A stretch of 64,000 bases of DNA from Anaerolineaceae bacterium (GTDB lineage: Bacteria; Chloroflexota; Anaerolineae; Aggregatilineales; Phototrophicaceae), in NCBI GenBank assembly GCA_002699585.1, contig PABP01000038.1, positions 496,001 to 560,000 of the forward strand, given 5' to 3'. The notes beneath the pieces are model-generated. The model saw only the letters and a list, made by a program, of their open reading frames with translations, was not told where the DNA came from and did not search any database. Shown here one piece after another: positions 1-64,000 of the stretch. Within the stretch, counting starts at the first letter, position 1; each line of letters opens with the position of its first letter. The position numbers and the translations under genes are program-made.

Positions 1-1
1 G

Positions 2-2281
2 GTCATCATCAACCTGCTTTTAGCGATTGCGGCGCTAGTCGGCGGGCTAGTGATTGCCTGGTTAACGCTGCTGATCCTGGCAACTGTGGGTCCACAAGCA
101 GATGTGCTTGGCATGCCAGAAATCAGCTTGATCCAGATGGATACATTTGCACTGCTAGCGATTGCCCTGGTGCTGATCGTCATTGGCCTGACGATACCGA
201 CCTATGTCGCAGCAACACGCAGCCTAGCCGTTCTCAAGCAAGCGATGGCCCGTCCGCCGCAGACACCGATCTGGGCACGCTTTGGCCTGGACTTTGGCTT
301 GATTGCCCTCGGCCTGATTTTCGTCGTGCGGCTGGTTTCCCAGGTGGCGAATGTGCCCTTAGAAACGATCATCAGCCAGCCGGAGCAACTGCTGGACGTG
401 CTGACATCCCAGGATTTTGGGGCACAACTCAACGACCCGTTCACGTTGGCGGCCCCGGCCCTGCTCATCATGGGCAGCGCCCTGTTATGGATGCGCCTAT
501 TTCCGCTGATCGTCAGTGGCATTGGGCGATTAACTGAGGTGCGCAACGGGCTGACAAGTCGATTGGCGTTCTGGAATGTGGCGCGTGATCCGGCGCATTA
601 TGCGCAGTTGGTGCTGCTGCTGATCATCACGCTATCGTTGGGAACCGCTTCTATTTTGCTAGATGCTGCCCGCCAGGAAAACAGCCGTTCGGTGGCTGTG
701 GCGCAGGTCGGGGCGGATGCGGCTATCGATGTCATCCCTGCGGAATATGACGACAGCTTCGACCCGATGACGCTGCCCGGTGTTGAGGCCGCTAGCGATA
801 TGATGGTTGTTCCGGTCAATGCGGCGCGTGAGATCACGCTGTTGGGGGTTGATCCCGCCGAGCTGGACGCCTTCCCGGATTTAGCCACGCCCTTAAACGT
901 ACTGCATGATATCGCCGCGCCGGACCTGGGTGGCTTACAGGTCTCAGAAGAAGCACAGACGATTGCGCTGGACATCATGAGCCTACCGGATGAAAGCGCC
1001 GAAACATCGACGACTATCGCTGCCTTTGTTGATCTGATTGATACACGCGGGCTGTTTCTCAGCATGGAACTGGTACCACAGAGCCGTACATCACCCGGCA
1101 CATTCAGCACATACCAGACCAACCCCCTGCCCTGTGTCGGGCCGTGGACGCTGCTGGGCATCCGGCTAACGGCAGAGCAAGCGGGTAACGATGATTTTGT
1201 TCATACGGTAATCATGGATGCGTTAGTTGCAGGTGGCACATCGCAGCAATTGGCTAGTTTCGATGCCGATACCCTGGATGATTGGCGTTGGGAACGCGGT
1301 AGCGATCAGATGATCGAAAACGCCTCACTGATACCGGAAACGGAACGCTATACTCAAGGCGATGGCGCGCTGCTGGTCCGCTACAGCGTAGAAACCTACG
1401 GCCCACGTATGACACAACCGGCCCTGGTCTATCGCCCGGTGGTTGAGCAACCCATGCCAGTGCTGATTTCCCCGGCCTTTGCGGAAGCCTATGGTACACG
1501 CAGCAGCTTACGGCGTCCGCTGGATGTGGGGGATACGATCACGACCGAATTGATTATCCAGGAAGGGTTCCAGACGGCCTACATCAGCAATCGCTCGATT
1601 CCGTCGCGGACATTGAACATGCGCTATACGGTCGCGGGCATCATTCCAGAGATGCCCATGTTTGAGCCTGATGCGCTGTATCTGGTGACGACAACGGAGT
1701 GGTTGCAACTGACGCTCAACCAGGATGCGAGCCTGGGAGAGTTCCATGAGCCGAACCGCACACTGCTCAAACTCAACGGCGAAAGGCCATCAAGCGACTT
1801 CTATACTGCGACAGAGACCATCCCTGGCTTGCTGAAGGCGACTGCCGCCTGGGACATCTACCAGCAACTATTGCGTGACCCGCTGACGAATGCCATCACG
1901 GGCGTGCTACTGGTCGGTTTCTGGATTTCGCTGATCCTGGGCATTATCGACTTTGCCTTCTACATGATTGTTACCATCCGGCGGCGGGCGATGTCGTTGG
2001 CGACCCTCAAAGCGATTGGCTGGCGCAACCGCAATATTCTGGGCCTGCTGGCCATCGAACAGAGCATCGTCATCGTTCCGGCGCTAATCATTGGCTTGAT
2101 CTTCGGCGTTGGTTTGACGCTGGTGCTGCAACCGATGTTGGGCATCCACACAGCGCTGGTCATCCCGGTGACAATATGGGCGCTACCGTTGATACTGATT
2201 GTCGCATTCGCGCTGACATTGGTGAGCGTCATGCAGTTGGTCTATCGAAACAGTGTGCAAATCATGCGCTTTGGTGAATAG
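2..2281 (+). CDS. FtsX-like ABC transporter permease (5' end outside window)
   Basis: The frame is open from base 2 with no stop upstream, so the N-terminus lies outside the window; the GTG at 50 is inside a membrane segment and is not a convincing start. About 760 residues are visible. Five hydrophobic segments lie in the first 210 residues, followed by a large presumably extracellular region of about 400 residues. The last 130 residues hold three more membrane segments, including the motif RRRAMSLATLKAIGW typical of FtsX/MacB C-terminal domains. This is the duplicated FtsX (LolC/E, MacB, YknZ) architecture. These proteins are not classical importers; they transmit mechanical force from ATP hydrolysis to lipoproteins, lipids or exported peptides. 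The two ATPase genes directly downstream are its likely partners. The substrate cannot be inferred from the sequence. Confidence 0.85.
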   Translation, partial: VIINLLLAIAALVGGLVIAWLTLLILATVGPQADVLGMPEISLIQMDTFALLAIALVLIVIGLTIPTYVAATRSLAVLKQAMARPPQTPIWARFGLDFGLIALGLIFVVRLVSQVANVPLETIISQPEQLLDVLTSQDFGAQLNDPFTLAAPALLIMGSALLWMRLFPLIVSGIGRLTEVRNGLTSRLAFWNVARDPAHYAQLVLLLIITLSLGTASILLDAARQENSRSVAVAQVGADAAIDVIPAEYDDSFDPMTLPGVEAASDMMVVPVNAAREITLLGVDPAELDAFPDLATPLNVLHDIAAPDLGGLQVSEEAQTIALDIMSLPDESAETSTTIAAFVDLIDTRGLFLSMELVPQSRTSPGTFSTYQTNPLPCVGPWTLLGIRLTAEQAGNDDFVHTVIMDALVAGGTSQQLASFDADTLDDWRWERGSDQMIENASLIPETERYTQGDGALLVRYSVETYGPRMTQPALVYRPVVEQPMPVLISPAFAEAYGTRSSLRRPLDVGDTITTELIIQEGFQTAYISNRSIPSRTLNMRYTVAGIIPEMPMFEPDALYLVTTTEWLQLTLNQDASLGEFHEPNRTLLKLNGERPSSDFYTATETIPGLLKATAAWDIYQQLLRDPLTNAITGVLLVGFWISLILGIIDFAFYMIVTIRRRAMSLATLKAIGWRNRNILGLLAIEQSIVIVPALIIGLIFGVGLTLVLQPMLGIHTALVIPVTIWALPLILIVAFALTLVSVMQLVYRNSVQIMRFGE

Positions 2282-2320
2282 TGCTTTGGCGAATAGCAAA
2301 AAACAATACGGGGCATATCT

Positions 2321-3184
2321 ATGACAGCATTCATTGACTGCGACAATCTCGTCAAAATCTACAAAGTGGCTGACCTGGAAGTGGTGGCGTTGCAGGGGTT
2401 GGAACTGGCCATCGATCAGGGTGAAATGATCGCGCTGGTGGGGCCTTCCGGCTCTGGTAAATCAACGCTAATGAACATCCTCGGCGGGCTGGATACGCCC
2501 TCAGCCGGTCACGTCATGGTCGGTGAGCACGATCTACTGGAGATGTCGCGCAAGCAGCAGGTCAACTATCGGCGCAATGTAGTCGGCTTCGTGTGGCAGC
2601 AAACGGCACGCAACCTACTACCCTATCTGACCGCCCAGGAAAATGTCGAGTTGCCAATGACTTTCACACGGATCAAGCCCCAGGAACGGCGTGAACGGGC
2701 TGTTGATCTACTGACGCAGGTGGGGCTGGCGGAACGGCTGGACTTTCGGCCTCAGCAGCTCAGTGGTGGGGAGCAGCAGCGGGTGGCCCTGGCGGTTGCA
2801 CTAGCCAACCAGCCCCAATTGCTGATCGCTGACGAGCCAACGGGCGAAGTTGATAGTGAAGCGGCGGCGGGCATCTTCGACACCATGCGCCACCTGAACG
2901 AAGCCTTTGGCGTCACGATTGTCATCGTCACGCACGACCCGGATGTCGCCCAGCGCGTTAACCGCGTGGTGGGCATCCGCGATGGCCGCGTTTCGGTCGA
3001 GGTGCTGCGGCGTGGCGAAGGCGGCGTCGACCTGACGCACGAAGAATTCGTGGTGCTGGACCGTACCGGGCGCTTGCAACTGCCACAGGGCTATCTGGAT
3101 GTCCTGGCGATGCAAAAGCGCGTGATTGTCCGCTTACACGATGACCATATTGGCATCTACCCCGATAAGATGGAGGAAGCTTAA
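2321..3184 (+). CDS. ABC transporter ATP-binding protein (MacB/LolD type) with C-terminal extension
   Basis: A 287-residue ATPase. Walker A is GPSGSGKST at residues 41-49, the ABC signature LSGGEQ at 147-152, Walker B LLIADE at 167-172, and the H-loop histidine is in VTHDPD. This fits the MacB/LolD/FtsE class that partners FtsX-type permeases, and the permease gene ends 39 bp upstream. It is about 65 residues longer than a normal LolD (around 225-235). The extra C-terminal stretch contains LDRTGRLQLPQGYL followed by a short beta-rich segment ending GIYPD, which looks like an AbrB/SpoVT-type swapped-hairpin fold. That reading is inference from pattern only. The stop overlaps nothing; the next ATPase starts 1 bp later. 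Confident about the ATPase, unsure about the extension. Confidence 0.9.
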   Translation: MTAFIDCDNLVKIYKVADLEVVALQGLELAIDQGEMIALVGPSGSGKSTLMNILGGLDTPSAGHVMVGEHDLLEMSRKQQVNYRRNVVGFVWQQTARNLLPYLTAQENVELPMTFTRIKPQERRERAVDLLTQVGLAERLDFRPQQLSGGEQQRVALAVALANQPQLLIADEPTGEVDSEAAAGIFDTMRHLNEAFGVTIVIVTHDPDVAQRVNRVVGIRDGRVSVEVLRRGEGGVDLTHEEFVVLDRTGRLQLPQGYLDVLAMQKRVIVRLHDDHIGIYPDKMEEA

Positions 3185-3185
3185 G

Positions 3186-3863
3186 ATGTCGGCCATCATC
3201 CAAACACACGACCTGGGACGGGTATTCCATGCCGGCGCACGCGATGTCCATGCGGTGCGCGATGTCTCATTTAAAGTCCAGGCAGGCCAATTTACGACCA
3301 TCATTGGGCGATCTGGTGCAGGCAAAACGACGCTGCTCAACTTGATCGCCGGATTAGAAAAGCCCACCAGCGGCGATGTCGTCGTCGATGGCAGCCGTAT
3401 TCATGCTTTGGCTGAGGGCGAGCGTTTCGCTTTCCGACGCGAGAAGATCGGCTTCATTTTCCAGAACTTCGGCTTACTGCCCCTACTAAGCGCCGCCGAG
3501 AATATCGGCGTACCGTTACGCATGCGGCATATGTCGGCCAGGGAGCGCGACGAACGCGTGGCTGAGGCCCTCGAATGGGTCGGACTGAGCAAGCGGGCCA
3601 GCCATCGGCCTTATGAACTAAGCGGTGGCGAGCAACAGCGCGTGGCCGTTGCACGGGTGCTGGCAGCACGGCCTATGCTCATCCTGGCAGATGAACCCAC
3701 CGGACAATTGGATTTGCAAACGGGGCGACGCATCATCGAGGCCATGCGTAATTTGGCAGCGGAACTGGGCATCACACTGCTGGTCGTCACACACGATCAG
3801 CAGGTGGTACAGGCCGCCGACGCCATCTATGAAATGCACGACGGCGTCATCACGCCTGCCTAA
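3186..3863 (+). CDS. ABC transporter ATP-binding protein (LolD/FtsE type)
   Basis: A 225-residue ATPase. The ATG at 3186 is preferred over an upstream in-frame start at 3126 because it follows a GGAGG at about 3171-3176, gives the family's usual length and leaves the preceding gene intact (its stop ends at 3184). Walker A GRSGAGKTT is at 41-49, the signature LSGGEQ at 145-150 and Walker B LILADE at 165-170. It is the second ATPase of the FtsX-type exporter unit. Two different ATPases for one large permease suggest either a heterodimeric motor or a second permease upstream of the window. A hairpin follows the stop codon. Confidence 0.9.
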   Translation: MSAIIQTHDLGRVFHAGARDVHAVRDVSFKVQAGQFTTIIGRSGAGKTTLLNLIAGLEKPTSGDVVVDGSRIHALAEGERFAFRREKIGFIFQNFGLLPLLSAAENIGVPLRMRHMSARERDERVAEALEWVGLSKRASHRPYELSGGEQQRVAVARVLAARPMLILADEPTGQLDLQTGRRIIEAMRNLAAELGITLLVVTHDQQVVQAADAIYEMHDGVITPA

Positions 3864-3875
3864 CTTAAAGCAAAG

Positions 3876-3901
3876 GGGGCCATCCATTTTTGGACGGCCC
3901 C
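3876..3901. terminator. Hairpin between convergent ABC and flavodoxin genes
   Basis: A 10-bp stem (GGGGCCATCC / GGACGGCCCC, one mismatch) with a 6-nt loop lies just after the ABC operon stop. There is no clear T-tract on the plus strand; on the minus strand the stem is followed by CTTTGCTTT. It could serve either or both convergent transcripts. Confidence 0.5.
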
Positions 3902-3952
3902 TCCCCACGCCTTGCACAGCCAGTCAACCCGACTGTGGCAACAAATGTTGAC

Positions 3953-4477
3953 TTACTTCAGTCCCAATTGAGCGGGTAGGCCTGCAGCCCAATCGCTGAT
4001 CGCACCCCAGTCGCGGTTATCAAGGACCGATTTACCATAGGCACGATGACCGGGCACAGCAGCCATCTTCTGGTGATCGAACTTCAGCTTGCGCGGATCA
4101 TAGCTGCCTACAAACATCTGGACAGCACCGGGCTTGAGCCAGGGATACTTGCCCAGGTTGTCATCAAGCTGGGTGAGCGTGTTTGCCATCTCTTTTTCAT
4201 CATTGCTGACCGGGCCAAGGCCAAAGACAGCAACGGGCAATTTTTCGAGTTGAGCCTGAAACTTCGTCAGGAAAGTATGGGCATCATCCAACCACTGGCC
4301 AATGTAAATCGGCGAGCCAAAGACGACAGCGTCAAACCCATCGAGTGAGGTCACCTTGTTCATTTCGGCGTATTCAGCTTCCAAGCCTTCATTTTCCAAG
4401 CTGACAGCAATGGACTCAGCAACTTCCTGAGTCGAACCATATTGGGTCGCATAAGCAACCAACACTTTTGCAGCCAT
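3953..4477 (-). CDS. Flavodoxin-domain protein (HemG/protoporphyrinogen-oxidase-like)
   Basis: The ATG at 4477 (MAAKVLVAYATQYGST) is chosen because AAGGA lies about 10 bases upstream and the flavodoxin fold starts at once; a longer frame reaching 4702 would overlap the neighbouring permease gene and adds no recognisable sequence. The product is 174 residues. The FMN phosphate-binding loop ATQYGST is at residues 10-16, followed by VVFGSPIYIGQW, the usual second flavin-binding region. The family includes menaquinone-dependent protoporphyrinogen oxidase HemG and unassigned flavodoxins. No heme biosynthesis gene is adjacent, so the physiological role is open. It appears monocistronic. Confidence 0.8.
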   Translation of the reverse strand: MAAKVLVAYATQYGSTQEVAESIAVSLENEGLEAEYAEMNKVTSLDGFDAVVFGSPIYIGQWLDDAHTFLTKFQAQLEKLPVAVFGLGPVSNDEKEMANTLTQLDDNLGKYPWLKPGAVQMFVGSYDPRKLKFDHQKMAAVPGHRAYGKSVLDNRDWGAISDWAAGLPAQLGLK

Positions 4478-4616
4478 TCCAAATAATCCTTTTTTGTGCG
4501 AACGATACACTACAACATTAACCGATGGGCGCGCCATCAGAAAAGTGTAATTCATCACCCATCGCGGGATGGACAGCATGACAAAAGGCTGTGGTAATAG
4601 CTTGTTGAAATGGGTT

Positions 4617-5495
4617 TTAGCGACCGCGTCCCTGGGGGTCGAGCAGGTCACGCAGGCCATCGCCCAGCAGATTGAAGCCGAGTACCATGAGCATAATGGC
4701 ACCGCCCGGATACAGAATTAACCAGGGGGCAATTTCCGCAAGGGCACGGTTGGAACTGAGCATCAAACCCAGGGATGGCTCCGGCTGCTGCGTGCCCAAG
4801 CCCAAAAAGCTGAGGCCCGCTTCCGTAATCAGCGCCCAGGATAACGCCAGCGTCACCTGGACGATCATCACCGAGGCAATATTGGGCAAAATGTGCCGGA
4901 CTAAGATCATCCAATCGCGTTTGCCAAGCGCACGCGCCGCCAGTACGTAGTCTTTTTCCTTGACGGAAATAACCTGCCCACGGGCAACACGGGCGAAGAT
5001 GGGTGTATAGACAATCGAAATAGCAAGGATGGTATTGTCGAGGCCGGGACCGAGAATGGTCACAATGAGAAGCGCCAATAGCAACCCGGGGAAAGCAAAG
5101 ATGATGTCCATGAGGCGCATAATCACGTTATCCAGCAGGCCACCGACATAACCTGAGATCGAACCTAGAGCGGTCCCAGCCAGGGTCGATATGGCGACTG
5201 ACAACAGCGCCACCTGCAACGAGTTGGCGGTGCCCTTCATCACACGGCTGGCGACATCGCGGCCAAATTGATCCGTGCCAAACAGATAGGTGCTATCCGG
5301 TGCGGATAGGCGATCAATCGCGTGCTGCTCCACTACAGGATAGGGGGTCAAACCGATCAGTCCCAGGAGACCGACCACGAGGAAAAAGGCAATAATCACG
5401 CCACCGATAACGGCGCCGCGCTCCTTCCAAAAGTTGGCTGCCAGGGTGCGCCATGTAGGGCGCAGGGCTAAAGTCACAGTATTTTCAGCGGCCAT
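4617..5495 (-). CDS. Dipeptide/oligopeptide-type ABC permease, DppC/OppC family
   Basis: A 292-residue integral membrane protein. It has one N-terminal membrane segment (GVIIAFFLVVGLLGLIGL), then a periplasmic loop with the DppC hallmark YLFGTDQFGRDVASRVM. The binding-protein-dependent permease core follows, with the EAA-like loop ARALGKRDWMILVRHILPN that contacts the ATPases. It ends in LLDPQGRGR. It overlaps the upstream permease gene by 11 bp, so translation is probably coupled. No ATPase gene follows on this strand; the next gene is a flavodoxin. The ATPases must be supplied from elsewhere, possibly by the importer at 22-26 kb. Confidence 0.93.
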   Translation of the reverse strand: MAAENTVTLALRPTWRTLAANFWKERGAVIGGVIIAFFLVVGLLGLIGLTPYPVVEQHAIDRLSAPDSTYLFGTDQFGRDVASRVMKGTANSLQVALLSVAISTLAGTALGSISGYVGGLLDNVIMRLMDIIFAFPGLLLALLIVTILGPGLDNTILAISIVYTPIFARVARGQVISVKEKDYVLAARALGKRDWMILVRHILPNIASVMIVQVTLALSWALITEAGLSFLGLGTQQPEPSLGLMLSSNRALAEIAPWLILYPGGAIMLMVLGFNLLGDGLRDLLDPQGRGR

Positions 5496-6447
5496 CGTAG
5501 GTTACTCGCGGGTCTAGAAGGGTGTAGGCAAAATCAACAATCAGGTTAATGACGACAAAGTTGACCGCAATGAACAGCGTCACGCCCTGGACAAGGGCAT
5601 AATCGCGCTGGGTAATGGCATTAATCAGCAGGCGGCCAATACCGGGAATGGCAAAAATCTGCTCCACAATGAATGCACCACCCAACAAGTAACCAAATTC
5701 AATACCGACCAGGGTCACAACTGGAATCATGGCATTCTTGAGAGCATGCCGCTGGAGGACGATCCGCTCGTGCAGCCCCTTGCTGCGGGCTGTACGGATG
5801 TAATCTTCGCTCATGACTTCCAGCATGGACGAGCGCGTCATACGCATGACCGATGAGGCAAATGATGTCCCCAGGGCCAACGCCGGGAAAATCATCTGTT
5901 GGAGATTAAGCGAAAGGTCTTCGGTCAGGTCGACGTAGTTGCCGGATGTCGGCAGAATACCGAAATAGACCGACAGCACAAAAATAATGAGCGTTCCCAG
6001 CAAGAAGTTGGGTATGGATAAGCCGACCATCGCAAAGAGACGCGCAAAAATATCCAGCGCGGAATTGCGATAGATCGCGGACAAAATGCCCATCGGGATG
6101 CCAATCAGCAGGGCGATAATGACCGAGATAATGGCCAGTTCCAATGTAGCCGGGAAGCGATCAATGATGAGATCGACAACGGGCCTACCCTGGCGAATCG
6201 ACATGCCCAGGTTGCCTGTCAGGACGTTGCCCATCCAGCTAAAGTATTGCTCTACAGGCGGGACATCCAGGCCATAGTACGCTTCTAAAGAGGCGCGCTG
6301 TGTATCGGACAGCATACCAGCCTCAGTCCCTAACTGGGCAGTAATAAAATCCCCAGGGACCAGACGAATGGCCCCAAACACCATGATCGAAATACCAATC
6401 AACATGGGAATCAGGGTGATAAAGCGTTGTGTCAGATAACGAACCAT
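5485..6447 (-). CDS. Dipeptide/oligopeptide-type ABC permease, DppB/OppB family
   Basis: A 320-residue permease with the DppB N-terminus (MVRYLTQRFITLIPMLIGIS), the FxLGTDxGxL-type region replaced by a typical GLDVPPVEQYFSWMGNVL segment, and six predicted membrane segments. The EAA-like loop reads TARSKGLHERIVLQRHALKN, and the end is YTLLDPRVTYDGR. It follows the binding-protein gene after a strong hairpin and overlaps the DppC-type gene by 11 bp. Together the three genes (binding protein, B, C) form an importer lacking its own ATPases. Confidence 0.93.
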   Translation of the reverse strand: MVRYLTQRFITLIPMLIGISIMVFGAIRLVPGDFITAQLGTEAGMLSDTQRASLEAYYGLDVPPVEQYFSWMGNVLTGNLGMSIRQGRPVVDLIIDRFPATLELAIISVIIALLIGIPMGILSAIYRNSALDIFARLFAMVGLSIPNFLLGTLIIFVLSVYFGILPTSGNYVDLTEDLSLNLQQMIFPALALGTSFASSVMRMTRSSMLEVMSEDYIRTARSKGLHERIVLQRHALKNAMIPVVTLVGIEFGYLLGGAFIVEQIFAIPGIGRLLINAITQRDYALVQGVTLFIAVNFVVINLIVDFAYTLLDPRVTYDGR

Positions 6448-6495
6448 GTGTTACAGCTTTTGTATTTTAAGAAGTCTATATCAAGTCAGTCTATA

Positions 6496-6519
6496 GAGGG
6501 GAGCTATACAGCTCCCCTC
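6496..6519 (-). terminator. Perfect intercistronic hairpin after binding-protein gene
   Basis: A perfect 10-bp stem GAGGGGAGCT / AGCTCCCCTC closes on the 4-nt loop ATAC. It sits between the binding-protein stop (6555) and the permease start (6447). No T-tract follows on the minus strand, so partial termination or 3'-end protection of the binding-protein message is more likely than full termination. Confidence 0.6.
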
Positions 6520-6554
6520 AGTCTATCTATGGCTCAGTGCGATATCGTCAGGAT

Positions 6555-8063
6555 TTACTTATCGACCTGGACGGCACTCAGGAAGTAGAGTGCATCACTG
6601 GCGTTGGGCGTCCAACCGGTGACGTAAGGCTGGGCGGCGGTATAGGTGTAACCGGAGTACAGCCAAATCCAGGGGCTGGTTTCCGCCAAGTGTTGTTGGA
6701 ACTCAGCGAAGATTTCATAACGTGCGGCTTCGTCGGTTTCGGCCTGGCCAGCTTTCATCAGTTGGTCGAGGGTGTCATCCAAGTAACCCGCGGTTTCCTG
6801 GAAGCGAGCATCCACCTGCCAGTAACGGGAGTACATGGTATAGGGATCGATGCGGCCACCATTAAGCGCGACGGCAGCGGTGAAGTCACCCCCCAGCCAG
6901 CGGTCAACATAGGTGCCGAATTCCAGCGATTCGATTTCGACGGTAATGCCGATTTCTGCAAGCTGTGACTGGATGTTCTGGGCGATGGAAGACGCCGTTG
7001 GCGGCTCCGCATTGGCGACGATCACGGGCAGCGTGAAGCCATCTTCCATGCCAGCGGTCGCCAGAAGTTCACGGGCCATATCGAGGTTCTTCTCGTAGCA
7101 GAACAGTTCGTCAGTCGGCAGGGCGAAGCTGGCCATAGTCAGCGGACCCGTAACGACGCCTTCACCGAGAGCAGCTGTATCAATGACTTCCTGACGATCA
7201 ATGGCGCAGGAAATGGCCTGACGCACTTCCAGGATGTCCAGCGGCTCGACAGCGGCGCGCAGTTGCAGCACGTTGTAGGACAGGGTCGGGGTGCGATACA
7301 GATCAATAGAATCGTCGCCAATCAGCAGGGTTGCAACCAGCGGATCGTTCAGCAAGGCGAAGTCGATTGTGCCAGCACGCAGGGCTGCCAGGATGGATGC
7401 TTCGTCGGGGATGATACGAATTTCGATACCATCGACAAATGGGCCTTCACCCCACCAATCGGGATTGGCTGTCAGGGAAGTGCTATCATCTGGCGTCCAG
7501 TTTTCCAGCATGAAGGGGCCGGTACCCACTGTTACCAGGGCCGGGTCTTCGCTGGCGATGACGTCCGACGAGAGGATGACGGCATTGGTGCTGGCCATCG
7601 CGGAAACAATCGGTGCGTCCGGTGTGGATAAGGTGAAGACCACAGTCAAGTCATCGGGTGCTTCCATGCTTTCGATACTGGCATAGTTGGTGGCGGCGGC
7701 TGAGGCCGTTTCTTCATCAAGGATGCGCTCAAAAGTCGCGATGACATCTTCGGCTGTGAATGCCGAGCCATCATGGAAAGTCACGCCTTCACGCAGGTTG
7801 AAGGTCAGGGTCAGACCATCATCGGAGAAAGACCAGTCGGTTGCCAGCACTGGGATCAGGTTCAAATCCTGGTCGGTCGTGACGAGCGGCTCATAAATGA
7901 GTTCTAGCAAGCGAAGTGACGCGAAAGCGGTCTGTGTATGCGGGTCCAGGCCAGTGGCATCAACGGCACGGCCTAAAATCAGGGTGTTATCCTGTGCGCT
8001 GGTGAAGGGCACAGCCACCAACACGACGAGAAGAACAAGAATAAGAGTAGTAAGCTTTTTCAT
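6555..8063 (-). CDS. ABC transporter substrate-binding protein, family 5 (peptide/oligosaccharide type)
   Basis: The ATG at 8063 follows GAGGAC and begins a classic signal peptide (MKKLTTLILVLLVVLVAVPF, then TSA-Q); an upstream in-frame start at 8150 would add a non-secretory leader. The product is 502 residues. Family-5 hallmarks are visible: LEPLVTTDQDLNLIPVLA-like N-lobe (here IYEPLVTT), FNLREGVTFHDGSAFTAEDV, and a C-lobe with the DPYTMYSRYW segment. No lipobox cysteine is present. It lies 121 bp downstream of an AnmK-GNAT pair and upstream of its two permeases. Substrates of this family include peptides, muropeptides, nickel and oligosaccharides. The AnmK neighbour hints at cell-wall fragments, but that is inference. 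Confidence 0.93.
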   Translation of the reverse strand: MKKLTTLILVLLVVLVAVPFTSAQDNTLILGRAVDATGLDPHTQTAFASLRLLELIYEPLVTTDQDLNLIPVLATDWSFSDDGLTLTFNLREGVTFHDGSAFTAEDVIATFERILDEETASAAATNYASIESMEAPDDLTVVFTLSTPDAPIVSAMASTNAVILSSDVIASEDPALVTVGTGPFMLENWTPDDSTSLTANPDWWGEGPFVDGIEIRIIPDEASILAALRAGTIDFALLNDPLVATLLIGDDSIDLYRTPTLSYNVLQLRAAVEPLDILEVRQAISCAIDRQEVIDTAALGEGVVTGPLTMASFALPTDELFCYEKNLDMARELLATAGMEDGFTLPVIVANAEPPTASSIAQNIQSQLAEIGITVEIESLEFGTYVDRWLGGDFTAAVALNGGRIDPYTMYSRYWQVDARFQETAGYLDDTLDQLMKAGQAETDEAARYEIFAEFQQHLAETSPWIWLYSGYTYTAAQPYVTGWTPNASDALYFLSAVQVDK

Positions 8064-8147
8064 AATGTCCTCGTTTGCACCTATAGCGGATAAAGAGTTT
8101 GTTCGATTAGCATAATTTTCTGCGGTCAGCCTCCTTTGCGTGGTTCG

Positions 8148-8181
8148 CATACGTGGGTGGAATATATAGACGTCACGTATG
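8148..8181. promoter_or_regulatory. 8-bp inverted repeat between GNAT and binding-protein genes
   Basis: CATACGTG at 8148-8155 is repeated as its exact complement CACGTATG at 8174-8181, separated by 18 bp that include AATATATAG. It lies just past the GNAT stop and upstream of the binding-protein gene. It could be an operator half-site pair around a promoter or a weak hairpin. Confidence 0.3.
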
Positions 8182-8184
8182 GGT

Positions 8185-8652
8185 TTATGACGTGCGTTTC
8201 CAGAAGATTAACTCAGTTATGCCGTGCATTGCGAAATCTGGCAACTGGCCGACATGCTGGTAGCCATGTTGGCGATAGAATGCGTGTGCTGCTGTATTGA
8301 AGTCTGATGCCAGCAGAAAAGTATCTGGAGTATGCTGTGAAATCGTCGTTTCTGCAATATCCATCAACGCGGTACCGATGCCCAGCCGCTTATGTTCGGT
8401 ACTGACACCGACCAGACGAATATACCCTCCAGAAAAGAACGTGCCCCGTATATAGTACCAGATGAAGCCCATGGGTTCGTCTTCATCAAGCAGGGCCACG
8501 TCAATACGGGCCGCCTCATCATTCGGTGACGACATGAAGAGGCGCAGCGCCTTTTCTTCCGTGACGTTATAACGCTGCCACAGCGGATTGCTGGCCATGA
8601 TGTGGGCGCAGGCCTCAGCATGATGTTTTTTGAACGGCGTGATTTTCAGCAT
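8185..8652 (-). CDS. GNAT-family N-acetyltransferase
   Basis: A 155-residue single-domain acetyltransferase. The acetyl-CoA-binding motif A is seen as VGVSTEHKRLGIGTALMD (around residues 81-98; the Q/RxxGxG/A pattern appears as KRLGIG). The C-terminal part has the usual NTAAHAFYRQHGYQHVG motif B. It starts 8 bp after the AnmK stop codon, so the two are surely co-transcribed. The acceptor is unknown; proximity to AnmK would fit an amino-sugar or peptide acceptor, but GNAT substrates cannot be predicted from sequence. Confidence 0.85.
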   Translation of the reverse strand: MLKITPFKKHHAEACAHIMASNPLWQRYNVTEEKALRLFMSSPNDEAARIDVALLDEDEPMGFIWYYIRGTFFSGGYIRLVGVSTEHKRLGIGTALMDIAETTISQHTPDTFLLASDFNTAAHAFYRQHGYQHVGQLPDFAMHGITELIFWKRTS

Positions 8653-8660
8653 ATGAGGGC

Positions 8661-9845
8661 CTAAGATGCCGTAAATCGTTGGCGCAGCAAGGCATCATAA
8701 TTGTCGCCAGGGGTAATCTGGCCGAGGATGGCAGCTTGTTTGGCACCTGTCAGCGCGGGCAGCGTTCCGGGGCGACCATACCAGGTTTCGTAGGCCAATA
8801 CAGCAAACACCAGCGCTTCTTTGAAGTCGCTGCTGATGCCGATGTCCTCGTGGCTGAGTACCGTTGCCGGAGCGACATACTGCTCAATCAGGGAGCGCAT
8901 GAACGGGTTGTGATGACCGCCACCACCTAAGATCACTTCATCGATACGGGCCGGAGCGAAACGCTCATAAGCATCGGCGATGTTGGTCGCCGTCAGCGCG
9001 GTCAACGTAGAAATGATCGCATATTGGTCAAGACCACGCGCCTGGGCTTCTTCAATTAGCTCAAGGGCAGCTTCTGTGCCGAACATCTCGCGCCCGGTTG
9101 TCTTGGGATAATCGCGCTGGTAGTAGGGATGCTGTAGCAAATCGTGCAGCCATTCTTCGTCAAGGCGGCCCTGTTTGGCGAGCAATCCGTCTTTGTCGTA
9201 GGTTTGCTGGCCGTCAGTGAAGTGCATGACGGAGACATCGAGCAAGGCATTGCCGGGACCCGTATCAAAGGCGATTGGCTGGGATTGCGTATCGCTCAGA
9301 GGCGGCAAGAAGGTCACGTTACCCATGCCGCCGATGTTCTGGATGGCGCGCCAATGCGACGGATGGCGCAGCAGCAACCAATCGACATAGCCCGTCAGGG
9401 GTGCGCCCTGCCCACCCGCGGCGATGTCACGGGCGCGCATGTTGTTAATCGTCGTGATGCCTGTTCGCTCGGCGATAACTGCCGACTCGCCTATCTGAAA
9501 TGAGGCGTTGACGCTGCCATCGGGCAGGACATTGTGCCACAAGGTCTGGCCATGCGAGGCAATCAAATCGACGGTATCCAGGGCAAAGCCGTTGGCATCC
9601 GCAAATTGCGCAATTGACGTCGCGAACACCTCGGCAATATCGGTATTGAGAATGGCGATTTCATCGACGCGACTTTTCTGGCGATCACAGGCATCCAGAA
9701 TACGCTGGCGCATATCGCTGCTATAAGCATAGGTATCGCCTGCCAGGATGCTGGCTTGCATATCGCCGGGTTGGCCAGAAATCTCGCAGAGCGCGACATC
9801 CACGCCATCGGCAGAGGTCCCCGACATGAGGCCAATAATACGCAT
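8661..9845 (-). CDS. anmK: Anhydro-N-acetylmuramic acid kinase
   Basis: A 394-residue ASKHA-fold kinase that starts with the diagnostic IIGLMSGTSADGVDVAL phosphate-binding motif. It continues with DLIASHGQTLWH, the substrate/ATP motif AFDTGPGNALLDV, and EVILGGGGHHNPF near the C-terminus, all as in AnmK. The enzyme opens and phosphorylates 1,6-anhydro-N-acetylmuramic acid to MurNAc-6-phosphate in cell-wall recycling. No MurQ etherase lies nearby. It heads an operon with the GNAT gene and probably the downstream binding protein and permeases. No strong Shine-Dalgarno is seen before the ATG. Confidence 0.92.
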   Translation of the reverse strand: MRIIGLMSGTSADGVDVALCEISGQPGDMQASILAGDTYAYSSDMRQRILDACDRQKSRVDEIAILNTDIAEVFATSIAQFADANGFALDTVDLIASHGQTLWHNVLPDGSVNASFQIGESAVIAERTGITTINNMRARDIAAGGQGAPLTGYVDWLLLRHPSHWRAIQNIGGMGNVTFLPPLSDTQSQPIAFDTGPGNALLDVSVMHFTDGQQTYDKDGLLAKQGRLDEEWLHDLLQHPYYQRDYPKTTGREMFGTEAALELIEEAQARGLDQYAIISTLTALTATNIADAYERFAPARIDEVILGGGGHHNPFMRSLIEQYVAPATVLSHEDIGISSDFKEALVFAVLAYETWYGRPGTLPALTGAKQAAILGQITPGDNYDALLRQRFTAS

Positions 9846-9971
9846 TGTCTATCTACTTTCTAGGGAGTTGGATACATCGACTTAAGATGTACGTTTCAGT
9901 CATGAATCAAGCCAAGTGTAGCGCAGTTGAAAATCGCAGGCGAGGTTTGGCGAGCAGATTGGTATAAGAAA

Positions 9972-9997
9972 GGAGCCGCCTGTTCTCAGACGGCTCC
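9972..9997 (-). terminator. Terminator of the rhamnosidase/isomerase operon
   Basis: Stem GGAGCCG / CGGCTCC, extended by CTG / CAG across one mismatch, with the loop TTCT. On the minus strand it is followed by TTTCTTAT, and it lies 22 bp beyond the GH78 stop codon, so it should end that transcript. Confidence 0.7.
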
Positions 9998-10019
9998 AGT
10001 TATGACAAGAAAAACGCGA

Positions 10020-12758
10020 TTAGCTGACAGTAAATGTGTACGTTCCGGCTGACACATCATGTGTTTTGCCAGCCACCGATTGCCCGTTCAGGATCACATC
10101 GCCAGAAACGGAATCTGGCAGGTGGACGGTCGCGCTGGTGTTGGGCGGCACAACAACGTTTAGCTCGAACTTGCCGTTTAATAGCTGCCAACGGCTGCTG
10201 AGCAAGCCATAGTCGGTTTTCAGCGAAGCTCTGGCATGGGTCAGGTCGTCACCGGGCTGTGGCCGAATGATCGTATGCTTGTAACCGGGTTGCTCTGGAT
10301 CGACGTTGAGGCCAGCGACCACCGTATATAGCCACGCGCCAATCGCACCATAGGCATAGTGATTGAACGAGTTCATGCCTGGGTCCTGGAAGCCATTGTC
10401 TTCCGTCCAACCATCCCAGCGCTCCCAGATGGTGGTTGCGCCCTGCGTCACGGAGTACAGCCAGGAGGGCCATGTTTGCTGGTTCAGCAGTTGGTAGGCG
10501 ACATCGAGCTTACCGAATGTGCTAAGCACATGGGCGATATAAGGCGACCCGACGAAACCCGTCGAGAGGTGCATATTGCGGCGTTGGATGTCCGCGACAA
10601 GTTCATCCGCCGCTGTTACCTGCATGTCTTCCGGCAGCAGGTCGAAGTGCAGTGCCAGCACATAGGACGTCTGGGTGGGATTAAACAGATTGGTATTGAA
10701 AACGTCCGAGGTCACAGGGCCGTAATCGACGACTTTTAAGTTACCCTGCGAAATGGCATCGGCGTTATCCATCTGGATGCGGCGTGCGGAATATTCGTCT
10801 TGCTCTTTGGTGGCTGTGCTGCCCTTCAGGAAACGATCCTGAAAAGCTTGCTTGACGTCGGCAAACAGCTTGCGATATTTGGCCGCGTCATCGGGCTTGC
10901 CGAGCACATCAGCAATCTGGGCCATGAGATTGGCATCGTAAGCATAGAAGGCCGTGCCGATGAGATCACGCGGGGTGGTCGCATTTATCGACAGCCAATC
11001 ACTAAAACCGGGCCAGCCTTCAAAGTCCGGCGCACAACGAATGTAGTTCGGGCTGGCTTGCTCCAAATAATCCATGAAGCGTGTCATGACGGCGTAGTTA
11101 TCGGCCAGGATATGGACATCGCCATAACTCTGGTAAATGGTCCAGGGGCAGATGATGCCCGCGTCAGCCCAGGCCGGACCCCCATCCGCCATGTCTAGTG
11201 CATTAGGCACCACCGCCGGGATCATTCCCAGTTCATTTTGGGCATCGGAAACATCGTTGGCCCATTTGGTCATGAAGCCCGCGACATGCATGTTGAAAGC
11301 GGCTGTCTGGGCGAAAACCTGAATATCTCCTGTCCAGCCGAGGCGCTCATCGCGCTGTGGACAGTCGGTAGGCACATCAAGAAAGTTACCCTTCTGGCCC
11401 CATTGGATGTTGTGCTGCAACTGATTGAGCAATGGGTCCGAGCAACTGAAATCGCCTGTTGGGACCATATCGGAGTGCAGGACCACGCCCACAATGGTGT
11501 CACTATCGACTTCGCCGGGATAGCCTGATACCTCCACATAGCGGAAGCCATGAAACGTAAAGCGCGGTTCCCAGACTTCTTCACCCTCGCCTTTGAAGGT
11601 GTAATGGTCCGTGACACGCGCGCTGCGTAGGTTGGTCGTATAGAGCGAGCCATCGGGGTTAAGCACTTCGGCAAAGCGCAGCGTAACAGTCGTGCCTGCC
11701 GGGGCACTCCCTTTGAAGCGCACCCGCCCGACCATGTTTTGGCCCAGGTCATAGGTATACAACGGCCCTAGGAAGGCATGCTGGGTCGTCGGCTCGGCAA
11801 TGGGTTTGAGTTCTTCGATGCGTTTGACAGTCGGACCATTGGTTGCGACACGCTGCGCCCCATTGTCCGGCTGCACGACGACTGGCAACCATGAAGCATC
11901 GTCAAAGCCGACTTTGTGCCAACCGGGCATTTCCAGGCGAGCGTCATAGGACTCACCGTGCAGGAGGTCACTTTCAACGATGGGGCCAAACTGATGCTTC
12001 CAGCTACTATCGGTAACGACAACCTGTTTGGAGCCATCTGCCAGGGTGATTTCTAGCTGTGCCAATAAGGCTGGCTGGCGCGTGTAGACCTGGCGACTGC
12101 CCATACCGACATGGCCAACCGCCCAGCCATCGCCAACAATAGCCCCTATGACGTTGTCACCCGCTTGCAGGTGTTGGGTGACATCATAGACATTGTACTG
12201 AACCCGCTTAGTATAGTCAGTCCAGCCAGGGGTGAGGACATCATCGCCGATGATTTGGCCGTTGAGGTAGCATTCAAACAGACCGAGGGCGGTTATATAC
12301 AAGCGAGCAGAAACGACCTCGCCTACATTAAATGGCTTACGGAAAAAGGGCACAGGCACGGCGGCATAAGGGCTACTCATCAGCGAGGTACTGACCCACT
12401 CAGCTTGCCAATCATCAGTGTTGAGCAATCCCATCTCAAACCAGGCGACGTCGCTTTCTGACGATGCGTCTGTCTCATCCCAGACAGTGACTTTCCAGTA
12501 GACGCGCTGGCGCGATGACAGTGCGCCGCCCTGATAAGCCACCTGTACCGACTGATCAGAATCGACCTTGCCCGTGTTCCAAAGGTCAGCAGATTCTATG
12601 GTCAGTTTATTCGGGTCCGTCGCGGCCAGTACGTGATAGGCTGTCTGACGCGCACCCTGGCGATCTGTCGCTAGCTGCCAACTGAAGCGTGGTTGTAGGA
12701 CATCAATGCCGAGCGGATTCTCGCGGTATTCACAACTGAGGTTTGTGATTTCGGTCAT
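10020..12758 (-). CDS. Alpha-L-rhamnosidase, glycoside hydrolase family 78
   Basis: A 912-residue protein with the full GH78 architecture. It has an N-terminal beta-sandwich (PRFSWQLATDRQGARQTAYH), a Bac_rhamnosid_N-type domain with FECYLNGQIIGDDVLTPGWT, a concanavalin-like domain, the (alpha/alpha)6 catalytic barrel and a C-terminal beta domain. The catalytic-domain hallmark DCPQRDERLGWTGDIQVFAQ is present, with the acid/base-associated D-E-R-L-G-W. There is no signal peptide, so it is probably cytoplasmic and acts on imported rhamnosides. Its ATG is preceded by AGGCGG and lies 9 bp after the isomerase stop. It is the last gene of the carbohydrate locus before a terminator. Confidence 0.93.
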   Translation of the reverse strand: MTEITNLSCEYRENPLGIDVLQPRFSWQLATDRQGARQTAYHVLAATDPNKLTIESADLWNTGKVDSDQSVQVAYQGGALSSRQRVYWKVTVWDETDASSESDVAWFEMGLLNTDDWQAEWVSTSLMSSPYAAVPVPFFRKPFNVGEVVSARLYITALGLFECYLNGQIIGDDVLTPGWTDYTKRVQYNVYDVTQHLQAGDNVIGAIVGDGWAVGHVGMGSRQVYTRQPALLAQLEITLADGSKQVVVTDSSWKHQFGPIVESDLLHGESYDARLEMPGWHKVGFDDASWLPVVVQPDNGAQRVATNGPTVKRIEELKPIAEPTTQHAFLGPLYTYDLGQNMVGRVRFKGSAPAGTTVTLRFAEVLNPDGSLYTTNLRSARVTDHYTFKGEGEEVWEPRFTFHGFRYVEVSGYPGEVDSDTIVGVVLHSDMVPTGDFSCSDPLLNQLQHNIQWGQKGNFLDVPTDCPQRDERLGWTGDIQVFAQTAAFNMHVAGFMTKWANDVSDAQNELGMIPAVVPNALDMADGGPAWADAGIICPWTIYQSYGDVHILADNYAVMTRFMDYLEQASPNYIRCAPDFEGWPGFSDWLSINATTPRDLIGTAFYAYDANLMAQIADVLGKPDDAAKYRKLFADVKQAFQDRFLKGSTATKEQDEYSARRIQMDNADAISQGNLKVVDYGPVTSDVFNTNLFNPTQTSYVLALHFDLLPEDMQVTAADELVADIQRRNMHLSTGFVGSPYIAHVLSTFGKLDVAYQLLNQQTWPSWLYSVTQGATTIWERWDGWTEDNGFQDPGMNSFNHYAYGAIGAWLYTVVAGLNVDPEQPGYKHTIIRPQPGDDLTHARASLKTDYGLLSSRWQLLNGKFELNVVVPPNTSATVHLPDSVSGDVILNGQSVAGKTHDVSAGTYTFTVS

Positions 12759-12767
12759 ATTATCCGC

Positions 12768-13565
12768 CTAGCGTGCGCCACATGCCTGGAGACAGGCTTG
12801 CATATGTCCGCGAGACTCAGCGGCAATCGTGCAGCATTGTTCCAGGGTGTAGTCTTTTGCACCAATAATCTCCAGATCAAGTGGCCCAGTGTAGCCATTT
12901 TCGTGCAGGACGCGGATATAGCCGACAAGGTCAATGTCGCCGCGGCCATTCGCCTGATCTTCCGGCTTACCCGGCCCATGCTGGCGACCTTTGCAATCGC
13001 GGATGTGAACGTGTTTAACGCGCGAAATGACGGCAGCGATAGCCTCAACCGGGTTTTCGTCGGCGCGATGGATGTGCGAGGGGTCCATGTCGATGCCAAA
13101 GTTATCCGAACTAATGGCATCCATGACTTTGAGTGTGGTCGGCGTGTTATAGACCGCGCGGCCCACGTGGGCCTTCACACACAAGATGACGCCATATTTT
13201 TCCGCCATGACAGTCAACTCGCCCAATTCGTCGATGGTCCCTTGTAGCGTGGATGGATCCTGATCGGAGCCACCTGGCCCACAATTGATAATCGGCACGC
13301 CGATTTCCACAGCGGCTTGCATGGCTTTTTCCATGATGGCTTTGTCACGCGAAGGCTGTTCTATCGCCAATAGTTCGAGATTGTAGTCCTTAGCGAGTTG
13401 TTTGATTTGCGGGGCGACTTCCTGCCAGCGATCCAGCACCAGATGTTCGCTCATGCCATCAATCGCGGAAAGTTCGATGCCATCGTAGCCCGCCATCGCC
13501 AGATACTTGAAGGCGGTTTCCATATCATAACCACCGAAGAGAACCGAATTTGCGCTAATTTTCAT
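12768..13565 (-). CDS. Sugar phosphate isomerase/epimerase, AP-endonuclease-2 TIM barrel family
   Basis: A 265-residue TIM-barrel protein of the xylose-isomerase-like superfamily. Visible features are the first strand (MKISANSVLFGGYDMETAF), GYDGIELSAIDG, a central IINCGPGGSD, and GIDMDPSHIHR and VKHVHIRDCKGR carrying the expected metal ligands (D, H, H, D). A strong AAGGAG precedes the ATG. It lies 9 bp upstream of the GH78 rhamnosidase gene. Family members isomerise or epimerise ketoses, inosose or 3-keto sugars. With two Gfo/Idh/MocA dehydrogenases close by, handling of a 3-keto glycoside is possible. Confidence 0.85.
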   Translation of the reverse strand: MKISANSVLFGGYDMETAFKYLAMAGYDGIELSAIDGMSEHLVLDRWQEVAPQIKQLAKDYNLELLAIEQPSRDKAIMEKAMQAAVEIGVPIINCGPGGSDQDPSTLQGTIDELGELTVMAEKYGVILCVKAHVGRAVYNTPTTLKVMDAISSDNFGIDMDPSHIHRADENPVEAIAAVISRVKHVHIRDCKGRQHGPGKPEDQANGRGDIDLVGYIRVLHENGYTGPLDLEIIGAKDYTLEQCCTIAAESRGHMQACLQACGAR

Positions 13566-13604
13566 GGGGATCTATCTCCTTAATAAGCTTAGTTCAAGCA
13601 AAAA

Positions 13605-13628
13605 GCCACCATAAGAGATGATGGCGGC
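13605..13628 (-). terminator. Terminator after the SDR gene
   Basis: Stem GCCACCAT / ATGGCGGC (one mismatch) with an 8-nt loop, read on the minus strand into GGCTTTTTGC. It lies directly beyond the SDR stop at 13639 and before the isomerase start at 13565, so the sulfatase-to-SDR operon probably ends here and the isomerase gene has its own promoter or receives read-through. Confidence 0.6.
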
Positions 13629-13638
13629 AGCGTTCTAT

Positions 13639-14361
13639 TTACCAATCTACTTTTTTGCCGTCCCAGTTAAAGAACTGGCCCGTGTCGCCCAGCGTGATGC
13701 CATCAATGGTCTGGACGAGCGACGGGATAGCCTGATCGAGCGTCAGAGTGGCATTGACGCCGCCCATATCGGTTTTGATGAAGCCAGGATGCACGGAAAT
13801 CACACGGATGCCATCAGCGCGTAGATCGCCTGCCAGACAGCGCGTCATCATGTTGAGGGCAGCTTTGCTGGCCGGATAACTGTAATCACAGCCGTTGCTA
13901 CGCATCGTAATTGACCCGGCATCGGACGAAACGTTGATAACCCGTGCGTCGGTGCCATTACGCAACAAGGGTACAAAAGCCTGGGTCACTAGCACGGGCG
14001 ATATGCTATTGACGCGGAAAACTTGCAACATGGCGTCGGCTTCCAGATCGCCCAGGTGGCTGATGTTGGCATCGCGATCATCAACCCCACCGGGCAAGAT
14101 ACCCGCATTGTTGACCAGCATATCCAGGCCATCGGTATGCTGGCGAACCTCATCGACACAGCCCACAATCGACTGCGCATCAATGACATCGAGTTGCAGC
14201 ACTTTGACGCGGTCGGCGTGTTGGGCGGCAAGCTGCTGTAGCTCGTCCGCGGCCCCTGGCCTGCGGCAAGTCGCCAGGATGAGGGCATCGGTCTGCACAT
14301 AGTGACGAACGAGGGCCAAACCAATGCCACGATTCGACCCAGTAATCAAAATACGGCGCAT
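13639..14361 (-). CDS. Short-chain dehydrogenase/reductase (SDR)
   Basis: A 240-residue classical SDR. The nucleotide-binding motif TGSNRGIGLAL (TGxxxGIG) is at about residues 7-17, NNAG is in VNNAGILPGG, the catalytic serine is in VSSDAGSI, and YPASK supplies the Tyr-Lys pair. TAGGAAGTG precedes the ATG. It closes the sulfatase/Gfo/sulfotransferase operon, 30 bp after the first Gfo gene. The substrate is unknown; a sugar or sugar acid is likely from the context. Family is certain, substrate is not. Confidence 0.9.
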   Translation of the reverse strand: MRRILITGSNRGIGLALVRHYVQTDALILATCRRPGAADELQQLAAQHADRVKVLQLDVIDAQSIVGCVDEVRQHTDGLDMLVNNAGILPGGVDDRDANISHLGDLEADAMLQVFRVNSISPVLVTQAFVPLLRNGTDARVINVSSDAGSITMRSNGCDYSYPASKAALNMMTRCLAGDLRADGIRVISVHPGFIKTDMGGVNATLTLDQAIPSLVQTIDGITLGDTGQFFNWDGKKVDW

Positions 14362-14391
14362 AGCACTTCCTAAAACAGCTTATTTGCTGGT

Positions 14392-15387
14392 CTATTTAAC
14401 ATAAACGACCGATTCCGTTTCCAGAGACTCGATGGCAGCGGCCAGGACTTTTTGCGCGGCCAGGGCATCGGCTGCGCTACCGTCGATGTCTTCTGGCGCG
14501 ACACCATCGGTGACCTGCTGCAAGAAGCAATGAATACGCTCACGGAAGGTGTTGACGAAGTTGTGGTGTCCCCCAAACAGCGGATCCGTGTAGACGGTCT
14601 TTTGTAAATTTCCGGCTGGATAAAGGGTCAGCTCGCGCCACATATCTTCTAAGACGAAGCGGCCACCTGTCCCGGCGACTTCGCAGCGCTCCATGGGATG
14701 GCCACGCTCAATGTCGTAGCTGCCCGTCAAGGAGCCGACGACGCCGTTCTTAAAGCGGAAGTTGAATTGGGCCGTTGACCAGATGGCACGTCCTGGCGCT
14801 TTAGTTGCAAAGCACTGCACGGCTTCAATATCGCCACAGAAGTAGCGCATGACATCAACAGTGTGCGGGTGCAAGGATTTGATGTGGTAATAGGGTGAGG
14901 TTTCCGCAGGGTTCATGATCCACATGGCCATGTTGACGAACAACAAGTGCCCTAGTTTGCCCTCTTCCACCCAGGATTTGGCTAACCGCGCGGCAGGCGT
15001 AAAGCGATGGTTGAGGTTGACGCCATAGCAGACGCCCATCTCTTTGCCTTTAGCGACCATCTCCTCCGCTGGCGGGATTTCATTGGAAATGGGCTTTTCG
15101 CCAAGAACGTTACAGCCTGCTTCCAACGCCTGGATCGTCGCCAGGTAATGGTCACTGCTGTTTTCATAGCCGCCGGTTGTCACGCTGACGACATCCGGGG
15201 CCAACTCTTTTAACATGGTGGGGGCATCATAAAAAGCCGGGACACCGTGACGCTCTGATGCTGCGTCGGCCCTCTCTTTAATGATGTCACATACGCCGAC
15301 CAATTCGGCAAGTTCGTCTTCGTTATAGAGCATGGCATGACGATTGCCAATCGGTCCCATGCCGATGACAGCGACTCTTAAGGTCAT
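14392..15387 (-). CDS. Gfo/Idh/MocA-family oxidoreductase
   Basis: A 331-residue protein with an N-terminal Rossmann domain (VAVIGMGPIGNRHAMLYNED). It has the family's EKPIS motif (NVLGEKPISNEIPPAEEMV), which positions the nicotinamide and the catalytic lysine, and a C-terminal alpha/beta domain with the HPHTVDVMRYF histidine motif. Members oxidise or epimerise sugars, inositols and sugar acids with NAD(P). It overlaps the sulfotransferase stop by 4 bp (ATGA). It is clearly related to the second Gfo gene at 16106-17110, sharing NLNHRFTPAA and HPH motifs, so the pair probably arose by duplication. Confidence 0.92.
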   Translation of the reverse strand: MTLRVAVIGMGPIGNRHAMLYNEDELAELVGVCDIIKERADAASERHGVPAFYDAPTMLKELAPDVVSVTTGGYENSSDHYLATIQALEAGCNVLGEKPISNEIPPAEEMVAKGKEMGVCYGVNLNHRFTPAARLAKSWVEEGKLGHLLFVNMAMWIMNPAETSPYYHIKSLHPHTVDVMRYFCGDIEAVQCFATKAPGRAIWSTAQFNFRFKNGVVGSLTGSYDIERGHPMERCEVAGTGGRFVLEDMWRELTLYPAGNLQKTVYTDPLFGGHHNFVNTFRERIHCFLQQVTDGVAPEDIDGSAADALAAQKVLAAAIESLETESVVYVK

Positions 15388-16109
15388 GAGTCCTCCGGTA
15401 TTACATAGTTATATTCCCGCATAGCGGGTTCAAAAAAGTCATAGTAATTGACGCCATCGTCCTTCTTCCAACGATCAACGGCTTCTGGGCGGACGATGAT
15501 ACGCGCCAAGGGTATCTCCAAGAACGTTTCTAACTGCTGCACCGTCGCCTCTTGATTGAGCACAAAATCCTCAAAGCGAACTTCCAGCCATTTTGCAGGT
15601 TTGGGGGTCGCCCGCACGAGGTCATATTGGTATTTCCAGGAGATAGCCCGCAGGTGGCGTTCGTCATCCGCCTGGGGATGTTCGATGCCGAAATCGCTTA
15701 TATCGTCGGTGATATGCCGACCCAGGATGCAATCGCGCGGGTTGCGTATCCAGAAAACGTAGTGCATCTCTGGGAACAAGCGCACAATCCAGGGGTAGAC
15801 CAGCGTCGTTTCCGGGATTTTCCAGCCTTTGAGCGTACCGCGATGTTCTAGTACAGATTGCAGGTAGCTGTTGAGTAGTTCGGTAAACTCATCTGGGATA
15901 GGCATTTCCAAAACCTGGTTGAAATCCCAGGACAGGCCACCATTCCATTTGACATACTGGCCAAAGACACGGCAAGCGTCATACATATCCTCTGGCGGTA
16001 TGAGGTCGCCAGACGGGTTTAAGGTCGCGCCCATGTAGACGCCGCTGGCATAGAGCGTGTGAGAAATTGCGCGTGTGCCGGAATGCCCACGCCCGATAAT
16101 CGTAATCAC
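15384..16109 (-). CDS. Sulfotransferase-family protein
   Basis: A 241-residue protein. The N-terminus MITIIGRGHSGTRAISHTLY matches the 5'-phosphosulfate-binding loop pattern of PAPS-dependent sulfotransferases (xxSGTxxl). FPEMHYVFWIRNPRDCILGRH resembles the 3'-phosphate-binding region (R and N/D near an aromatic strand), and WLEVRFEDFVLNQEATVQQL is the usual KYEDL-like segment. It is locked between the two Gfo/Idh genes with 4-bp overlaps on both sides, so stoichiometric co-translation is likely. A sulfate-transferring enzyme in the same operon as a sulfatase-fold hydrolase is unusual. The acceptor is unknown. Confidence 0.78.
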   Translation of the reverse strand: MITIIGRGHSGTRAISHTLYASGVYMGATLNPSGDLIPPEDMYDACRVFGQYVKWNGGLSWDFNQVLEMPIPDEFTELLNSYLQSVLEHRGTLKGWKIPETTLVYPWIVRLFPEMHYVFWIRNPRDCILGRHITDDISDFGIEHPQADDERHLRAISWKYQYDLVRATPKPAKWLEVRFEDFVLNQEATVQQLETFLEIPLARIIVRPEAVDRWKKDDGVNYYDFFEPAMREYNYVIPEDS

Positions 16110-17110
16110 AACTCGATGACCTTCCCTGTCTCCCAGGATTCAATGGCGGCTTCGATCACTTGCTGCGATTTCAGCGCATCCAAACCCGACGCGTCCACGT
16201 CTTCCGGGGCCACCTGCTCAATGTTCTGCTCCACCCAACGTGACAGGCGGCTGTTAAACGTCTGGCTGAAGTGCGTCATGCCACCCAGATTTTCAAACGT
16301 CTCGATGTCCTTATCATAGCGTGGATAATACGTCAGTTCTTCGCAGGCATCACGCAGCACAAAACGGCCTTCTGAACCGACCACATCCAATGTTTCCAGG
16401 CCATAGGTCCCGGCAGCGCCGAAGTTGCCTTCGTAACTACCACGCAGGTGACCGATAATGCCATTTTCATAGAGCACATTCACCTGGACGTTGGACCAGA
16501 TTGTGCGGCCTTTGCCCTTCTTGAAGAAGGCCTGTACCTTGGCGACCTCTGACTGGGCGAAGTAGCGCATGACATCAAAGGAGTGCGGGTGCAGGGCGCG
16601 CATATGGAAATGCGGGGCGCTTTCATTGGGGTTGTTGATCCACATGGTCATATCAATCATGTTGATCTCACCCAGGCGGCCTTCCAGCACCCAACCTTTG
16701 GCTTTAGCGGCAGCGGGGGTAAAGCGATGGTTGAGGTTGACCCCGTAGCGAATGCCCTGCTCTTTGGCAAAAGCGACCATCTCGGCAGCTTTGTCAATTT
16801 CATTGGAAATGGGCTTTTCGCCGAGTACCGGATAGCCTGCCCGCAAAAGCTGCATGGTCGGCTCATAATGATCGCCACCGTTTTCTACACCAGCGGTGGT
16901 GACGCTAACGGCATCGAACTCGACATTGCTATTGAGCATTTCCTCGACGGAGTAGAAGCCCTGGCAGCCATAGTCCTCAGCAGCCTTATCGGACTTCTCC
17001 TGAATGATGTCGCAGACTGCGACCAGTTCGGCATCGGGATGTTGGCTATAGACACGCGCATGGACGTTGCCAATGTTGCCCATGCCCACAATTGCCACTC
17101 TCAAAGACAT
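16106..17110 (-). CDS. Gfo/Idh/MocA-family oxidoreductase (second copy)
   Basis: The ATG at 17110 is preferred over a TTG at 17119 because GGAG lies about 10 bases upstream of the ATG. The product is 334 residues: an N-terminal Rossmann domain (RVAIVGMGNIGNVHARVYS), the signature GEKPISNEIDKAAEMV, NLNHRFTPAAAKAKGW and LHPHSFDVMRYF. It shares these blocks with the neighbouring copy at 14392-15387 but differs elsewhere, so the two probably act on different intermediates or as successive steps. It lies 47 bp downstream of the sulfatase-fold gene and overlaps the sulfotransferase gene by 4 bp. Confidence 0.92.
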   Translation of the reverse strand: MSLRVAIVGMGNIGNVHARVYSQHPDAELVAVCDIIQEKSDKAAEDYGCQGFYSVEEMLNSNVEFDAVSVTTAGVENGGDHYEPTMQLLRAGYPVLGEKPISNEIDKAAEMVAFAKEQGIRYGVNLNHRFTPAAAKAKGWVLEGRLGEINMIDMTMWINNPNESAPHFHMRALHPHSFDVMRYFAQSEVAKVQAFFKKGKGRTIWSNVQVNVLYENGIIGHLRGSYEGNFGAAGTYGLETLDVVGSEGRFVLRDACEELTYYPRYDKDIETFENLGGMTHFSQTFNSRLSRWVEQNIEQVAPEDVDASGLDALKSQQVIEAAIESWETGKVIEL

Positions 17111-17157
17111 AATTTTCAATCTCCGTTACTATTTTCTATCAAAACTAAATCATTCAG

Positions 17158-18606
17158 TTATTCGTCTGCTTCGTCGGCGGACTCAGCATCTTCCGATGTT
17201 TGGCGAGATTTCGCCTGTAAGCTAGCCGCCTGGTTGGGATCACCAATATGCAGGGTGTCATAGGCTTGCTGGGATGTCTTGAACGCGCCGACGCCTTCGT
17301 GACCGTGCCAGTCGCCCTGATGGTGCATCGGGTTGGGCAGCCCTGTTTCGGATTCCCGTTTGGCGATCCAGGCATCCATACGGCTACGGAGTAAGGCCAC
17401 AACTTCTGGCTCCTGCTCGGCCAGATTGTGATTTTCTTCGGGGTCTTCGACAAGATTATACAGTTCGACTTCTGGCTTGAAGTGGAAGTCCGGCTCCAGA
17501 GCGATCATCAGCTTCCATTCTGGGGTGCGCCAACCATGCTTACGCATCCAGGTGCATTCGGTGATGTACATCTCGCTTTCGAAGGAGGCTTCCTCACCCT
17601 GGATGAGGGCGGTCAGGCTGCGACCATCAAAGCGCAGATCGGAAGGGTAATCAATGGAGGCCGGGTCGATTTCGGCCAGTTCAAGGATCGTCGGCAGCAG
17701 ATCTTTATGCTGGTTAAAGCCTGTGACGCGCTTACCCTGGGGCAGCTTGGACGGGTAACGGATAATCAGCGGTACATAGAGCACGTTATCGTACATGCCG
17801 TGATGATCGAACCAGCACTCATGGTCGTAGAGCGTCTCGCCATGATCGCCATTGATGATAACGATGGTCTCATCCAGGATGCCCTGTTCTTCCAGCGCCG
17901 CAAAAATCGACTGGATAGCAGCATCCATGTAGGCAATCGCGCCATCGTACTGGGCGATCACATAATCTTTATCCGAAATGCACGGTGGCATCCACGAGGC
18001 AAAGAAATCGCGGAACGGCTTGAAGCTCATGACCGGGTCCATCGACTTGTTAGCCGGGTCGGTTTCATCCCCATGAAAAAACATGCGCTCAAAGGGCGCG
18101 GGTGGCAAATAGGGTGCATGCGGGTCCATATGGCGCAGCATCATAAACCAGGGTTTGTCATCTGCTACCAGACGATCCAATTCTGGCAGCGCGACTTCAT
18201 TCAGATTTTCCGCTTTGGGGCTGCGGCCTTCGTTCCAACTGCCCCAGGCGGCGTAATCCAGGTAAGTATCGAACCCGCGCGAACTGGGGTTACCCGTAAA
18301 GCCGACGCAGGTCGTGTTATAGCCCTGGTCGCGCATCATTTCAGCCATCGTTTTAACTTCTGGGCGCAAGCCATCTTTATGACGCAGTGCCACCACCTGG
18401 GTGCTGAAGCAATCCATGCCCGTCAGCATGGAGGCATAGGCTGGCGTCGTCGGGATATGAGCGCTATAGGTCTGCTCGAACAAGACACCTTCTTGCGCAA
18501 ATCGGTCGATGTGCGGCGTCGTCAAGCGCGGATACCCATAACAACTCATATGGTCTGCACGGATGGAATCAATTGCAATCAGGAGAATATTGGGTTTTGG
18601 AGGCAC
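17158..18606 (-). CDS. Sulfatase-fold (alkaline phosphatase superfamily) hydrolase with Thr at the nucleophile position
   Basis: A 482-residue protein starting at a GTG with AAGGA about 11 bases upstream. The fold is clear: NILLIAIDSIRADHMSCYGY (first metal aspartate D13), TPHIDRFAQEGVLF, and the second metal site IIINGDHGETLYDHE. The usual sulfatase motif C/S-x-P-S-R is replaced by T53-T-P55-A-Y57 in PTTPAYASMLTG. The residue normally converted to formylglycine is therefore threonine and the conserved arginine is tyrosine. This argues against a classical formylglycine sulfatase and for a Thr-nucleophile phospho- or sulfo-hydrolase. No signal peptide is seen. It is the first gene of the operon controlled by the divergent LacI-type promoter. 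Confidence 0.85.
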   Translation of the reverse strand: MPPKPNILLIAIDSIRADHMSCYGYPRLTTPHIDRFAQEGVLFEQTYSAHIPTTPAYASMLTGMDCFSTQVVALRHKDGLRPEVKTMAEMMRDQGYNTTCVGFTGNPSSRGFDTYLDYAAWGSWNEGRSPKAENLNEVALPELDRLVADDKPWFMMLRHMDPHAPYLPPAPFERMFFHGDETDPANKSMDPVMSFKPFRDFFASWMPPCISDKDYVIAQYDGAIAYMDAAIQSIFAALEEQGILDETIVIINGDHGETLYDHECWFDHHGMYDNVLYVPLIIRYPSKLPQGKRVTGFNQHKDLLPTILELAEIDPASIDYPSDLRFDGRSLTALIQGEEASFESEMYITECTWMRKHGWRTPEWKLMIALEPDFHFKPEVELYNLVEDPEENHNLAEQEPEVVALLRSRMDAWIAKRESETGLPNPMHHQGDWHGHEGVGAFKTSQQAYDTLHIGDPNQAASLQAKSRQTSEDAESADEADE

Positions 18607-18682
18607 TTGTACAAATCCTTTTTTAAATAAGCGTAATTGATCAAAAGATGTATTCTGTTGTCCTACTTAGGTAGCTCACCCG

Positions 18683-18707
18683 CTGTTCACAACAAGATGA
18701 TGAACAG
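18683..18707 (-). promoter_or_regulatory. 7-bp inverted repeat in the sulfatase operon leader
   Basis: CTGTTCA at 18683-18689 and TGAACAG at 18701-18707 form a perfect inverted repeat with an 11-bp spacer. It lies between the predicted promoter (-10 at 18762-18767) and the sulfatase start, so it would be in the 5' untranslated leader as a stem-loop, or act as a second operator. Confidence 0.35.
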
Positions 18708-18761
18708 ACCCTCTATGCAAAGAATGTCTTTTTTCAATAAGGCATTTGTCAATTAAAGCGC

Positions 18762-18790
18762 ATTATAGACAAAACTGAAAAATCACGCAA
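18762..18790 (-). promoter_or_regulatory. Sigma-70-type promoter for the sulfatase operon
   Basis: On the minus strand the -35 hexamer TTGCGT (18785-18790) and a perfect -10 TATAAT (18762-18767) are separated by exactly 17 bp. It points at the sulfatase gene and predicts a leader of about 150 nt. The -35 box is inside the LacI-type operator. Confidence 0.7.
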
Positions 18791-18800
18791 ACGGTTGCAT
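18785..18800. promoter_or_regulatory. LacI-family operator
   Basis: On the minus strand this reads ATGCAACCGTTTGCGT, matching the LacI/GalR-family pattern TGnAAnCGnTTnCA with the central CG. It is about 140 bp upstream of the divergent LacI-type gene and covers the -35 box of the sulfatase promoter, so repression by steric block is expected. Confidence 0.75.
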
Positions 18801-18936
18801 AAATCCAATTTTGTGGATATAGTCATTTGTATAAATCTAAAAAAGCGCAGATTTTTGAATTTATTGAAACTATTTTGGCGTGGCAGTTGGCAGAAAATAT
18901 TGAAATAAGTCACGTCATTCTTGAGGGCTATTTACG

Positions 18937-19941
18937 TTGACAACGATTCGTGATGTCGCCAAACGCGCTAAGGTATCGGCTTCAACTGCCTCGCGTATTT
19001 TGTCGAATTCAACCAAGGAAAAATACTCCGAAGCGACACGTTCGCGCGTGATCCAGGCGAGTATCGAGTTGGGCTATCGGCCTAACTTCGCCGCCAGGGC
19101 GCTTGTATCTGGCAAAACACGAATCATCGCGGCTATCTTCCCTCGTGTCTATGATACGCCCTTCACAGCGTTGGCATCGTTGCAAATTTTGTCGGGCATC
19201 GAAGCGTATTGCAGTGATAACGGTTATCACATGCTTATTTCTTCGCCCAAAGTCACAGCAGATAGTGAACTTGACCCCACATTTGTGAATCTATTATCGG
19301 GTGGCTACCTTGACGGGGCTATCATCGACGGGCACTTCAATATTACGCCAATTATCGACGCCGTGACACAGGTCAAGCTGCCATGTGTCGTGCTGGGGCA
19401 TCATGCACATACGCATACCCTCAGGAGCGATAACCATGCGGGCGGCCAGTTGATGATGCAGCACTTGATTGATCTGGGGCATCGGCGTATTGGCATTATC
19501 GCCATCCCTGACATCGAGCAGCGTTTCCTCGGCGTGAAGGATGCCGCCGAAGCGAATGGCATCGCATTTGAAGATTTGCCCTTTGCTGTTGGTAACTTTT
19601 CCGAGGAAAGTGGCGAGAAAGCTGCTGCTGAACTCATTCAGAAACATCCTGATCTAACGGCCATCGTCGCTTTTAACGACCGTATGGCTATGGGCGCGAT
19701 CAAAGCACTCTCGAATCTGGGCTACCAGGTGCCCGATCAGATCAGCGTTGTTGGCTATGACAACCTGCCCCGTTCCGCTGATTTTAACCCGCCGCTGACA
19801 ACTATCGATCATCAGCTTGCGAGTTGGGGTAACCAAGCTATGAACTTATTGTTGGATGTGATCCGAGGCAAAAAGCCGAAATCCATCGTCCTGACGCCGC
19901 AATTAATCGTACGAGCGTCCACCGGTAAACCGAGTACGTAA
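18937..19941 (+). CDS. LacI/GalR-family transcriptional regulator
   Basis: A 334-residue regulator starting at a TTG with TTGAGGG about 10 bases upstream. The N-terminal helix-turn-helix TTIRDVAKRAKVSASTASRI is followed by hinge-helix residues (NFAARALVSGKTRIIA), then a periplasmic-binding-protein-like sugar-binding domain with DGAIIDGHFN, DNHAGGQLMMQHLIDLGHRR and ISVVGYDNLP. It lies divergent to the sulfatase operon, whose promoter carries a matching operator, and upstream of the importer at 20-26 kb. It is therefore the likely local repressor, probably relieved by a carbohydrate effector. The effector is unknown. Confidence 0.93.
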   Translation: MTTIRDVAKRAKVSASTASRILSNSTKEKYSEATRSRVIQASIELGYRPNFAARALVSGKTRIIAAIFPRVYDTPFTALASLQILSGIEAYCSDNGYHMLISSPKVTADSELDPTFVNLLSGGYLDGAIIDGHFNITPIIDAVTQVKLPCVVLGHHAHTHTLRSDNHAGGQLMMQHLIDLGHRRIGIIAIPDIEQRFLGVKDAAEANGIAFEDLPFAVGNFSEESGEKAAAELIQKHPDLTAIVAFNDRMAMGAIKALSNLGYQVPDQISVVGYDNLPRSADFNPPLTTIDHQLASWGNQAMNLLLDVIRGKKPKSIVLTPQLIVRASTGKPST

Positions 19942-19966
19942 GGTCCTACCGGGTAATTAAATTTGC

Positions 19967-19999
19967 TTTTAGGAGCACGTCTGTGGTGTGCTCTTAAAA
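19967..19999. terminator. Terminator-like hairpin between lacI-type gene and importer operon
   Basis: A 12-bp stem TTTTAGGAGCAC / GTGCTCTTAAAA (one G-U pair) with a 9-nt loop. The arms supply T-rich tails in both directions. It lies after the regulator stop and 30 bp before the binding-protein start, so it separates the two transcripts or attenuates read-through. Confidence 0.6.
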
Positions 20000-20029
20000 A
20001 ATAGAATTATGTGTTAAGGAGATTCGTTT

Positions 20030-21940
20030 ATGTACCGGAAACTAGTGTTCTTATTTGTGTTGGCACTGTTTGCTGTGCCAACGTTCGTGAGTGTGGCACA
20101 AGAGCCGCAAGGCTTGCCTGTCGATGTGCCACGCGAAGAAATGTTCGTCGTTGACCAGATTTTCCGTTATGGTGTAGCGGGTAACTACAATATCTGGCAG
20201 ACTGCAGGTACAACGCCTCATCGTCATGCCATGATGGATGAAACACTGTGGTATGTTGACCAGGAAACTGGCGAACGTATCTACGGTGCGGCTATATCCG
20301 ACCCCATGTACAACGATGACTTCACCCAGATGACCGTTGAACTACGTGACAATCTGGAATGGAGTGATGGAGTTCCGTTTACAGCTGCTGATGTTGTCTA
20401 TACTGTTGAGACACTCAAAGCTACGCCGGAACTTGGACAAAGTGGTTGGCATGCCCAGTTCAACCAGTTTGTGGATAGTGTTGAAGCAACAGACGACTAT
20501 ACGGTTGTTTTCAACTTGCTTGAGTCCAACCCTCGCTTCCACAATATATTCGAAACGCGCTGGAACGGTATGTACATCATGCCGAAGCACGTTGTCGAAA
20601 ATGTTGAAGGCGACCTGGGTACCTGGACAAATCCCGACCCTGTCGTCCTGGGTGCTTATCTTCCGACCCAGTATGACCCGAATGGCTTCTGGGAACTATA
20701 CGAACGTCGTGACAACTGGGAAACCTCGGTTGCTGGTACAGTCATTGGCAACCCTGGCCCTCAGTACGTGCTGACCATCTTCTACGGTGACAGCTCACGT
20801 AAAGCCATCGCCATGTCGCGTGGTGAACTCGACGTTTACTTCGATGCGGACATTGAAGCCTTCGAGACCACTCTCGATACCACCCCGACCGCTCGCTCCT
20901 GGTATGCAGACTTCCCCTGGGCGTATCCCAACGAAGTAAGCACCCGTCAGTTGGCATTCAACTATGAAACGCAGCCGCTGTTCCAGGATATCAAAGTACG
21001 CTGGGCGCTGGCACTGGCGCTTAACATCGTTGAACTCCAGACCGAGTACATCGGTGGTGTAGCAAAAGTCACACCGCTACCCGTCCCGGCTACACCGTCA
21101 CTGACTGCCATTTATCTCGACCCGATGCAAGAATGGTTCGAGAACCTGGAAATTGATCTGGGTGATGGCACGATGTACAAGCCATATGACTCGACTGTTC
21201 CCGATCAGATCGCTGCATGGGCAGAGGAACAAGGTTACACGGTTCCTGGTGAACCGGCTGAAGTATTCGGCCCAGGTTGGTGGAAATTCGACCCCGAAAC
21301 AGCCGAAATCCTGCTGACCAATGCTGGTTTCAGCCGCGATGGTGGCGGCAACTGGCTAACCCCCGATGGCGAACCCTTCACCATTGATCTGCAATCACCG
21401 CCTGATGAAAACGACGCTTTCCGTATGGCGAATGCCGCTGCGGATATGTGGTCGGACTTCGGTATCGACGTGAATCTGTCTGGCCTGGAACGTGCAGTCT
21501 GGGAACAGAATTACTTCGTGGGTCAGGTTGATGTCTACACACCGTGGATGAACTTCGCCCTGGCTTCCGGTGACTCCTGGCCAGAAGTACGTGGTGACCA
21601 TCCGAAGTATTATGTCCCGAATGGCGAAGATGTCCGTCCAGCAGGCGGCAATGCCTTCTTCCAGGGTCAGCGCCTGCAAGATCCGCAAATCGGCGAATAC
21701 ATCGATGCCATGGCTGCTGTTGCGCCGGATGATCCTGCCAACTTTGAAACGGCCACCGAGTTCTTTAAGTACTGGACAGAGAACATGTACGCCATCACAG
21801 CGATCAGCTTCAAGAAGTTTGTGACCTGGGATGAGCGTTACTGGACCGGATTCCCAACTGCTGAGAATCCTGATCTCATGCCGCTGTACTGGTTCCAGGG
21901 TGGTAAGTTTGCTATCCAAAGCCTGACACCCGTCAGCTAA
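20030..21940 (+). CDS. ABC transporter substrate-binding protein, family 5
   Basis: A 636-residue secreted binding protein with a signal peptide (MYRKLVFLFVLALFAVPTF, cleavage near SVA-Q) and a good TAAGGAG before the ATG. Family-5 features are LRDNLEWSDGVPFTAADVVY in the N-lobe and the long C-lobe found in peptide and oligosaccharide binders. No lipobox cysteine is present. It is larger than the 6.6-kb paralogue and only distantly similar. Many family-5 proteins in heterotrophic bacteria bind oligosaccharides. The adjacent LacI-type gene and sulfatase/rhamnosidase locus make a glycan ligand plausible here, but this is inference. Confidence 0.93.
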   Translation: MYRKLVFLFVLALFAVPTFVSVAQEPQGLPVDVPREEMFVVDQIFRYGVAGNYNIWQTAGTTPHRHAMMDETLWYVDQETGERIYGAAISDPMYNDDFTQMTVELRDNLEWSDGVPFTAADVVYTVETLKATPELGQSGWHAQFNQFVDSVEATDDYTVVFNLLESNPRFHNIFETRWNGMYIMPKHVVENVEGDLGTWTNPDPVVLGAYLPTQYDPNGFWELYERRDNWETSVAGTVIGNPGPQYVLTIFYGDSSRKAIAMSRGELDVYFDADIEAFETTLDTTPTARSWYADFPWAYPNEVSTRQLAFNYETQPLFQDIKVRWALALALNIVELQTEYIGGVAKVTPLPVPATPSLTAIYLDPMQEWFENLEIDLGDGTMYKPYDSTVPDQIAAWAEEQGYTVPGEPAEVFGPGWWKFDPETAEILLTNAGFSRDGGGNWLTPDGEPFTIDLQSPPDENDAFRMANAAADMWSDFGIDVNLSGLERAVWEQNYFVGQVDVYTPWMNFALASGDSWPEVRGDHPKYYVPNGEDVRPAGGNAFFQGQRLQDPQIGEYIDAMAAVAPDDPANFETATEFFKYWTENMYAITAISFKKFVTWDERYWTGFPTAENPDLMPLYWFQGGKFAIQSLTPVS

Positions 21941-21958
21941 GTACTCCAACAGGAGCAC

Positions 21959-21988
21959 ATAGGGCACAGGCACCTGTCTGTGCCCTAT
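21959..21988 (+). terminator. Perfect intercistronic hairpin after binding-protein gene
   Basis: A perfect 11-bp stem ATAGGGCACAG / CTGTGCCCTAT with an 8-nt loop lies between the binding-protein stop (21940) and the first permease (22042). It has no T-tract. Its position mirrors the hairpin at 6496-6519 and suits 3'-end protection or partial termination that raises binding-protein levels over permease. Confidence 0.6.
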
Positions 21989-22041
21989 TCCAATAGAGGT
22001 ACGCTGATCGTTACGCTGTTTCATTATTGGAAGACTCAACT

Positions 22042-23040
22042 ATGACTTTATTACGACAGTACATCCTACCGCGCATTGTGCAGTGGTTTGTGGTGATTTT
22101 TGTCGGCATCTCAGTCACATTTCTGATTCCGCGCCTCTCACCCGTTAACCCGGTCGACCAGGCAATGGGGCGATTGACATCGTTCCAGACCATGGACCCA
22201 GAGGCCACGCTCCAGATGCGCGAAACACTGCTTGATCTGTACGGACTAGATGGCTCCATTATCGATCAATACCTCAATTTCTGGGGACGTCTCATTCAGG
22301 GCGATTTGGGGCCGTCGTTTCAATCGTTCCCAACGCCAGTGACAGAAATCATCGGTGCCGGGATCTGGTGGACGATTGGCCTCTTGGGCACAGCCATCCT
22401 GATTTCCTGGGTATTGGGCGTTGTCTTGGGGTCGCTGGCGGGTTACTTCCCGCAAATGTGGTGGAGCAAATTCCTGGAGCGGGTGGTCATCACCGTTTAT
22501 CCAGTGCCTTACTATATTTTGGCGTTCGTTTTATTGATGCTGCTTACTTATTATTGGCCCGTGTTCCCATTGGTAGGTGGCTCGCGTGGTGACCCTTCAT
22601 TTACCTGGGAATTCATTAGCAGCGTTCTATATTTTGGCTTTCTGCCAGCCCTTTCCCTGGTGATTGGTGGCACAGCTTTTCGCTTCATCATGGCGAAAGC
22701 GCTAGCGTCGACCGAAATCACCAGCGATTATGTGCAATATGCTGAGCTAGCCGCCGTTCCTAAGCGCAAGATTCTCTTCTTCTACATCATCCGCAACACC
22801 ATGCTACCCCAAGTCACTGACTTGGCACTCTCACTGGGAACGATATTCGAGGGGGCACTCATTACAGAAGTTGTATTTGGTTATCCGGGCGTAGGCTATA
22901 CGCTGTATAACGCCATCAACTCCGGCGATTACAACATCATTATGGGTATCACCCTGCTATCGATTGTTGGCATTGCGACCGCCTCGCTCCTAGTTGACCT
23001 CATCTATCCGCTGCTTGATCCGCGCGTGCGTCTGAGATAA
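22042..23040 (+). CDS. ABC permease, DppB/OppB family
   Basis: A 332-residue permease. The ATG at 22042 is chosen over a TTG at 22027 because GGAAG precedes it. It has an N-terminal membrane anchor, RETLLDLYGLDGSIIDQYLNF as in DppB proteins, and a six-helix permease core. The EAA-like loop has drifted (YAELAAVPKRKILFFYIIRN). It ends in LLDPRVRLR. It is the first permease of the importer operon and is followed 11 bp later by its partner. GC and style match the surrounding genes. Confidence 0.92.
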   Translation: MTLLRQYILPRIVQWFVVIFVGISVTFLIPRLSPVNPVDQAMGRLTSFQTMDPEATLQMRETLLDLYGLDGSIIDQYLNFWGRLIQGDLGPSFQSFPTPVTEIIGAGIWWTIGLLGTAILISWVLGVVLGSLAGYFPQMWWSKFLERVVITVYPVPYYILAFVLLMLLTYYWPVFPLVGGSRGDPSFTWEFISSVLYFGFLPALSLVIGGTAFRFIMAKALASTEITSDYVQYAELAAVPKRKILFFYIIRNTMLPQVTDLALSLGTIFEGALITEVVFGYPGVGYTLYNAINSGDYNIIMGITLLSIVGIATASLLVDLIYPLLDPRVRLR

Positions 23041-23051
23041 GGGGGACCACC

Positions 23052-23915
23052 ATGTTAACGACCATACGTGACCTTTTTCGCTTTAGCCCCTCCTTCCGCC
23101 TGGGATCCATTATCCTGGTGCTGGCAGCGATACTGGTGATTCTGTCTTTCTTATCGCCTTATGAGCCAGATGACCGCCGCGCAGTCGAGCGCAATGAGGC
23201 TCCCTCGGCAGAGTTCTGGTTTGGCACGACATCCCAGGGGCAAGATGTCTTCTGGATGTTGACCTTCGCCGTGCGCAATACACTGATCGTTGCGGGTATC
23301 GCCGTTTTGATCGGGCGTGGCATTGGCGTGATCCTGGGCATGATTTCCGGTTATCTGGGTGGTGCGGTAGACCGTGTCCTATCTTCTATCGTGGATAGTT
23401 TTATCGTCATACCTCGATTACCCCTGCTCATCCTGATCGCTTCGATCATGCGAGGGCAGATGACCATCGTCGCACTGGGCGTATTGATTGGCATCCTAGA
23501 CTGGGCCTACCCATCAAAACGCTATCGGTCGCAGGTGCTCAGCCTGCGCGAGCGCAGCTTTACACATACAGCCATTTTCTCCGGTATGAATGCCTGGAAG
23601 ATCGTCATTCAGGAGCATTTGCCATTTATCATCCCGTTCCTACTGGCGGATGTCGTCAGCGGCTTTTTGTTCGCAATTGGCATCGAAGTGACGTTGTCGA
23701 TCCTCGGCCTGAGTGACCTGGATACGCAAAGCATCGGCTCCATGATTTATTGGGGCAACTACTACCAATCGCTGCTGACCAACCGGGTCTGGGTGTTGAT
23801 TGCACCGATTGGGGCGTCCATTGTCATCGTTGTCGGCTTTTATCTGGTATCGGTGGGCCTGGGCGATTATCTCGACCCGCGTAAACGTCTCGTACGCCTG
23901 CAAGTCAAGGAGTAA
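23052..23915 (+). CDS. ABC permease, DppC/OppC family
   Basis: A 287-residue permease preceded by AAGGGGGA. It begins with one membrane segment, has the DppC loop AEFWFGTTSQGQDVFWML (the LFGTDxxGRD motif in diverged form), a permease core with RSQVLSLRERSFTHTAIFSG in the ATPase-contact loop, and ends GLGDYLDPRKRLVRLQVKE. It forms the heterodimeric channel with the preceding permease. It is followed 6 bp later by the DppD-type ATPase. Confidence 0.92.
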   Translation: MLTTIRDLFRFSPSFRLGSIILVLAAILVILSFLSPYEPDDRRAVERNEAPSAEFWFGTTSQGQDVFWMLTFAVRNTLIVAGIAVLIGRGIGVILGMISGYLGGAVDRVLSSIVDSFIVIPRLPLLILIASIMRGQMTIVALGVLIGILDWAYPSKRYRSQVLSLRERSFTHTAIFSGMNAWKIVIQEHLPFIIPFLLADVVSGFLFAIGIEVTLSILGLSDLDTQSIGSMIYWGNYYQSLLTNRVWVLIAPIGASIVIVVGFYLVSVGLGDYLDPRKRLVRLQVKE

Positions 23916-23921
23916 TGCCTT

Positions 23922-24929
23922 ATGGGCCAACCCATCATCCAGACAGAGAACCTCAAAGCCTATTACATCACCCAGGCGTATGGTGTAGAGCGTACCGTGC
24001 AGGCGGTCGATGACATCTCTATTAGCATCAATGCTGGGGAAGTGTACGGCATCGCCGGGGAATCCGGCTGTGGTAAATCGACGCTACTCAAAGTGCTGCT
24101 CGGCTCTTACGAGCCACCGTTGACTGTTGTCGACGGGTCTGTGACATATCATTTAGACGACCAGACTATCGACGCTGTCAACCTGACACCAGAAGAAAAA
24201 CGCAGCCTGCGCTGGAAAGATATCTCATATATTCCGCAGGGGTCGATGCATGTGCTCAACCCGGTGCGCAAAATTCGCGATACGTTCCATGACTTTATTT
24301 CAGCACATCGCAATGTGACGCGCAAAGAATCCATGAAGATGACGTCCAGCTACCTGCGTGATCTGGGCTTGCCGGACAAAGTCATGGGGTCTTATCCACA
24401 TCAGCTATCGGGTGGGATGCGCCAGCGTGTGACCATCGCCCTGGCCACGATCCTGTGGCCCAAACTTATCTTCGCTGATGAGCCGACCACCGCACTAGAT
24501 GTAATTGTCCAGCGCGGCGTCATCCAGATGCTGAAGGAAGTCCAGCAGCGCGAAGGTAGTACGCTCATCTTGATTACGCATGACATCGGCGTGCATGCCA
24601 ACCTGGCAGATCGCATTGCGGTTCTGTATGCGGGTAAGCTGGTCGAAGAAGCACCCACACGCACGATCATTAATGAACCTAAGCATCCTTACACCAAATT
24701 CTTGATTGAATCGCTGCCCAGCCTGGACGGTCGAGAAGAGCGAAGCAGCATTCCAGGCCGCCCGCCTGCGCTGGACCATCCTCCCTCAGGCTGTCGTTTC
24801 CATGAACGCTGCCCACTGGCGAAAGACATCTGCCTGACGATTGACCCGGAAATGATCTCCGTTGGTCCCAATCACCGAACTGCCTGCCATGTTGTTGCCG
24901 AGGAGCTGAGTCATGAGCCAGCCATCTAA
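23922..24929 (+). CDS. ABC transporter ATP-binding protein, DppD/OppD family
   Basis: A 335-residue ATPase with AAGGAG upstream. Walker A is GESGCGKST, the signature LSGGMRQRV, and Walker B LIFADEPTTALD. The C-terminal oligopeptide-transporter domain carries the FeS-cluster-type cysteines of this subfamily (CRFHERCPLAKDIC and a later C in HRTACHV). It powers the importer as a heterodimer with the next gene, with which it overlaps by 17 bp. It may also serve the ATPase-less importer at 4.6-8 kb. Confidence 0.94.
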   Translation: MGQPIIQTENLKAYYITQAYGVERTVQAVDDISISINAGEVYGIAGESGCGKSTLLKVLLGSYEPPLTVVDGSVTYHLDDQTIDAVNLTPEEKRSLRWKDISYIPQGSMHVLNPVRKIRDTFHDFISAHRNVTRKESMKMTSSYLRDLGLPDKVMGSYPHQLSGGMRQRVTIALATILWPKLIFADEPTTALDVIVQRGVIQMLKEVQQREGSTLILITHDIGVHANLADRIAVLYAGKLVEEAPTRTIINEPKHPYTKFLIESLPSLDGREERSSIPGRPPALDHPPSGCRFHERCPLAKDICLTIDPEMISVGPNHRTACHVVAEELSHEPAI

Positions 24930-25947
24930 GACGCCCCTGCTGACCATCCAAGACGTGTCGAAGGTCTTCCAGATACGTGAAGGCTTCAATACACGAGAAT
25001 TCCATGCTGTAGACCGTGCATCGATTACGATTGACGCCGACAGCCCCAAAATATTCGCCATTGTGGGCGAAAGCGGCAGCGGCAAGACCACCCTGGCACG
25101 GATGGTGCTCGGCATGGAGACACCATCAATGGGCGTGCTGCAATACCGCGACCGTGTGCTGGCCGAACTGAGCAGCAAAGAGATGAAAACCTGGTTCTAT
25201 AAGGAAGTACAGCCCGTTTTCCAGGATCCATTTGCGGCCTTCAGCCCACTCAAGCGCATCGACCATTATCTGTATGAGACGGTCCGCAACTATAAGATGG
25301 CCAAGCGCAAAGACGCCGATGCTTACATTGATGAGGTCCTGCGCAAAGTGGGCCTGACGCTGGCGGAAATCAAGGGGCGCTACCCCAATGAGTTATCCGG
25401 TGGTCAGGCGCAGCGCGTGGCCGTCGCGCGTGCTTTGATTACCAAACCGCATCTCATCGTCGCCGATGAACCCGTCTCTATGCTGGATGCCTCTTTACGC
25501 ATGTCGGTCGTCAATATGTTCCGCAAGCTAAAAGAAGAAAATCAGGTCAGCGTGATCTATATCACCCATGACCTGGCGACGGCCTACTATGCAGGCGATC
25601 AAGTGGCGGTTATGTTACGTGGCTGGATTGTCGAAATGGGCACATCGGAGCAGGTGCTAGGCAATCCATTGCATCCGTATACGCAAAACCTCAAGACCTC
25701 TATTCCAGGCGTCAACGTCAGTGATGCCTGGAACGAGAAAATTGACCTGGCTGTGGTTGAGACAGACGAATACACGCGCACGGGATGCAAGTACGCAGGC
25801 CGCTGCCCGTTTGTCATGGACAAGTGCCATAATCAGGTGCCGCCGAACTTCGTCCATGAAGGGCGCGCAGTGAAGTGCTTCTTATATGAAGATCCTGAAG
25901 AGATGGCACAGGCTGCCGCTGGAAAGAGCAAAGTAGCCGTGTCATAG
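24913..25947 (+). CDS. ABC transporter ATP-binding protein, DppF/OppF family
   Basis: A 344-residue ATPase; GAGGAG is placed correctly before the ATG. Walker A is GESGSGKTT, the signature LSGGQAQRVAVA, and Walker B LIVADEPVSMLD. The oligopeptide-type C-terminus has CKYAGRCPFVMDKC and a final cysteine in AVKCFLYED, matching the four-cysteine pattern of this family. It is the last gene of the operon and is followed by a strong bidirectional terminator. Confidence 0.94.
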   Translation: MSQPSKTPLLTIQDVSKVFQIREGFNTREFHAVDRASITIDADSPKIFAIVGESGSGKTTLARMVLGMETPSMGVLQYRDRVLAELSSKEMKTWFYKEVQPVFQDPFAAFSPLKRIDHYLYETVRNYKMAKRKDADAYIDEVLRKVGLTLAEIKGRYPNELSGGQAQRVAVARALITKPHLIVADEPVSMLDASLRMSVVNMFRKLKEENQVSVIYITHDLATAYYAGDQVAVMLRGWIVEMGTSEQVLGNPLHPYTQNLKTSIPGVNVSDAWNEKIDLAVVETDEYTRTGCKYAGRCPFVMDKCHNQVPPNFVHEGRAVKCFLYEDPEEMAQAAAGKSKVAVS

Positions 25948-25978
25948 CAGCACCGAATTAGTACCCTATCTACAAGCA

Positions 25979-26004
25979 AAAAGGCCACACGAAGTGGCCT
26001 TTTT
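25979..26004. terminator. Bidirectional terminator between importer operon and nrfD-type gene
   Basis: A perfect stem AAAAGGCCAC / GTGGCCTTTT with the loop ACGAA, flanked by A-rich and T-rich tails. It serves both the plus-strand importer operon and the convergent minus-strand respiratory operon. Confidence 0.9.
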
Positions 26005-26024
26005 CTTTAATGAATGCGGGTGTT

Positions 26025-27311
26025 TTATGCCGTAGCCGCGGATCGTTCTGGTGAACTGGGGTTCTCCGGTTCCGGGATAGATTCTTCCTCGTCGTGATGG
26101 TCGTCACCGCCATAAAGCGGTAAGAAGCGTAATCCCAACGAATAGGCCATCAGGATATAGCCGAGTACCCCAGCCCCCACGCCCCATTCAATCCATGAGG
26201 GCCGATAGGCATTGATGGAGAACGTTTCGGCGACACCGGGCGACCAATCCATCGGCACGATCAAACCGGAAAGCGTGACGTTCCAGCGGTTGACGATGAC
26301 GCCTAGAATGACGAAGGCCATCGCCACAAGGATGAGGCCATCGCGTTTACGCAAGGCCGGAACCAACAAGATTACAACGGGTATCAAGGCCCCCATCAGG
26401 ATTTCCACGAGCCAATAGGTCGTACCATAAGGGGCGAAGCGATTAAGCAGTTCGAGGCTTTCCACACGGGCAGGCAGATGACTGTAATAGCTTGTCGCCA
26501 GGAAGTCCCACAGGTTGAGGTAGAGATAAAGCGCCAGCACAATCCCGGCGACGACGCCCAGGATATTGCGTACCTGCACCGAAATGTGGCGCCTGCGGGT
26601 GATGTTTTCGTACAGAACAGTGATACCTAAAACGAAAGTCACCCCGGCAGCAACAGCCGACATGATGAACATCACCGGCAGCGAGGGCTTGAACCAGATC
26701 GGACGCGCCACTAGCACACCATAGGTCGCGCCCAGGGAAGATTGATGCAGCAGCGACAAGCCCAGGCCGATCACTGCGCCAACGGGGGCGAATTTATGGA
26801 TGACATGGCCGACACGCGGCGCACCGGGGAAAATCCGGCGGACAGGAGCACTATCAAACAGAACTGGCGCGAATTCCAGAATCAGCACAGTGGAGTAAAG
26901 CATCACACAAATGGTGATTTCCCACAGGACTGAGTGGACGTTCCAGTAAACCATCGGATGCCAGAAGCGATCTGGGCGGCCAATGTCCATCAAGAGGGCG
27001 AGCATAGCCCCGGTATAGCCAATTAAGCCTGTAAAGACAGCGATACGGGCAATCGAGCGCAGGCGCTCTACACGGAAGATGTAGACCATCGCCGACAGAG
27101 AGAAGGCCCCAGCACCGAGTGCAATCGAAGATAGGTCAACGGTGATCCATAGGCCCCAGGGGACTTGATTGGTCAGGTTGGTGACGTCTAAGCCATTTAC
27201 AAGCACGATGATACCCGACACCAGGCCGACGATGAGCATCAGCGTCAGCAGGCCGACCCAGATGACGAACACCGGGGAGCGAGAATATTCGTTACGGATT
27301 GCGCGGATCAT
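26025..27311 (-). CDS. nrfD: NrfD/PsrC-family quinone-reactive membrane subunit
   Basis: A 428-residue polytopic protein with about nine or ten hydrophobic segments. Family features are GLWITVDLSSIALGAGAF near the second helix, LLMDIGRPDRFWHPMVYWNVHSVLWEI in hydrophilic-tipped helices, and LLHQSSLGATYGVL. This is the NrfD/PsrC/ActC fold that exchanges electrons between membrane quinones and an extracytoplasmic ferredoxin. The C-terminal 30 residues are acidic and soluble. Its ATG overlaps the ferredoxin stop by 4 bp. The operon lacks the catalytic molybdopterin subunit that accompanies most NrfD proteins; a multiheme cytochrome stands in its place. Confidence 0.92.
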   Translation of the reverse strand: MIRAIRNEYSRSPVFVIWVGLLTLMLIVGLVSGIIVLVNGLDVTNLTNQVPWGLWITVDLSSIALGAGAFSLSAMVYIFRVERLRSIARIAVFTGLIGYTGAMLALLMDIGRPDRFWHPMVYWNVHSVLWEITICVMLYSTVLILEFAPVLFDSAPVRRIFPGAPRVGHVIHKFAPVGAVIGLGLSLLHQSSLGATYGVLVARPIWFKPSLPVMFIMSAVAAGVTFVLGITVLYENITRRRHISVQVRNILGVVAGIVLALYLYLNLWDFLATSYYSHLPARVESLELLNRFAPYGTTYWLVEILMGALIPVVILLVPALRKRDGLILVAMAFVILGVIVNRWNVTLSGLIVPMDWSPGVAETFSINAYRPSWIEWGVGAGVLGYILMAYSLGLRFLPLYGGDDHHDEEESIPEPENPSSPERSAATA

Positions 27312-28174
27312 ATCGCCATACCCTCCGGTGGGATGTAGTAAACGTTCGGCTCTGTCCCCAGGTCTTCGCGCAGGCGGAAGGTGGGATTGTTTGCAATAGC
27401 TTGTGAAACCGGGCTGTTCGGGTCGTTAAGGTCACCGAAGATACGGGCATCGACCGGGCAAATGTTGACACAAGCAGGGGTCGCCTGAGGATCAATACCT
27501 GGGACCCGACCTTGCGGCAGCCCACGATCAATGCGATGGACACAGAACGTACATTTTTCCGGGACACCGCGCGGGCGAATATCGACCTCAGCAGCGCCCC
27601 ATTCTTCCTGATAGCCACTATCTTCCGTGCGCTGCTTCCAATTAAAGGAACGCGCCCCATAAGGACAAGCCACCTGACAGTAACGGCAGCCAATACAAAT
27701 GTCATAGTCCATGATGACAAGGCCATCTTCGCGGACGTAGGTGGCCTGTACCGGGCAAACCGAGGTACAGGGCGCATCCTGGCAGTGTAGGCAGGGCCGC
27801 GTCATGTGGAACTCGACGCCCGTTTCCGTGACATCCGGCTTATAGACATTCCAGCGCATCTCATCGGTGACATTGTTCACAGCTTGGCAGGCATACACAC
27901 AATACTGGCAGCCGATGCATTTGCTCAGGTTGATGACCATGCCCCAGCGATGTTTGCCAGAAGGCCCGTGGCCGCCATACATTTCTTCTTCTTCGATTGC
28001 GCCTTGCAGGTCGATCTGGACTTCTTTTTCGATCAGATCACGCAGGACATCGACTTCGCTTACGGCAGCAGCTACTGCGACACTTACGCCAGCGGTCGCC
28101 ATCATCGCCATAAACTCGCCACGCGTCAGGAATTCGCTGTGATTTTGGTTCTCATGATTTGAGTTCTTATTCAT
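27308..28174 (-). CDS. Four-cluster 4Fe-4S ferredoxin subunit (NrfC/DmsB/PsrB type)
   Basis: The ATG at 28174 (MNKNSNHENQ) is chosen because GAGGGTGAG lies upstream; the longer frame from 28264 would run into the upstream cytochrome gene. The product is 288 residues. A TRGEFMAMMATAGVSVAVAA segment near residues 16-35 resembles a Tat-type or hydrophobic leader but has one arginine, so the export route is unclear. Four ferredoxin cysteine groups follow: CIGCQYCVYAC, CLHCQDAPCTSVCP, CIGCRYCQVACP and CTFC...CVNICP, enough for four 4Fe-4S clusters. It would carry electrons between the NrfD subunit and the octaheme cytochrome encoded just upstream. Confidence 0.92.
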   Translation of the reverse strand: MNKNSNHENQNHSEFLTRGEFMAMMATAGVSVAVAAAVSEVDVLRDLIEKEVQIDLQGAIEEEEMYGGHGPSGKHRWGMVINLSKCIGCQYCVYACQAVNNVTDEMRWNVYKPDVTETGVEFHMTRPCLHCQDAPCTSVCPVQATYVREDGLVIMDYDICIGCRYCQVACPYGARSFNWKQRTEDSGYQEEWGAAEVDIRPRGVPEKCTFCVHRIDRGLPQGRVPGIDPQATPACVNICPVDARIFGDLNDPNSPVSQAIANNPTFRLREDLGTEPNVYYIPPEGMAI

Positions 28175-28217
28175 AATCGTCTCACCCTCTTGTCTCTGCG
28201 ATCCGTTGATGTCACGG

Positions 28218-29162
28218 TTATGATCCATTGCGACGGTCAAAACGACCCGGACGCAAACGAGCAATGAGAATGATCAGGATGCCACCGAGAGCAATACCGA
28301 CGACGATTCCCTGTATTAAGTGAACAGCGGAGCTATTCTCGCCCTGGGCACGGACGGAATTAATTTCGGCTTCTAGCTCTGCGACATCAACGCGCGAGGC
28401 CATCGCCACTTCGATGCCTTCGTCACGACTGGCGAGGTATTCCTCTGTATTTTCATGGCAGGAAGTACAGGCCAATGTCTCGACATCGCCTTCATGGCCC
28501 GTCGGCGAGAGCACACCTGTAGCGATATGCGCTTCCGTATCGAACTCGCCACGATGCCAGTGACAATCGGTGCAGGCATTTTCAACATGGGTTTCGTGGG
28601 CAAAGCCCGTCAGCACATCCTCACCGTGGCAATTCAAGCAGAGTTCATTGGTCGTCTCGAAGCGGATTTGCTGCGGATGCGGGTTGTGGCACGTCGTACA
28701 GGGCATATCTTCCGCACCATGCGGGCTGACTTCCCATTCATGGTAAGTCGTCAGGTGGCACTCCGCACAAACATCAACCCCATTGAGCACAGGCACAGGT
28801 TCTTCCGGGTGGTTTTTCGGGGTAGTACCGTGACACGCCTCGCAGGTCACACCCTCAGCCCCGATTTCACCCGTTACGGGAGAATAACAGGTTGTATGGC
28901 AGTCTAAACAAGATGAATCCACGCCATCAGCAATGGCGTCCTGGAATGCCGGCGAGTGATACGTAGTCGCATGGATGCTATCCTGCCAATCCGCGACAAC
29001 ATCGATATGACACTCCGCACAGGTTTGATAATCAGGGTCTGTGACAGGTCTGTCATCACAAACCTTATCCAGAGCATACACGGACCGGGGAACGGCCATC
29101 AAGGCAATTACGAATATGAAAACAACTAATGATAGATGATTGAGCCTATTTATCTTCAACAT
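28218..29162 (-). CDS. Membrane-anchored octaheme c-type cytochrome
   Basis: A 314-residue protein with a signal peptide (LSLVVFIFVIALMAVPRSVYA) and eight CxxCH heme motifs: CAECH, CLDCH, CEACH, CAECH, CTTCH, CLNCH, CTDCH and CTSCH. Extra histidines between them are likely distal ligands. A C-terminal membrane helix (IQGIVVGIALGGILIILIA) followed by arginines anchors it with the hemes outside. It is the first gene of the operon with the ferredoxin and NrfD subunits and is divergent from the larger cytochrome gene. The set resembles NrfBCD-, Qrc- or ACIII-like modules but matches none fully. No catalytic pentaheme NrfA is present. Confidence 0.92.
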   Translation of the reverse strand: MLKINRLNHLSLVVFIFVIALMAVPRSVYALDKVCDDRPVTDPDYQTCAECHIDVVADWQDSIHATTYHSPAFQDAIADGVDSSCLDCHTTCYSPVTGEIGAEGVTCEACHGTTPKNHPEEPVPVLNGVDVCAECHLTTYHEWEVSPHGAEDMPCTTCHNPHPQQIRFETTNELCLNCHGEDVLTGFAHETHVENACTDCHWHRGEFDTEAHIATGVLSPTGHEGDVETLACTSCHENTEEYLASRDEGIEVAMASRVDVAELEAEINSVRAQGENSSAVHLIQGIVVGIALGGILIILIARLRPGRFDRRNGS

Positions 29163-29262
29163 GTCACTTTTCGCATTGTTAGGTGAAATAGCAGACTTAT
29201 ACCTTATTTAGTCCACTTTATCCTACTGGTCATGTGTCAAACAGTGACGAGCTGCCCTTTCC

Positions 29263-29280
29263 TTGTGATATTCGTCACTT
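29263..29280. promoter_or_regulatory. CRP/FNR-family binding site
   Basis: TTGTGATATTCGTCACTT contains TGTGA, a 6-bp spacer and TCACt, close to the CRP/FNR consensus TGTGA-N6-TCACA. It lies between the divergent cytochrome genes, about 75 bp before the lipoprotein cytochrome start. A TATAAG -10-like hexamer is at 29288-29293. Redox or oxygen control of both units is plausible. Confidence 0.5.
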
Positions 29281-29353
29281 TCGATGCTATAAGCAAATAG
29301 CTATGATGAAAACACTACTTACGAAGCAAAGGACACACTGTAAAGGTCCGTCG

Positions 29354-31108
29354 ATGCGAAAACGCACCGTCTCTATTGGAATTATTGGGTTAATGCTGGT
29401 TGGACTTGGGGCAGCACTGATTGGCTGCACACCGGATCGATCCGCACCGGAATTGGCCCATGTCGAGGCCATCGAGAGCGAAGTCACAGCGACACCCGTT
29501 GAAGTCGCCATGGCCAGCCTGGAATTGACACAAGTCCCGCCATTTACCGATGTTGAATGTCTTGAATGCCATACCAATCAAGGGCAGCTTACGCTACTAG
29601 CAGCACCCCCGGAGGACAGCGAGGCCGAGAGCCTTTCCTCCGGCCCTGGCTGAGGCGGCGCCGTGGCTGAACGTGAGCCATGGGAGCTCGTCTGGATTGA
29701 CGGCGAAACATTTGAACAAGACATACACGCTATGATTAACTGCACAAGCTGCCATTTGGGGCAATCCGTAGATGATATGGACCTGGCCCACGAAGGCATG
29801 CTAAGCAGCCCGACCGCTGACCCGGTCAGCACTTGTGGCCAATGCCACCCCGCGATTACCGAATCCGCAGTAGACAGCCTTCACTATACGTTGGAAGGCT
29901 ATGACACAGCCATCTATGGCCGTACAGCGCCAGAGGATCATCCGGCTGTGGAAGAGATGGAATCGTATCACTGTAACTCCTGCCATGCGACATGCGGCGA
30001 CTGCCACGTCAGCCAACCGGCCAGCGTGGGCGGTGGTCTGGTCGAAGGCCATGTGTTCCAACGTGAACCCTCTATGTTCCAGAACTGCACAGCTTGTCAC
30101 GGCAGCCGCATCAATGACGAATATCGCGGTCTGACGTCTGGCCATGCCGATGTTCACTACAGCAACCGTATGACGTGTTCAGCCTGCCATACCGGCGATG
30201 AAATGCACGGCATGGATATGACCGACGTCAATCATCGCTATGATGGTGGCGAAGAACCGGCCTGCATTAGCTGCCATGAGGATCAAGTCGGTGTTGGCAG
30301 CGGGATATTGCAGCACGAGCTACACGGCACGGAATCCATGTCCTGCCAAACGTGCCACAGCATCGAATACAACAATTGCACCAATTGCCACGTCGAGCGC
30401 ACAGAAGACGACATCGCCTTCTTCAGTGTCGAGTCTTATGACCTGGACTTCGCCATTGGCAAGAATACGCTCATCAGCGCGGAACGCCCGTGGGAATACG
30501 TCACGGTACGCCATGTCCCCATCGATCACGAGTCGTTCAGCTTCTATGACATTGAACTGACCAACTTTGATTCAAGACCGACCTGGGTGTATTCAACACC
30601 GCATAACATCCAGCGCAATACACCCCAGACGGAAAGCTGCACAAGCTGTCACTATAACGACGAGATTTTCCTGACGGCAGATCGTGTCGTTCCTGAAGAA
30701 CTGGCAGCCAATGCGTCGGTCATGGTCACAGGGGCACCGCCTCTCCCAGCAGGTTACGAAGAATACGACGACCGCAATGCGGAATCCACAGAAGACTTCT
30801 TCGGCGGCGGCACAACTGAGGAAGCACCTGCAACAGATAGTGGTGGTTTCTGGGGAGATACCCCGGCTGAGGAAGAAGAACCAACTGAAGACAGCGGCGG
30901 ATTCTGGGGCGATGCGCCCGCAGAAGACGAAAAAGCCGACGACACAGGTAGCTTCTGGGGAGATACCTCTTCGGAAGACGAAGCATCCGACGCGGCTGAC
31001 AATAGTGGTGGCTTCTGGGGTGAATCTAGCGATAGTGGCGCATCATCAGAAGATAACACCACAGATGATGATGCCGAAGAAGATTCTGGTAGCTTCTGGG
31101 GCAGTTAA
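29354..31108 (+). CDS. Undecaheme lipoprotein cytochrome c with in-frame TGA (possible selenocysteine at residue 100) and FWG-repeat tail
   Basis: The ATG at 29354 follows AAAGG and starts a lipoprotein signal peptide ending in the lipobox LIGC (MRKRTVSIGIIGLMLVGLGA...). One CxxCH (CLECH) follows, then SSGPG, then TGA at 29651-29653. The same frame continues without another stop to 31108, adding ten CxxCH motifs (CTSCH, CGQCH, CNSCH, CGDCH, CTACH, CSACH, CISCH, CQTCH, CTNCH, CTSCH). Read through, it gives 584 residues and eleven hemes. A SECIS-like hairpin lies right after the TGA. A GTG at 29663 with GAGG upstream could restart translation, but that product would have no signal peptide and its hemes could not be attached. 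From about residue 475 the tail is acidic and low in complexity, with five FWG motifs. Selenocysteine, read-through and a simple nonsense mutation are the alternatives. Confidence 0.75.
29651..29683 (+). promoter_or_regulatory. In-frame TGA with adjacent SECIS-like hairpin
   Basis: After TGA at 29651-29653 the bases 29661-29668 (CCGTGGCT) pair with 29676-29683 (AGCCATGG), giving 8 bp with one G-U. They close on the 7-nt loop GAACGTG, whose first base is G. The loop begins 15 nt after the TGA, near the short end of the spacing seen in bacterial SECIS elements. The structure is suggestive, not proof. Confidence 0.45.
30790..31105 (+). repeat. FWG-repeat acidic tail of the lipoprotein cytochrome
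   Basis: Five in-frame FWG motifs occur at 30848-30856, 30902-30910, 30953-30961, 31013-31021 and 31094-31102, plus a degenerate FFGGG near 30796. Each is preceded by S/T-G-G/S and most are followed by D or E. Linkers of about 14-24 residues are rich in Glu, Asp, Ser and Thr. The last motif sits at the extreme C-terminus (SGSFWGS). Confidence 0.85.
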
Positions 31109-31132
31109 GCCCACCTCAAACCGTTCATGCTG

Positions 31133-31157
31133 CGGTGGCTGGTGATGCCAGCCACCG
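31133..31157 (+). terminator. Hairpin downstream of the lipoprotein cytochrome gene
   Basis: A perfect 10-bp stem CGGTGGCTGG / CCAGCCACCG with the loop TGATG lies 25 bp after the cytochrome stop. It has no T-tract, so it may be a weak terminator or an mRNA-stabilising structure before the rhodanese gene. Confidence 0.5.
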
Positions 31158-31276
31158 TATCACACAAATCGACACACATTTATGAGGACTTGTTTATTGA
31201 AATTAGATTGATGCCATGACATTTTGTCGACATAGCCATTTACTTCACAGTAGTAGTATCTCCATAGGAGGAGAAT

Positions 31277-32914
31277 ATGCGTAAGCTAGGATTTGTTTTA
31301 TTGGCCGTGATGTTGGTCTTTGCGCTGGTCGTACCCGTCGCCGCACAAGACGCCGCCGTCGTGGCCCAATTGGAAGCCTATAGTGAAACTATCCCGCCGT
31401 ACGGCACCATTTCCGCCGCTGACGTCGCAACGGCCATCGCTGAACGCGAACTCGTCTTGCTTGACGTCCGTGAAGTTGAGGAATACGAAGCGGGCCATGT
31501 TGAAGGCGCATTCAATGTGCCGATCCGCACACTGGGCGAAAATCTGAATTTGCTGCCTGATACCGAAGCAGAAATTATCGTGATCTGCCAGGGTGGTGCG
31601 CGTGCGATGCTGGCACAGACCGCACTGCGCGTCCTCGGCTATAGCAATGCTCAGACGATGGCTGGTGGTATGGGGGCCTGGGTTGGCGAAGACTTGCCGA
31701 CTGTCACCGATCCATTTATGGTCGAAGCGGGTGAAGCACCGGAATTTGACGCAGCCGTCTACGAAGCCGTCAATGGCTACCTGGTGAACCTGCCCCAGGG
31801 TTACGGCCTGACAAACGCCAATGCGCTCAATGAAGCCCTATTTGAGAATCCCGATATTCTGCTGATCGACGTGCGCAGCCCGGACGAATGGGCCAATGGG
31901 TACATCGCGGGTGCCGAGCACATCTGGGTGAATGAATTCATGGCCAGCGTAGATGCATGGCCGGAAGACAAAGACGCCGCTATCGTCATCTATTGCGCCA
32001 GTGGCTATCGTGGTGGCATCGCCACCGTCATGATGAACCTGATGGGTTACACCAACGTTCGCAACCTGTCGGGCGGTATTGGTGCCTGGATCGCAGCCGG
32101 CTTGCCGCTGGAAGGCGTTCCTGAAGAAGCCGCCGAAGAAACCGCTGAATTCGACTTTGCAGCCGTTGCCGATGAATATCTCAGCAGCCTGCCAGAGACC
32201 TTCAACGCGGTTCGTCCTGATGGTCTGGCAGAAGAACTTGAAGGCGACGATGTCCCCTTCCTGGTTGACGTGCGCACGGTTGACGAATATACCGAATCAC
32301 ATATTGAAGGTGCGATCAACATTCCGCTGCAAGAGCTGACCCAGAACCTGGACCTGCTGCCCGCACAAGACGCCAATATCGTCGTTTACTGCGGTAGCGG
32401 CCATCGTTCAGCACTGGCTATGGAAGCCCTCAACCTGCTGGGTTACAGCAACACACGCAGTATGTTGACTGGCTTCGCTAACTGGTCCGGCGCAACATCA
32501 GACGTCCCGGTAGAAGCTGAAGTGGGCATGGCCCCTGAGATCGACCCAGCCCTGTTCGAAGCCGTTGATGGTTACATCAGCAGCATCCCGGCTGGTTACT
32601 TCATCGTCCGCGCCGATGCCTTGAACGAAGAACTGTTCGAGAATGAAATCTTCCTGATCGACGTCCGTACAGATGGCGAATTTGAAGCTGGTTACATCGA
32701 AGGCGCAGTGCATATTCCGCTGGAGCAACTGGTCGCCCGTATGGATGAATGGCCGGAAGATATGGCCGCAGCCATCGTCGTTTACGACAACCCAACCCAT
32801 CGCAGCACCATGGCCATGGAAATCATGCAAATCCTGGGTTATGAAAACGTCCGTACGCTGGGTGGTGGCTTTGGCGCATGGTCAAGCGCTGACCTACCCG
32901 TCGCAACCCCATAA
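31277..32914 (+). CDS. Exported protein with four rhodanese domains, the last without catalytic cysteine
   Basis: A 545-residue protein with a Sec signal peptide (MRKLGFVLLAVMLVFALVVP, cleavage near VAA-Q) and AGGAGG before the ATG. It contains four rhodanese-like domains in tandem, each with a LIDVR-type start, an EGAxxIP motif and an active-site loop. Loop cysteines are C104 (VICQGGAR), C240 (YCASGYR) and C372 (YCGSGHR). In domain four the position is D504 (VYDNPTHR), so it should be catalytically dead. Rhodaneses carry persulfide sulfur. An exported four-domain form beside a multiheme electron-transfer module points to extracytoplasmic sulfur transfer, perhaps from polysulfide or thiosulfate. 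It is likely co-expressed with the cytochrome gene 168 bp upstream. Confidence 0.9.
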   Translation: MRKLGFVLLAVMLVFALVVPVAAQDAAVVAQLEAYSETIPPYGTISAADVATAIAERELVLLDVREVEEYEAGHVEGAFNVPIRTLGENLNLLPDTEAEIIVICQGGARAMLAQTALRVLGYSNAQTMAGGMGAWVGEDLPTVTDPFMVEAGEAPEFDAAVYEAVNGYLVNLPQGYGLTNANALNEALFENPDILLIDVRSPDEWANGYIAGAEHIWVNEFMASVDAWPEDKDAAIVIYCASGYRGGIATVMMNLMGYTNVRNLSGGIGAWIAAGLPLEGVPEEAAEETAEFDFAAVADEYLSSLPETFNAVRPDGLAEELEGDDVPFLVDVRTVDEYTESHIEGAINIPLQELTQNLDLLPAQDANIVVYCGSGHRSALAMEALNLLGYSNTRSMLTGFANWSGATSDVPVEAEVGMAPEIDPALFEAVDGYISSIPAGYFIVRADALNEELFENEIFLIDVRTDGEFEAGYIEGAVHIPLEQLVARMDEWPEDMAAAIVVYDNPTHRSTMAMEIMQILGYENVRTLGGGFGAWSSADLPVATP

Positions 32915-32960
32915 GCATGTTTTGGCTAACTGATTAGCCAACCCAATCTTCTACACAGGA

Positions 32961-32990
32961 AAACAGGGTGGTTCGCCACCCTGTTTTTGT
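32961..32990 (+). terminator. Rho-independent terminator of the rhodanese gene
   Basis: A perfect 11-bp stem AAACAGGGTGG / CCACCCTGTTT closes on the tetraloop TTCG and runs into TTTTTGTTTT. It is one of the strongest terminators in the window. Confidence 0.92.
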
Positions 32991-33028
32991 TTTGATAGGC
33001 ATGCTCCACTTGGCCGCCTGATTAAGCA

Positions 33029-34957
33029 TTACGAACTGAGTTTAAGCATCACTTTGGTCAGGCTATTGGGGCTACCAATGACGGTGATTTCATCGCCAAC
33101 GCGGACGTTGGAGAAGCCATGCGGAACAATTGTCTGGCCATCGCGCATGATTTCCAGGATCAACACATCCGTCGGCAGGCGCAGATCACGCAACGGCAGG
33201 CCATCGACGGACCTTTCGGTAATGGTGATCTGGGACACATCGTGGTCGGGGTCCTGATGCAGCAGCAAATCCACGACTTCTGGCGCGTTGATCGACTGCT
33301 CCAGCAAGTACACAATGGCAGAAGCCGGGTCAATCACGCGGACACCCTGATCGATGAAGTCGTCGCGCAAGGTGACATCGCGCAGACGCACCACGAGGTT
33401 TTTGACACCACATCCCTCACGCGCTAGCAAACAAGCTTTCATATTCAGGGCATCGTCATCCATCATCGCAACCAGGGCATCGCGCTCATTGTGTATGAGA
33501 GATGACAGCACTTCGCTGTCTACATGGGGGATAACACGCTCGTCAACATCCTCAGCAGCAAGTGCCTCCACACGTTCCGCATCGGTATCAGCTACTATCA
33601 CCTGCCAGCCGCGAGATGACATCTGGCGAGCTAGGGTCATCGACTGCGGTTCAATCCCCAGGATAAGCAAACGGCGCGGCTCGCCACGGTCGCTATCCGG
33701 CACATAGGCCTCACCGACCTGGCGTAGCGCAAATTTCAGCAGCATCGGCCCGAAGACTTCATTTAGCACAATAACGGCGATAATCAACGTTGCGAATTCA
33801 CTACCTAGGGTATCCGGGAAGAAGACTGCCGTCTCACGCGCGAGGCCGAGGGCGATACCCGCCTGTGTGATGAGGCCCAACCCGGCATAACGCCGGAAGT
33901 CCTGCGGTTCGCCAGCGATCAAGCCGCCAACGTAGGTGCCGATAATGATAGAGACCATGCGCACGCCAAAGAGCACGGCAGCGATGCCTATAGTACTGAT
34001 GAGAATATCCAGCTTAAGACCGACACCCGTCAGGGCGAAGAAGGCAACATATACCGAGGGGCTGATGTCATGCAACAGTTCTTCAAATGGCTGCCGATAG
34101 CGCGTGAAATTGGTAACCGTAAAACCCGCCACCATCGACATCAGCAGCGGCTCGATCTTGATCTTTACGCCGATAGCGTCATAGATCCAGTTCGGGACAT
34201 GATTTGCAGATTCAAAGAGCAAATAGCCGAGCACGATCAGCAATGCCGCTTTGACGACTTTGCTTAACGATGCTGACATCATGATGCCAATCAAACGCCC
34301 AATCAGGTAACCCGCTATCAAGGCAATGACAATATCGACGACCAGTATGACCAAAAAGCTAACCGTCACTGGCTCGCCTTCGATCATGGCGCTGGCAAAC
34401 GCCACGGATATGGCGAAGAAGACGATAATCACCACATCCATGACTACCGTGATACTAAGGACAGTCGTTGAGAAGGGGCCTTTAGCGCGCGCCTCCTGAA
34501 TGACAGCGATGGTACTGGCAGGCGACAAGGCCAATAGGATGGTCGCACCCAATAATGCCACTGCTGCCTTGGTGATAAATGGATAATCCGCCGTGAAGGG
34601 GATAGAGGACTGTAGGATAAATAAGGCGATGCCGATCAAGATAAAGGCGGCAATGACGATACCGGTTGCATTCAGCAAGATGCCTCGCAACCTGGCCCGT
34701 ATTTCTTTCAGGTACAGTTCACTACCCGCTACAAAAGCAATGATGGCCAGTGAAATGTCATCAATATAGCGTAGGGAATCTACGGCCTCTTTCGGCAGCA
34801 GTTCCAGAATGAAGGGTCCAGCCAACACACCAGCCAACAAATAGCCAGTGATATAGGGCAAGCCATACCGAGAAAAGAACTTTCCGATTTGTTTCGCAGC
34901 CAGAGCAATCAGGAAAAACCCGATGGAATAGCTAATGATAGGAGGGATGTTCAGCAT
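33029..34957 (-). CDS. CPA2-family cation:proton antiporter (KefB type) with TrkA domains
   Basis: A 642-residue protein. The first 400 residues form about twelve membrane helices of the Na+/H+ exchanger (CPA2) fold, including the YLLAGVLAGPFILELLP opening and the LLLALSPAS-like segment (here ATILLALSPASTIAVIQEA). A cytoplasmic TrkA-N Rossmann-like domain follows (RRLLILGIEPQSMTLARQMS, then VIVADTDAERVEAL), and a TrkA-C domain ends the protein (GLPLRDLRLPTDVLILEIMRDG). The nucleotide-binding GxGxxG is degenerate (GIEPQS), so ligand binding may differ. It likely exchanges K+ or Na+ for protons. It is monocistronic. Confidence 0.9.
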   Translation of the reverse strand: MLNIPPIISYSIGFFLIALAAKQIGKFFSRYGLPYITGYLLAGVLAGPFILELLPKEAVDSLRYIDDISLAIIAFVAGSELYLKEIRARLRGILLNATGIVIAAFILIGIALFILQSSIPFTADYPFITKAAVALLGATILLALSPASTIAVIQEARAKGPFSTTVLSITVVMDVVIIVFFAISVAFASAMIEGEPVTVSFLVILVVDIVIALIAGYLIGRLIGIMMSASLSKVVKAALLIVLGYLLFESANHVPNWIYDAIGVKIKIEPLLMSMVAGFTVTNFTRYRQPFEELLHDISPSVYVAFFALTGVGLKLDILISTIGIAAVLFGVRMVSIIIGTYVGGLIAGEPQDFRRYAGLGLITQAGIALGLARETAVFFPDTLGSEFATLIIAVIVLNEVFGPMLLKFALRQVGEAYVPDSDRGEPRRLLILGIEPQSMTLARQMSSRGWQVIVADTDAERVEALAAEDVDERVIPHVDSEVLSSLIHNERDALVAMMDDDALNMKACLLAREGCGVKNLVVRLRDVTLRDDFIDQGVRVIDPASAIVYLLEQSINAPEVVDLLLHQDPDHDVSQITITERSVDGLPLRDLRLPTDVLILEIMRDGQTIVPHGFSNVRVGDEITVIGSPNSLTKVMLKLSS

Positions 34958-35081
34958 TGTGTGGGGTCCTCTTTCGGATCGAACACAGTGTTGATATATC
35001 CAGTAAATGTATAATTTTCGACTTGGTGGTAGCCTTAGAGCAATATGATGCTTTCTTTAGAAAAAGGAGAAATGAAGCTAA

Positions 35082-36326
35082 ATGGTAGGTCCTTCGCTTG
35101 CAAAATTAGAATCAAGCCATGTGAATAACGCTATGGATGCCCTGGCTTATGAGTGGGCACCCCGCATCCGATTTGACGCTAAGGAGCCATTTTTGCCGCT
35201 GGCAGTCGGCCATACCGTGATTCAGGAGCCACAAAAATCACCCTCTTCCAAGTTCCAACTCGACCCCGGCAATGGTACGCTGATTGAGTATGCTATCTGG
35301 TGGGATTGGGACATCGAACACTTATATGAGCTGGAGCACGTCTGGGTATACTTGGATGCCGATGGTCAACTGGCTAAGGTAGAAGCATCCGCACATGGCA
35401 AACTGCGCCTGCTGGCCGATGACGACATCACCCAGCCCCTAGAAGACGGTCGCGTCACCGTATTTTCTGAACCAGGAAAACATGCTATCGCACTCAGGCC
35501 AGAATGGCTGCTCAAGAACAAAAACAGCACCACCGAAAAATGTATAATTTCAGCGGGCAGCGGTGGCATCCACACGACCAACCCATTTGGCGCAGAAGCA
35601 TTTGGCCAGCCGACAGCGCTCAGCCATCGGCTGGCCAAGCTATATATGAAGCGACGTGCCTTTACACCTAGCTTTGATTTTTCAAAGGTTGTCGATTTGC
35701 GGGATACGGTCCTGACGACCTGGGAAACACTCGAAAAATGGATACCAGAACGCATTCAAGCGTGCATCGCCGAGCTGCACGAGACAGTGCCCCATCTGGA
35801 AGCAATCTGCCTGGACAGCGGCGATACGATGGTTGATGAATCGACTGAAATCAAAGACGAAAATGAAGTTGTCCTAGAAGCTGATCTGATCCCTGGTGCG
35901 GCTGATATGGTCCGCGATTTGGCAGCGAATGGGTATCGGCTGGCACTGGTGGCGGACGGTCCGCGTGGCACATTTGTAAATGTACTCGGTCACTATCAAC
36001 TGTGGGATTACTTTGAAGCCTATGCCATTTCCGGTGATGTGGGCATAGCGAAACCCGCCGCCCTCATGTTTGAGACGGCACTGAACGCACTCCACATAGC
36101 GCCTTCTGACTACAATCGGGTGGTGATGGTCGGTAACAATCTGGAACGGGACATCAAGGGGGCCAATGCCCTGGGCCTGATTAGCATCTGGATATCATGG
36201 TCTAAAAGACGGTCACACACGCCTGCCAACGAAAGCGAAGTCCCCGATTATGAAATCAAGACGCCAAGCGACCTCATCGGCCTGTTAGAGCGCATCGAAC
36301 TGAGTTTAGCGGAGAATAAAGCCTGA
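35082..36326 (+). CDS. HAD-superfamily hydrolase fused to an unknown N-terminal domain
   Basis: A 414-residue protein; AAAGGAG lies about 11 bases before the ATG. Residues 1 to about 225 form a separate domain with YEWAPRIRFDAKEPFLPLAV and IWWDWDIEHLYELEHVWVYL. These resemble the conserved blocks of Vps62/DUF946-like proteins; I am not sure of that match. Residues 240-414 are a HAD domain: motif I is LDSGDTMVDE (D245, with the usual second Asp replaced by Gly and a G-D order), motif II is in LALVADGP, and motif IV is VMVGNNLERDIKGANALG. It probably acts on a phosphorylated small molecule. It is not in an obvious operon. Confidence 0.75.
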   Translation: MVGPSLAKLESSHVNNAMDALAYEWAPRIRFDAKEPFLPLAVGHTVIQEPQKSPSSKFQLDPGNGTLIEYAIWWDWDIEHLYELEHVWVYLDADGQLAKVEASAHGKLRLLADDDITQPLEDGRVTVFSEPGKHAIALRPEWLLKNKNSTTEKCIISAGSGGIHTTNPFGAEAFGQPTALSHRLAKLYMKRRAFTPSFDFSKVVDLRDTVLTTWETLEKWIPERIQACIAELHETVPHLEAICLDSGDTMVDESTEIKDENEVVLEADLIPGAADMVRDLAANGYRLALVADGPRGTFVNVLGHYQLWDYFEAYAISGDVGIAKPAALMFETALNALHIAPSDYNRVVMVGNNLERDIKGANALGLISIWISWSKRRSHTPANESEVPDYEIKTPSDLIGLLERIELSLAENKA

Positions 36327-36538
36327 TTCACTCTATCAGCGGCACGGATTGACAAACTTGTGTAAATCGCTCAATGGATCGTGCGTTTGTCGTGGTTAAT
36401 TTATACAATATAGAGGTATCTCTCACGATTGTTTGCTATCTTAAGAACGTATCGCGTTCTTGTATCAAACCATAGTCAACATTGTGTCCGTCAAAAATGG
36501 CTACACTTCCAAATTATTGAGCGAAAGGTTTCTTTTTT

Positions 36539-39500
36539 ATGGGTGTCATTGAAAACGCCAACTTAGAAGAACGGCAAGACATGAACGATCACCTAGCCCA
36601 AGAAGCCGTCACACTAACCGAACATCTGCTAGCAGCCGCCAAAGGCGACCAAAGCGAAGCCGAACGACAACAAGCCAACAAGATCGCCGGGATGATGCAC
36701 GATCCTGATGGCAAAAAAGTCACCATGCTAATGCTTGACCAAGCATTCCGCAGTGAGAACGCGGCGCGTGTCGCTGACCAGATACGCCATCTGGTTGATC
36801 AATATGGCAACCCGGAGTATCTCCAGCGTTGGGAGCAGCTCGCGCTCAGCCTGGGCAACTTTATGAGCCAGCTTGCACCGACTGTGGTCGTGCCCTTCAT
36901 CGTTTCCAAGCTGCGCCAGGAAACCAAAGCGGTCATCCTGCCCAGCGAACAAGGCAAGTTTACATCTTACCTGGCCAAGCGCCGCGCGATGGGCACACGC
37001 ATCAACGTCAACCAACTGGGAGAAGCTATCCTGGGCGAAGGGGAAGCCAAAAAACGGCTGGATGCCTATCTCGACCTGCTAGCCAACCCCAGCATCGAAT
37101 ATATCTCGGTCAAAATTTCCTCGATTTTCAGCCAGATTCATCTGGTAGCCTTTGACCACACGGTTGAGGAAATTAAGGTCCGGCTGCGCCAGTTGTATCG
37201 GCAGGCGATTGCACACCCCTATCATCAGCTGGATGGCACTACGGCACCCAAGTTCGTCAATTTGGATATGGAAGAATACCGCGACTTGCACCTGACGGTC
37301 GCTGCTTTTACCCAGGTGCTTGATGAAGATGAATTCAAGGACTACCGGGCCGGGATCGTGCTGCAAGCCTATCTGCCGGATTCCGCGCAGGTGCAGCGTG
37401 ACCTAACCGCCTGGGCACAAAAGCGCGTGGCCGCAGGTGGCGCGCCCATCAAGCTGCGCATCGTGAAGGGCGCGAACCTGGCCATGGAAAAAGTCGAAGC
37501 AGCGACCCACGGCTGGCCGCAAGCGCCGTATACCTCCAAACATCAGGTGGATGCCAATTTCAAGCGCATGGTCACCTACGGCTGCGACCCAGAACGGGCC
37601 AAAGCAGTCAACCTGGGCATCGCCAGCCACAACCTGTTCGATGTCAGTTATGGCATCCTACTGCGAGAAAAATACGATCTGTACGATGAAGTCGAGTTTG
37701 AAATGCTGGAAGGCATGGCCAACCATCAGGCGCGGGCCGTGCAGGATCGTGCCAAGGGGCTATTGCTGTATGCGCCAGTGGTCAAACGGTCGGATTTCCA
37801 CAGTGCGATTGCTTATCTTGTGCGGCGATTGGATGAAAACACGGCTGAAGAAAATTTCCTCCATGATCTGTTCGACCTGGAACCGGGAACGCCCCAGTGG
37901 ACCAACCAACGCGATCGGTTCCTGAATGCAGTCGAGGCCATGCAGACAGTTGCCGATGTGCCCAATCGTCAGCAAGACCGTGCCACAGAAGAGATCGAAT
38001 TTAACGCAGATGCGCCCTTCGACAATGTAGCCGACACGGATTTTTCACTGCGGCAGAACCAAGCCTGGGCGGCTGACGTTGTCGCCCGCTGGCATGAAAA
38101 AACTATAGAGGACATCCCGCTGCAAATCGGCGGAGAAATCCTCACAAGCGATACCCTGGCTGAAGGACACGACCCGTCTAAACCGGGTGAGGTCAGCTAT
38201 CGATATGCACTGGCCAAGCCGGAACACATTGAAAAAGCGCTCAAGACTGCGGTTGCTGCTAAAGCAGACTGGCAGGCACTCAGCACAGAAGAACGCAAAA
38301 AGCTGTTGGTGCGTTGTGGGGATGTCCTGGCAGCCAGACGTGGTGACCTCATCGGCGCGATGGTGCGCGATGGCGGCAAAACGGTCGAACAGGCTGACCC
38401 GGAAGTCTCAGAGGCGATTGACTTCGCCAATTACTATGCCCGTAGCTTTGATGACCCCAATAGCGAACTGGATAACGTCACGTTCGATCCGCTGGGCGTG
38501 GTGTTGATTACCCCGCCCTGGAACTTCCCGCTGGCAATCCCGGCTGGGGGCACGCTGGCTGCCCTGATGGCAGGCAACACGGTCCTTTTCAAGCCTGCGC
38601 CGGAAGCGGTGCTGCTAGGCTGGCTGATCGTCAATGCCTTGTGGGATGCGGGGATTCCGCGCGATGTGCTGCAATTCGTGCCGACCACCGACGACGAAGT
38701 CGGTCAGGCTTTGGTGACGGATAATCGCGTCGATGGTGTGATCCTGACCGGGGCCTATGAAACCGCCCGTATGTTCCTGGGATGGAAGCCAGAGATGCGG
38801 CTGTTCGCGGAAACCAGCGGCAAGAATTCCATGATTATCACGGCGATGGCTGACCGCGATCAGGCGGTTAAAGACCTTGTGAAATCCGCATTTGGCCACG
38901 CTGGACAAAAGTGCTCGGCGGCCAGTTTGGGCATTCTGGAAGCCGAAGTGTACGATAGCCCTAGCTTCCTGAGCCAGCTTAAAGACGCCGCTGCCAGCCT
39001 AGACGTGGGTCCACCCTATGCACTGTATAACGTGGTATCGCCCGTCATCCATGAACCCGAAGCTAAGCTCAAACGCGCCCTAACACAACTCGACCCTGGC
39101 GAAAGTTGGCTATTGGAACCCAAGATAGTCGATGGCAACCCCAACCTATGGTCACCGGGCATCAAGCTGGGCGTCAAGCCAGATTCTTTCTTCCACAAGA
39201 CGGAGTGCTTCGGCCCGGTGTTGGGTCTGATGCGGGCTGATAATCTCGACCACGCCATAGAGCTGGCCAATGCGGTCGATTACGGCCTGACGAGCGGATT
39301 GCAATCACTCGATGACCGCGAAATCGCCAAATGGCGTAAGGCCATCCATGCAGGCAATGCATACATCAACCGCGTAACGACCGGGGCAATCGTGCAGCGG
39401 CAGCCCTTCGGTGGCTGGAAGCGCTCGGCATTTGGTTATGCCAAAGCGGGTGGCCCCAACTATACGTTCAGCCTGGGGCACTGGCAGGATACGCCTGCTG

Positions 39501-40021
39501 ATGCAGAGACCTTGCTCAATCGGGCGAAGGCATCCTATCAACAAGCCTGGGATAGCCATTTCCACGTCAAGCATGACCCCAGCCAAATCCTGGGTGAGTC
39601 AAACGTCTATCGCTATCGGCGCATCAAGCACATGATCTTGCGTGTAAACACCAACACGTCAGCGGAAGATATCGAGCGCGTGGTGATGGCATCTGGCCTG
39701 TGTGGCGTACCGCTGCGCATCAGCCTGACCCCCGGCACGGACTTACCGATTGACATCAGCCAGGAGCAGCATGTAGCGGCTGTGACAGAAACCGACGAGC
39801 AGCTTATCGATGCGCTGAATGATGAGCGTTACCGTTACTGGCAGCGTTTACGTGTCCTGGGCGACGTGCCGGAAGTGGTGCGACTGGCAGCGATAGAAGC
39901 CCACGTTCCGTTGATTGAAGCGCCGGTTGTCTCTAATGGGCGCATCGAATTACGGCATTATCTATTGGAGCAAGCCATTAGCGAAACCACTCATCGTTAT
40001 GGCAACTTGCTGACCGAATAA
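36539..40021 (+). CDS. putA: Bifunctional proline dehydrogenase / delta-1-pyrroline-5-carboxylate dehydrogenase
   Basis: A 1160-residue enzyme that oxidises proline to glutamate. GAAAGG precedes the ATG at 36539; an in-frame ATG at 36578 is an alternative. The N-terminal half is the FAD-dependent proline dehydrogenase barrel (VKISSIFSQI, LRIVKGANLAMEKV, VEFEMLEGMANHQARAV). The second half is an aldehyde dehydrogenase with PPWNFPLAIPAGG, the general-base glutamate E758 (FAETSGK) and the catalytic cysteine C792 (GHAGQKCSAAS). About 150 further residues follow the dehydrogenase core, a C-terminal region seen in some PutA lineages. No DNA-binding ribbon-helix-helix domain is visible at the N-terminus, so it is not the trifunctional repressor type. 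The upstream 212 bp has no obvious operator. Confidence 0.94.
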   Translation: MGVIENANLEERQDMNDHLAQEAVTLTEHLLAAAKGDQSEAERQQANKIAGMMHDPDGKKVTMLMLDQAFRSENAARVADQIRHLVDQYGNPEYLQRWEQLALSLGNFMSQLAPTVVVPFIVSKLRQETKAVILPSEQGKFTSYLAKRRAMGTRINVNQLGEAILGEGEAKKRLDAYLDLLANPSIEYISVKISSIFSQIHLVAFDHTVEEIKVRLRQLYRQAIAHPYHQLDGTTAPKFVNLDMEEYRDLHLTVAAFTQVLDEDEFKDYRAGIVLQAYLPDSAQVQRDLTAWAQKRVAAGGAPIKLRIVKGANLAMEKVEAATHGWPQAPYTSKHQVDANFKRMVTYGCDPERAKAVNLGIASHNLFDVSYGILLREKYDLYDEVEFEMLEGMANHQARAVQDRAKGLLLYAPVVKRSDFHSAIAYLVRRLDENTAEENFLHDLFDLEPGTPQWTNQRDRFLNAVEAMQTVADVPNRQQDRATEEIEFNADAPFDNVADTDFSLRQNQAWAADVVARWHEKTIEDIPLQIGGEILTSDTLAEGHDPSKPGEVSYRYALAKPEHIEKALKTAVAAKADWQALSTEERKKLLVRCGDVLAARRGDLIGAMVRDGGKTVEQADPEVSEAIDFANYYARSFDDPNSELDNVTFDPLGVVLITPPWNFPLAIPAGGTLAALMAGNTVLFKPAPEAVLLGWLIVNALWDAGIPRDVLQFVPTTDDEVGQALVTDNRVDGVILTGAYETARMFLGWKPEMRLFAETSGKNSMIITAMADRDQAVKDLVKSAFGHAGQKCSAASLGILEAEVYDSPSFLSQLKDAAASLDVGPPYALYNVVSPVIHEPEAKLKRALTQLDPGESWLLEPKIVDGNPNLWSPGIKLGVKPDSFFHKTECFGPVLGLMRADNLDHAIELANAVDYGLTSGLQSLDDREIAKWRKAIHAGNAYINRVTTGAIVQRQPFGGWKRSAFGYAKAGGPNYTFSLGHWQDTPADAETLLNRAKASYQQAWDSHFHVKHDPSQILGESNVYRYRRIKHMILRVNTNTSAEDIERVVMASGLCGVPLRISLTPGTDLPIDISQEQHVAAVTETDEQLIDALNDERYRYWQRLRVLGDVPEVVRLAAIEAHVPLIEAPVVSNGRIELRHYLLEQAISETTHRYGNLLTE

Positions 40022-40040
40022 GCAAACAGACTGCTCTCAA

Positions 40041-40069
40041 AGCCCTGGCTAACCACCAGGGCTTTTTTA
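40041..40069 (+). terminator. Rho-independent terminator of putA
   Basis: A perfect 8-bp stem AGCCCTGG / CCAGGGCT, a 7-nt loop and a run of T residues, starting 20 bp after the putA stop. Confidence 0.92.
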
Positions 40070-40150
40070 TTTGCAAACAACATTTATGACTATCGCAGAA
40101 AATTTCGACTATGATTAAGGCAGGCTGGTTCGCACATCAGGAGATTGTCT

Positions 40151-41662
40151 TTGAAGCTCGCACTCGATTTTGGCACCACCAACAGTCTGGTTGCCCTGCG
40201 TCAGGCAGATGGCGAGACGACTGTTCTGCCTCTCGGCCCATTGACTGACCCAGATCTGAATACGATTCCATCGCTGGTCTATATCCATGAGGATGGCCAG
40301 GTCACGGTCGGCCACCAGGCGCAATTGCTGGATAGCGATGATCGCCTGTTCCGTGACTTCAAGCGCGGCATCCTGGCAACGCCACCACCGCAGCCGCGTT
40401 CCCTGAATGGCCAAATGTGGCATCCGCGCGACATCGGCAAGCAGTTTTTGCGTACCGTGATGGCTGCGCTGCCCAATCAGATTGATATGCTGGCGATGTC
40501 CGTGCCCGTGACGGCCTTCCAGGAATATGTTGAGTGGCTATTTACGATCTTCGATGACATTCCGACCGAAAAAGTACGTGTGGTCGATGAAAGCACGGCG
40601 GCAGCACTCGGCTATGCCATCAAGCTACCGGGGGCCATGGTACTGGTCTTTGACTTTGGCGGTGGTACGCTTGACCTGAGCCTGGTCAAGCTGCCAGAAC
40701 ACCGAGACAACACGGGCGGCTTTCTCGGTCGACTGCTATATGGCGGCAGCGAAGATCGCTCCGCGCAGGTCATTGCCAAAGCGGGGCGCATCCTGGGCGG
40801 CAGCGACATCGACCATTGGCTGGCACAGCACCTCAGCCAGCAATACGGATTGAATCCAAACAGCTATTTGTTGCAAGAATGCGAACGGGCCAAAATCGCG
40901 CTGTCTGATGCTGAAGAAACCATTATTCACTTCGGTGGAAAGACAATCCCGTTGACACGGCACGACCTACGCGACTTACTGGAACAACACGGCTTCTTCA
41001 CGGCAATTCGGCGCGTCATTGATAAGGTGATGCATACGGCGCGTCAAAATGGCATTTTCAAAGAAGATATTCAGCATGTACTGCTGGTCGGTGGCATGAG
41101 CCTGATGCCCGCCGTACAGGATGTGCTCAAAGCATATTATGGTGAAGAGCGCGTCCATGCTGACAAGCCCTTCACGGCTGTGGCAGAAGGCGCATTGCTG
41201 CTGACCGAAGGTGGCGGACTCAACGACTATCTGATCCATAGCTATGGGCTGCGCTACCTCGACGAAGGCAGCCATCGCTATGATGAATTCCTGCCAATGG
41301 GCACAACAATTCCGCTGGATAAGCCCGTCGAGATTATGCTGCGGGCAGCCCATGAAGCACAACGCGAACTGGAAATCATCATCAGCGAGATTGACCCGGA
41401 CCGTGCAGAGGCCATCGAAGTCATACAGGAGAATGGCGAGACGATTTTTGTGGCCCAGGGCGGCGATGCCTCGGTGAGCATTACGCCGCTGAATGTTGAA
41501 ACGCCGCTGCTCATTCCGCTGGAACCACCGGGGACCGCTGACAAAGACCGTATACGGGCTGCATTCACCGTGGATGCCAACCGCCGCCTGCACGTCACGC
41601 TAACCGATGTACAAAAACGACGCACGCTGGTCAAAGACGCTGTACTCGCAACCATCCGCTGA
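40151..41662 (+). CDS. Hsp70-like chaperone/ATPase
   Basis: A 503-residue DnaK-related protein. The TTG at 40151 is chosen because AGGAG lies 7 bases upstream; a TTG at 40145 would sit too close. The nucleotide-binding domain has KLALDFGTTNSLVAL (phosphate 1), VFDFGGGTLDLSLVKL (phosphate 2) and VLLVGGMSLMPAVQDVL (adenosine motif). The remaining 140 residues are beta-rich and resemble a short substrate-binding domain; the helical lid of DnaK seems absent. It is shorter than DnaK (about 600-640) and lies alone with a HEAT-repeat gene 16 bp downstream, not with grpE or dnaJ. It is probably a specialised Hsp70 with an unknown client. Confidence 0.88.
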   Translation: MKLALDFGTTNSLVALRQADGETTVLPLGPLTDPDLNTIPSLVYIHEDGQVTVGHQAQLLDSDDRLFRDFKRGILATPPPQPRSLNGQMWHPRDIGKQFLRTVMAALPNQIDMLAMSVPVTAFQEYVEWLFTIFDDIPTEKVRVVDESTAAALGYAIKLPGAMVLVFDFGGGTLDLSLVKLPEHRDNTGGFLGRLLYGGSEDRSAQVIAKAGRILGGSDIDHWLAQHLSQQYGLNPNSYLLQECERAKIALSDAEETIIHFGGKTIPLTRHDLRDLLEQHGFFTAIRRVIDKVMHTARQNGIFKEDIQHVLLVGGMSLMPAVQDVLKAYYGEERVHADKPFTAVAEGALLLTEGGGLNDYLIHSYGLRYLDEGSHRYDEFLPMGTTIPLDKPVEIMLRAAHEAQRELEIIISEIDPDRAEAIEVIQENGETIFVAQGGDASVSITPLNVETPLLIPLEPPGTADKDRIRAAFTVDANRRLHVTLTDVQKRRTLVKDAVLATIR

Positions 41663-41678
41663 GTGAAAGGAAACTCTT

Positions 41679-42677
41679 GTGGCGATGATTACAGGCCGCG
41701 AACCGGCCCTCTCACAAAAACCACGCACCGGATGGAAACTATCTCCCCGGCGCTTGGCAACCATGCTGCTCAACATGCCGCCGGAGGCGATTTCGCTAGC
41801 TGCTGCCGAGGAACTACTCAAAAGCGATGACCTGCTGGTACGGCATCATGGCGCGATGCTGCTATCGAAACGCGGGGACCGCGATGCACGGCTCATCATG
41901 GATCGGCAGCTACGCCAGGGCAACCCTGCGACTCGCGCCAGTGTCGCCCGCAGGCTGTATACATTCAGTTGGTTCGCTGCCGAGCCGATGCTGACACGGG
42001 CAGTCCATGATGCTGACCCGCGCGTGCGCGAAGCCGCTATCTATGCCCTGTGCGAGGTCGGTACGATCAATGCTTACCAGATAGCCACTGAGTCGCTGGT
42101 CAAAGAAACGGAAGATTTTGTCTTCATGGCGACGGCTGTCGGGCTGCGCAAACGCAGCGATGCGGATGCCGTCCCCCTGCTGGAACAAGCCATGCGCGCC
42201 CAGGACCCAGAGGTACGCATCAAAGTGCTGGAAACCCTGGGTGAAAACGGGACTGCTCCCGCTGGCCCAATCGTCAAAGCAGCGCTGTATGATGACGACC
42301 CGGATGTGCTGGATGCCGCCGCCCAAAGCACCATTGAAGTCTGTGGCGAAGCAGGTTTGCCGTTGGTCATTGAGCGCATTCTGGCCCATACCGGCGACTC
42401 TCGACTGGCGCTGCTGCAAGGCATGAATCAGGCCACCAACCGGATGTTCATCAATCTGGCGGAAGTGGATTGTGTTGATGCTGTGCTGGATATGCTGGCC
42501 ATCACCGGACGCGATGCGATGGCCGCCATGCGACGGCGCACGGTCCTGTGTCTGGCATGGATTCGTCATCCACGCGCGGATGCCCTTCTCGAAGACATCC
42601 TGACGAATGAAAGCAGCGAGGCCATGCGCGCCGACTTGCAGCATATCATCGACAGCTTACGCAGCCAACCCACCTAA
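41679..42677 (+). CDS. HEAT-repeat protein
   Basis: A 332-residue alpha-helical repeat protein starting at GTG with AAAGGAA upstream. Repeats of the PBS-lyase HEAT-like type are visible as recurring DxDxxVRxxAxxALxxxG patterns, for example DADPRVREAAIYALCEVGT, AQDPEVRIKVLETLGENGT and DDDPDVLDAAAQSTIEV. There are about eight repeats and no catalytic motif. It is almost certainly a protein-interaction scaffold. It is translationally coupled to the Hsp70-like gene, so the two probably form a complex. Confidence 0.82.
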   Translation: MAMITGREPALSQKPRTGWKLSPRRLATMLLNMPPEAISLAAAEELLKSDDLLVRHHGAMLLSKRGDRDARLIMDRQLRQGNPATRASVARRLYTFSWFAAEPMLTRAVHDADPRVREAAIYALCEVGTINAYQIATESLVKETEDFVFMATAVGLRKRSDADAVPLLEQAMRAQDPEVRIKVLETLGENGTAPAGPIVKAALYDDDPDVLDAAAQSTIEVCGEAGLPLVIERILAHTGDSRLALLQGMNQATNRMFINLAEVDCVDAVLDMLAITGRDAMAAMRRRTVLCLAWIRHPRADALLEDILTNESSEAMRADLQHIIDSLRSQPT

Positions 42678-42774
42678 GCTCTATCAGCGAATGGGTTTGG
42701 CAGACATTAGCCGGGGCGCTATAGTCTGAGATACCTCATGGATTCATTTATTTCGCTTATTAGGAGCCACTTCT

Positions 42775-43800
42775 GTGAAAGCCATTGTTCTTGAAAAACC
42801 GGGCCAGCTATCGCTGATAGATGTGGATGCCCCTGCTGCCCCTGGCTCGGACGAGGTGCTGGTGCGCGTAAAGCGGGTCGGCATCTGCGGGACAGATTTG
42901 CATGCCTTTGGTGGCAACCAGAACTTCTTCACGTATCCGCGCATCATGGGCCATGAACTGGCAGTGGAAGTCGTCGCCATTGGCCCAACTGACATCAGCC
43001 ACGATTACGCCGTCGGCGATACCTGCTGTGTGATTCCGTACTTGCATTGCGGCGAGTGCATCGCCTGCCGACGCGGCAAAACCAATTGCTGCACCAACAT
43101 GCAGGTATTGGGCGTGCATGTCGATGGCGGCATGCGAGAGCAGTTCATCGTGCCAGTGGATAAGCTCATCAAAGCGGATGGCATCCCAGTTGAGCATCTG
43201 GCGCTGGTGGAGATGCTGTGTATCGGCGCACACGCTGTCAATCGCGCGCGCCTGCAATCGAGGGAAACGGTGCTGGTCATCGGCGCGGGGCCAATTGGAT
43301 TGGCAACGGCTGCTTTCGCCAAAGCTGCCCAGGCTGATGTCATCATGATGGAAATCAATGACAAGCGATTGGCATTTTGTAAAGAAGCGCTGGGCATCGA
43401 AAAGACGATCCAGCCAGGGGATGATACCGTTCCTGAATTGCAAAAACTCGCCAATGGTGACCTGCCCACGACGGTTTTCGACTGTACCGGCAATGCCAAC
43501 TCCATGCAGGCCGCGTTTGACTATGTGGCACATGGTGGTTCACTGGTGCTGGTCGGCCATATCAAAGGCGACATCACCTTCAGCGATCCCCATTTTCATT
43601 CACATGAGATGACACTCATCGCCAGCCGTAACGCGACCCGTGCCGACTTCGAGTGGGTAATTAACACGCTGCGCGCTGGTCAAATCAACCTGACACACTG
43701 GATCACACACACGGCCACGCCGGAAGAAGTGGTCGAAGTGTTCCCAAGCTGGCGTGACCCGGCAACGGGCGTCGTCAAGGCGATGCTAACCTTTGACTAG
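42775..43800 (+). CDS. Zinc-dependent medium-chain alcohol dehydrogenase
   Basis: A 341-residue MDR enzyme starting at GTG with AGGAG upstream. The catalytic zinc ligands appear in GICGTDLHAF (Cys) and GHELAVEVV (His-Glu). The structural zinc is supplied by CGECIACRRGKTNCC. The coenzyme-binding motif is VLVIGAGPIGLAT. The family includes sorbitol, threonine and galactitol dehydrogenases and related zinc enzymes that oxidise polyols. The substrate cannot be assigned; sugar-alcohol or L-threonine-like chemistry is most likely. It stands alone and is followed by a bidirectional hairpin. Confidence 0.92.
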   Translation: MKAIVLEKPGQLSLIDVDAPAAPGSDEVLVRVKRVGICGTDLHAFGGNQNFFTYPRIMGHELAVEVVAIGPTDISHDYAVGDTCCVIPYLHCGECIACRRGKTNCCTNMQVLGVHVDGGMREQFIVPVDKLIKADGIPVEHLALVEMLCIGAHAVNRARLQSRETVLVIGAGPIGLATAAFAKAAQADVIMMEINDKRLAFCKEALGIEKTIQPGDDTVPELQKLANGDLPTTVFDCTGNANSMQAAFDYVAHGGSLVLVGHIKGDITFSDPHFHSHEMTLIASRNATRADFEWVINTLRAGQINLTHWITHTATPEEVVEVFPSWRDPATGVVKAMLTFD

Positions 43801-43838
43801 GGATCGCATTCTTCCAAATCACTCTTTTAGCAAAACAA

Positions 43839-43860
43839 AAAACTCTACAGGCAGAGTTTT
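43839..43860. terminator. Bidirectional terminator between alcohol dehydrogenase and feo operon
   Basis: A perfect stem AAAACTCT / AGAGTTTT with a 6-nt loop, T-rich on both strands, placed between convergent genes. Confidence 0.8.
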
Positions 43861-43898
43861 GGTTACGGTATTTTGATTGATGAACAATTTCAGACAGG

Positions 43899-44198
43899 CT
43901 ACTTCTTGATGTCACAGCTACAGGCTGGGCAAGAAGTGACGGGGGTATCCTCGTCGGTCACCCGTTCATAATAGCGCGGCATGGGGACGATGAACGGGCA
44001 TGATCCTTTGACGCCGCAGGTCGTACACGCCTCTCCGCTGCCGCTGATCTCGCGCAGTTTGCCTTTGCGCACCCAGTAGTCGATCATGCCATGTAGTACG
44101 CCCGGTTCCAGGTCCATGTCGCGCGCCATCTGGTTGATGGACAGCGGCGTGGATTGGTCGCTAAAGCGGTTGAGGACTTCTCGTAATTGACTGGCCAT
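43899..44198 (-). CDS. feoC: FeoC-like winged-helix protein
   Basis: The ATG at 44198 is chosen because a perfect GGAGG lies 8 bases upstream; a TTG at 44213 is part of that ribosome binding site. The product is 99 residues. The N-terminus (MASQLREVLNRFSDQSTPLS) starts a winged-helix fold typical of FeoC. The C-terminal half has five cysteines in two groups, CTTCGVKGSC and CPACSC, which could bind an iron-sulfur cluster or zinc. FeoC modulates FeoB function or stability and may sense iron or oxygen. It follows FeoB by 4 bp and ends the operon. Confidence 0.8.
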   Translation of the reverse strand: MASQLREVLNRFSDQSTPLSINQMARDMDLEPGVLHGMIDYWVRKGKLREISGSGEACTTCGVKGSCPFIVPMPRYYERVTDEDTPVTSCPACSCDIKK

Positions 44199-44202
44199 AA
44201 CG

Positions 44203-46446
44203 TTAGCCTCCAAATCCTAAGAGCGTGCCACCCTGGAACACGACCACAGCGGCCAACCAGGCGATGCCGAAGGTATAGGCGATCTGGTAGAACACGAACT
44301 GTCTGCCGAATTCCTGACGCATGGCCGCGACCGTCGCCATACAGGGTGTATACAGCAGGATGAATACGGAGAAAGCAACCGCCGCCAGCGGTGTATAGGC
44401 TTGTGTCAGGGCAGCTTCAAGAGCGGTGGTATCTGCTTCATCGCCTGCTATTCCCAGGAAATCGGCTTCTGGAATCTGGACAAAGGGTACTAGATTCAAC
44501 GTCCTGGGTACGATATTAACGACTTCCTGCACGGTCAGGACAGCAGCGTCGACAAAGGAGGAGCCAATAAAAGCGGCATCCTCAGTGAGTGTCGGCATGG
44601 GTTCGTCCACGGCATCGACTGTTTCCGCTTCCCCCACATAAATCTGGCTGAGCGAGCCAATAATCACTTCTTTGGCGACGAAACCTGTAATTAGCGAACC
44701 CGTCGCCTGCCAATCACCGAAGCCTGCCGGTTCAAATATGGGTGCCGCAACCTGGCTAACAACACCAAATACGCTGTTTTCCGGGGCGACATCGTTAAAC
44801 TCGCCCTCGCCCCTGGCTGGAATCGCCATTAGCAACCAAATGACCATCGTCGAAAAGAGGATGATCGTACCTGCTTTGCGCACAAACTCGCTGGTGCGCT
44901 CCCAGGTCTGCCGCCAGACATCGCGTAAACGTGGCGCACGATACGGCGGAAGCTCCATGACGAAGGGCTGCGGCGGTTTGTTACGGTAGACTGTCCGCTT
45001 GAGTCCCCAACCTGTCAGCAGGGCAATCGCAATTCCCAGGATATACAAGCCGAATATCAAATTGCCGGAGCGTGCACCAAAGAAGGCCGCACCAATCACC
45101 AAATAGACAGGCAAACGAGCGCCACAGCTCATGAATGTGACCAGGAAGCCCGTCAGCTTACGGTCGGATTCATTTTCCAGGGTGCGGGTCGCGTAGACAG
45201 CCGGGACGGTACAGCCGAAGCCAACCAGCATCGGCAAAAAGCTCTTACCATGCAGGCCCATCGCCCGCATCACACGGTCCATAACGAATGCCGCCCGCGC
45301 CATATAGCCACTGTCTTCCAACGCACCAATAGCCAGATAGAGTGTCGTCAGTACGGGCACGAATACCAGCACGCCGCCGACACCTGGGATTACACCATCG
45401 AGCAGGAGGGATGAAACCCATGTGCTTTCCAGCCCAAGAAGTCCAAGCAATGCTGTAACCCAATGGGTAATCGGCCCGCTGATGATGCCATCAACCCAAT
45501 CCAGCATGGGGGCACTGACGTTAGCTGTCATCTGGAAGACAACCCACATCATCAATAAGAAGATGGGCACGCCATAATATTTGTGGGTGAGAATGCGATC
45601 CAGTTTATCAGAGCGGGTTTCTACAGCGACTTGCGGACGATAGAGCGCACCACTGATGACCGTATTGATAAATCCGTAGCGGCCATCCGTGATGAGCGTT
45701 TCAGCATCGTCGTCCGTAGCTGCTTCAATGCGTCCGGCAGCTTCCGTCGCTTGTGTTAACAGCGCCGGGTATGCTGACAACCGTGCAACGATGTCTTCGT
45801 CTTCTTCCAACAATTTAATCGCCAGCCAGCGCGGCACATATTGGCCTGCCAGAGCAGGAATAGCTTGAATTGTCGCCTCTAGCTGTTGGATTTCTCGTTC
45901 GAGGTTAGGGTCATAATCAATAGAAGCCGCTTGTTTGACGGTTGGGGATGCCAACTGCTGGATGGCCGTCTTGAGGGCATCGACCCCCACGCCGCGGGTG
46001 CCAATCGTTTTGATGACAGGCACACCACCAAGCTGCACGGATAGCTTGCCTGTATCAATGTGGAAGCCACGGCTCTGGGCAATGTCACTCATGTTGAGGG
46101 CAATGACCACCGGAACCTGGAGTTCCAGAAGTTGCGTCACGAGGTACAGGTTACGCTCCAAGTTGACGGCATCGACAACAGCGACCACAACACCGGGGCG
46201 TTCGTGGACGATGAAATCACGCGAGATCACTTCTTCGATTGAATATGCCGTCAGGCTATATGTGCCGGGCAGGTCGACAACGATGACTTCCTGCCCAGCA
46301 ATATAGAGTTGGCCCTCTTTCTTTTCAACGGTCTTACCGGGCCAATTGCCAACGTGTTGCTTAGACCCCGTCAAAGCGTTAAATAGCGTACTTTTGCCAA
46401 CGTTTGGATTACCTGCGAGGGCAATCTTCATGCTGCTTACAGCCAT
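44203..46446 (-). CDS. feoB: Ferrous iron transporter B
   Basis: A 747-residue protein. The cytoplasmic G-protein domain starts almost at once: IALAGNPNVGKSTLFNALTG (G1), VVDLPGTYSLTAYSIEE (G3) and ALNMSD (G4). A GDI-like helical linker follows (residues about 180-270), then two Gate motifs within eight or so membrane helices, including FGCTVPAVYATRTL and LYTPCMATVAAMRQEF. GGAAACG precedes the ATG. It imports Fe2+ across the cytoplasmic membrane. The last extracytoplasmic loop (around SFVDAAVLTVQEVVN) is of usual length. The FeoA partner is encoded as a fusion to Fur directly upstream. Confidence 0.95.
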   Translation of the reverse strand: MAVSSMKIALAGNPNVGKSTLFNALTGSKQHVGNWPGKTVEKKEGQLYIAGQEVIVVDLPGTYSLTAYSIEEVISRDFIVHERPGVVVAVVDAVNLERNLYLVTQLLELQVPVVIALNMSDIAQSRGFHIDTGKLSVQLGGVPVIKTIGTRGVGVDALKTAIQQLASPTVKQAASIDYDPNLEREIQQLEATIQAIPALAGQYVPRWLAIKLLEEDEDIVARLSAYPALLTQATEAAGRIEAATDDDAETLITDGRYGFINTVISGALYRPQVAVETRSDKLDRILTHKYYGVPIFLLMMWVVFQMTANVSAPMLDWVDGIISGPITHWVTALLGLLGLESTWVSSLLLDGVIPGVGGVLVFVPVLTTLYLAIGALEDSGYMARAAFVMDRVMRAMGLHGKSFLPMLVGFGCTVPAVYATRTLENESDRKLTGFLVTFMSCGARLPVYLVIGAAFFGARSGNLIFGLYILGIAIALLTGWGLKRTVYRNKPPQPFVMELPPYRAPRLRDVWRQTWERTSEFVRKAGTIILFSTMVIWLLMAIPARGEGEFNDVAPENSVFGVVSQVAAPIFEPAGFGDWQATGSLITGFVAKEVIIGSLSQIYVGEAETVDAVDEPMPTLTEDAAFIGSSFVDAAVLTVQEVVNIVPRTLNLVPFVQIPEADFLGIAGDEADTTALEAALTQAYTPLAAVAFSVFILLYTPCMATVAAMRQEFGRQFVFYQIAYTFGIAWLAAVVVFQGGTLLGFGG

Positions 46447-46495
46447 AAGATTAAACGTTTCCGTTGCGATTATTTACTCTGTATCCGATGCGTCA

Positions 46496-46720
46496 TTAGC
46501 CGAGATCGATTTCAATCATCTGCGCTTCTGATTTACGCAGCGAGAGATGATAGCCCCGTACAAGATAATCGACCGGATCGCCCATCGGCGCGGCTTTGAC
46601 CATCTCCACCTGTACACCACGCACGAGGCCCATATCCATAAGGCGGCGGCGAACAGCCCCTTTGCCTGTGATTTTCACTACTTTCGCAGGCTGGCCATTT
46701 TGTAATTGGTCGAGAGTCAT
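46496..46720 (-). CDS. feoA: FeoA from an internal start inside the fur-feoA gene
   Basis: Within the Fur-FeoA frame an ATG at 46720 is preceded by TAAGGAGG at 46729-46736 with an 8-nt spacer, the strongest Shine-Dalgarno I see in this operon. Translation from it gives 74 residues, exactly a normal FeoA. FeoA is a small cytoplasmic partner of FeoB. Whether this start is used is an inference; it would give a mixture of free FeoA and Fur-FeoA. Confidence 0.6.
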   Translation of the reverse strand: MTLDQLQNGQPAKVVKITGKGAVRRRLMDMGLVRGVQVEMVKAAPMGDPVDYLVRGYHLSLRKSEAQMIEIDLG

Positions 46721-47158
46721 TATTTGCGCCTCCTTACGGCAGTCTTCACATAATCCCCCAGCACACATACAAACCGTCAACACGTCCGCGCCGATCTGAC
46801 TGCCCAGTTCTTGCCGCAGTTTATCGACCAAGTGAGATGTCACCTGGGTCACTTTGCCACAACGGCTACACGTGAAGTGAAACACATCTTTTTTGTCGTT
46901 GACGCGGTAGACTTTGCGTTCATGGTCAGTGGAAACATACTGCGAGGCAATCACCTCGGCATCTTCCAGTGTGTTGAGGGTGCGGTAAACAGTGGGTAAG
47001 CTGATGTTGGGGTCTTGTTGTGCAGCCAGCCGATAGAGGCCATCGGCATCGATGTCCTCTTCAACATGGGATAACAGGTCGAAGAGGATTTCGCGCTGCG
47101 GTGTGATGCGTCCGCCACTATCGCGGATAGCGTCTCTGGCTTGCTGCTGGAAAGTCAT
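46496..47158 (-). CDS. Fur-FeoA fusion protein
   Basis: A 220-residue protein combining two normally separate proteins. Residues 1-146 are a Fur-family repressor: helix-turn-helix in NISLPTVYRTLNTLEDAEV, sensory-site region HFTCSRCGKV and the structural zinc cysteines CSRC and CEDC (CMCAGGLCEDCRKE). Residues 147-220 are a complete FeoA SH3-like domain (MTLDQLQNGQPAKVVKITG through MIEIDLG). The frame is continuous. A perfect Shine-Dalgarno lies inside the gene before codon 147, so free FeoA may also be made. It heads the feoAB-feoC operon and so regulates the transporter it partly encodes. A palindrome stands 15 bp upstream of its start. Confidence 0.9.
   Translation of the reverse strand: MTFQQQARDAIRDSGGRITPQREILFDLLSHVEEDIDADGLYRLAAQQDPNISLPTVYRTLNTLEDAEVIASQYVSTDHERKVYRVNDKKDVFHFTCSRCGKVTQVTSHLVDKLRQELGSQIGADVLTVCMCAGGLCEDCRKEAQIMTLDQLQNGQPAKVVKITGKGAVRRRLMDMGLVRGVQVEMVKAAPMGDPVDYLVRGYHLSLRKSEAQMIEIDLG
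46729..46736 (-). promoter_or_regulatory. Internal Shine-Dalgarno for FeoA
   Basis: On the minus strand TAAGGAGG, followed by 8 nt and ATG. In the Fur-FeoA frame these bases encode R-K-E-A, so the site is embedded in coding sequence. Confidence 0.65.
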
Positions 47159-47173
47159 AACTATACTCGCTGC

Positions 47174-47196
47174 TTATTGCAACTCATTTACAATAA
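47174..47196. promoter_or_regulatory. Candidate Fur operator upstream of fur-feoA
   Basis: TTATTGCAA-CTCAT-TTACAATAA is a 23-bp imperfect palindrome (one mismatch per arm pair) 15 bp before the fur-feoA start codon. Its A+T-rich dyad form fits a Fur-family box, though it does not match the Escherichia coli consensus. Autoregulation would be expected. Confidence 0.5.
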
Positions 47197-47276
47197 CGAG
47201 TTTAGTTCGACCGCCCCAACTTCTATAGTGACGAACATCACAAATAACGTATGTAGGTCGGGTGAGGATTGTCCGC

Positions 47277-47951
47277 CTAGCTAGAGCGCAGCCTCTTGAT
47301 GATGTCCAGGGCTTGCTTGGCTGTCTGGGTGATGCTGGCATAATCGCCAGACGCGACCCAATCTTTGCGGACAAGCTGGCTACCCATACCGACGCAGGCT
47401 ACCCCGGCATTGAACCAACCGCTCAGGTTGTCTTCATCGGGGCTAACGCCGCCTGTTGGCATGATGCTCGTCCAGGGACGTGGGCCTTTGACGGCTTTGA
47501 CGAAATCCGGGCCGCCGGCTGTTTTGCCAGGGAACAGTTTCACAATTTCCACACCATAGGACTCCGCAGTGGCGATTTCAGTGAGGGTGCCACAACCGGG
47601 CATATAAGCAACTTTGCGACTGTTGCACAGGCGCGCGACTTCAGCATCGAAGGTGGGGCTGACGACAAAATTGGCCCCGTGTGCCAGGTAGAGCGCGGCT
47701 GTCGGCGCATCGCTGACCGTGCCAACGCCGATTATCATGTCGGGATACTCAGTGGCTGCGGCACGAATGAGGTCAGTGAACACGGTAATGGCAAAATCAC
47801 CACGATTGGTGAACTCCAGCAGGCGACAACCACCCTCATAGAGCGCCCCAGTCACCTTTAAGGCGACATCGACATCAGCGTGATAAAACAGCGGCATCAT
47901 GGCACTTTCGAGTACCTGATTGTAAATCGCCAAGCGAGTGAAACGTGCCAT
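47277..47951 (-). CDS. KDPG/KHG-type aldolase
   Basis: A 224-residue class I aldolase. The ATG at 47951 has GGAG about 9 bases upstream and is preferred over an ATG at 47966. Family blocks are MPLFYHADVDVALKVTGALYE, LLEFTNRGDFAI with the catalytic glutamate, GVGTVSDAPTAALYLAHGA, and the Schiff-base lysine in VEIVKLFPG. It cleaves 2-keto-3-deoxy-6-phosphogluconate or 4-hydroxy-2-oxoglutarate. No kinase or dehydratase neighbour is visible to identify the pathway. The gene stands alone behind a terminator. Confidence 0.9.
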   Translation of the reverse strand: MARFTRLAIYNQVLESAMMPLFYHADVDVALKVTGALYEGGCRLLEFTNRGDFAITVFTDLIRAAATEYPDMIIGVGTVSDAPTAALYLAHGANFVVSPTFDAEVARLCNSRKVAYMPGCGTLTEIATAESYGVEIVKLFPGKTAGGPDFVKAVKGPRPWTSIMPTGGVSPDEDNLSGWFNAGVACVGMGSQLVRKDWVASGDYASITQTAKQALDIIKRLRSS

Positions 47952-47980
47952 TATTGTTTGCTCCATGTGAAGAATAAATC

Positions 47981-48013
47981 AAAAAAATATCGACCCATTT
48001 ATAGGCCGATATT
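47981..48013 (-). terminator. Rho-independent terminator of the deacetylase-like gene
   Basis: Stem AATATCG / CGATATT with an inner CC/GG pair, followed on the minus strand by seven T residues. It ends the deacetylase-like transcript before the aldolase gene. Confidence 0.9.
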
Positions 48014-48057
48014 AGCTTGCGGCGGTGCCGATGTCAATTACATTCGTCAAGTGATTC

Positions 48058-49074
48058 TTAGCGCATTGGTAAGTTCGGGATTGCACCCTGTAATTCAATC
48101 AGGCTGCGGGCAATCCAGGCGGTTTGACCCTCATAAGAAACTTGTATCCAGCCTGGTACACGGCCTGTCGCCACCAGGGGCGTATCAGCCGGAACAACTG
48201 TCACAATGTCGGCATCCAGACCAGGAGTAGACCGGAGGCGTGATTCCTGCAAGACGCGGCCTGTGATGGTATAGCCCTCGTAACCGCTGCTCTCCATCGG
48301 GGCAGCACCCAGCGCCGCGGGCATCGTCCCCACTTGATCCCAGGGACGCGGTAGGGCTTCAAAGATTGCACCCGCCGCCTGTAATTCAGACAGAATCGTT
48401 GGCAGGACGCGGCCTGTTACGCGATTCAAATCATGGAAAATGATGATGACGCCATCGCCATAATCATAGGCGTTGTTGGGATTATGGAACGACCCGACTG
48501 ACACGGATTCCCCCAGCACATTTTGAATCACAGCCTGGTCGAATGCGAGCGTATCCAAATCGACACTATCCGGCATGGCCCAGCCGCAGTCATCGCTGTT
48601 GACGTTCCAATTATAGGTAATCACATTGATGCCATCGGCAGGTGGGAATGGCTGGGCTGCCCCACCGGGCTGCCAAAACATCTTGGTCTGGGAATCGTAT
48701 ATGGGCAGCATGTCACCGAGCGCATTGCGAAGCGCATCTTCCGTACGTTGATAGGACGCAATCACAGCATCCGCCGGAGCACCTGCATACACGCCGACTT
48801 CTTCCCACAGGTGGTTGATGAGCGCGTGACCTTCACGGACTTCCCGCTGGAGCAAGTCTTCATGACCCGCGATCTGCGCCCCGGCAATCACGAACGAGGC
48901 ATGGGCATTATGTTGTGCGAGAATGTCCAGAATCTGGGGCGTGTAAGCATCGGTAGGGCCATCTTCAAAAGCGAGGTATACCCGGAAAGGCGCACCCCCC
49001 TGGGCGGAAACAGTCGCCAGTGATGCCCCCAATATGACAACGAGCAATAAAGTCGAAAACAGTCTTTTCATCAT
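48058..49074 (-). CDS. Exported polysaccharide-deacetylase-like protein with SH3 domain; active site degenerate
   Basis: A 338-residue protein with a signal peptide (MMKRLFSTLLLVVILGASLA, cleavage near VSA-Q). Residues about 30-250 follow the NodB fold: VYLAFEDGPTDAYTPQILDIL, a GHALINHLWEEV helix and IIIFHDLN near the end. The metal and catalytic motifs are altered: TFDDGP is AFEDGP (E37, D38) and the second histidine of H-S-x-x-H is glutamate (H88...E92). The C-terminal 60 residues are a bacterial SH3 domain (LRSTPGLDADIVTVV, GWIQVSYEGQTAWI), likely a wall-binding module. Deacetylase activity is doubtful. It may be a carbohydrate-binding relic or use different metal chemistry. Confidence 0.82.
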   Translation of the reverse strand: MMKRLFSTLLLVVILGASLATVSAQGGAPFRVYLAFEDGPTDAYTPQILDILAQHNAHASFVIAGAQIAGHEDLLQREVREGHALINHLWEEVGVYAGAPADAVIASYQRTEDALRNALGDMLPIYDSQTKMFWQPGGAAQPFPPADGINVITYNWNVNSDDCGWAMPDSVDLDTLAFDQAVIQNVLGESVSVGSFHNPNNAYDYGDGVIIIFHDLNRVTGRVLPTILSELQAAGAIFEALPRPWDQVGTMPAALGAAPMESSGYEGYTITGRVLQESRLRSTPGLDADIVTVVPADTPLVATGRVPGWIQVSYEGQTAWIARSLIELQGAIPNLPMR

Positions 49075-49211
49075 TTTTGGCTACGATCCGATAGAGTGAA
49101 ACTTACCGTTATCATAGCCATTTTGTGGCATGTTATATCGACGGCTAAGCATCGCTCAAACGACGATCAACCTACGTATGAAATAGCTATCGCTGCGCTG
49201 TAAAAATCACG

Positions 49212-49241
49212 AAAAAAGCCAGACCCATTATTGATCTGGCT
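49212..49241 (-). terminator. Terminator of the hyp operon
   Basis: Stem AGCCAGA / TCTGGCT with an 11-nt loop, followed on the minus strand by TTTTTTCG, 32 bp beyond the hypE stop. Confidence 0.88.
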
Positions 49242-49272
49242 GATATACAAAACCTGGGGGATATGGCCTCTG

Positions 49273-50355
49273 TTAGCAAATGCGCGGCAGCAGTTCCCCG
49301 GCGGGCAGATCGACAATGCGCTGGGCGCCGATGCGCGTACGGGCCACCACCATGCCCGGATGATCGTTAACGACCTGGCCGATGATGGCTGCGTTGGCGC
49401 CATAGGGTGATTGGCGGATGGCAGCCAGCACTGCGTCAGCATGTTCAGGCGGGACGACAGCGACCAGCTTGCCTTCATTGGCCACGTAGAAGGGGTCCAG
49501 GCCGAGCATCTCGCAGGCGCTATGCACGGCTGGATCAACAGGTACGGCAGTTTCATCGAATTGCATGCCCACCTGTGACGCGCTGGCCAATTCGTTCAAT
49601 ACAGCAGCCAGACCACCGCGCGTCGCATCCCGCAAGCAATGCACATTTGGCGTTACACCCAGAATAGCCTGCACCATGCCGTTCAACGGGGCACTATCGC
49701 TTTTGATAACTGACTCAAAGGTCAGGCCTTCGCGCACAGACATAATGGCGATGCCGTGATCGGCCATTGTGCCACTAACGATGATGACATCTCCCGGCTG
49801 GGCACGGTCAGCGGCGATGTTTACGCCTTCCGGGACGACGCCAATGCCGGTCGTGTTAATGTAGAGGCCGTCACCATGTCCTTTGTTGACCACTTTGGTA
49901 TCGGCGGCGATGATCTGGACGCCAGCGGCTTGGGCGGCTTCACCAAAGCTGGTGACAATGCGCCCCAGGTCTTCCATCGGCAAACCCTCTTCCAAGATGA
50001 AGCCCGCGCTCAAAAAACGCGGCTGTGCCCCACTCATCGCAATGTCATTGACCGTGCCGTTGATCGCCAGTTCACCGATATTGCCGCCAGGGAAAAACAG
50101 CGGATTGATGACGAAACTATCGGTGCTCATGGCGATGCGACCGGGCTGCGATAGAGCAAACTGGGTGGAATCGCCAAACTGGTCAAGCAGCTCGTTCTGC
50201 AAGATGGGCGCAAAAAGATGCTCGATCAGGTCGTGGGTCATTTTGCCGCCGCTGCCATGCCCCAGCACAACGGTCGGATAGTTGCGCAAAGGTGCCGGAC
50301 AGGTCCAACCCATGAGGTTGAGTGATTCTTTGGGAGTTTGGCCGTTATTGCTCAT
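49273..50355 (-). CDS. hypE: Hydrogenase maturation protein HypE
   Basis: A 360-residue PurM/SelD-fold enzyme. It contains [30 protein letters not shown]-type (here [18 protein letters not shown]), and [12 protein letters not shown]. It ends in PRIC, the C-terminal cysteine that receives the carbamoyl group from HypF and is dehydrated to thiocyanate, the source of the cyanide ligands of [NiFe] hydrogenases. It overlaps hypD by 11 bp and closes the operon. The short N-terminal extension ([16 protein letters not shown]) is not conserved in most HypE proteins. Confidence 0.95.
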
Positions 50356-51484
50356 GCTTCACCTTCTGCTGTGTGGTGGCTTGTCCCTGGGCGACCTGAA
50401 AGCGGCCATAGCGATAATAGGCGGCACAGGCCCCTTCCGAGGAAACCATCGTCGCGCCGAGGGGCGTCTGTGGCGTGCATTCTTTACCGAAAGCGGGGCA
50501 CTGTATCGGCTTTTTGATGCCTTTGAGCACATCGCCGCTGATGCACAGGGGCGATTCATCTGTCGCAATGGTAGCCACTTCCGGGAAGCGGGCTTCGGCA
50601 TCGTAGGCGGCGTAAGGTTCACGCAGGCGGTAGCCGCTCATAGGAACCATACCAATGCCGCGCCACTTGTGGTCGGCCATTTTGAAAACTTCACTCATGA
50701 GCTTTTGAGCGGGCACGTTGCCCTCACAGGTGACGGCACGCTCGTAAGCATTTTCGACCTCGGTGCGGCCTTCTTCCAACTGGCGCACCAGCATCAAGAT
50801 GCCGCGCGCCAAATCAACGGGTTCAAAGCCGGTCACGACCATCGGCACTGGATACGACTTGATGAGGTCTTCGTATTCCCAGTAACCCATGACCGCGTTG
50901 ACGTGCCCTGGCGCGAGGAACCCATCAACAAGGACATCCTCAGCTTCCAGCAGCGCGGAGAGAATCGGTGGTACGGTCACATGCGAAACCAGAATCGAAT
51001 AATTCGTCAATCCAAGGCGCTTGGCCTGGAAAACGGACATGGCATTCGCCGGGGCGGTCGTTTCAAAGCCGATGGCGAAAAACACCACCTCTTTATCGGG
51101 ATTTTCCTGGGCGAGTTTAACGGCATCCAGGGGCGAATAGACAATGCGGACATCGCCACCCGCAGCCTTGACGCTAAACAGGTCTTGCTGGGAGCCAGGG
51201 ACGCGCAGCATATCGCCGTAGGACGTGAAAATCACATTGGGGAAGCTGGCGATACGCACGGCCTTGTCGATCAGTTCCAGCGGCGTGACGCATACCGGAC
51301 AACCTGGCCCGTGAATCAAGGTAATTTCTTTCGGCAGCAAGGTATCCAGGCCGCTCTTGAGGATACTGTGTGTTTGCCCGCCGCAGACTTCCATCAGCGC
51401 CCAGGGGCGTGTGACAGTCGCGGCGATCTGGTCTAGTAACTTGCGCGTGACATCGCCATCGCGGTATTCATCAAGATATTTCAT
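50345..51484 (-). CDS. hypD: Hydrogenase maturation protein HypD
   Basis: A 379-residue iron-sulfur protein that assembles the Fe(CN)2CO unit with HypC. Diagnostic motifs are present: [46 protein letters not shown] and [16 protein letters not shown]. The C-terminal cysteine group ([25 protein letters not shown]) would hold the 4Fe-4S cluster. Its ATG overlaps the hypF stop by 4 bp. The gene order F-D-E is common. Confidence 0.96.
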
Positions 51485-53799
51485 AGCACACTACCTTGTC
51501 GCTCTACCTCGTCGATAGGGTCATTTTGGGCCTGAACATAGCCGATCACGGCTTGCCCCAGGGCGATGCCACCATCATTGGGCGGTACCTGATGGTGCAG
51601 CAGGACGGTCAGGCCAGCTTCTTCTAATAACGGCACCGTTTTGCCGAGTAACGTCACATTCTGGAAGACGCCACCACTCAGGGCAATTTCAGTGACGCCA
51701 CTGTTGGCCGCGATGTGTTGGCATACCTTAGCGATCATGTAGGCCACACTGTTATGAAAACGCGCCGCCATAGTCGCTATGGGCACATTGGCTCGTATGT
51801 CCACTAGAACCTGCGCTAAAAGAGGTTGCATATCGATCATCGAGCCAGCACACGCCATAGGATAAAAACCACCTTCTTTGACATCAACAAGCGCTTCCAG
51901 TTCGATAGCGGCCTGCCCTTCGTAGGTGGCGGTGTTGCAGATGCCGAGTAAGGCCGACACGGCATCGAACAAGCGGCCCATGCTGGACGTCAGCGGCGTG
52001 TTGATGCCTTTAGCGATTTGCTGCTGAATCACGGTCATTTCCGCTGAGGACAGATGCTCAGCAAAAGGCAAATCATCAGCCGGGAGCAGATCATTGGCCA
52101 GTAGATAGGCATAAGCGATACGCGCAGGTTTGCGCGTGGAAGCATCGCCACCGGGTAAGGGCATCGGCTTGAGATAGGCCACACGCTCGAAATGGGCATA
52201 ATCCGCTAGCAGGAATTCCCCGCCCCAGATAGTGCCATCCGTACCCAGGCCCGTGCCATCGAAGCACACACCCAGCACAGGTCTATCCCCAAGATGGCCG
52301 TTCTCCGCCATGCAAGCGGCGATGTGGGCGTGATGATGCTGTACGGCGACGATAGGCAGACCGCGTTCTTTGGCCTGCTGATGCGCATAGCGCGTCGCCA
52401 GATAGTCCGGGTGCTGATCGCAGACGATGAGCGATGGACTGGCGCGGAACAGGCGCTCAAAATGCTGTACGCCCTGCTCAAAGGACTGTAATGTAGATAG
52501 GTTTTCCATATTGCCAATGTGGTGGCTCATGAAGGCATAGCCATTGCGCGTCAGGCAAAACGTATTTTTGAGTTCGCCACCGACAGCCAGAACAGGCGGC
52601 AGTTCAAAGGGCAATTTCACCGGGAAGGGCGCATAGCCGCGTGAACGCCGTATGGGCAGTTCTTTGTTGTTGCATACACGCACCACTGAATCGTCGGTGC
52701 GGATGTGGATGTCTCGATTGTGCATCAGGAAGGCATCTGCCAGGGTCGCCAGATGAGCACGAGCTTCGTCGTTGGTGGTGACGATGGGTTCCTCGGCATG
52801 GTTGCCACTGGTCATGACTAAGGGCGGCATGCCCTCTTCAAATAGCAGGACGTGCAGCGGCGTATAGGGCCGCATGACGCCCAGTGACGCCTGACCGGGC
52901 GCGACAGAGGGCGCAATGTCGGTCTGTGGGCGTTGGTTGAGCAGCACAATGGGCGCAGCCGGACTATAGAGCAGATTGGCTTCTGCTGGAGACACCCGAC
53001 AATAGGTTTCGATCTGATCAAGGTTGGCCATCATCAGCGCGAAGGGTTTATCGACACGATGCTTGCGGCGGCGCAGTTCCGCAACGGCTTTTTCGTTGGT
53101 GGCATCACAGGCCAGATGAAACCCACCCAGGCCCTTAATCGCCAATATCGCGCCCTGACCCAGCATGGCTATGGTCTGACAAATGGCCGCATCGCCTTCC
53201 GCACGCTGGCCATCGACTTCCAGCCATACCTGCGGACCGCATTCTGCACAGGCAACAGGCTGCGCATGGAAGCGCCGATTGGTTGGGTCGTGATATTCGG
53301 CTTCACAGTCGGAGCACATCGCAAAAGTAGACATAGTCGTCAGCGGGCGATCATAGGGAATATCTTCAATGATCGTAAAGCGCGGCCCACAGTTGGTGCA
53401 ATTGATGAAGGGGTAGCGATAGCGGCGGTCATTGGGGTCGAGCAGTTCGCGCAGGCAGTCATCACACAGGGCGATGTCTGGCGAAATGGGCTGGAATGCG
53501 CCTTCAATGCGTTCGCTATAACGAATTTCGAAGCCCTCGAAGGTTTCTGAAGGGCAATCGGTAGCAGTCAAGCTATCGATATGGGAAAGCGGTGGGGCTT
53601 CGTTGGTCAGCGCTGTGAGGAAGGCATCGAGCTGGGCTTGGCAGCCCTCCACACGAATATCGACGCCCTGGGAGGTATTACGCACCCATCCGCTGAGGTG
53701 GTGACGCAAGGCGAGGTTGTAGACAAAGGGCCGGAAACCGACCCCTTGCACAATGCCCGTGATATGAATTGCCTTGCCCCGGCTTACTGTGCCTTGCAT
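51481..53799 (-). CDS. hypF: Hydrogenase maturation protein HypF (carbamoyltransferase)
   Basis: A 772-residue protein. The ATG at 53799 is preferred over GTG or TTG codons just upstream because GAGAG lies before it and the acylphosphatase domain follows at once ([19 protein letters not shown]). Then come two zinc-finger pairs (CDDCLREL...CTNCGPRF and CSDCEAEY...CAECGPQ), a YrdC-like domain ([17 protein letters not shown]) and a Kae1-like carbamoyltransferase domain ([28 protein letters not shown]). It makes the carbamoyl precursor of hydrogenase cyanide ligands from carbamoyl phosphate and ATP. Confidence 0.95.
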
Positions 53800-53832
53800 C
53801 ACAAACGCTCTCAATACCCTGTTTGGGAAAAG

Positions 53833-54510
53833 CTACTCAGCGGCAGACTGTTGGTAAGCTGCGACCTGCTCATAGAGCCAATCGGCCCAGGCATCCAGAC
53901 CTTCGCCCGTTTTGTTGGAAATCGGGAACGATTTGACGCCCGGATTGAGCATCTCCACGCCTTTGACGAAGTAGTCCATATCAAAGTCAAAGTAAGGCAG
54001 CACGTCGATTTTGTTGATAATGACGGCATCCACACCGCGATACATGGGCGGGTACTTATAGGGCTTGTCCGCGCCTTCCGGCACGCTAGCGATCAAGACG
54101 CTGATGTGCGTCCCTAGTTTGAAGCTGGACGGGCAAATCAGGTTGCCGACATTTTCGATAATCATCAGGTCGAGATCTTCTAGCTTCAGCGAGCGAATGC
54201 CCTGGGATACCATGACGGCGTCCAGGTGACAGTTGCCGCCAGTGTTGATCTGCACGGCCTGCATACCCGCTTCGGCGGCGCGGTCAGCATCAATCGTCGT
54301 GGCAATGTCGCCATCGACCATGCCCAGACGCAAACTATCTTTCAGGCGTTCTTGGGTAGCGACGATGGTGCTGGTTTTGCCAGAACCCGGTGATGACATG
54401 ATGTTGACGCCAAATACTTTGTTGGCATCCAGCAGCTCACGATTAGCGACAGCGAGCTGGTCATTGGCGGAGAGAATTTCTTCTACGACGGGTACTTTTA
54501 TAACATCCAT
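53833..54510 (-). CDS. hypB: Hydrogenase nickel incorporation GTPase HypB
   Basis: A 225-residue SIMIBI-class GTPase. P-loop SSPGSGKTSTI, metal/switch region DGDIATTIDADRAAEAGMQ, nickel-associated NTGGNCHLDA, and guanine motif NKIDVLPY. The N-terminal CxxCGC and the histidine-rich nickel store seen in some HypB proteins are absent. It inserts nickel with HypA. It lies 36 bp after hypC and 33 bp before hypF. Confidence 0.95.
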   Translation of the reverse strand: MDVIKVPVVEEILSANDQLAVANRELLDANKVFGVNIMSSPGSGKTSTIVATQERLKDSLRLGMVDGDIATTIDADRAAEAGMQAVQINTGGNCHLDAVMVSQGIRSLKLEDLDLMIIENVGNLICPSSFKLGTHISVLIASVPEGADKPYKYPPMYRGVDAVIINKIDVLPYFDFDMDYFVKGVEMLNPGVKSFPISNKTGEGLDAWADWLYEQVAAYQQSAAE

Positions 54511-54546
54511 TTTGAATGCTCCAGTTGTTTAATATCCCCTGCTCAC

Positions 54547-54846
54547 TCAAGAGCCAGAGGTTTCGTCAGCACTTTTTACCGTATCAGCGACGGATTGGGC
54601 GTTATCAACGTAAAGCTCATCCAGTTCACCCAGCTCTTTGAGCAGTTCCAGAGTGCGGAAAGCTTCTTCTTCATCGACTTTGCTGATGGCAAAGCCCACA
54701 TGGATCATGGTGTAGTCACCAACCTGGGGATCTTCCAGATAAGCGAGGCAGGCTTCTTTGGTGATGCCCCCAAAATCGACTTTGCCCATTTGCAGGCCGC
54801 CGACTTCGTATATTCCCGTGATCTTGCCCGGTATCGCCAAGCACAT
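54547..54846 (-). CDS. hypC: Hydrogenase assembly chaperone HypC
   Basis: A 99-residue protein with the obligatory N-terminus MCLAIPGKI (Cys2 binds iron and HypD), followed by VDFGGITKEACLAYL and VGDYTMIHVGFAISKVDEEEA. A tail of about 20 residues past the family core is rich in acidic and small residues. It shuttles the Fe(CN)2CO group to the hydrogenase large subunit. It begins 9 bp after hypA. Confidence 0.95.
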   Translation of the reverse strand: MCLAIPGKITGIYEVGGLQMGKVDFGGITKEACLAYLEDPQVGDYTMIHVGFAISKVDEEEAFRTLELLKELGELDELYVDNAQSVADTVKSADETSGS

Positions 54847-54855
54847 AATCGGCTC

Positions 54856-55263
54856 CTAAGTTTCTTCTATAACGCCATCGACGGATGGTGCAGCCTCATT
54901 GGCTTTTTCGGTATTTTCGTCTTTTTCAACGGTTATGGCCTCCAGGCGGAAGTCCTCGCCGCCAGCGACCTGGACAATGGTACTGCCGCAACCAGGGCAA
55001 GACAGTGTACCCGGTTCCGGGCGATACGTTTTACCACAGTCGAAGCAGACCATTTGCATCGGTGTACGTTCAAAATGCAACGTCGCACCTTCTGCGATGG
55101 TGTCCCGACTGATGATGTCCCAGTAGAATTGGACGGATTCATCCACGATGGAGGAGAGATCCCCAATGACTAGATAGAGATCGCTTATTGAGGTCGCATG
55201 TTCACGCTCGGCATATCGGAGCGCGATAGTGAGAATACTTTCAGTAACAGGTAGTTCATGCAT
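54856..55263 (-). CDS. hypA: Hydrogenase nickel chaperone HypA
   Basis: The ATG at 55263 is chosen because HypA must begin Met-His-Glu (His2 binds nickel); an upstream in-frame GTG at 55287 would mask it, although the better ribosome binding sequence lies before that GTG. The product is 135 residues: MHELPVTESILTIALRYAE, then a zinc domain with CFDCG and CPGCG. A C-terminal acidic tail of about 20 residues is unusual. It delivers nickel with HypB. It heads the order A-C-B-F-D-E. No hydrogenase structural gene lies in the window. Confidence 0.92.
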   Translation of the reverse strand: MHELPVTESILTIALRYAEREHATSISDLYLVIGDLSSIVDESVQFYWDIISRDTIAEGATLHFERTPMQMVCFDCGKTYRPEPGTLSCPGCGSTIVQVAGGEDFRLEAITVEKDENTEKANEAAPSVDGVIEET

Positions 55264-55444
55264 ACGTATTGAGCGCTTATTCTGCACCTTTGACTGCGTC
55301 TAAGCAGAGGCACGCTATGATTGGCATGCCCTGACCATAGCACGAATAAACGCCCAAAACACCTGATACGCATTATGAAATATCGGTCGTTTTGTCACCT
55401 AAAAGGCGCTTTCAGCAGCAGAAGTGTGCTTTGTTGCTAGGAGC

Positions 55445-56014
55445 CTAGGCTTCGTTACGGTCTAAACCCTGGTCGATGTAGGTTTGTAACTGGGTGTCAT
55501 TGAGCATACCGGAGTGCTGCGCGTAGATTTCGCCATTGGCATCAATGAAGATGCTGGTCGGGTAGCTCTGGATCGCAAATTGGCGTTGTAGCCGACCACT
55601 TGTATCCACCAAAACGGGGAAATCCAGGCCAAAGGCGTCTACAAAGGGAGCGATTGTCTGTGGGGATTCCATCGCATTGATCGCCAGCACCGTAAAGCCA
55701 TCATCATGGAGAGCAGCATAAGCCGACTGAATGGCTGGCATTTCCGCACGGCATGGCGGGCACCATGTCGCCCAGAAGTTAAGCATGACCACCTGGCCTT
55801 CATAATCACTCAGGTTGATGCGGTCGCCGGTGAGTGCGGTCGCTTCAAAAGCTGGCTCTTGCCCGGTGCTGACGGTATTGGCTGTTGTCACCAGGATAAA
55901 GGCGGCAAAAACAGCCACCCCAGCGACGATCCAGAAAATGCCTCGTTTCCATATGGGCGTATCCTGGGAACGCTTGCGGTATACCCCTGTGCTTTGGCGT
56001 TTCGATTTGCTCAT
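55445..56014 (-). CDS. TlpA/ResA-like membrane-anchored thioredoxin
   Basis: A 189-residue protein. A single N-terminal membrane helix (IFWIVAGVAVFAAFILVTT) anchors an extracytoplasmic thioredoxin fold. The active site is WATWCPPCRAEMP, the usual WCPPC of TlpA/ResA, and the cis-proline region is SYPTSIFID. These proteins reduce disulfides in apocytochromes or exported enzymes. With three exported cytochrome/rhodanese proteins elsewhere in the window, a role in cytochrome c maturation is plausible, but no ccm or ccs gene is adjacent. Confidence 0.9.
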   Translation of the reverse strand: MSKSKRQSTGVYRKRSQDTPIWKRGIFWIVAGVAVFAAFILVTTANTVSTGQEPAFEATALTGDRINLSDYEGQVVMLNFWATWCPPCRAEMPAIQSAYAALHDDGFTVLAINAMESPQTIAPFVDAFGLDFPVLVDTSGRLQRQFAIQSYPTSIFIDANGEIYAQHSGMLNDTQLQTYIDQGLDRNEA

Positions 56015-56263
56015 GAGTGATTCGTCCTATGCTAACAATAAAGCCGCTATAAACGCTTATCATCTAAGGATAGACTTATACCAAATACAGAATACCACCG
56101 CGCCACGCCACGAAAAAATGACGATTGTCACGCATTTGCAGCGTAAGAATTGGGGACGTTGGGACATCAGCGCAGCAAAAAATCGGCAATGGTATTTTCA
56201 ATCGGCGGTACAGTTGGTCAGTCAGTGTTAAACTAAGCCCTGTGTCAAAAAAGGGAGATACAT

Positions 56264-57211
56264 ATGCAGACAAAACAACTCGGCAAGAGCGATCTATACA
56301 TTACACCTGTCGGCGTCGGAGCATGGGCTATGGGCGGTGGCGGCTGGAAGTTTGGCTGGGGTGGCCAGGAAGACCAGGATTCCATTGCGGCGATTCATCG
56401 GGCGCTGGATTTAGGTGTCAACTGGATTGATACGGCTGCGGTTTACGGCCTGGGCCACTCGGAAGAAATCGTCGGACGCGCGATTAAAGGCTTGTCGGAA
56501 AAGCCCTACATTTTTACAAAAGGCGCCAGGGTCTGGGATGAGGACGGCAACATAGGCCGCAGCCTAAAAGCCGATTCCCTAAGGCGCGAAGTTGAAAATA
56601 GCTTACGTCGGCTGGATGTCGATGTTATCGACCTGTATCAGATTCATTGGCCGCAACCGGATGAAGACATCGAAGAAGGTTGGACCGCGCTGGCCGAGAT
56701 GCAAAAAGAAGGCAAGCTACGCAACATCGGCGTGTCCAACTTCAGCCCCTCGCAGATGCAGCGTGCTTTAGACATCGCCCCCATTACATCCAATCAACCG
56801 CCTTATTCGGCTGTACGGCCCGGTATTGAAGACGATGTTTTGCCCTTTTGCCTGGAAAATAATATTGGTGTGATCGTGTACTCGCCGATGCAGGCGGGCT
56901 TGCTCACTGGCAAGATGACGCGCGAACGTGCCGCCGGTTTCCCGGAAAATGATTGGCGTCATAGCAATCCTGAGTTCCAGGAACCCAAGCTCAGCAAGAA
57001 CCTGGCACTGGCTGATGTCATGGGCGAAATCGCTAAGCGCCATGATGTGCCAACCCCAGCGGTATCGATTGCCTGGGTCTTGAAGCACCCCGCCGTGACC
57101 GCCGCCATTGTCGGTATGCGGCGCGCGGATCAGGTCGATGACGTCGTCGTTGGGGGCACACTGGAGCTAGATGAACAAGATATTGCGAAGATTGACGCCC
57201 TTATTCGCTAG
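56264..57211 (+). CDS. Aldo/keto reductase
   Basis: A 315-residue TIM-barrel oxidoreductase preceded by AAGGGAG. Catalytic residues are visible: Asp and Tyr in NWIDTAAVYGLGHSEEIVG, Lys in IFTKGARVW and His in DLYQIHWPQPD. The NADPH-binding C-terminal part carries VGMRRADQVDD. Closest in style to the YhdN/PdxI/general stress AKR group. The substrate is not predictable. It is monocistronic. Confidence 0.92.
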   Translation: MQTKQLGKSDLYITPVGVGAWAMGGGGWKFGWGGQEDQDSIAAIHRALDLGVNWIDTAAVYGLGHSEEIVGRAIKGLSEKPYIFTKGARVWDEDGNIGRSLKADSLRREVENSLRRLDVDVIDLYQIHWPQPDEDIEEGWTALAEMQKEGKLRNIGVSNFSPSQMQRALDIAPITSNQPPYSAVRPGIEDDVLPFCLENNIGVIVYSPMQAGLLTGKMTRERAAGFPENDWRHSNPEFQEPKLSKNLALADVMGEIAKRHDVPTPAVSIAWVLKHPAVTAAIVGMRRADQVDDVVVGGTLELDEQDIAKIDALIR

Positions 57212-57234
57212 CTCATGTTTTTAGGTAATTAGGG

Positions 57235-57261
57235 AGCACAGTCGGCTGACTGTGCTTTTTA
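57235..57261 (+). terminator. Rho-independent terminator of the aldo/keto reductase gene
   Basis: A perfect 9-bp stem AGCACAGTC / GACTGTGCT, loop GGCT, then TTTTATTT. Confidence 0.92.
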
Positions 57262-57398
57262 TTTACAAAACAGGCTAAGAAAAGGTTAAAAAGCCATCAT
57301 ATCCGCCTTTGTACGTCGTATATTCACTATCATCTAGGCTGTTGCCTGCTACAATAATGGTCCCAAAACCTAGAAAAGTGGATAAACAGGACAACACA

Positions 57399-59246
57399 GT
57401 GGCAGAAATACGTAGTGATCTGCGTAATATCGCGATTATTGCGCATGTCGATCATGGCAAAACAACTTTGCTGGACGGCATGCTTAGGCAATCGAATGTC
57501 TTCAGAGAAGGCGCGAAAACAGAAGACCGCATTTTGGATTCCAACGCATTGGAACGCGAGCGCGGCATCACCATTTTGTCGAAAAACACGGCCATTACCT
57601 GGCATGACATCAAGATTAACGTAGTCGATACCCCCGGCCATGCCGACTTCGGCGGCGAGGTTGAGCGCGTACTCAACATGGTCGATGGTGCACTACTGCT
57701 CATCGACGCAGTCGAAGGCCCCATGCCCCAGACACGCTTTGTCTTGCGCAAAGCGCTGGAACTGGGCCTGAAGATCGTGGTGGTCATCAACAAAGTAGAC
57801 CGTCCGCACTCCCGTTTGGAAGAAGCGCTCAACGAAACGTTTGACCTTTTCATTGAACTGGGCGCAAATGAAGAACAGGCTTACTTCCCGACGGTGTATG
57901 CCGTGGGCCTGGACGGTAAAGCCGGGTATTCGGCAGACGAACTGGCCAACGATCTGACGCCTCTGTTCGAGACAATCATCAAAGAAGTCCCACCGCCGAC
58001 GGTTGAAAACGACCAGCCTGCTCGCCTGTTGGTGACATCGCTGGAATATGACAGCTACAAGGGCCAGCTCGGTATTGGCCGTTTACGGTCCGGTACGCTC
58101 AAACGCGGGATGCCTGTTGTACGCATTACCCCTTGGGGCGAGCGCATCAATGGCAAGCTGGATTACCTCTTCACGCATCATAACCTGGCTAAGCAGGAAA
58201 TCGATGAGGTCCATGCGGGTGATATTGTGGCCTTCGGTGGCCTGGGCGAGATGGGCATCAGCGATACCATTGCCCACCCGGATATTCAAGAAGGTCTGCC
58301 TGCCATCAGCGTAGAAGAACCGACCGTGCGCATGACCTTCGGCGTGAATACGTCGCCGTTTGCGGGTCGTGAAGGTGTCACGGGCCAGGGTACATCCCTG
58401 CGCTTGCGCGAACGCCTGTATAACGAAGTCAAGCACAATGTAGCCCTGCGCGTGTCTGATGGCAGCTCACCAGAGCGTTTTGTCGTCAGTGGGCGCGGCG
58501 AGCTGCACCTGGGAATTCTCATCGAAACCATGCGGCGCGAAGGCTACGAGTTTGAAGTCAGCAAGCCGGAAGTCATCTACCACGAAGATGAAAACGGCAA
58601 GGTGCTGGAACCTGTTGAAGAAGTACATATCGAAGTGGCTGATGATGCATCCGGTATTGTGTTCGAAATGATGGGCGAGCGTAAAGGCCGCATGCAAAAT
58701 ATGCAAAGCCAAAACGGCACGACCTTCCTGACGTATATAGTGCCAACTCGCTTCTTGCTCGGTTTTCAACCGCAATTCATGCGTGCCACCAGCGGCATGG
58801 GCCAGTTCCACAGCTTGTTCCATGAATACGAGCCGATTATCAAAGGTGAGCCGCCGTCACGCAACTTCGGTAGCCTGGTGGCCATGGAAGACGGCATGTG
58901 TACCTCGTATGCCCTATCGCACTTGCAGACACGCGGTTCGTTCTTCATCGAAGCCGGTGTCGATGTTTATGCGGGGATGGTCGTCGGCGAGCATATTCGT
59001 AGCGAAGACCTCGACCTGAATGTGACCAAGACCAAGGGCCTGACGGCTGTCCGCACCAAGAACTATGCGGATGATGTGCGCATCAAGCCAGCGCGCAACA
59101 TGAGCCTGGACGACTGGATCGAATTCATGGCGGAAGATGAACTGCTGGAAGTCACGCCCAAGAGCCTGCGACTGCGCAAGCGCATCCTCAAGATGGAACT
59201 GCGCCTGAAAGATCGCAAGCGCAAAGAGAAGCTCATCGCTTCTTAG
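57399..59246 (+). CDS. typA: Translational GTPase TypA/BipA
   Basis: The GTG at 57399 is chosen because AGGAC lies 7 bases before it and the product then starts as expected ([20 protein letters not shown]). In-frame codons as far back as 57309 would add 30 unrelated residues. The product is 615 residues, the normal TypA length. G1 AHVDHGKTT is at 15-23, G2 ERERGITI, G3 [12 protein letters not shown] and G4 NKVDRP. Elongation-factor-like domains II, III and V follow, and a C-terminal TypA-specific domain ends it. It binds ribosomes under stress and helps large-subunit assembly. Confidence 0.96.
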
Positions 59247-59263
59247 ACGCTAAACGTGAACTC

Positions 59264-59297
59264 AAAAAGGACTGACCGCATGGGCCAGTCCTTTTTT
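59264..59297. terminator. Bidirectional terminator between typA and the inositol operon
   Basis: Stem AAAAAGGACTG / CAGTCCTTTTT with an 11-nt loop, A-rich before and T-rich after, placed between the convergent typA and semialdehyde dehydrogenase genes. Confidence 0.9.
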
Positions 59298-59316
59298 ATT
59301 TGTGCGAGACGCCTGC

Positions 59317-60789
59317 TTAGAACTGACGCGACCACTCTTTCGGCCAGCGCTCGACGACGACTTTGGTCTGGGTATAGAACTCAACGCCGTGACGACTCTG
59401 AGCATGCAAATCGCCGAAGAAGCTGTCGTTCCAGCCGCTGAAGGGGAAGAAGGCCATCGGTGCGGCCACACCAATGTTGATGCCGACATTACCCGCATCA
59501 GCTTCGTTGCGGAATTTACGGGCGGCTGATCCGCTGCTGGTGAAGATACAGGCCATGTTGCCAAAGCTGCGCGCATTCACCAGCGCGATAGCATCGTCAA
59601 TCGTATTGGCGTGCATCAGGCTGAGAACCGGGCCGAAAATTTCGGTCGTAGCGATGTCGCTCTCCGGGGGCACGCCATCCAGCACGGTCGGGAAAACCCA
59701 ATAGCCATCGTCATAGCCACCGACGGTCTTACTGCGGCCATCAACCAGCACGTTGATGCCCTGCTGCTGGCCATTGGCGATGATGCCTTCAATACGGGTT
59801 TTGCTCTCTTTGGTGATGACCGGCCCCATTTGCACGTCTTCGTCCAGGCCGTAGCCAACCTTACGCGATGTGGCCGCGTCAGCGATCTGCTCCGTGAAGG
59901 TATTTTTGGCCTCACCGACTGTAATTGCCACCGAGGCCGCCAGACAACGCTGACCAGCACAACCAAAGGCGCTATCGGCCATGATGCGGGTGGCGGTATC
60001 CATATCGGCATCCGGCATGATGATGACCGGGTTTTTAGCCCCACCCTGGCACTGGGCGCGTTTGCCATTGGCTGTCGCGCGGCTGTAGATGTACTTGGCG
60101 ACAGGCGTGCTACCGACGAAACTAATCGCCCGTACCAGCGGATGGTCAAGGAGGGCATCGACGGTTTCTTTGCCGCCGTTCACCAGTTGAATCACGCCTT
60201 TGGGGAACCCGGCCTGCTCAATTAGCTCAAAGAGCTTGGCCGTGGTCATGGGCACTTTTTCACTCGGCTTGAGGATGAAGCAGTTGCCCGTCGCCACAGC
60301 ATAGGGCAGGAACCACAGCGGGATCATGCCAGGGAAGTTGAAAGGCGTAATGGCCGCAACGACGCCCAAAGGCTGGCGGAACATATGCTCATCAATGCCG
60401 CGCGCGATGTCTTCGTTGTTGTAGCCCTGAATGAGCGAGGGCATCCCGCAGGAAACTTCAACATTTTCAATGCCGCGCCGCAGTTCGCCGACGCTTTCTT
60501 TGTAGGTCTTGCCGCACTCGTTGGTGATGGTCTTGGCGATGTCATCGAGGTGCTCTTCCAACAGCATCTTGAGCTTGAACATGTATTGAATACGATCCGT
60601 AACCGGGGTCGCACGCCATTCCTGGAACGCGGTATGTCCCGCTTCTACCGCCTGGGCGACCACGGTGCTAGGGGTCATCACTACCTGGGCGATAGACGCC
60701 CCTTCTGCCGGGTTGACCACATCAAGCAAATCCGCTGCTTTGGCATCGGTCCATTGGCCATCAATAAAATCAAGAATTTTGGTCGTCAT
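59317..60789 (-). CDS. iolA: CoA-acylating methylmalonate/malonate-semialdehyde dehydrogenase
   Basis: A 490-residue aldehyde dehydrogenase of the MmsA/IolA class. It has ITPFNFPGMIPLWFLPYA (the class-specific NFP-MIPLW), CFILKPSEKVPMT, and the catalytic cysteine in FGCAGQRCLAASV. It converts malonate semialdehyde, the end product of inositol cleavage, to acetyl-CoA and CO2, or methylmalonate semialdehyde to propionyl-CoA. The iolD and iolB neighbours favour the inositol role. It is the last gene of the operon, 34 bp after the aldolase. Confidence 0.93.
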   Translation of the reverse strand: MTTKILDFIDGQWTDAKAADLLDVVNPAEGASIAQVVMTPSTVVAQAVEAGHTAFQEWRATPVTDRIQYMFKLKMLLEEHLDDIAKTITNECGKTYKESVGELRRGIENVEVSCGMPSLIQGYNNEDIARGIDEHMFRQPLGVVAAITPFNFPGMIPLWFLPYAVATGNCFILKPSEKVPMTTAKLFELIEQAGFPKGVIQLVNGGKETVDALLDHPLVRAISFVGSTPVAKYIYSRATANGKRAQCQGGAKNPVIIMPDADMDTATRIMADSAFGCAGQRCLAASVAITVGEAKNTFTEQIADAATSRKVGYGLDEDVQMGPVITKESKTRIEGIIANGQQQGINVLVDGRSKTVGGYDDGYWVFPTVLDGVPPESDIATTEIFGPVLSLMHANTIDDAIALVNARSFGNMACIFTSSGSAARKFRNEADAGNVGINIGVAAPMAFFPFSGWNDSFFGDLHAQSRHGVEFYTQTKVVVERWPKEWSRQF

Positions 60790-60822
60790 GTATCTCTCCT
60801 ATCGGGTCTTTACTCTTGGTCG

Positions 60823-61788
60823 CTACCGTTGGTAGCTTTCGTACCAGTCGATTGTACTGGCGGGTTTATCTACAGATTCAGTCCAGGGACGGGCAAATTG
60901 GGCACACACATCAGCCAGTTCCTGCATGCGCTTGGTCGCTACATCAGCCAGGAAGTTGGCACGTTCATCGCCCTGTGCATCGACTGCTTCCGCCCAGACA
61001 GCGCGGCCAACAATCACGCCACTGGCTCCAGATTGGCAGGCGATTTTGCTCTGCTGCAAGAAGGTGTCATAGGTAACGCCTGCGCTCAGCAGCGCCCAGG
61101 GCACGGAACAAGCAGCATCGACCGCCATACACGCGGCGATCCATTCGTCATCATCCTGGCTCTGTTTGGCATCCACCGGGAACGGCAATTTGAGCACATC
61201 GACACCCATAGCACTAAAGGTCTTGCACATGGCGACGCTCACCTGCAAAAGTTCGTCATTGGGCAGCGATTTGGCCGGGTCCAGCGAATAGGGGATTGGT
61301 TCCAGGAAAAATGGGATGTCATAGGTCGCACAATCGGCGATGATCTGTTCGACAACCGTATGCTTTTCAGCGGCGGTATCCGCATCGGGATGGTAAGGCA
61401 GCAACAGCTTGACGCCATCACCGCCCATCATCTTGATCTTCTTAACCGACCAGTTCGGAATAAAATCCAGGGGCCGCTGGCTGGGGTGCAAGCCATAGTC
61501 GGTCACTTCAAGCGGGGCCAGCAGCCCTAACTGCCCGGAAATCGTCCCGGATACGATTCCCTCGCCAATACCATAGGCCGGGTCGGTCAGCACAGCCGAG
61601 GACTGTGGCGCGAGAGCCTGCAAAACCTGTTGCTTAAAAGCTACGAACGCCTCATCGGACAGGGACGAACCGACTGCTGCATTGAGTTTTTCCAGCAAGT
61701 TGGTGCGATGGTCAATCGCCATGATGACGAAATGCCCCGCCTCGGTGGTGGTCCGGCCCAGGTGTCGATATTTGCCCATTGTTGTCAT
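60823..61788 (-). CDS. LacD/IolJ-like class I aldolase
   Basis: The ATG at 61788 is chosen for the GAGGAG 7 bases upstream. The product is 321 residues: a TIM barrel with FVIMAIDHRTNLLEKL, VLTDPAYGIGE, KMMGGDGVKLLLPYHPDAD (likely Schiff-base lysine region), DIPFFLEPIPY and VDVLKLPFPVD. This is the tagatose-1,6-bisphosphate aldolase LacD / class I DKGP aldolase group. Placed between iolD and the semialdehyde dehydrogenase, it probably cleaves 2-deoxy-5-keto-gluconate-6-phosphate to dihydroxyacetone phosphate and malonate semialdehyde, the IolJ step. Confidence 0.82.
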   Translation of the reverse strand: MTTMGKYRHLGRTTTEAGHFVIMAIDHRTNLLEKLNAAVGSSLSDEAFVAFKQQVLQALAPQSSAVLTDPAYGIGEGIVSGTISGQLGLLAPLEVTDYGLHPSQRPLDFIPNWSVKKIKMMGGDGVKLLLPYHPDADTAAEKHTVVEQIIADCATYDIPFFLEPIPYSLDPAKSLPNDELLQVSVAMCKTFSAMGVDVLKLPFPVDAKQSQDDDEWIAACMAVDAACSVPWALLSAGVTYDTFLQQSKIACQSGASGVIVGRAVWAEAVDAQGDERANFLADVATKRMQELADVCAQFARPWTESVDKPASTIDWYESYQR

Positions 61789-61842
61789 GGTTGCTGTCTC
61801 CTCAACCGGCCCCATCGTTTGGTCAGCATCACAGAATATACC

Positions 61843-63714
61843 CTAAAGATAATGCTGTTCTTTCTGCTTGGATTCTTCGTATTCTTTGCGGGCCTGTTGT
61901 ACATCAGGATTGTCACTGACTTCAGCGACAGAGACATCCCACCAGCTTTCGTAGCCGCCGACGCGCTCACGACGGTCGGTTTCCGTCACGATGCAGACTG
62001 GGCGATTCTTGATCGTCTTGGCTTCTTCCAGTGCCGCGCTGAATGCCTCACGGGTGGCCGCTTTGATGACATACGCCCCCAGCGATTCACAGTTTTTGGC
62101 AAAGTCGATGGGAATGTTCTCACCGATAAGTTCTTCGGCGGCTTCGTCACGGAAGCGGTACTTGGTACCAAAGCCATCGCTGCCGACGCTCTTCGACAGG
62201 CCACCGATGCTGGCAAAGCCGTGATTATCCAGAATGATAATCGTCAGCTTGATGCCTTCCTGCACCATTGTTACGATTTCGGTGTGCATCATCAGGAAGC
62301 TGCCATCACCGACCATGACGTAGACCTCGCGGTCCGGGTCGGCCATAGCGACGCCCATGCCGCCAGCGATTTCATAGCCCATGCAGGAATAACCATATTC
62401 CAGATGATAGCCGCGCGTATCACGGGTGCGCCACAGTTTATGCAAGTCACCCGGTAGGCTGCCTGCCGCACACAGAACCACATCCTGCGGGCGCGACTGG
62501 CTGTTGACCATGCCGATAGCCTCGCCCTGGGAGAGCATTGGATCGTGTTCCAGATTGTAGATGCGATGTACTTCAGCATCCCAGCTTTTGTTATAGGCCG
62601 TCGCACGGGCGCGATAGTCAGCATCGACGCTGTAATCACCCACCAGGCTGAACAGTTCTTCCAGGGTGGCACGGGCGTCACCGACCAGCGGCAAAGCACT
62701 GTGCTTGTAGGCGTCAAATTCCATCACGTTGATGTTGATGAAGCGCACGTTGGGGTTCTGGAAGGCGGTTTTACTGGCGCTGGTGAAGTCGCTGTAGCGC
62801 GTGCCGATGCCGATTACGAGGTCGGCTTCGCGGGCCAGGATATTGGCCCCTTCCGTACCGGTTGCGCCAATAGCGCCCAGGTTCAGGGGATGATCGTAGT
62901 TGAGCGATCCCTTGCCTGCCTGTGTTTCGCCAATGGGGACACCCGTTTTTTCGACAAAATCGCGCAGGGCCTGGTGGGATTCGCTGTAGTGGACGCCACC
63001 ACCGGCCACGATAATCGGCTGGCTAGCGGACTGGATCCACCTGGCAGCCTGGGCCAATTGGCTGCTATCGGCCCGGTTGCGCTGGATGCTCCAGACGCGC
63101 TTCTCAAACATCGCTGCGGGATAGTCGTAGGCTTCGGTTTGTACATCCTGTGGCAAAGCCAAGGTTACGGCCCCGGTATCAGCGGGTGATGTCAGGACGC
63201 GCATGGCTTCCGGCAAGCTGGTGATGAGCTGCTCCGGGCGATAGAGGCGGTCCCAATAGCGAGAAACGGGCTTGAAGGCATCGTTGGCGCTGATGTCCTG
63301 GGAGTGCTCCCATTCGATCTGTTGCAGCACAGGCGCTTGTATACGCTCGGCGAAGATGTCACCGGGCAGCAGCAGCACCGGAATACGATTGACAGTCGCC
63401 AGGGCTGCGCCCGTGACCATATTGGTCGCACCTGGGCCAATGGACGAGGTACAGGCGAAGGTCTGCATGCGATTTTTGTGCTTAGCATAGGCCACTGCCG
63501 CATGGACCTGGGCCTGCTCATTGCGGCTCTGATAATAACGAATTTCGTCGCGGAACTGCTGTAATGCCTGCCCTACTCCGGCGACATTACCATGCCCGAA
63601 GATACCCCAGACGCCCGCAAAAAATGGATTTTCCTGGCCATCGCGGCTGACGTACTGTTTGCTCAGATACAGGATAAGCGCCTGCGCCATCGTCAGGCGG
63701 CGTGTTGTGCTCAT
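61843..63714 (-). CDS. iolD: 3D-(3,5/4)-trihydroxycyclohexane-1,2-dione hydrolase
   Basis: The ATG at 63714 follows AAAGGAAACTTC; a TTG at 63729 is less likely. The product is 623 residues of the ThDP-dependent enzyme family. It has an N-terminal pyrimidine-binding domain with the catalytic-type glutamate, a central domain with ILAREADLVIGIGTRYSDFT, and the ThDP/magnesium motif VMVGDGSFLMMHTEIVTMVQEGIKLTIIILDNHG near the C-terminus. The YGYSCMGYEIAGGMGVAMA segment is typical of IolD. It opens the ring of the diketo-inositol to 5-deoxyglucuronate. Confidence 0.94.
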   Translation of the reverse strand: MSTTRRLTMAQALILYLSKQYVSRDGQENPFFAGVWGIFGHGNVAGVGQALQQFRDEIRYYQSRNEQAQVHAAVAYAKHKNRMQTFACTSSIGPGATNMVTGAALATVNRIPVLLLPGDIFAERIQAPVLQQIEWEHSQDISANDAFKPVSRYWDRLYRPEQLITSLPEAMRVLTSPADTGAVTLALPQDVQTEAYDYPAAMFEKRVWSIQRNRADSSQLAQAARWIQSASQPIIVAGGGVHYSESHQALRDFVEKTGVPIGETQAGKGSLNYDHPLNLGAIGATGTEGANILAREADLVIGIGTRYSDFTSASKTAFQNPNVRFININVMEFDAYKHSALPLVGDARATLEELFSLVGDYSVDADYRARATAYNKSWDAEVHRIYNLEHDPMLSQGEAIGMVNSQSRPQDVVLCAAGSLPGDLHKLWRTRDTRGYHLEYGYSCMGYEIAGGMGVAMADPDREVYVMVGDGSFLMMHTEIVTMVQEGIKLTIIILDNHGFASIGGLSKSVGSDGFGTKYRFRDEAAEELIGENIPIDFAKNCESLGAYVIKAATREAFSAALEEAKTIKNRPVCIVTETDRRERVGGYESWWDVSVAEVSDNPDVQQARKEYEESKQKEQHYL

Positions 63715-63735
63715 GAAGTTTCCTTTCAATAAAGC

Positions 63736-64000
63736 CTATTTGCGGCGGGGTTCCATACCGTGATGCACAATCGGTAAGCGCGGGTCCTGGAAGGTCCAGG
63801 TATCCTGCACCCAGGTGTAATCAGGATCATCGACATTGGCTAAGGACTGCGCTGACCCGGCCAGGAAGTTCAGATAGTAGGTGGTATAGCCGTGGGCGCT
63901 GACCACCGGATGGTAGCCTTCCGGCACAAGGACGCTGTCATGGTTCTGGGCCATCATCAGGCCGTCAATGCTGCGATCATCGTTATAAACGCGCTGATAA
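63736..64000 (-). CDS. iolB: 5-deoxy-glucuronate isomerase (C-terminal part; gene runs off the window)
   Basis: The frame is open to the right edge at base 64000. The last 88 residues or so are visible, ending MEPRRK at 63736. YQRVYNDDRSIDGLMMAQNH and VLVPEGYHPVVSAHGYTTYY are IolB hallmarks, carrying metal-binding glutamate and histidine residues of its cupin fold. IolB isomerises 5-deoxyglucuronate to 2-deoxy-5-keto-gluconate. The ATG at 63957 is internal and not the start. It lies 21 bp before iolD in the same operon. Confidence 0.88.
   Translation of the reverse strand, partial: YQRVYNDDRSIDGLMMAQNHDSVLVPEGYHPVVSAHGYTTYYLNFLAGSAQSLANVDDPDYTWVQDTWTFQDPRLPIVHHGMEPRRK

Follow-up and report, generated by a model that had tools for sequence, protein, structure and literature searches.

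Selenocysteine (Sec) has been predicted or annotated in the c-type cytochrome ExtKL of Geobacter and in an octaheme cytochrome of the tetrathionate reductase type (PMC13188914, PMC5877670), the Sec form of the octaheme tetrathionate reductase being listed as GenBank annotated (PMC13188914). Within the ext cluster of Geobacter, a selenite/tellurite phenotype has been described for ExtI (PMC5877670). Selenoprotein families usually have Cys counterparts (PMC9312934).

The window analysed here, a whole stretch of 64,000 nucleotides from an Anaerolineaceae bacterium of the Chloroflexota, very likely carries a single intact gene, not a broken one, whose product is an exported electron-transfer protein with eleven hemes. 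A UGA at codon 100 of this gene is in all probability decoded as Sec. Both statements are made without protein-level evidence, and the second rests on comparative sequence analysis. We regard the gene as a new variant among the known seleno-cytochromes. In the open-licence literature that we searched, nothing was recognised as the window's seleno-cytochrome family, and the main text of the deep-Sep paper (PMC12013277) contains none of the terms "cytochrome," "heme," "Chloroflex," and "Anaeroline." NCBIfam release 20 has no matching model for the family; the NCBIfam and Pfam matches of the cytochrome were general, weak, or partial only, and the Pfam Cytochrome_C7 match of the frame reached 38.9 bits. 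The features of the locus are as follows.

26025 to 27311, minus strand: NrfD-like quinone-interacting membrane subunit (PF03916, 107.7 bits)
27308 to 28264, minus strand: DsrO-like 4Fe-4S subunit (NF045797, 202.2 bits, just over the cut-off of 200)
28218 to 29162, minus strand: octaheme c-type cytochrome with a C-terminal hydrophobic helix (by eye), divergent to the seleno-cytochrome
29354 to 31108, plus strand: inferred undecaheme selenocysteine c-type cytochrome gene, 584 residues with Sec at 100, TAA stop at 31106 to 31108
29354 to 29428, plus strand: signal sequence with lipobox-like LIGC (Cys 25), read by eye from the translation
29558 to 29572, plus strand: heme motif 1 (CLECH), the sole heme motif upstream of the TGA
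29651 to 29653, plus strand: in-frame TGA, read as selenocysteine; codon 100, the single interruption of the frame
29661 to 29683, plus strand: SECIS-like hairpin, consensus helix 29663 to 29670 with 29674 to 29681
30803 to 31105, plus strand: low-complexity acidic tail with five FWG repeats, outside the aligned core
31277 to 32914, plus strand: four-domain rhodanese (Pfam Rhodanese, 256.3 bits, four stretches)

A sequence-only reading of this stretch had claimed one frame with a single TGA, 484 sense codons and ten CxxCH motifs after it, a lipoprotein signal and one heme motif before it, the context S-S-G-P-G-U-G-G around it, and a downstream part that lacks a signal peptide, which was held to argue against two genes. 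Each of these claims held. The translation (M...GPG-stop-GG...FWGS-stop) shows 484 sense codons after the TGA and then the TAA, and the motif count gives 11 CxxCH motifs, one at residue 69 and ten at residues 130 to 429; the context of the TGA is as claimed. The signal was confirmed by eye only, and a comparable hydrophobic start, with SC or GC after it, is seen in several homologues. The downstream open reading frame (ORF) (29663 to 31108) has a possible GTG start at 29663 and 481 residues, and its first residues, read by eye, show no signal peptide. A chance open frame is excluded, since base composition gives a probability near 2.5e-9 for 484 codons without a stop and homologues align with the core on either side of the TGA. 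With 11 CxxCH motifs kept in the alignment and an export signal judged by eye, the protein satisfies the criterion for a multiheme c-type cytochrome. In the 15-member alignment, ten His residues outside the CxxCH motifs are invariant (H125, H146, H177, H233, H268, H285, H321, H324, H387, and H417). At the place of the acidic tail, homologues have FWG repeats or, in other lineages, PLDAPP/PLDVP-like repeats.

As criteria for a bacterial selenoprotein, we used (i) a UGA kept at one place with coding conservation on both sides, (ii) a hairpin directly 3' of the UGA, and (iii) the presence of SelA, SelB, SelD, and tRNA-Sec in one genome. The locus satisfies all of them, with the tip of the window's hairpin departing from the family consensus. 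Sec decoding is judged very likely because the TGA is conserved, the hairpin covaries, and the genome encodes this machinery.

Homologues of the cytochrome were found in 15 of the 61 genomes of the order set (the window's own and 60 relatives), counting its own and G056, which was matched in pieces. All 15 carry TGA at the same codon, within the motif G-[PS]-G-U-G-G; a second match of 40 residues in G046 was dropped before counting. A draw of 400 genomes from the phylum gave a cytochrome match in 13, with TGA at the site in 13 of 14 matches; the remaining match is a distant relative that lacks the loop. The class draw yielded 79 matches in 77 of 396 genomes. Four of these miss the site and were left out; TGA lies inside 69 of the 75 matches that span it, and its position was correct in all 29 of the 69 that were fetched. 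A single-protein search of genome_contigs gave no match, but an alignment search of the same collection did find relatives, 254 in total, of which the best 80 were examined (GTDB genomes of Chloroflexota and Actinobacteriota). TGA is present in 78 of these 80 loci, the exceptions having Trp (L100) and Phe (L130). Among them, the records of L115, L120, L126, and L138 are named Acidimicrobiia, Acidimicrobiaceae, Actinomycetes, or Actinomycetota, and L141 groups with L126 on the tree. The order, phylum, class, and GTDB draws overlap. Aligned across the TGA, homologue cores are 41 to 64% identical to that of the window, and one homologue (L014, from G040) has ACG where the window has the GTG at 29663.

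The hairpin is located 10 to 28 nt past the TGA, a spacing that fits the usual bacterial SECIS element. With columns numbered from the T of TGA, the helix comprises up to eight pairs, columns 13 to 20 with 24 to 31. In the alignment of 15 sequences, 94.2% of the cells are paired; neither this value nor the covariation score was matched by any of 500 shuffles, and both are far above those of slid versions. Three pairs are changed on both sides in these sequences (equalled by 31 of 500 shuffles), seven further pair types occur (equalled by 25 of 500), and RNAalifold recovers six of the pairs unprompted. Pair counts were made on 93 distinct sequences from 105 loci, and 7 or 8 of the 8 pairs are kept in 91 of these 93 TGA sequences. 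Columns 16 and 28 form GC in 54 and CG in 35 of them. Because these columns are first codon positions, the swap is seen jointly in the protein, which mostly reads V-A-P-L-E-P-W or V-P-P-L-E-A-W; the RNA pair thus appears to dictate the exchange of the two residues (A...P for P...A). On a tree of 80 members built without the hairpin columns, the pair switches at least four times, but a sign test would need more than the 2 independent pairs that fall on starred branches. The window's own fold (z, -3.42) pairs 29661 to 29668 with 29676 to 29683 around a 7-nt loop, GAACGUG, whose first base is G. Its tip is divergent, with a G-G mismatch at columns 19/25 and an A at column 21, where 91 of the 93 sequences have G.

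The genome of the window encodes a tRNA-Sec with a UCA anticodon (72.8 bits), SelA (565.5 bits), SelB (344 bits), and SelD (380.3 bits). The SelD gene (L202:131-1066 = G000:C35:514430-515365) has one in-frame TGA near the N terminus, SCAG-U-ASKLG, at the usual Sec/Cys place of SelD, which makes SelD a probable selenoprotein as well; the SelD matches of G054 and of three genomes of its genus lack a TGA. SelB is over the cut-off in all 15 order genomes with the cytochrome, as is SelA in 14, with a partial match in G034, whereas both are present in 6 of 17 order genomes without it (Fisher p 1e-4 against 15 of 15). The 17 were hand-picked out of 46, so that 32 of the 61 genomes were tested in total. 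SelD is over the cut-off in 12 of the 15 cytochrome genomes (none in G034, below the cut-off in G051 and G056) versus 9 of the 17 others. All 13 cytochrome-bearing genomes of the phylum draw have SelA, which carries little weight because SelA is common in the phylum (over the cut-off in 321 of 400). Every cytochrome-bearing genome tested for SelA has it; the class draw was outside that test. Past the NrfD gene of the cytochrome cluster, and on the same strand as that gene, G054 (L028) and G045 (L029) carry selB and selA, and G056 (L035) carries selA. This placement makes it possible that the Sec machinery is cotranscribed with the cytochrome module in some genomes.

Two checks proposed in the sequence-only reading have thus been made: residue 100 of the homologues is TGA in nearly every case and was never found to be Cys, and selA, selB, selC, and selD are all present in the genome. 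Its Sec reading is supported, again without evidence at the protein level. The remark that a Sec c-type cytochrome would be unusual held in part, as ExtKL and the octaheme cytochrome of the tetrathionate reductase type are precedents (PMC13188914, PMC5877670).

Copies without TGA have Trp at the site in L100, L193, and L196, encoded by TGG in all three (the loop of L196 being diverged), Leu in L194, His in L195, and Phe in L130; the Sec loop is missing in the second copy of L197, and L198 is cut by the contig end. In none of the copies examined was Cys found at the Sec site, all replacements being Trp, Phe, Leu, His, or loss of the loop. This runs contrary to the pattern of selenoprotein families and counts against the Sec reading. 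L100 is sister to the TGA-bearing L124 (support, 100), and L193 comes from the same genus as L201; the TGA was thus lost more than once. In L100 and L193, the frame is one gene in which the TGA became a sense codon, and SelA is still encoded in the genomes of L100 and L130. The hairpin retains 4 to 6 of its 8 pairs in L100, L130, L194, L195, and L196, and all 8 in L193 (TGA to TGG), which is expected if L193 represents the youngest loss. As side observations, the locus L197:2609-8859 (G676) combines a TGA copy with the loop-less second copy, the latter in a frame with 21 CxxCH motifs, and a YeeE/YedE-like transporter (by eye) is encoded near the Sec-less copy of L100 (L100:6293-7228).

The rhodanese next to the window's cytochrome appears to be exported, judged by eye from its hydrophobic start. 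Its active-site motif has Cys in domains 1 to 3 and Asp in domain 4, and its frame contains no in-frame TGA. A rhodanese of at least two domains lies within 3.5 kb of the cytochrome in 53 of 53 TGA loci and in none of five TGA-less loci (Fisher p 2e-7, phylogeny ignored and with only five TGA-less loci). For this count, at least 2.3 kb was needed on both sides of the cytochrome, and a profile of 193 rhodanese domains was used, built from rhodanese-bearing loci, all of them with TGA, and leaving out L100. The following were excluded: (i) loci with short flanks, including L035, L078, L085, L086, L102, L118, L120, L137, and L138, which have TGA and no rhodanese in the short flanks available, and L195 and L198, which have neither TGA nor rhodanese; (ii) ten loci that repeat another contig, and L033; and (iii) the distant L199 and L200, without Sec loop or rhodanese. 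Nor did the count include the loop-less second copy in L197, where the rhodanese adjoins the TGA copy. No rhodanese was found near the distant loop-less L062, L199, and L200 (for L062, from its ORFs only).

Individual loci show the same association at closer range. L100 retains a 94-residue remnant of one rhodanese domain. The seleno-cytochrome gene of L201 is separated from a multiheme cytochrome gene by a frame for a two-domain rhodanese; in L193, from its genus, the two cytochrome genes adjoin and no rhodanese is found within 3.9 kb on either side. In L008:550-2958 (G052), two rhodanese domains are fused to the C terminus of the seleno-cytochrome in one frame. From this strict co-occurrence and joint loss, we infer that Sec is likely to be functionally coupled to the adjacent rhodanese.

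On the other side of the cytochrome, the Fe-S subunit satisfies the DsrO criterion (more than 200 bits to NF045797) narrowly, and the membrane subunit scores 278.2 bits with the QrcD model, under its cut-off of 570. No anti-phage system at the locus was matched by PADLOC.

The fold of the cytochrome was predicted with AlphaFold. The model from 15 sequences was poor (pLDDT 36.3), and the one from 80 sequences, without hemes, reached a pLDDT of 88.8 and a pTM of 0.85. Foldseek gave no match of this model at E <= 0.001 in the PDB. In a second look, the best fold match was 1sp3, the Shewanella octaheme tetrathionate reductase (Z 9.6, 256 residues, rmsd 3.9 A, residues 58 to 400); this Z score is modest, as models without a clear match typically reach a best Z of 7 to 8. 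A profile-profile comparison (hhalign) with nine Chloroflexota TIGR04315 members (probability, 98.4; E 8e-15) aligns the hemes from the third on. PDB sequences searched with profiles returned no more than partial matches to other cytochromes. By inference from the modest fold match and the profile comparison, the protein may consist of a tetrathionate-reductase-like core with an N-terminal module that bears the Sec loop.

Two identities with known families were rejected. At E <= 1, 15 members match 18 families, among them, weakly, ExtM (13 of 15), ExtN (5), and ExtO (5), but not ExtKL (NF040886; cut-off, 250 bits). TIGR04315 (cut-off, 375 bits) has no match at 1e-5 in the window's own genome, and the protein has eleven hemes, not eight; in five genomes with both genes, the TIGR04315 matches (1e-5) fall elsewhere than the seleno-cytochrome. 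Separately, octaheme tetrathionate reductase genes were observed in 11 Chloroflexota genomes (L152-L162); in nine of them, TIGR04315 also partially matches a second frame, of 900 to 1,040 residues, at a distance of about 1 kb.

Taken jointly, Sec decoding and rhodanese coupling are likely, without protein-level evidence. In the mechanism that we propose, SelB and tRNA-Sec would decode the UGA, aided by the hairpin just downstream, and Sec, as residue 100, would sit between hemes 1 and 2 in the glycine-rich loop G-x-G-U-G-G. The Sec selenolate would receive sulfane sulfur from the rhodanese (as persulfide, thiosulfate, or polysulfide), the heme chain would reduce the Se-S bond or, in reverse, oxidise it, and the products of the divergent NrfD, DsrO-like, and octaheme genes would link the heme chain to the menaquinone pool. 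The joint gain and loss of Sec and rhodanese would, by inference, point to respiratory sulfur chemistry. Whether sulfane-sulfur redox is the reaction of the Sec cytochrome could go either way, the proposal being inferred from gene neighbours and a modest fold match; on the same grounds, reduction appears more likely than oxidation. We lean slightly against a bolder version, in which the Sec selenolate would be the dedicated acceptor of sulfane sulfur from an obligate rhodanese, an eleven-heme, tetrathionate-reductase-like wire would reduce the Se-S bond with quinol electrons, Cys would be unable to substitute, and loss of Sec would lead to loss of the rhodanese.

Several other explanations can be considered. 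(i) Sec may be present in a module whose substrate is selenite or tellurite, a role that has been proposed for the ext cluster of Geobacter. Among rival substrates, selenite comes first because that cluster has analogous parts and ExtI a selenite/tellurite phenotype (PMC5877670). The same kinds of parts occur here as in the ext cluster (ExtKL, cytochromes, and ExtH) (PMC5877670), and the weak matches to ExtM, ExtN, and ExtO (13, 5, and 5 of 15 members) also speak for it. However, there is no ExtKL match at E <= 1 in 15 members, the hemes number five in one and eleven in the other, and the quinone module here is NrfD/DsrO-like, not the cytochrome b/Rieske module of the ext cluster (PMC5877670). 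We consider this substrate unlikely. (ii) Sec may be present but noncatalytic, a heme ligand or tuner or a redox switch in an electron conduit. With ten invariant His residues outside the CxxCH motifs, most hemes could be bis-His coordinated, as in pure electron carriers, and a few members tolerate Trp, Phe, Leu, or His at the site; but a ligand or switch role by itself leaves the joint loss of the rhodanese unexplained, and it too is improbable. (iii) A near-cognate tRNA, such as tRNA-Trp, may read the UGA as Trp or a mixture, the hairpin merely stimulating readthrough. The TGG at the aligned codon of three TGA-less copies (L100, L193, and L196, the last with a diverged loop) favors this reading. 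Against it stand SelA in all cytochrome-bearing genomes tested, the TGA in the genome's own SelD, the weakening or loss of the hairpin in five of six TGA-less copies, selA beside the cytochrome cluster in three genomes, and the other replacements at the site (Phe, Leu, and His). Readthrough, which the sequence-only reading had also listed, is thus disfavored and very unlikely. (iv) That the TGA is a real stop (two genes, a recent nonsense mutation, a sequencing error, or a pseudogene) is all but excluded, since against the GTG at 29663 that opens the 481-residue downstream ORF stand the same TGA in homologues of many families and two phyla with cores 41 to 64% identical, a downstream product without signal peptide (by eye) whose hemes could not be attached in the usual way, the ACG at the place of the GTG start in G040 (L014), and the one continuous gene seen where the TGA turned sense (L100 and L193), so that nonsense mutation and sequencing error, both raised in the sequence-only reading, failed on the conservation of the TGA.

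Sec decoding coupled to the rhodanese remains our preferred reading. With it, the selenoproteins gain a family that is common in this Chloroflexota class (a match in 77 of 396 class genomes versus 13 of 400 in the phylum draw), reaches Actinobacteriota, and departs from the pattern of Cys counterparts for Sec families. Where annotation takes the TGA as a stop, each such gene would be split in two, a short lipoprotein and a cytochrome without a signal. That Sec and rhodanese are present and lost together, even within one genus, provides a testable handle on the role of Sec in multiheme cytochromes, a role that the cited papers leave open for ExtKL as well.

Compared with known systems, the window shares with ExtKL (NF040886) a predicted Sec in a multiheme c-type cytochrome (PMC5877670, PMC13188914), and the Geobacter ext cluster has a rhodanese-like ExtH and further cytochromes, as do the parts found here (PMC5877670). 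However, ExtKL has five hemes and the window protein eleven, and ExtKL, described in Geobacteraceae, has porin and cytochrome b/Rieske partners, whereas the window partners are NrfD/DsrO-like. The DsrMKJOP/Qrc/Nrf modules are resembled by the Fe-S subunit just over the DsrO cut-off and the NrfD-like membrane subunit; the window module differs in its octaheme cytochrome partner and in the divergent seleno-cytochrome gene that it faces. Rhodanese and Sec are also joined in one system in the TsoB rhodanese/DsbD fusion selenoprotein (NF045694) and a rhodanese-related (seleno)protein (NF041203) (PMC13188914); for the rhodanese of the window, the scores with these two models are 107.8 bits (cut-off, 805) and 121.8 bits (cut-off, 115), respectively. 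Here, in contrast, Sec is placed in the cytochrome and the rhodanese has no TGA. The octaheme tetrathionate reductase has eight hemes against the eleven CxxCH motifs of the window; the matched part includes neither heme 1 nor the Sec loop, and heme 2 is not covered by the profile match. On the side of likeness, a non-heme Cys is invariant between hemes 1 and 2 of the reductase in nine Chloroflexota members.
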